16,783 nucleotides of DNA. Origin: an uncultured Ideonella sp. (GTDB lineage: Bacteria > Pseudomonadota > Gammaproteobacteria > Burkholderiales > Burkholderiaceae). The stretch spans positions 1 through 16,783 of the forward strand of contig CAMLGG010000101.1 in NCBI GenBank assembly GCA_946479475.1. The letters are read 5' to 3'. The notes beneath the pieces are model-generated. The model saw nothing but the letters and a program-made list of their open reading frames with translations, ran no database searches and had not been told where the DNA came from. Below, one piece after another: positions 1 through 16,783 of the stretch. How positions within the stretch are numbered: position 1 is the stretch's first letter; every line of letters begins with the position of its first letter. Made by a program: the position numbers and the translations under genes.

Positions 1-398
1 TCGAAGGGCCGCGTGCACAGGTCCAGAGCCTTCGACAGGCTCAGGCCGAACGGGGGGTGGGACTGCGGACGAACCCCCACTCCGTTCACCCTGAGCTTGT
101 CGAAGGGCCCGAGCATCCTGAGCCTGTCGAAGGGCCTGAGCTTGTCGAAGGGCCGCGTGCACAGGTCCAGAGCCTTCGACAGGCTCAGGCCGAACGGGGA
201 GGTGGACTGCGAGGGCACCCCTCCTCCGTTCTCCCTGAGCTTGTCGAAGGGCCCGATCATCCTGAGCCTGTCGAAGGACCTGAGCTTGTCGAAGGGCCCG
301 ATCATCCTGAGCCTGTCGAAGGGTCCGAGCATCCTGAGCCTGTCGAAGGGCCTGAGCCTGTCGAAGGGCCTGAGCCTGTCGAAGGGCCTGGTCATCCC
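1..398. repeat. Array of 18-bp CCTGAGCyTGTCGAAGGG repeats with inverted copies; no gene
   Basis: Direct copies of CCTGAGC(C/T)TGTCGAAGGG start at 90, 117, 135, 234, 261 (last base A), 279, 306, 333, 351 and 369, and a fragment lies at 1-8. Two inverted copies lie at 29-45 and 173-189, each followed by CCGAACGG. Copies are either abutting (18-bp period) or separated by a 9-bp spacer such as CCCGATCAT (27-bp period). A larger unit of roughly 110 bp starting at position 1 recurs at 145, with divergence in its centre. Facing copies can form long hairpins. This resembles the dispersed REP-like palindromic repeats with a TTCGACAGGCTCAGG core that I know from many proteobacterial genomes; the assignment is from memory. 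The array lies directly downstream of the minus-strand fae paralog and could end its transcript. The open frames crossing it exist only because the periods are multiples of three. Confidence 0.9.
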
Positions 399-935
399 TC
401 AGCTCCAGTCGTCCATGTCGTGCCGGATCGTCTTGCGGTTGGCGATCAGCTCCTCGATGGATGGCTCGTTGGCCAGCGCGCGGCGGATGGCCAGCTTGGT
501 CGCCTCGTAGTTCGTGCGGTACATGTCCTTCTTGTCGAGGTTCTCGTCCTTCGCGCAGCGCGGGTCGATCCAGACCAGGCTGATGATGCAGAGCTCGTTG
601 ACGAGCTGCTGCGGGATCACGCCCTCGATCACGCTGTCGAGCACCGCATCGGCTGTCGCGCTTTGCACCACCCCGCCGAAAAGGTCGATGTTGGCCGCGT
701 CCTTCAGCGTCACCTTGGGCACCATGATGGTGGCGGGACGGACCAGCTGGTTGCAGGCCCGGATGGCGAACATCGCGGTGTGGCCCTTGCTCTGCGCCAT
801 CATGTTCGCGAAGGCCGCGCCGACCGGGCCGTCGGTGCGGCCGATCAGGATCTCCGGCATCGCGTCGGTGGCCTGCCCCTCCTTCGCCAGCACGGTCGCT
901 TCGCCGGCGTGGAAGATGTAGTTGTTGCTGGTCAT
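399..935 (-). CDS. Formaldehyde-activating enzyme paralog (Fae-like) lacking the active-site histidine
   Basis: A 178-residue protein of the Fae fold. Family landmarks shared with the canonical Fae at the other end of the window include GEATV near residue 11, the EILIG strand, AAFANMM, RPATIMVPKVTLKD and, near the C terminus, YEATKLAIRRAL. Canonical Fae condenses formaldehyde with H4MPT using a histidine in the AHIDLIIG segment. Here the aligned segment reads AMPEILIG, so the histidine is replaced by methionine. It also has a short insertion (DPRCAKDENLDKKDMY) before the final helix. I infer it is a Fae2-type homolog whose activity may be altered or absent; it may act as a sensor, a scaffold or on another substrate. 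It is the last gene of the fhcBADC run, 55 nt after fhcC. The start has an AGGAG 10 nt upstream, the same arrangement as canonical fae. The family is certain; the function is not. Confidence 0.93.
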   Translation of the reverse strand: MTSNNYIFHAGEATVLAKEGQATDAMPEILIGRTDGPVGAAFANMMAQSKGHTAMFAIRACNQLVRPATIMVPKVTLKDAANIDLFGGVVQSATADAVLDSVIEGVIPQQLVNELCIISLVWIDPRCAKDENLDKKDMYRTNYEATKLAIRRALANEPSIEELIANRKTIRHDMDDWS

Positions 936-990
936 GTTCTCTCTGCTCCTGCATTCACGCCAAGAAGGGCCGCGGTTCGGGCCCGGGAAA

Positions 991-1806
991 TCAGCCCACG
1001 AAGATCAGCTCACCCTTGCCGCCCACGGCGCGGTCGCCGAGATGCCGCTCGATGGGACGCCGTGGCAGCGCCTCGAAGGGCCCGCCGTGGCGCGCCAGGT
1101 TGCGAGCGAGCAATTGCCAGAAGACGGCAGCCTCGGCACCCGCCGGCACGAAGGTGCTCGGCACCGCGGCCGCATCGCGCCCGCCGGCGAGAACCAGGCT
1201 GCCGCGCCGCATGGCATAGCCGGCGTGGGCGCCCGCCTTGCCCCCCAGCAGCAAGGTGCCGGCCACCAGCCGCGAGGCGAAGAAGTCGCCGGCATCGCCG
1301 AACACCACCACCGTGCCGCGGCGCATGCGGTCGCCGAAGCGATCGCCGACACGGCCCTTGACGACCATCGTGCCGCCGCGCATGCCGTCCATGCTGCCCG
1401 GCAGCGTGCTCGCGCCGAAGTCGCCGGCGTCGCCTTCGACCACCAGCGCGCCGCCGGCCATCTCGCAGCCCAGCAGCAGGCCGGCGTGGCCCTTGATGCG
1501 CAGCTCGCCGCCACGCATGCCGCCGCCGGCCTGGTCGCCCGCCGAACCCTCGACCACCAGGCGGCCGCCCTCCATCTGCCAACCGATCCGGTCGACGCGT
1601 GAAAGATCGCCCTCCAGCACCAGCCCGTCGACGCCGTCGGCGAGAACATCGAAGAACTCCGCTAGCGGGACCCTCGCATGGCCGCAGCCGACCGGCAGCC
1701 GCCCGATTGCCACCGCGTCCAGGCCGGCCAGGGCCGCGGGCGTGATGCCCCGAAGATCCAGCCGCAAGGCCGGCGCCCGCCGCAGTTGAAGCCTCCAGCC
1801 GCTCAT
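991..1806 (-). CDS. fhcC: Formyltransferase/hydrolase complex subunit C (formylmethanofuran dehydrogenase subunit C-like)
   Basis: A 271-residue protein. From about residue 75 to 220 it is built of repeated turns with glycine pairs (VVEGDAGDFGAS, VVKGRVGDRFGD, VVFGDAGDFFAS, LLGGKAGAHAG). These are the right-handed beta-helix repeats of FwdC/FmdC/FhcC, related to the GXGXG domain of glutamate synthase. In the bacterial Fhc complex, subunit C is structural: it packs against the hydrolase FhcA and the transferase FhcD and helps hold the furan carrier. It lies 70 nt downstream of fhcD, unlike the overlapping fhcB/A/D genes, and 55 nt upstream of the fae paralog. The ATG is preceded by a purine-rich GAGGGTGGA. 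Family assignment is firm from repeat pattern, length and position. Confidence 0.95.
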   Translation of the reverse strand: MSGWRLQLRRAPALRLDLRGITPAALAGLDAVAIGRLPVGCGHARVPLAEFFDVLADGVDGLVLEGDLSRVDRIGWQMEGGRLVVEGSAGDQAGGGMRGGELRIKGHAGLLLGCEMAGGALVVEGDAGDFGASTLPGSMDGMRGGTMVVKGRVGDRFGDRMRRGTVVVFGDAGDFFASRLVAGTLLLGGKAGAHAGYAMRRGSLVLAGGRDAAAVPSTFVPAGAEAAVFWQLLARNLARHGGPFEALPRRPIERHLGDRAVGGKGELIFVG

Positions 1807-1876
1807 AAGTCCACCCTCGGGCCTGCGGCCCGGTCCCTGCGAGAGGGAATGAGCCCTACGGGCGGCCGGGCGGGGC
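1807..1876 (-). other. 70-nt fhcD-fhcC spacer with two inverted repeats
   Basis: The only sizeable gap inside fhcBADC. It contains CGGGCC-TGC-GGCCCG at 1818-1832. It also contains most of an 8-bp inverted repeat, ATGAGCCC (1849-1856) with GGGCTCAT (1873-1880), whose distal arm covers the fhcD stop codon. A weaker CCCTC/GAGGG pair encloses the first hairpin. There is no T-run, so a simple terminator is unlikely. Tuning of fhcC expression or mRNA processing between subunits is possible, but this is inferred only from the ability to fold. Confidence 0.5.
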
Positions 1877-2797
1877 TCATGCCTTCACCTCCGCGCCCAG
1901 CAGCTTGTGCAGGTGGAAGTGGTAGGGCCCCAGCTTGCCCCCGTAGTTGCCGGCCGAGATGCGCAGCAGGCCGCCTTGCGCGCCGATCGCGATGCCGGCC
2001 TCCATGCCGGCTCGCATGGCGGCGGCCACGTCGCCCTCGGTCAGGCCGTCGATCACGATCTCGAGCACGCAGCGCGTCTCGGCAGTGAGCTCGCTGTTCT
2101 TCACCAGGCCGACCAGGCTGGGGCAGAAGGCATCGTTGGTCGAGGCACCGAGCGCCGGGTACTTGCTGCCCACCTTGGAGCCCGATCGCACGACGCCGCC
2201 CGGGAAGGGCATGACAACGTTGGGCAGCCGCCGCATGGCCGCGACCGCCGCCTCGGCCACGGCCAGCGCGGCCGGCGTGTCCCGCGCGAGCAGCAGCAGG
2301 TTGCCGCCGCCGACCGCCTTGACCACGGCCGTCGTCTCCTGCGCGACGAACTCGCCGTCCATCACCGGGATGCGCCAGTAGCGCACGCCATCGATCATCT
2401 TGGCGATCTGCCAGCCGTCGCCGAAGAAGCGCAGGTTCTTGCCGAGCGCGACCTGCTCGCCCTCGGCGATGCCCGCGTAGGCCGCGGTGGTCGGGCAGGT
2501 CAGCACGCACTGGCCGATGCGCCGCTCCAGCTGCCTGGTCAGCTCCTTGCCCGACATCGCGAAGAACAGCACGCTCTGGCCCGGCCGACCGTCGGGCGTC
2601 TCTTCGGGGCCCAGCTCGCGTTCGATGCCGGCCTCGCAACCGCAGGCGATCACCGACGTGGCGAAGCCAGTGGCGGCAACCGCGGCGTGGCGGGCCCATT
2701 CGAGGTTGTGGGCGGTGATGACCACCCGCGTGGCCTTCATCGGAAAGGCTTCCGCGAAGCCGTCGTCGATGGTCACGCCATTGCGCTGCAGGCTCAT
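1877..2797 (-). CDS. fhcD: Formylmethanofuran:H4MPT N-formyltransferase (Fhc subunit D, Ftr-like)
   Basis: A 306-residue protein, close to the usual Ftr length of about 300. It carries the Ftr features: the N-terminal segment MSLQRNGVTIDDGFAEAFPMKATR, broken here as MSLQRNGVTIDD then GFAEAFPMKATR; the glycine-rich stretch VVKAVGGGNLLLLA in the middle; VMPFPGGVVRSGSKVGSKY; and the C-terminal ISAGNYGGKLGPYHFHLHKLL. In the oxidative direction it transfers the formyl group from N5-formyl-H4MPT to the methanofuran-type carrier, which then swings to FhcA for hydrolysis. The ATG (2797-2795) sits inside the fhcA stop as ATGA, so the genes are probably translationally coupled. The longer open frame upstream is an alternative frame inside fhcA and is not coding. 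Assignment is firm. Confidence 0.97.
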   Translation of the reverse strand: MSLQRNGVTIDDGFAEAFPMKATRVVITAHNLEWARHAAVAATGFATSVIACGCEAGIERELGPEETPDGRPGQSVLFFAMSGKELTRQLERRIGQCVLTCPTTAAYAGIAEGEQVALGKNLRFFGDGWQIAKMIDGVRYWRIPVMDGEFVAQETTAVVKAVGGGNLLLLARDTPAALAVAEAAVAAMRRLPNVVMPFPGGVVRSGSKVGSKYPALGASTNDAFCPSLVGLVKNSELTAETRCVLEIVIDGLTEGDVAAAMRAGMEAGIAIGAQGGLLRISAGNYGGKLGPYHFHLHKLLGAEVKA

Positions 2798-4470
2798 GTC
2801 GAGGCCTCGAAGCAGGCCGCCGGCAGCAGCCTGCCGCCGTTGCAGCAACTGCAGAGTTCGTCGTGGCCGATGGCGACGTGGTCGAAGTTGACCGAGCCGT
2901 GGCGCGCCATGTGGGCTCGCAGCGTCTTCTCGATGCCGCGGTCGTAGTCGGGCTCGACGAAGTGGGTGCCGCCCGCCGGCACGGCCGTGACGCGACCGGC
3001 GCGCGCGACGAGCCGGCCATCCTTGAAGACGTACTCGGGCGTGGTGAACATGCGCTCCTTGTCGGGCTCCTCGCGATAGACCGCGATGTCGGCCGCGGCG
3101 CCCGGGCCGAGGTGGCCACGGTCCTTCAGGCCGAGCAGCCGGGCCGGCCCGGCGCGGGTCATGATGGCGATCTCGTTGAGCGAAAGCTCGCGCGTGATGG
3201 AGCGAAGCGCGGCATGCGCCGCGACATCGGGATGCAGCTTCGCCAGCTGCTCCTCGCGGAAGCTCCTGTCCATCAGCAGGCGGATCAGGTGCGGGTAGCT
3301 GGTGAAGGGGCCGCCGTTCGGATGGTCGGTGGTGAGCACGACGCGCCACGGATCCTGCACGAGCAGGAAAAGCTCCAGCCCGATGACCCACTGAAGCGCG
3401 TTCACGTAGCTCTGCTCGCGGTAGCGGAAGGGCACGACACCACAGCCCGCCTCGCACTCGATGTCGGCGCCCGTCCACTTGCGCGGGTTGGCCAGGCCCG
3501 ATTGCGCGTGCTGGCGCATCGTGTCGCCCGAGGCCGTCACCGTCTGGCCGAACATGATCTGGCCGACGTCGATGCTGACGTTCGGATGCGCGTTCACCGC
3601 CTCGGCCAGCTGCAGCGCGGCCGAAGAGAACTTCTTCGGGCCCTCGGTGCCGTAGGCGTGGAATTGCACGTGCGTGAGGTGCCCGCGCAGGCCCTCGAGC
3701 GCCGCGATGGTCTCCAGCGTCGAGCCGATGTTGCCCGCCACGCCGAGGTTGCTGCCGTGGATGTGCAGCGGATGGGGCACGCCCAGCTCGTGCAGCGCGC
3801 GGGCGAGCGTGTGCACCACCTGGCGCGGCGTGATGCGCCAGTGCGCGTGCTCCTCGTCGACGTCGAGCTTGCGCTGGTTGAACTTGAAGGCCGAGATGCC
3901 GCCCGGGTTCACCACCTTCACGCCCATCGCCTTGCTGGCGTTGATCGTCCAGGCGGCGTAGTCGCGGATGCGCTCGAAATCCCACCCTTCGGCGAGCATG
4001 CGCAGGAAGAGCTCGTCGTTGCCGAGCATCACGTAGGCGCCGTGGTCGAGGATGGGGATGTCGCCCATCTCCATGTGCGCATGGCGCGCGTTGCCGGCCA
4101 CCATCGCCGGCTCGAACGCGGCCGTGTAGCCCATCTCGACATAGCGGTAGCCGGTGGCCAGCGTGCCGGGGGCGCAGGTGCCGCAGGAGGGCAGCTCCAG
4201 CGGATTGGCCGGCAGCGCGATCGGGTTGCCGTTGGCGCGATGGTCCTCCGGCAGCAGCATGCGCGAGAGGTTGACCTTGCCGCCGCCGATGTGGGTGTGC
4301 ATGTCGATGCCGCCCGCCATGACGACACAGCCGGTCGCGTCGATCTCCTCGTCGACCGGGTTCGCGTCCGCCGGCACGATGCGGCCCTCGCGCCAGACCA
4401 CGTCGCGCAACTCGTCGACGCCGTGGGCCGGATCGACGACCCGGCCGCCTCGCAGGCGGATGCTGCTCAT
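2794..4470 (-). CDS. fhcA: Formyl-methanofuran hydrolase subunit A (amidohydrolase-type, FwdA-like)
   Basis: A 558-residue amidohydrolase-superfamily protein matching FwdA/FmdA/FhcA. Visible features are the metal-binding HxH in GGIDMHTHIGGG (His58 and His60), HIHGSNLG in the middle, and TTDHPNGGPFTSYP with the expected catalytic aspartate. Near the C terminus comes ARAGRVTAVPAGG, then a terminal cysteine-rich LCSCCNGGR. In Fhc it hydrolyses the formylated furan carrier to formate and free amine; no redox step is needed. Both ends overlap neighbours by 4 nt: its ATG overlaps the fhcB stop and its TGA overlaps the fhcD ATG. This argues for coordinated stoichiometric synthesis. The protein begins MSSIRLRGGRVVDPAHG, the normal N-terminal beta-strand of this family, so the start is secure. 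Confidence 0.97.
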   Translation of the reverse strand: MSSIRLRGGRVVDPAHGVDELRDVVWREGRIVPADANPVDEEIDATGCVVMAGGIDMHTHIGGGKVNLSRMLLPEDHRANGNPIALPANPLELPSCGTCAPGTLATGYRYVEMGYTAAFEPAMVAGNARHAHMEMGDIPILDHGAYVMLGNDELFLRMLAEGWDFERIRDYAAWTINASKAMGVKVVNPGGISAFKFNQRKLDVDEEHAHWRITPRQVVHTLARALHELGVPHPLHIHGSNLGVAGNIGSTLETIAALEGLRGHLTHVQFHAYGTEGPKKFSSAALQLAEAVNAHPNVSIDVGQIMFGQTVTASGDTMRQHAQSGLANPRKWTGADIECEAGCGVVPFRYREQSYVNALQWVIGLELFLLVQDPWRVVLTTDHPNGGPFTSYPHLIRLLMDRSFREEQLAKLHPDVAAHAALRSITRELSLNEIAIMTRAGPARLLGLKDRGHLGPGAAADIAVYREEPDKERMFTTPEYVFKDGRLVARAGRVTAVPAGGTHFVEPDYDRGIEKTLRAHMARHGSVNFDHVAIGHDELCSCCNGGRLLPAACFEAST

Positions 4471-5756
4471 GCCGGCTGCCCCTGCCTGGACTCGGCGATC
4501 GCCTGCGCTATCCACCCCGTCACTTCGGCCACGCCAGGGATGCCCTGCTGCTGGACCTGGAACAGCGGCAGCATCACGACTCCGTCGGTGCGAAACAGGT
4601 GCCCCGGAGTCCCGATGCCCGGCGTCGAGACGGGGATGAACACGGTGTCGGTCACCGGGCCTTGGGGCGCCGTCGCCGGGTGCCCGAGGATGATCTTCGG
4701 CACGGCCGTGGAAGGCATCGGCGAAGCGGCACCGAAGCTGGACACCCACAGCAGCGAATCGACGGCACCACCCGCGAGCAGGCGGGCCCCGTCGAATCGA
4801 AGCGGATCGTGCTCGAGTCCCGATGGCCCGGCCCGCGATCGCAAGGGCAGGCCCGAGAGCCAGGCGAAGGTCTGGTTGACCGTGGCCGCGCCATCGCCAC
4901 CGCCTATCCACAGCATGGCTGCGCGGCTGCGCAGGTTCAGCTCGCCCACGCACCGGTACAGGCCCTCCAGGATCAAGGCGCCCTGCGGGGGCAGCGCCGC
5001 TACCGCGCCGATGAGCACGGCGTAGCGGGCAGCATGCAGGCGCTCGGCAAGCCCTGCCAGGCCGGCAGGGGCATCGTGCGCCACGCGGCCGCCGACCAAT
5101 GCGCCCAGCTGCGCGACGAGGTCGAACAGGTCTTCCCCCGGCGCCACCGTCTCCACCGCCACTCGCGGCAGGCCGGCGAACGCGGCCTGTTCGCCGGCCG
5201 CACCACCGAGCAGCACGACATGCCGCTCGGGCCCGTCCTCTTCGCCGAAACCGCAACGCTCGAGCAGGCGCGGCGCGTAGCGCGTGGGCAGGCTGCCGAC
5301 GAAGACGACCAGGTCGGCGCGCGTGCGCACCTCGGCCAGCGTGGTGGTGAATCCGCCGTGGTCCTGCAGGGTGCGCAGGGATTGCATCAGGTCGCCGCCC
5401 CGCGCGGCGTCGCAGATCGCGCCTGTCGAACACGCCAGCCGGTACAGCGCGCGGGCGCCGGCGACGTCGGTGCCCATCCCGCCGAACAGTGGCTGCCGGC
5501 TGTCCAGGAGGATGCGCGCGGCGGCGGCGACGGCGGCATCGAGGTCGCAGGGCCGGCCGTCGATGCTCGGCAGGTCGCCCGACGGGCCGGCAGGGAACTG
5601 GCCGAGGGCGCGCTGCGCCAGCGGGCACTGGCCGCCTGCCAGGGCCAGCATGCCGTCCGGACCCGGCGCGACGGCCAGGTCATCGCAGAGCAAGGGGCAG
5701 AAGGGGCAGGTCCAGGGCGCGGGCACGGTCCCGGCGGGAGAAGCGACGGCAGTCAT
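4467..5756 (-). CDS. fhcB: Formyltransferase/hydrolase complex subunit B (FwdB/FmdB-like)
   Basis: A 429-residue protein, as expected for FhcB, homologous to the catalytic tungsten/molybdenum subunit of archaeal formylmethanofuran dehydrogenase. The bacterial complex does not oxidise formylmethanofuran, and its B subunit is regarded as structural. This copy keeps an N-terminal CPFCPLLCDD (Cys17, Cys20, Cys24) and a later GGQCPLAQRAL (Cys44), a spacing like an iron-sulphur site. The CHGP segment that carries the metal-ligating cysteine in archaeal FwdB seems to be replaced around AICDAARGGD. I chose ATG 5756. The in-frame GTG at 5786 lies within a consensus sigma-54 -24 element, so it would be at or upstream of the promoter. 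A GTG at 5726 is a further option. No Shine-Dalgarno is visible. It is the first gene of fhcBADC and overlaps fhcA by 4 nt. Confidence 0.94.
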   Translation of the reverse strand: MTAVASPAGTVPAPWTCPFCPLLCDDLAVAPGPDGMLALAGGQCPLAQRALGQFPAGPSGDLPSIDGRPCDLDAAVAAAARILLDSRQPLFGGMGTDVAGARALYRLACSTGAICDAARGGDLMQSLRTLQDHGGFTTTLAEVRTRADLVVFVGSLPTRYAPRLLERCGFGEEDGPERHVVLLGGAAGEQAAFAGLPRVAVETVAPGEDLFDLVAQLGALVGGRVAHDAPAGLAGLAERLHAARYAVLIGAVAALPPQGALILEGLYRCVGELNLRSRAAMLWIGGGDGAATVNQTFAWLSGLPLRSRAGPSGLEHDPLRFDGARLLAGGAVDSLLWVSSFGAASPMPSTAVPKIILGHPATAPQGPVTDTVFIPVSTPGIGTPGHLFRTDGVVMLPLFQVQQQGIPGVAEVTGWIAQAIAESRQGQPA

Positions 5757-5770
5757 GTGGCCGCTGTGAC

Positions 5771-5785
5771 GCAAACCATGTGCCA
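5771..5785 (-). promoter_or_regulatory. Sigma-54 (-24/-12) promoter for fhcB
   Basis: Read on the minus strand, 5785-5771 is TGGCAC-ATGGT-TTGC, an exact match to the TGGCAC-N5-TTGC core of RpoN promoters. The GG and GC dinucleotides have the required 10-nt separation. With the -12 C at 5771, transcription would start near 5759, two or three nucleotides before the fhcB ATG at 5756. The site is intergenic, correctly oriented, and in the same cluster as a sigma-54-dependent activator gene. Confidence 0.75.
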
Positions 5786-5811
5786 CTGCGGCATTCCGCT
5801 GCCGGGCCCTG

Positions 5812-5830
5812 TGCCGGCTGCAGGCCGGCA
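5812..5830. other. Inverted repeat upstream of fhcB and downstream of the HisA-like gene
   Basis: TGCCGGC-TGCAG-GCCGGCA forms a perfect 7-bp stem with a 5-nt loop. It lies between the HisA-like stop (5968) and the fhcB promoter. It could be a terminator hairpin for the HisA-like gene, although no T-run follows on the minus strand. It could also be an operator near -62 relative to the predicted fhcB start. The neighbouring sequence is rich in GGCCGG, so chance folding is also possible. Confidence 0.35.
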
Positions 5831-5967
5831 GCCCGCCTGTCTCGGCCGGGCCGGCCAGAACTGGAACACTATGTCGCGTTTCTGGCGGCTTCCAGGCGCC
5901 CGGCGAGTTGGCACGAATCGTGATGCAGCAGCGCCATGCTGTCGATCACAGGGCCCCGTCGAAGGGA

Positions 5968-6669
5968 TCAGCGCAGCCGCCGGGGCAGGCGGCCATCGTG
6001 CAGGGCACTTGCCACCAGCCAGGCCCGGGCGCCTGCATCGCGGGCGCGTTCGAGGTCGGATTCGTCGCGTATGCCGCCCGCGCCGATGAACCCCGTGCCG
6101 GGGGACAAGGCCTGCAAGGAGGCCAGCAGGCCCAGGTCCGGCCCTGAATCCGAGCCGACCCGGTCCAGCGTCATCACGATGACCTGCGCCGGCCAAAGCG
6201 CCGGACGCTCCCAGCAGCCGGCGGGGTCGAGCCGCTCGTCGCCTCGCCGGTCCAGGGAGAGGATGGCCCTGCCGGGGGGGCTGAAGCATTGCTCCAGGGA
6301 CCCGGGCGAGGCCAGCGACTCGCTGCCGAAGACCGGCACCACCCGGTCAGCCGCGTTGCCCAGGGCGCGGCGCAGCGACCGCGCATCGGCTGCCGCCGTG
6401 AAGCCGCCATCCAGCCAGAGTTCGATCCCGGGCATTTCGCGCAACAGGTCGCGAAGGACGTCGACCTGCAGCGCCCCGCCCTGCAAGGCATCCAGGTCGG
6501 CCAGGTACAACTGCCTCGAGGCGCAGTGGTCGCAGAGGATCCGGGCGACCGTCACCGGATCGCTGCTGCCGCACAGGGGCGAGACGATGGGCCGGTACTC
6601 CGAGCGGCGGCCGCCGAGGGCACGCACCACCTGGCCCTGCATGAGATCGACGACGGGGATGACGGTCAT
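5968..6669 (-). CDS. HisA-like (proFAR isomerase-related) TIM-barrel protein of the H4MPT/methanofuran cluster
   Basis: A 233-residue beta/alpha-barrel related to HisA. The N-terminal MTVIPVVDLMQGQVVRALGG carries the HisA-type first catalytic aspartate (VDLxxGxVVR). A second conserved segment, MTLDRVGSDSGPD, aligns with the TDIxRDGTxxGPN region of HisA. The C-terminal GTGFIGAGGIRDESDL is the phosphate-binding loop. True HisA catalyses an Amadori rearrangement in histidine synthesis. HisA relatives recur in bacterial H4MPT gene clusters, where I know of no firmly assigned reaction. Retention of both acidic residues suggests sugar-phosphate isomerisation on a cofactor precursor. It is divergent from the mfnD-type gene with only 18 bp between starts, and followed after about 211 bp by fhcB. 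A role in histidine synthesis is unlikely given the absence of his neighbours and the divergent sequence. Confidence 0.88.
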   Translation of the reverse strand: MTVIPVVDLMQGQVVRALGGRRSEYRPIVSPLCGSSDPVTVARILCDHCASRQLYLADLDALQGGALQVDVLRDLLREMPGIELWLDGGFTAAADARSLRRALGNAADRVVPVFGSESLASPGSLEQCFSPPGRAILSLDRRGDERLDPAGCWERPALWPAQVIVMTLDRVGSDSGPDLGLLASLQALSPGTGFIGAGGIRDESDLERARDAGARAWLVASALHDGRLPRRLR

Positions 6670-6687
6670 GGCCAGGCACCGGGAAGG

Positions 6688-7638
6688 ATGATGAAGCGGG
6701 TGTTCGTGTACGAGTATCTCAGCGGCGGCGGCCTGGCCGAAGGCGATGACGCGGCCGCCGGAGAGCTGATGCCGATGGGCCTGGCCATGCGCGATGCGCT
6801 GGCGGCCGATCTGCTGCAACTGCCGGACTGGGCCACCACGGTGGCGACCTGCGCGCAGGCGCCTCTGCCGGGCGGCGCGGCCGCTGCCGCGGTGCCGGAG
6901 ACCGGCGAGCCGGCGCTGGATTTCGTGGCCCGCCAGGCCGACCGCCACGACTTCACCTGGGTGGTGGCGCCCGAGACGGGCGGCGTGCTGGAGGGCCTCT
7001 GCCGCGCCGTCGATCCTTCGCGCTGGATAGGCTGCGACGCCGCGTCCATCCACCTCGCTTCGGGCAAGCGCGCCACCCTGATGCGCATGGACGAACAGGG
7101 CGTGGCGACACCGCTGGCCTTCGCCCACACGCCGGAGATCGACCGCTGGGTGGTCAAGCCGGACGACGGTGCCGGAGCGGTGGCCACGAGGGTGCATTCC
7201 AGCCAGGACGAAGCCTGGGACGACTGGACGCTGCGCTCGCGGCAAGGCGTGCCCATGACGCTGGAGCCCTGGGTGGCCGGCGAGCCGATGAGCCTTTCGC
7301 TGCTGTGCCACGCGGGCAAGGCCGAGCTCCTGAGCGTGAACCGGCAGCACATCGCGATCGACGAGCGCGGGTACGTGAGCTTCGAGGGGGTCGACACCGG
7401 CGTCGTCCCGCCGGGAGATCCACGGATGCAGCCCTTGCGGCGCCTGGCCGCGCAGGTGGCCCGCCACGTGCCCGGCCTGCGCGGGTTCGTCGGCATCGAC
7501 CTCGTCTGGCACGCGCACTTCGGGCCGGTGCTCATCGAGATCAACCCCCGCGTGACCTGCGCCTACCCGGGCCTTTCGGCCAGGCTGGGCCGCAACCTCG
7601 CGGGCGAGATCGTGCAGGCGCATCGCGGCCATGGCTGA
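6688..7638 (+). CDS. mfnD: ATP-grasp ligase of methanofuran-type cofactor synthesis (MfnD-like)
   Basis: A 316-residue ATP-grasp protein. It begins MMKRVFVYEYLSGGGL, a typical start for this archaeal-type family. It continues with a nucleotide-binding segment (RWVVKPDDGAGA, about residues 152-163) and ends with the metal- and ATP-binding FVGIDLVWH and VLIEINPRVTCAYPG. Archaeal MfnD joins glutamate to tyramine in methanofuran synthesis. In bacteria the carrier is methylofuran with a polyglutamate tail, so the acceptor may differ (tyrosine-derived) and this or another ligase may extend the chain; this is inference. The first ATG at 6688 is used, with a second ATG directly after; a weak GGGAAGG precedes them. 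It overlaps the mfnF-type gene by 8 nt, which supports a three-gene operon. The long open frame upstream is antisense to the HisA-like gene. Confidence 0.9.
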   Translation: MMKRVFVYEYLSGGGLAEGDDAAAGELMPMGLAMRDALAADLLQLPDWATTVATCAQAPLPGGAAAAAVPETGEPALDFVARQADRHDFTWVVAPETGGVLEGLCRAVDPSRWIGCDAASIHLASGKRATLMRMDEQGVATPLAFAHTPEIDRWVVKPDDGAGAVATRVHSSQDEAWDDWTLRSRQGVPMTLEPWVAGEPMSLSLLCHAGKAELLSVNRQHIAIDERGYVSFEGVDTGVVPPGDPRMQPLRRLAAQVARHVPGLRGFVGIDLVWHAHFGPVLIEINPRVTCAYPGLSARLGRNLAGEIVQAHRGHG

Positions 7639-8728
7639 GCGCACCGTCATCGGCTGGGACGTGGGCGGCGCGCACCTCAAGGCCTGCCTGATGCAGGACG
7701 GCCTGGTGCTGGACGTGGCCCAGTGGGCCTGCCCGCTGTGGCAAGGCATGGAGCATCTCGAGCACACCTTGCAGGTGGCGCGCAGGCGCTGGGCGATGCC
7801 GGAAGACACCTGGCACGCGGTCACCATGACCGGCGAGATGGTCGATCTCTTTTCCGAGCGCGAGGAGGGGGTCAGGCAGATCTCGTTGCAGCTGCTGCGC
7901 ACGCTGAGGCCGGCGCAGGACGGCGCGCGGATGCAGCTCTTCGCAGGCGACGCCGGCTGGTGCGATGTCGCCGACGCCTCGCGCGGCTGGCAGCACATCG
8001 CCTCGGCCAACTGGCTCGCCACGGCGCGCCACGCTGCGCTGGTGATCGGCGAAGGCGTGCTGATCGACATCGGCAGCACGACCACCGACCTGGTGGCCTT
8101 CCGCGGCGGGCGCGTGCTGACCGCGAGCAGGACGGATGCCCAGCGCCTGGCCACGGGCGAACTCGTCTACCAGGGCGTCGTTCGCACACCGCTGTGTGCC
8201 GTCTCCCACCGCATCGAATGGCACGGCCAGCAGCTCAACGTCATGAACGAGTTCTTCGCCACCGTGGCGGACGTGCACCGCCTCACCGGGCAGCTGAATG
8301 CCGAACACGACCTCTACCCCAGCGCCGACAACGCTCCCAAGGACCTGCTCGCCACCAGGCGGCGGCTGGCCCGGATGATCGGACTGGACGAGCGCGAAGG
8401 CAGTCCGCTCGATTGGCTGGAGTTCGCCCGCGCCTGGCGTGGCCGTCAGGTCGAGGAGCTGGGCGGGCAGCTGCGCAGGGTGATGGACGCTCACGGCCTG
8501 CCGGCCGGCACGCCCTACGTCAGCGCCGGTTGCGGCGACTTCCTCGCGCCCGACGTCGCGGCGCATGCGGCGGGGCAGACACATCGGCCGCCCGGCTACG
8601 CCTACGGCACCGACGTCGCCCGCATCTCGCCCGAGGCTCAGGGCGGGCCGGACGCGGCCCGCGCCTGGGCCCAGGTCTGCGCGCCCTGCGTGGCGGTCGC
8701 GGCCTTGCTGGACGCGGAGCGGCGCTGA
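7631..8728 (+). CDS. mfnF: H4MPT-linked C1 pathway ASKHA-type protein (MfnF-like)
   Basis: A 365-residue member of the hydantoinase/oxoprolinase-related ASKHA family found in methanogens and H4MPT-using bacteria. The N-terminal VIGWDVGGAHLKACLM is the phosphate-1 loop, LIDIGSTTTDLVAF (about residues 143-156) is the phosphate-2 loop, and PYVSAGCGDFLAPDVA near residue 300 is the adenosine-contacting region. Archaeal MfnF couples the aminomethylfuran unit to the glutamyl-tyramine unit through an ether bond; the bacterial homolog should make the matching bond in the methylofuran core. The start overlaps the upstream gene by 8 nt and its stop shares a base with the mfnE-type start (TGATG). No obvious Shine-Dalgarno is present, which fits translational coupling. 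Confidence 0.92.
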   Translation: MAERTVIGWDVGGAHLKACLMQDGLVLDVAQWACPLWQGMEHLEHTLQVARRRWAMPEDTWHAVTMTGEMVDLFSEREEGVRQISLQLLRTLRPAQDGARMQLFAGDAGWCDVADASRGWQHIASANWLATARHAALVIGEGVLIDIGSTTTDLVAFRGGRVLTASRTDAQRLATGELVYQGVVRTPLCAVSHRIEWHGQQLNVMNEFFATVADVHRLTGQLNAEHDLYPSADNAPKDLLATRRRLARMIGLDEREGSPLDWLEFARAWRGRQVEELGGQLRRVMDAHGLPAGTPYVSAGCGDFLAPDVAAHAAGQTHRPPGYAYGTDVARISPEAQGGPDAARAWAQVCAPCVAVAALLDAERR

Positions 8729-9327
8729 TGTGGATCGTCAAGCTGGGCGGCAGCCTGAGCAGCGACCCGGTGCTGCTGGAGTGGCTCGAACTCCTCACCA
8801 GCCTGGGAGGGGGTCGCGTCACCGTGGTATGCGGCGGCGGGACGTTCGCAGACGAGGTGCGCCGCGTGCAGGCGCAGTGGCAGTTCGGCGACCTCGCTGC
8901 GCACAACATGGCGGTGCTCGCGATGGTCCAGGTCGCCTACCAGCTGCATGCGCTGAACCCGGCGCTGCAGCCGGCCACCAGCAAGACCGAGATCCGCCGC
9001 GTGCTGCACAAGGGCAAGACCGCCCTGTGGCTGCCCTTCGAGCTGCAGCGGGACAAGCCAGACGCCGACACCAGCTGGGATGTCACCTCGGACAGCATCG
9101 CGCTGGACCTGGCGCGCAAGCTCAATGCCGAGCGCCTGGTGCTGGTCAAGTCCTGCCTGGTCGAGCATCAACTGAGCATCGCGCAGCTGAGCGAGGCCGG
9201 CATCGTGGACCGCCGCTTCGCCTCCTTGTCGGCCGGTGCCGCATTCCCCATCGAGCTGCTGCACAAGAGCGAGCTGGAGCGGATGCGCAGCCTGCTGCTG
9301 GGCGACCCCCGCCTGGACTCGATCTAG
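8728..9327 (+). CDS. mfnE: Amino-acid-kinase-fold furan phosphate kinase (MfnE-like)
   Basis: A 199-residue small amino acid kinase family protein. It starts MWIVKLGGSLSSDPV, the kinase lysine and glycine loop, followed by VTVVCGGGTFADEVRR and, near the C terminus, DVTSDSIALDLARKLNAERLVLVKS, here written as DVTSDSIALDLARK then LNAERLVLVKS. Archaeal MfnE phosphorylates 5-(aminomethyl)-3-furanmethanol phosphate to the diphosphate, which activates it for the MfnF step. Its position directly behind the mfnF-type gene fits that order. The frame opens upstream inside mfnF, but the ATG at 8728 matches the family N terminus and shares one base with the preceding TGA. It is the last gene of the plus-strand mfn operon and is followed by a compound hairpin. 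Confidence 0.92.
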   Translation: MWIVKLGGSLSSDPVLLEWLELLTSLGGGRVTVVCGGGTFADEVRRVQAQWQFGDLAAHNMAVLAMVQVAYQLHALNPALQPATSKTEIRRVLHKGKTALWLPFELQRDKPDADTSWDVTSDSIALDLARKLNAERLVLVKSCLVEHQLSIAQLSEAGIVDRRFASLSAGAAFPIELLHKSELERMRSLLLGDPRLDSI

Positions 9328-9368
9328 GCTAGGAGTCTGGGCGGCAGAAGCCGCCTACACTCCTAGCC
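9327..9368 (+). terminator. Compound inverted repeat after the mfnE-type gene, probable terminator
   Basis: An outer 10-bp pair, GGCTAGGAGT (9327-9336) with ACTCCTAGCC (9359-9368), encloses an inner pair GGCGGC-AGAA-GCCGCC (9340-9355). The structure begins at the last base of the stop codon. There is no long T-run afterwards. It lies between convergent genes, as expected for a terminator. Confidence 0.55.
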
Positions 9369-9614
9369 GGCGGCCGTCCGTGGGCTCCCCCTAGCCCCCT
9401 CCAAGAGGGCGGCTCCAGCCAGTGCGACGACACCTCCCAGCCAGTGCGTCGACTGGCAGGACCATCTCGTCACTCCTTCTGGTGCCTCCCTTTCGAAATG
9501 AGGGCGGGTGGGAGCTCACTGCATGCTGAAGCTGCCTCGCGGAGGGGGCTTCGGGGAGTTCGACATTCAGCCAGTGGCTGGGAGTCGAGGCGGCTTCTGC
9601 CGCCCAGGCTCCTA
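9330..9614. repeat. 285-bp convergent intergenic segment bounded by 27-bp inverted repeats (possible MITE-like element)
   Basis: TAGGAGTCTGGGCGGCAGAA followed by GCCGCCT (9330-9356) recurs as a reverse complement at 9588-9614 with a single mismatch. Each arm ends within or immediately after the stop of a converging gene; the right arm supplies the TAG stop of mfnB. Inside are a 12-bp direct repeat CCAGCCAGTGCG (near 9417 and 9438), TTTCGAAA within a CCCT/AGGG pair, and CAGCCA-G-TGGCTG. No convincing coding region is visible. It may be a small non-autonomous mobile or REP-type element inserted between the genes, or a bidirectional terminator. Confidence 0.6.
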
Positions 9615-10328
9615 CCCTTCCATCTGCGCCGCCACGGCCTCGCGCATCGCGGCGGCCAGACTTCGCACAAGCCGCGGGGCCAACGCGCCGGCGCGATCGC
9701 CATCGCAGACGGCGGTGCGGAAGCCGGCGAAGTCCGGCGCGAGCTGACTCAGCGCCGCCGCATCGCTGGCGCGCAGGGCGCCCGCCAGCCCGACGAGTGC
9801 GCCGGCCTCGCGGACATCCTCGACGAAGCGGCGCAGCTGATCGGCCGGGACGGCATCGAGCAGGCTGCCCGAGAGCTTGTCTGCCGTGTCCGCCATGATG
9901 GCCGGGAAGCCCAGCCGGCCCGCATGTCGCACCTGCGCGATGTCGATGCCCCGGTCGGCCAGGAACACCGGCACGACGGCCAGGCCGCAGCCGGCCAGGA
10001 CATCCAGCGCCCGCCGGGCCACGCCGCCTTCGCGACCGGGCTCGATGCCCACCTTCACGTAGTCGACGCCGCACGCGCCTACCGCCAGCACGCGCGCCAG
10101 CATCTCTTCCAGCCGGCCGGCATGGTCCATCGGCAGGTCGCCGATGGTCGCGCTGACGGGCAACTCGATGCCGTGCTGACGCAGCGCCGAGACCACCTGG
10201 TGGATCACCGGGATGGGCAAGCCTCCCAGCGCCCCCTGCCCCGGCTCCTTCAGGTCGATGAAATCCGCACCGCCGCGCGCGGCGGCCAGCGCCTCGTCGA
10301 CATTGCGGACGCTGACGAGCAGGCGCAT
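9612..10328 (-). CDS. mfnB: (5-formylfuran-3-yl)methyl phosphate synthase (MfnB, DUF556 family)
   Basis: A 238-residue beta/alpha-barrel enzyme that makes the furan phosphate precursor from two glyceraldehyde-3-phosphate molecules, the first committed step of methanofuran-type carrier synthesis. It carries the family segments: MRLLVSVRNVDEA at the start, ADFIDLKEPGQGALGG with Lys27, VDYVKVGIEPG with Lys92, and MADTADKLSGSLLD with Asp147 and Lys151. These correspond to the lysines and aspartate described for the archaeal enzyme. The ATG at 10328 shares a base with the DUF447 gene stop (TGATG), so I prefer it to the TTG one codon upstream. It is the last gene of the activator-led operon and converges on the mfnD/F/E operon. 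Confidence 0.95.
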   Translation of the reverse strand: MRLLVSVRNVDEALAAARGGADFIDLKEPGQGALGGLPIPVIHQVVSALRQHGIELPVSATIGDLPMDHAGRLEEMLARVLAVGACGVDYVKVGIEPGREGGVARRALDVLAGCGLAVVPVFLADRGIDIAQVRHAGRLGFPAIMADTADKLSGSLLDAVPADQLRRFVEDVREAGALVGLAGALRASDAAALSQLAPDFAGFRTAVCDGDRAGALAPRLVRSLAAAMREAVAAQMEG

Positions 10329-10906
10329 CAACGCTGCTCCCCTGCCTGCGCGCGGTGCCGCGCGACCGCATCCTGCAGCCAGCCCCAGGCCTCGTGCTCG
10401 TGCGGGCCGGCGGTCTTGTCGATGGCGATCTGCAGATAGGCCATCTCCGAATCGACCTTGGCCGCGGGCAGCATGTGCAGCCGGCTCACCAGGATCGCAC
10501 CTTCCAGCACCGCGGACTGGGCGCGGTTGAAGCCGGGGAACGGCGCGTGGTCGGCCTGGTGGACCACTGCCATGCGCAGGACCGGGCGCTGCTCGTCATC
10601 CTGCTGCTCCGCCAGCTTCAGCTCCAGGTGCCGCAGGGCCGCGGCGAGGCGGACGCCCTCGATGCGTTGGGTGCGCTCCAGCGGCCACTCGCGGCGCCCG
10701 GTGACGCAGCCGGCGAAGACGCGCGTGTCGACCACGATGTTGAGCGTGGCGTGCCCGGTGGCCAGGATGTTGTCCAGGGTGGTCGAGGGCTTGAAGGGCA
10801 TCAGCACCACCTGGCCCTCACGGTAGCGGATGCCCATGGGCGCCACGTGCGGCGTGCCGCCGGCAGACACCGTGGTGACCACGGTCTCGAAGATCACGTC
10901 GTTCAT
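10328..10906 (-). CDS. DUF447-family protein of the H4MPT gene cluster
   Basis: A 192-residue protein that starts MNDVIFETVVTTVSAGGTPHVAPMG. The pattern resembles the flavin-reductase/pyridoxamine-oxidase-like split barrel: PMGI, FKPSTTLDNILATGHATLNIV, and a DTRVFAGCVTG strand. Proteins of this family recur in methanogens and in bacterial H4MPT clusters. A flavin- or pterin-related role is suspected, but I know of no proven reaction. A GTG at 10948 would lengthen it by 14 residues, overlapping the preceding gene by 34 nt. I prefer ATG 10906 because the conserved part begins there, 8 nt after the upstream stop. Its stop overlaps the mfnB start, so the two are probably coupled. Confidence 0.88.
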   Translation of the reverse strand: MNDVIFETVVTTVSAGGTPHVAPMGIRYREGQVVLMPFKPSTTLDNILATGHATLNIVVDTRVFAGCVTGRREWPLERTQRIEGVRLAAALRHLELKLAEQQDDEQRPVLRMAVVHQADHAPFPGFNRAQSAVLEGAILVSRLHMLPAAKVDSEMAYLQIAIDKTAGPHEHEAWGWLQDAVARHRAQAGEQR

Positions 10907-10914
10907 CGTCAGGA

Positions 10915-12297
10915 TCAGGTCTTGGACATCGTCGTCCCGGGAGCGCACCAGCGGTTCAGGTCCTGCGCGGGCTTGTCGTCGGCGCAGCCCCAGTCCAGCG
11001 GCTGGTCCTGCACGTAGCGCTTGCCTAGCCGCCAGGCGATCTCGGCACGTGCAAGTTCCACGCCCATGTAGAAGGCATGCGGCGCGTCGGCCTCCAGGCC
11101 CAGCCGTGGCCAGAGCTCGAAGGGATCGTGGCCCAGGCGCAGGCCGTCGCGGTTGTAGACGTGCAGGCCCTGGTCGGAGACCTGCACGCGGAAGTTCGGG
11201 TCGCGCACCTGCGCGGCCACCGCCTCGATCTCGGCCGGGGTGTCGGGGAACGGACGCTTGTCGTGCACCGTCATCAGCGCGTCGTCCATGCCCTTGGGCA
11301 GGCTGTTCAGGCGCGCGGCCGCATGCATGATGCGGCGGGCGCGATCCGCCTCGCGCACGGCGCGCCGCGCATGCGAGCTGACCTGGGTCGTCAATACCGC
11401 CGCGATCTTCAGCTCCGCCGCCATGCCGAAGAGCACCGCGTTGATGCCGCTGGTGTCGGCCTCGGTGAGCTCGGTCACGTTGCCTATGCCCATCATGATC
11501 GCGACCTCGGGGAAGCGCTCGCGCAGGCGGTGGTAGCGCACGATGGACGCCGCCAGCCCGAAGGGGATGGGGTCGAGAATGGGATCGGCCAGGAAGGCCC
11601 GGCCGCGGCGTTGCATCAGCTCGATCGCCTCCGCCAGCGAAGCCTCATCGGCCGGCGCGCGCGGGATGAGGATCGGCGTGGAAGCGACCTCGTCAGCCAC
11701 CCAGAGCGTGTCGAGGCTGAGGCTCAGCAGGTAGTCGGCGCCGGCCTTGCCGCCCCTGAGCAGCTCCTGCGGATCCATCGAATCGACGCTCACGGTGAAG
11801 CCCTCGGCCTTCAAGGCGCGCACGCTGTCCTCGAGGTGGTCGAACGGGGTGGCAGGCAGTCCACCCAGGTCGATCACGTTGGCGCCATCGGCCGCATACC
11901 GGCGGGCGCGCTCGATGATGCCCTCGACCGACAGCCGCGGCGCATCGACGATCTCCGCGAAGATCGCGACCTCGTACTCGTCCAGGTCTATCGGCTTGGC
12001 CGCGCGGTCGAAGAAGCGCGGCAGGTCCTTCAGCTCCTCCGGCCCGCGTTGGACAGGCAGGCCGTAGTGGGCCGCGAGCTCGTCCAGGTCGCCCCGGCAA
12101 CGGCCGGGCACGATGATCCTGTCGGCCTGCACGGGCGCTGCAACGCGGCGGCGGATCATGTCGGCGGTCATCAGCGCCGCGACCTGCAGGCCGATCTCGC
12201 GCACCTCCCAGGTGAAGGGCGCGTCGTCCATCCCCGCCAGGACGCGCTCCAGGCTGGGCTGGGCCAGGCGGCCGGTCAGGAAGACGATGTGTTCCAT
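10915..12297 (-). CDS. Dihydropteroate synthase-like protein of the H4MPT cluster (DUF6513 plus pterin-binding domain)
   Basis: A 460-residue protein. Residues 1 to about 130 form an N-terminal domain typical of this archaeal-type family (MEHIVFLTGRLAQPSLERVL, ending near VIFAEIVDAPR-like AIFAEIVDAPR). Residues about 140-370 resemble the DHPS TIM barrel: GANVIDLGG, VSVDSMDPQELLRGGKAGADYLLSL in two adjacent parts, FLADPILDPIPFG, and MMGIGNVTEL. DHPS joins a pterin to p-aminobenzoate. H4MPT needs the analogous joining of dihydropterin methyl-diphosphate to an aminophenyl ribose phosphate, and this protein is the natural candidate by family and context; that reaction is inference. It overlaps dmrB by 22 nt and precedes the DUF447 gene by 8 nt. 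The start lacks a clear Shine-Dalgarno, consistent with coupling. Confidence 0.9.
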   Translation of the reverse strand: MEHIVFLTGRLAQPSLERVLAGMDDAPFTWEVREIGLQVAALMTADMIRRRVAAPVQADRIIVPGRCRGDLDELAAHYGLPVQRGPEELKDLPRFFDRAAKPIDLDEYEVAIFAEIVDAPRLSVEGIIERARRYAADGANVIDLGGLPATPFDHLEDSVRALKAEGFTVSVDSMDPQELLRGGKAGADYLLSLSLDTLWVADEVASTPILIPRAPADEASLAEAIELMQRRGRAFLADPILDPIPFGLAASIVRYHRLRERFPEVAIMMGIGNVTELTEADTSGINAVLFGMAAELKIAAVLTTQVSSHARRAVREADRARRIMHAAARLNSLPKGMDDALMTVHDKRPFPDTPAEIEAVAAQVRDPNFRVQVSDQGLHVYNRDGLRLGHDPFELWPRLGLEADAPHAFYMGVELARAEIAWRLGKRYVQDQPLDWGCADDKPAQDLNRWCAPGTTMSKT

Positions 12298-12983
12298 GCC
12301 AGGGACAGCTCGTTCAGTCGGGCATCGAGCGCCGCCTCCAGCCCCTTCGGCGAGCTCACGACCTGGCAGAAGTCGATCTGGCGCAGGCGCTCGACGTTCT
12401 CCAGCTCTATGCGCCGCGGCCTCAGCGTGACCCAGTCGTGCGGTGACTTGGTGACCACCACCGGCTCGGTGTCGCAGGCGAACACGATGCCCAGGATGCC
12501 CAGCTTGCCGGCCTGCGCGAACATGTTGGTCGGCAGCGAGTCGCTGATCCCGTAGGCACACTTGGCCACGGTGTTGCTCGTGGCCGGGGCCACCACGACC
12601 GTGTGGTAGATGTCCTCGTACAGCATCCCCACCGGGACGCCGCTGGCGGTGCGATCCCTCAGCACGCGGAAGTGCTTCTTCAGCTCCTCGATGCGCAGCT
12701 TGTACAGCGGCAGCACCTCCTCGGCCGCGGCGGAGAGAAACAGGTCCACCGCCGGCAGCCGGGCCGCCAGTGCCATGGACTCTTCGAGGTAGTGGCCCGA
12801 GCCGGTCACGCACCACGCGAAGCGCGAGCGCGGCGGCGAATCGAGCAGCGGCAGTTCTTCTTCGGCGCCCTCGCGCGCGGCACGGGCCCGAGGCTCGGCG
12901 CCCGGAGCCTGCGCGTCAGTCGGGGTGGGAGATCTCGATGTGAAGCTTGTGGAGCTTGCGGTAGAGGGTGTTTCGGCTGACAT
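12276..12983 (-). CDS. dmrB: Archaeal-type flavoprotein, dihydromethanopterin reductase (DmrB-like)
   Basis: A 235-residue protein of the archaeal flavoprotein family to which bacterial DmrB belongs. DmrB uses bound flavin to reduce dihydromethanopterin to H4MPT. The core starts near residue 56 with RFAWCVTGSGHYLEES, followed by MLYEDIYHTVVVAPATSNTVAKC split as MLYEDIYHTV and VVAPATSNTVAKCAYGI (flavin-phosphate binding) and LGILGIVFACD. The first 55 residues are a low-complexity Ala/Ser/Pro/Glu stretch unlike the rest. No ATG, GTG or TTG lies between ATG 12983 and the core, so the gene must overlap the 3' end of the activator gene by 68 nt (86 nt if ATG 13001 is used). Its 3' end overlaps the DHPS-like gene by 22 nt. 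Confidence 0.88.
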   Translation of the reverse strand: MSAETPSTASSTSFTSRSPTPTDAQAPGAEPRARAAREGAEEELPLLDSPPRSRFAWCVTGSGHYLEESMALAARLPAVDLFLSAAAEEVLPLYKLRIEELKKHFRVLRDRTASGVPVGMLYEDIYHTVVVAPATSNTVAKCAYGISDSLPTNMFAQAGKLGILGIVFACDTEPVVVTKSPHDWVTLRPRRIELENVERLRQIDFCQVVSSPKGLEAALDARLNELSLAWNTSSS

Positions 12984-15006
12984 CCAGCGCCTTGGCGACA
13001 TTGCTCACGTTCCAGCGGTGCATCTCCAGCATCTGCAGCAGCACCTGCCGTTCGTTGGCTTGTATGGGGTTGAGCTTGACGGCCGCGGGCACCTCGTTGG
13101 CAGCGACCTCGGCCGGCGCAGAGGCCGGGGCCACGGCCCCGCTGGCGGCAGGCAGGCGAGGCAGAGCGCGCTCGCTGGCCAGTTGCGCCGGGGCATGCAG
13201 CGTGACCAGGGACGGCAGGTGCTCGCGGGTGATGGTGCGGCCGTCCGCCAGCGCCGCGGCGCTGCGAAGCACGTGGCGCAGCTGGCGGATGTTGCCGGGC
13301 CAGGGATGGTCCATCAGCAGGGACTGCGCCTCGGGGCTGATCGTGGCCTTCGGCCCGGCCTCGCTCTCCAGCGCGGCCATGATGATGTCCAGCCGGTCGC
13401 TGCGCTCGCGCAGCGAAGGCAGCTGCAGCTCGATGCCGGCCAGCCGGTAGTACAGGTCCTCGCGGAAGCTGCCTTCCTTCACCAGCGTGGGCAGGTGCCG
13501 GTGGCTGGCGCTGATGAGCTGGAAGTCGACCGGCAGCGTCTCCTCCGTACCCAGCGGCGTGACCTGCCGCTCGTCCAGCACCCGCAGCAGGCGGGCCTGC
13601 AGCGCGAGCGGCATGTCGGCGATCTCGTCGAGGAACAGCGTGCCCCCGTCGGCCTGCAGCACCTTGCCGCGACGGCCGGTGCGCTGCGCGCCGGTGAAGG
13701 CGCCGGCGCGGTAGCCGAAGAGCTCGGCCTCGATCAGCGTCTCGGGCAGGCTCGCGCAGTTCACGGCCACGAAGGCGCCGCTGGCATGCGGGCTGGACTC
13801 GTGCACCGTGCGGGCGAAGATCTCCTTGCCTGCGCCCGTCTCCGCGCACAGCAGGATGGGCGTGCGGCGGGCGATCACGCGGCGCGCCGTCTCGAGGTGG
13901 GCCACCAGCTGCGGATCGCGGAAGGTGCTGGAGGCCGTCACCGGACGCTGGACCGGCGCCCGCTGCCGTGAAGAGGCCGGCGCCTCGGCGGTGATGACCA
14001 TGGCGGCCTCGCGATCGTGGCCGCGCTCGCCTGCGGGCTGGTGCCCGCGGTCGGAAGCCGCGTGCTCCATCGCCGGCCGCCGCGCCACCGCGAAGAAGCG
14101 CAGCGCCGCCCCGGCGCGGTAGGTGACCACCGGATGGAAGGACGAGGACGCACTGCGGGTGAGGATGTCCTCCAGCGAGTTCTGGAAGATGTCGTCGACA
14201 CGCCGCATTCGGATGTCATCCATCGACTGCAGGCCGAGCTGGAACAGCGCGCTGCGGTTGGCCGCGAGCACGCGGCCGTCGTCGGACACCGCGAGCTTGC
14301 CTTCGTGCAGCGTGTAGACGAACTCCGGCCGGCTGTGGAAGTGCAGCGGATGGGCGTCGCGGAACTGCAGGTCGATCAGGCGGTTCTCGATCATGCGCGC
14401 CGTCATGCCCAGCAGCACGAGCACGTGCTGCTGCATCAGGCTGGAGCGGCTGGTCACGTCCAGCACCGCGGCGATCTTGCCCGTCGGGTCGCACACCGGC
14501 ACGGCCGAGCAGGTGAGCTGGGTGAACTGGTTGTAGAAGTGGTCTTCACGCCGCACGGACACCGGCGCGCCGGAAGCCAGGCAGGTGCCCATGCCGTTGG
14601 TGCCGGCCTGCACCTCGCTCCACACGCCGCCGCATCGCAGGCCCAGCGGGGCCGCCTCGGCAGCGAACTCGGGCGAGGAGACCATGTGCACGATGACGCC
14701 GTCGGTGTCGGTCAGGACGACGGCGGTCTCCATGTCGGCGAGCTGCTGGTACAGCGTCGTCATCTCGTAGCGGGCGCAGCGGATCACGTCGGCCCGCCTC
14801 GCACGCGCCTGCTCCAGCTCGGCCGCGGAGACGATCGCCGGCTCGCGCGGCTTGCACGGGTCGAGCTGGTACTCGTTCAGGCAGCGGCCCCAGGACCGCA
14901 CCAGCACTTCGTTGGCGCTTTCGGAATAGTTGCCACGCACGAGCTGCAGGATGCGCTCGGCGTGCCTGTCGGCGATGCGTGCCGACTCATGCAGGGTCAT
15001 GACCAT
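12916..15006 (-). CDS. Sigma-54-dependent activator (GAF-AAA+-Fis, AcoR-like) heading the H4MPT biosynthesis operon
   Basis: A 696-residue enhancer-binding protein. The N terminus has RSWGRCLNEYQLDP (about 37-50), typical of AcoR-type activators, and then a GAF sensor region to about 215. A PAS-like stretch (LAVSDDGRVLAANRSALFQLGL, in two parts LAVSDDGRVLAANR and SALFQLGL) lies around 240-265. The AAA+ domain has an atypical Walker A, AETGAGKE, near residue 385, the sigma-54-contacting GAFTGA near 435, Walker B GGTLFLDEI near 458, and REDLYYRLAG. The C terminus has a Fis helix-turn-helix (WNVSNVAKALDVSRNTLYRKL). GGAGG precedes ATG 15006; ATG 15000 is also possible. It probably senses a small molecule tied to C1 metabolism and activates the -24/-12 sites next to fhcB and folB. 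Its 3' end overlaps dmrB. Confidence 0.95.
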   Translation of the reverse strand: MVMTLHESARIADRHAERILQLVRGNYSESANEVLVRSWGRCLNEYQLDPCKPREPAIVSAAELEQARARRADVIRCARYEMTTLYQQLADMETAVVLTDTDGVIVHMVSSPEFAAEAAPLGLRCGGVWSEVQAGTNGMGTCLASGAPVSVRREDHFYNQFTQLTCSAVPVCDPTGKIAAVLDVTSRSSLMQQHVLVLLGMTARMIENRLIDLQFRDAHPLHFHSRPEFVYTLHEGKLAVSDDGRVLAANRSALFQLGLQSMDDIRMRRVDDIFQNSLEDILTRSASSSFHPVVTYRAGAALRFFAVARRPAMEHAASDRGHQPAGERGHDREAAMVITAEAPASSRQRAPVQRPVTASSTFRDPQLVAHLETARRVIARRTPILLCAETGAGKEIFARTVHESSPHASGAFVAVNCASLPETLIEAELFGYRAGAFTGAQRTGRRGKVLQADGGTLFLDEIADMPLALQARLLRVLDERQVTPLGTEETLPVDFQLISASHRHLPTLVKEGSFREDLYYRLAGIELQLPSLRERSDRLDIIMAALESEAGPKATISPEAQSLLMDHPWPGNIRQLRHVLRSAAALADGRTITREHLPSLVTLHAPAQLASERALPRLPAASGAVAPASAPAEVAANEVPAAVKLNPIQANERQVLLQMLEMHRWNVSNVAKALDVSRNTLYRKLHKLHIEISHPD

Positions 15007-15041
15007 GGAGCCTCCGGATGACCGGGCAGAAACCGGACCAT

Positions 15042-15067
15042 TGTGTGTCCCGCCGCGGGAGCGGGCA
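15042..15067. promoter_or_regulatory. Imperfect palindrome, candidate upstream activator site
   Basis: GTGTCCCGC and GCGGGCAC face each other around CGCGGGA, with TCCCG-CCG-CGGGA nested inside. The site is roughly 70 to 95 nt before the predicted folB transcription start, a normal position for a sigma-54 activator site. It is also next to the activator gene's own 5' end. The AT-rich stretch GGTTAAATAC...GTTGTATCGATC between it and the -24 box is where a bending protein might act. No clear matching copy is visible upstream of fhcB, which lowers confidence. Confidence 0.35.
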
Positions 15068-15112
15068 CCCGGTTAAATACGGGTAGTTGTATCGATCGGA
15101 AGTCCATGGCAC

Positions 15113-15128
15113 TGGCCCGCATATTGCA
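15113..15128 (+). promoter_or_regulatory. Sigma-54 (-24/-12) promoter for the folB-like gene
   Basis: TGGCCCGCATATTGCA matches the RpoN consensus TGGCACG-N4-TTGCW with one mismatch (C for A in the -24 box). GG at 15114-15115 and GC at 15126-15127 have the required 10-nt separation. The predicted start is near 15139. It lies in the intergenic region divergent from the sigma-54 activator gene. Confidence 0.7.
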
Positions 15129-15145
15129 CTGGTGGACGCCGTTGC

Positions 15146-15173
15146 GGCGCAAGCATCGCGGCGCTCTTGCGCC
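15146..15173 (+). other. Hairpin in the folB leader
   Basis: GGCGCAAG (15146-15153) and CTTGCGCC (15166-15173) form a perfect 8-bp stem with a 12-nt loop, just inside the mRNA predicted from the sigma-54 promoter. It may stabilise the leader or modulate translation. No known riboswitch class is recognised. Confidence 0.35.
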
Positions 15174-15245
15174 GGCCTGCGCCGAGTTCGACCGGAGAAG
15201 CCCTTGAACCCGACCTTGCGTGAATTTTCCACCTCCCCGGCCGGC

Positions 15246-15695
15246 ATGGCCAGCTCGCAGCCGGCCGCCCGGCCGCTGGACGTGATCTTCATCGAAGGCT
15301 TCGTCGGCCAGACCATCATCGGCATCCACGACGGCGAGCTGCACGACCCGCAGCCGGTGGGCATCGACCTGTACGCGGGCATCGAGCGGGCGCGCGCCTG
15401 CGACACCGATCGCATAGTCGACACGATCGACTACAGCATCGTGCACGCGCGGCTGCACCGCCTGCTGAAGGAGCACCGCCTGCAGCTGCTGGAGGCCTTT
15501 GCCGAGGCGATCGCCGACATCCTGATCGGCGAGTTCGGCGCGCGCTGGGTGCGCGTCAAGGTGACCAAGCCGCGCAAGTTCGAGGACGTGCAGGCGGTGG
15601 GCGTCCAGATCGAGCGCGAATCCCCTGCCCCCAGCCCGTCCCGCCACGCCGTCCTGCACCTGATCGGCAGCGGGATGGTCCCGGGCAAGCGCTGA
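15246..15695 (+). CDS. folB: Dihydroneopterin aldolase-like protein (FolB family)
   Basis: A 149-residue protein of the FolB fold (typical length about 120). FolB cleaves dihydroneopterin to 6-hydroxymethyl-dihydropterin, the pterin half of both folate and H4MPT. The N-terminal DVIFIEGFVGQTIIGIHDGELHD is given here as DVIFIEGFVG then QTIIGIHDGELHD; it holds the conserved glutamate. DTIDYSIVHARLH contains the conserved tyrosine, and VKVTKPRKFEDVQAVGVQIER contains the catalytic lysine in VTKP. I use ATG 15246 because family members start close to the DVIFIEG strand. TTG 15204, with GGAG 6 nt upstream, would add 14 residues and is a serious alternative. Its sigma-54 promoter and its position between H4MPT genes suggest a dedicated copy for methanopterin rather than folate synthesis. 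Confidence 0.88.
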   Translation: MASSQPAARPLDVIFIEGFVGQTIIGIHDGELHDPQPVGIDLYAGIERARACDTDRIVDTIDYSIVHARLHRLLKEHRLQLLEAFAEAIADILIGEFGARWVRVKVTKPRKFEDVQAVGVQIERESPAPSPSRHAVLHLIGSGMVPGKR

Positions 15696-15717
15696 CGCAG
15701 CGCCAGGCCGGACGGCA

Positions 15718-15743
15718 GACCGCCCCGGCAGTCCGGGGCGGTC
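15718..15743. terminator. Strong hairpin between convergent folB and fae, probable shared terminator
   Basis: GACCGCCCCGG-CAGT-CCGGGGCGGTC is a perfect 11-bp GC-rich stem with a 4-nt loop, between the folB stop (15695) and the fae stop (15769). Neither side has a proper T-run, so termination may rely on hairpin strength or Rho. Confidence 0.7.
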
Positions 15744-15768
15744 GTCCTTCGGGCCTACGGCGCTGCCG

Positions 15769-16281
15769 TCACAGGTGGGCAGCGAACGGGTGCGCTGCAG
15801 AGCCCTTCTTGGCCACCACTTCCTGGGCCGTGGGCGAGCCGGCGACGGCGCGCTGGATGGCCTCGCGGGTGGCCTGGTAGTTGTAGTCCTGGATCTTCTT
15901 GTCGTCCTCGGCCAGCCAGTGGATGAAGACGCCGACGCAGACGAACAGGTTGTCGGCCTCGGCGGAAGGGATGGTGCCGTCCTCGACCGAGTCGGCCACC
16001 GCCATCGCCACGCCGCGCTGGGCCGGGCCGAACATCTGGACGGCCTGCTTCGCGCCCTTGATCGTCACCTTGTTGAACATCACGGTCGCCGGCTTGGTCA
16101 GCAGGTTCGGCGCCACCACGGCCAGCAGCGAAGTGAAGCCGTCCTTGTTGTTGGTCAGCGCATTCGCGAACGCGGTTTCTGCGGCGCTGCCACGCGGCCC
16201 GATGATCAGGTCGATGTGGGCGACTTCATTGCCATCACCGACGAGCGATTCGCCGACCAGCATGTGGTTGATCTTTGCCAT
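15769..16281 (-). CDS. fae: Formaldehyde-activating enzyme (canonical Fae)
   Basis: A 170-residue protein, the standard Fae length, very similar along its whole length to the methylotroph enzyme as I remember it. It condenses formaldehyde with H4MPT to methylene-H4MPT in the cytoplasm, the entry step of this pathway and of formaldehyde detoxification. Landmarks are [19 protein letters not shown] with the active-site histidine at position 22, [41 protein letters not shown] and the C-terminal [10 protein letters not shown] good AGGAG lies 10 nt before the ATG, in keeping with high expression. It is 32 nt downstream of the CitG-like gene, so it may be co-transcribed with it. It converges on folB across a strong hairpin. 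Confidence 0.98.
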
Positions 16282-16313
16282 GGTTGCTTATCTCCTAAGA
16301 GTGCAGTTTTGGG

Positions 16314-16783
16314 TCATGACGATGCTGGCCGACCTACCAGCTCCGACCCCTTCCGCCAATCACGTTCCGTGCCACTTGGGCCGCCCGCACGGGTAAGTCC
16401 GGCCAGCATCAGCGTCGCCACGGTCAGATCGGCCGTCGTGCCCGGGTTGAGCCCCCGGGACTTCAGCTGTTCGTCCCAGGCGGCGAACGCGGGGTCGGCC
16501 TCGAGGACTTCGCCGGCCGCGGCGCGTGAGCTCCAGTCCTGCGCCGAGCGCATGACAGTCTGTGCCACGGCCTCGCCGTGCTTTCGAACAATGTGTGAAT
16601 CGGCCAGGCGGGCCAGGATCGTCGTGTAAAGCCGCTGCACCGCCTGCACGGTGGCGGCGTCCGGCGCCTCGCCGGGCAACCCGCCGATCGCCCCTGCGGC
16701 GGGCAACCCGCCGATCGGCCCCGCGGCCGGCAGGGCCCAGTCGAAGAGGTCGGCGAAGCCGTCGCGGTACTGCCGGGCGATGC
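16314..16783 (-). CDS. CitG/MdcB-like (triphosphoribosyl-dephospho-CoA synthase family) protein, 5' part outside the window
   Basis: Partial gene; the reading frame stays open to the window edge, giving about 156 C-terminal residues. The visible part begins IARQYRDGFADLFDWALPA, typical of the CitG/MdcB family, then a short glycine/proline repeat, then TTILARLADSHIVRKHG, and ends with LNPGTTADLTVATLMLAGL. The final NPGTTADL segment is a strong family signature. CitG uses ATP to attach a ribosyl-triphosphate to dephospho-CoA through an alpha linkage. Homologs recur beside fae and other H4MPT genes. I infer a ribosylation step in the methanopterin side chain rather than citrate or malonate lyase cofactor synthesis, as no lyase gene is near. 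TTG 16706 is not its start, because homology continues upstream. Confidence 0.88.
   Translation of the reverse strand, partial: IARQYRDGFADLFDWALPAAGPIGGLPAAGAIGGLPGEAPDAATVQAVQRLYTTILARLADSHIVRKHGEAVAQTVMRSAQDWSSRAAAGEVLEADPAFAAWDEQLKSRGLNPGTTADLTVATLMLAGLTRAGGPSGTERDWRKGSELVGRPASS
16674..16727 (-). repeat. 27-bp tandem duplication inside the CitG-like gene
   Basis: GGGCAACCCGCCGATCG recurs with a 27-bp period at 16674 and 16701. It encodes two 9-residue units, LPAAGPIGG and LPAAGAIGG, followed by a partial LPGEA. It is in frame and lies in a loop region between conserved segments, so the protein is probably intact. Confidence 0.8.

Follow-up and report, generated by a model that had tools for sequence, protein, structure and literature searches.

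The window, a stretch of 16,783 nucleotides, holds a minus-strand cluster of fhc genes, a sigma-54 (RpoN) promoter core next to the first of them and, further along, a gene for a sigma-54 activator.

399..935, minus strand: formaldehyde-activating-enzyme-like gene, last in the presumed operon (TIGR03126, 138.6 bits, above cut-off)
991..1806, minus strand: fhcC (TIGR03122, 208.6 bits, above cut-off)
1877..2797, minus strand: fhcD (TIGR03119, 427.9 bits, above cut-off)
2794..4413, minus strand: fhcA, the stretch searched (TIGR03121, 675.7 bits, above cut-off, matching the profile from position 19)
4467..5756, minus strand: fhcB, formylmethanofuran dehydrogenase subunit B-like (TIGR03129, 149.3 bits, below the cut-off of 327.8)
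5756..5761, minus strand: predicted transcription start region, placed from the -12 element at C5771 and the conserved distance from -12 to ATG
5771..5785, minus strand: sigma-54 (RpoN) -24/-12 promoter core TGGCAC-ATGGT-TTGC (-24 element 5780-5785, -12 element 5771-5774)
5866..5874, no strand assigned: candidate activator-binding palindrome ACACTATGT, one mismatch to ACACWSTGT
12916..15006, minus strand: sigma-54 activator with GAF, AAA+ sigma-54 interaction and Fis-type HTH domains (PF00158, 203.1 bits; PF02954, 44.8 bits)

The fhcB product had no Pfam match, and we call it FhcB-like from the below-cut-off TIGR03129 match together with its fhcA, fhcD and fhcC neighbours. The true start of fhcA lies upstream of 4413, and the five fhcBADC-fae genes are probably co-transcribed. 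The window begins, next to the fae-like gene, with what may be an array of DNA repeats: peptide runs such as LSLSKGP and PELVEGP recur in overlapping plus-strand frames (13-510 and 57-1361).

The promoter core is exact. In the window scan, TGGCACATGGTTTGC at 5771-5785 (minus strand) showed no mismatch to the fixed bases of the RpoN core, with the GG of the -24 element and the GC of the -12 element ten bases apart in TGGCAC-N5-TTGC, and it was the only exact match, the site at 15113-15127 (plus strand) carrying one mismatch. The core sits in the 211-bp gap between fhcB and a hisA/hisF-like gene (end 5968) on the same strand, is oriented toward fhcB and ends 14 nt upstream of the fhcB ATG (5756-5754). 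A sequence-only reading of this DNA had claimed an RpoN core matched at all ten fixed positions, intergenic and correctly oriented, and was right on each point. Because shuffled windows held a mean of 1.58 sites with one mismatch allowed, the site is weak evidence if the window is taken alone. Judging by its closest matches, the window probably comes from a Burkholderiales relative, and the RpoN DNA-binding domain (Sigma54_DBD) was present in 16 of 16 relatives searched.

We gathered 92 fhcB loci, comprising the window, 19 loci from a named collection and 72 from whole-genome searches of an order, two families and a genus, and located the FhcB N-terminus in 91 of them. Counts refer to 56 distinct loci that have a window-type fhcB with upstream sequence, after exclusion of duplicates (L021, L061, L067, L069, L079 and L089), one locus at a contig end (L074) and one with no N-terminus (L077). 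L022 (43% identity) was placed in the window's group on account of its site, a choice that favours the conservation reading by one, and L060, with in-frame ATGs at both 14 and 17 nt, was taken as 14. L012 comes from a record labelled as a Desulfovibrionaceae MAG; with an fhc cluster and promoter like those found in Variovorax-type bacteria, its contig has possibly been misbinned.

Both the core and its position are conserved. A site was called where at least eight of the ten fixed bases matched, GG and GC being compulsory, and the match ended 12-15 nt before the ATG. Such -24/-12 sites occurred in 53 of the 56 distinct loci, against 0.33 expected from dinucleotide shuffles and none on the reverse strand, and 35 loci still had one when all ten bases were demanded (0.0 expected), although the sampled loci are mutually related and the counts are not counts of independent events. 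This conservation rules out a chance origin of the core. A motif-blind alignment of 42 less redundant upstream regions, with a mean conservation of 0.32 across all columns, reached at least 85% only in TGGCA, TTGC, the ATG and the FhcB coding anchor. The sequence-only reading had staked its promoter on conservation of TGGCAC/TTGC in relatives, and these bases and their distance to the ATG are indeed kept, while nearly all of their surroundings change.

Three loci depart from the ATG at 12-15 nt. L062 (genome G419) has no promoter site, and its activator orthologue is likewise missing; L071 (G471) has an activator orthologue, palindromes and an exact core, but no in-frame ATG nearby, its first listed in-frame start being a TTG 68 nt downstream; and L076 has its ATG at 18 nt. 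The more distant fhcB group gave one site among 28 loci at the loosest threshold (0.05 expected; the reverse strand also gave one) and none among the 28 at both stricter thresholds.

Spacing to the start codon separates a conserved promoter from a conserved coding sequence. Across the 54 loci having an in-frame ATG, the -12 C precedes it by 12 nt in 7 loci, 13 in 14, 14 in 31, 15 in 1 and 18 in 1 (12-15 nt in 53), and the stretch from that ATG to the CPFC block of FhcB varies from 4 to 39 codons. If FhcB started at an NTG overlapping the core (GTG 5786 here, an overlap that the sequence-only reading had seen correctly), the 15-mer could be kept as coding sequence and its sigma-54 likeness would be incidental. 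A spacing of 14 nt, found in the window and most Variovorax loci, does put the NTG overlapping the core's first T in the FhcB frame, but at 12, 13 or 15 nt, the spacing in 22 of 54 loci, that codon leaves the FhcB frame while the motif stays the same, L016 has a stop codon between that NTG and the FhcB ATG, and the conserved columns coincide exactly with the sigma-54 bases. As the spacings span all frames, the motif is kept as DNA and not as a reading frame; we reject a coding reason for its conservation on this ground and regard an FhcB start within the core as extremely improbable. The pattern argues that selection acts on the promoter and on how far it stands from the ATG rather than on a frame across the core.

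In most loci the same ATG appears to be the only usable start. Between 9 nt past the -12 C and the conserved block of FhcB, 42 of 54 loci have no other in-frame ATG, GTG or TTG, which leaves a sigma-54 transcript without an alternative start of this kind in that stretch. GTG 5726, 44 nt past the -12 C and in frame with fhcB as the sequence-only reading had noted, was named there as a fallback start; those 42 loci, with no in-frame start codon downstream of the ATG, leave it unsupported, and we rejected it. The annotated FhcB start is worth checking in this light, the ATG adjoining the promoter being preferred to the NTG overlapping it.

Little room is left for a leader. With C5771 as the -12 base, +1 would fall at 5759 and the leader would be 3 nt, whereas starts at A5758 or A5756 would leave 2 nt or none (-24/-12 numbering relative to the start site as in the passages of PMC4842269). 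A pyrimidine occupies the canonical +1 in 48 of 54 loci, which would be unusual if RNA began precisely there. The RNA may begin at the A of the ATG or at a purine some four bases before it, and the leader would then measure about 0-4 nt. The fhcB mRNA would be leaderless or near-leaderless, and AUG, the start codon expected of leaderless mRNAs, is what the 53 loci have at 12-15 nt. A C at -1 precedes the fhcB ATG in 41 of 54 loci and is not diagnostic, being common in control genes too (65%).

Shine-Dalgarno enrichment was not clear at fhcB as a group. Anti-Shine-Dalgarno pairing of -4 kcal/mol or better was found at 39% of fhcB starts and 34% of shuffles, pairing of -6 kcal/mol or better at 22% versus 15%, and a Shine-Dalgarno-like 4-mer in 10 of 54 loci. 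Control genes of the same clusters ranged from 20 to 100% at -4 kcal/mol or better: fhcC (16/16), fhcD (92%, n=12), the kinase-like gene (16/16), the MfnB-like gene (12/12) and fae1 (3/3) were high, and MfnF-like (60%, n=10), fae-like (42%, n=12), fhcA (27%, n=11; start truncated) and hisA/hisF-like genes (20%, n=44; start uncertain) were low, the MfnF-like and fae-like values having no start-position reason, contrary to those of fhcA and hisA/hisF-like genes.

These figures bear on whether the promoter is real and yet most FhcB comes from a longer transcript, made from an upstream sigma-70-type promoter or by read-through, with the near-leaderless mRNA a minor species. The 211-bp gap and the upstream gene on the same strand give room for such a transcript, and L071 is a locus that apparently needs a leader. 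A longer leader, however, offers no explanation for the kept distance from -12 to ATG, and pairing at fhcB is close to that of shuffled sequence whereas fhcC, fhcD, the kinase-like and the MfnB-like genes reach 92-100%, a contrast weakened by the low values (20-60%) of fhcA, hisA/hisF-like, fae-like and MfnF-like genes. We consider predominance of a longer transcript unlikely and favour a start no more than a few bases from the ATG.

Sigma-54 enhancer-binding proteins include the NifA, NtrC and AcoR-like classes. The product of 12916-15006 has the parts of such a protein: an AAA+ domain, an intact GAFTGA loop at residue 435, a Walker B motif (GGTLFLDEI) at 454 and a Fis-type HTH; a Walker A pattern scan of the protein gave no match. 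GAFTGA is present in it and in all 42 of the relatives' rows listed. Orthologues at 60-76% identity were found in 47 of the 56 searched genomes with window-type fhcB; among the rest, G135 carries a 52% identical orthologue, seven genomes carry none, and G512 has a fragment lying at the edge of a contig. The orthologue lies in the same cluster in the nine Variovorax loci whose stretch reaches that far, and in L013.

A second sigma-54-like site, TGGCCCGCATATTGC at 15113-15127 (plus strand), lies in the intergenic stretch that separates folB from the activator gene, at a distance of 107 nt from the start of the latter, and Variovorax loci have TGGCCTGCATTTTGC on the folB strand, 97-120 nt from their activator starts; a loose site of this type was present in 22 of the 41 loci inspected, a set that includes some duplicates. 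Four more distant fhcB clusters share a conserved TGGCATRATAGTTGC facing away from fhcB (L173:2698, L174:2728, L175:2095 and L176:2184). It is followed after 29-54 nt by a gene with GHMP kinase domains (domain search made in L173), and the activator of these clusters is 44-50% identical.

The palindrome at 5866-5874 tracks the activator. Its centre lies some 110 bp before the predicted +1, and its 9-mer is identical in Variovorax loci L001, L004 and L014. We searched the 150 nt preceding the promoter for ACACWSTGT, allowing up to one mismatch, and found it in 46 of 46 loci whose genomes carry an activator orthologue (G135 included; one mismatch each in the window and L012), in one of six without (L075, genome G509, a fragmented assembly) and in about 2% of shuffles. 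Given few independent events, the link between activator and palindrome is good, not proven. At sequence level the locus thus pairs a GAFTGA activator with a predicted upstream binding site, and their co-occurrence, which is the basis for the assignment, suggests that the activator of 12916-15006 binds the palindrome at 5866-5874.

Palindrome and promoter together mark a single place in those of the 62 genomes that have the composite pattern. These number 35, each with one occurrence, always directly upstream of fhcB, and the reversed control had none; it is strict, being unmatched in the other 27 genomes, and the window misses it by one base. Among 399 genomes of the order it matched twice, at fhcB in G280 and about 170 bp from the fhcB match, facing away, in G186; the reversed control gave three matches, all in one genome.

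Another activator might nevertheless drive the promoter, the cluster's GAF-AAA-HTH protein controlling different targets, such as folB or cofactor genes, and the palindrome serving some other protein. Binding is read from co-occurrence alone, a weaker sigma-54-like site stands beside the activator gene (15113-15127), and four genomes (G015, G928, G1049 and G807; L179-L182) keep the fhcB sigma-54 site with neither palindrome nor orthologue, and have near fhc a different GAFTGA activator, 37-38% identical, possibly an exchange of activator under a kept promoter. Against this stand the co-occurrence of palindrome and orthologue (46/46 versus 1/6), the confinement of the composite to fhcB in all 35 genomes that have it and the HTH ends, which are nearly identical among closer orthologues and unlike those of the second type of activator. 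We judge control by a different activator to be rather improbable, and prefer the cluster's own.

We propose the following mechanism. Sigma-54 RNA polymerase would wait at TGGCAC-N5-TTGC (5771-5785) until the cluster activator (12916-15006), bound to the palindrome (consensus ACACWSTGT, here 5866-5874), reached it by DNA looping and opened it through ATP hydrolysis. The signal would perhaps be a C1 or formaldehyde-related cue received by the GAF domain. RNA would begin a few bases, if any, before the fhcB ATG, with a leader of about 0-4 nt and without a Shine-Dalgarno sequence, and the fhcBADC-fae genes would be switched on from the fhcB promoter. Taken whole, an activator-driven sigma-54 switch on fhcBADC-fae giving a leaderless or near-leaderless mRNA is, in our view, very probable.

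The fhcB layout has counterparts elsewhere in the same genomes. Of 1980 exact TGGCAY-N5-TTGC cores in 62 genomes, 203 have an ATG 12-15 nt further on and 93 have one at 26-29 nt, an excess to which fhcB itself contributes. Among 20 recurrent non-fhcB sites, picked for recurrence and not at random, 13 had a frame of at least 300 codons from that ATG and seven did not. Nine of these 13 look like genes for PotA-like ABC transporter ATPases with the core 13-14 nt before the ATG (L159, L160, L162-L164, L167, L168, L170 and L172), and L154 has the same ABC-type layout in a shorter frame; we grouped all ten by eye, and four ATPases that we tested had best matches to PhnT2/PotA-type models, all below cut-offs. 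The PotA-like genes resemble fhcB in having TGGCAY-N5-TTGC at this distance, with the ABC-type N-terminus within about ten codons of the ATG, and differ from it in function and in lacking the fhc composite pattern. The sequence-only reading had called the fhcB promoter an unusual case: a conserved core abutting the ATG bears this out, but with similar spacings before other genes, PotA-like ones included, the layout is less singular than that reading implied.

Several of the ten ABC-type genes (L154, L159, L160, L162-L164, L167, L168, L170 and L172) are preceded by TTGCATAC-like sequence. Related proteins in L153 (329-1621, plus strand) and L171 (3-1331, minus strand) have an ATG 13 nt after a sigma-54 core; neither had a Pfam match, and L153 had no NCBIfam match.

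Start-codon-fused sigma-54 promoters might be a recurrent gene class in Burkholderiales- and Rhodocyclales-type genomes, with the -12 element 12-15 nt before AUG in unrelated operons (fhc, PotA-like and others), a generalization that we advance tentatively and rate at somewhat below an even chance. If it is true, one stretch of DNA would serve as both activator-gated promoter and translation start, expression through the activator would be all-or-none and dependent on leaderless-type initiation, and formaldehyde oxidation could be tied to the state of the ribosome pool.

Each component at fhcB is of a known kind. Like other sigma-54 -24/-12 systems, fhcB has invariant GG and GC elements, a dedicated GAFTGA AAA+ activator and a candidate upstream palindrome; unlike the usual ones, it has its -12 element 12-15 nt from the AUG, with no room for a leader, and its target is tetrahydromethanopterin-linked formaldehyde oxidation. 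Leaderless mRNAs occur in Burkholderiales, according to passages on Burkholderia cenocepacia (PMC4603805) and Cupriavidus metallidurans (PMC7563307). The predicted fhcB transcript would resemble the mRNAs of those passages in having its 5' end at or near the start codon and a promoter element in place of the Shine-Dalgarno sequence, and differs from those of B. cenocepacia in having -24/-12 elements where a TA-rich motif is described (PMC4603805); the leaderless passages of the two papers make no mention of fhc genes. Sigma-54 control of fhc and a sigma-54-driven leaderless fhc mRNA were both absent from the matches listed in a literature search with subscription papers mostly outside its scope, which covered passages of PMC3616915, PMC12403871, PMC4842269, PMC5243855, PMC4603805, PMC7563307 and PMC9045368. 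The conserved union of these components at fhcB is, on that search, a new variation.

In Variovorax and other Betaproteobacteria common in the environment, the arrangement is a candidate for the master switch of tetrahydromethanopterin-linked formaldehyde oxidation; its binding site is predicted, and it seems to have a single target in each genome. It would join sigma-54 control to near-leaderless translation, a combination preserved among the genomes sampled from two families.
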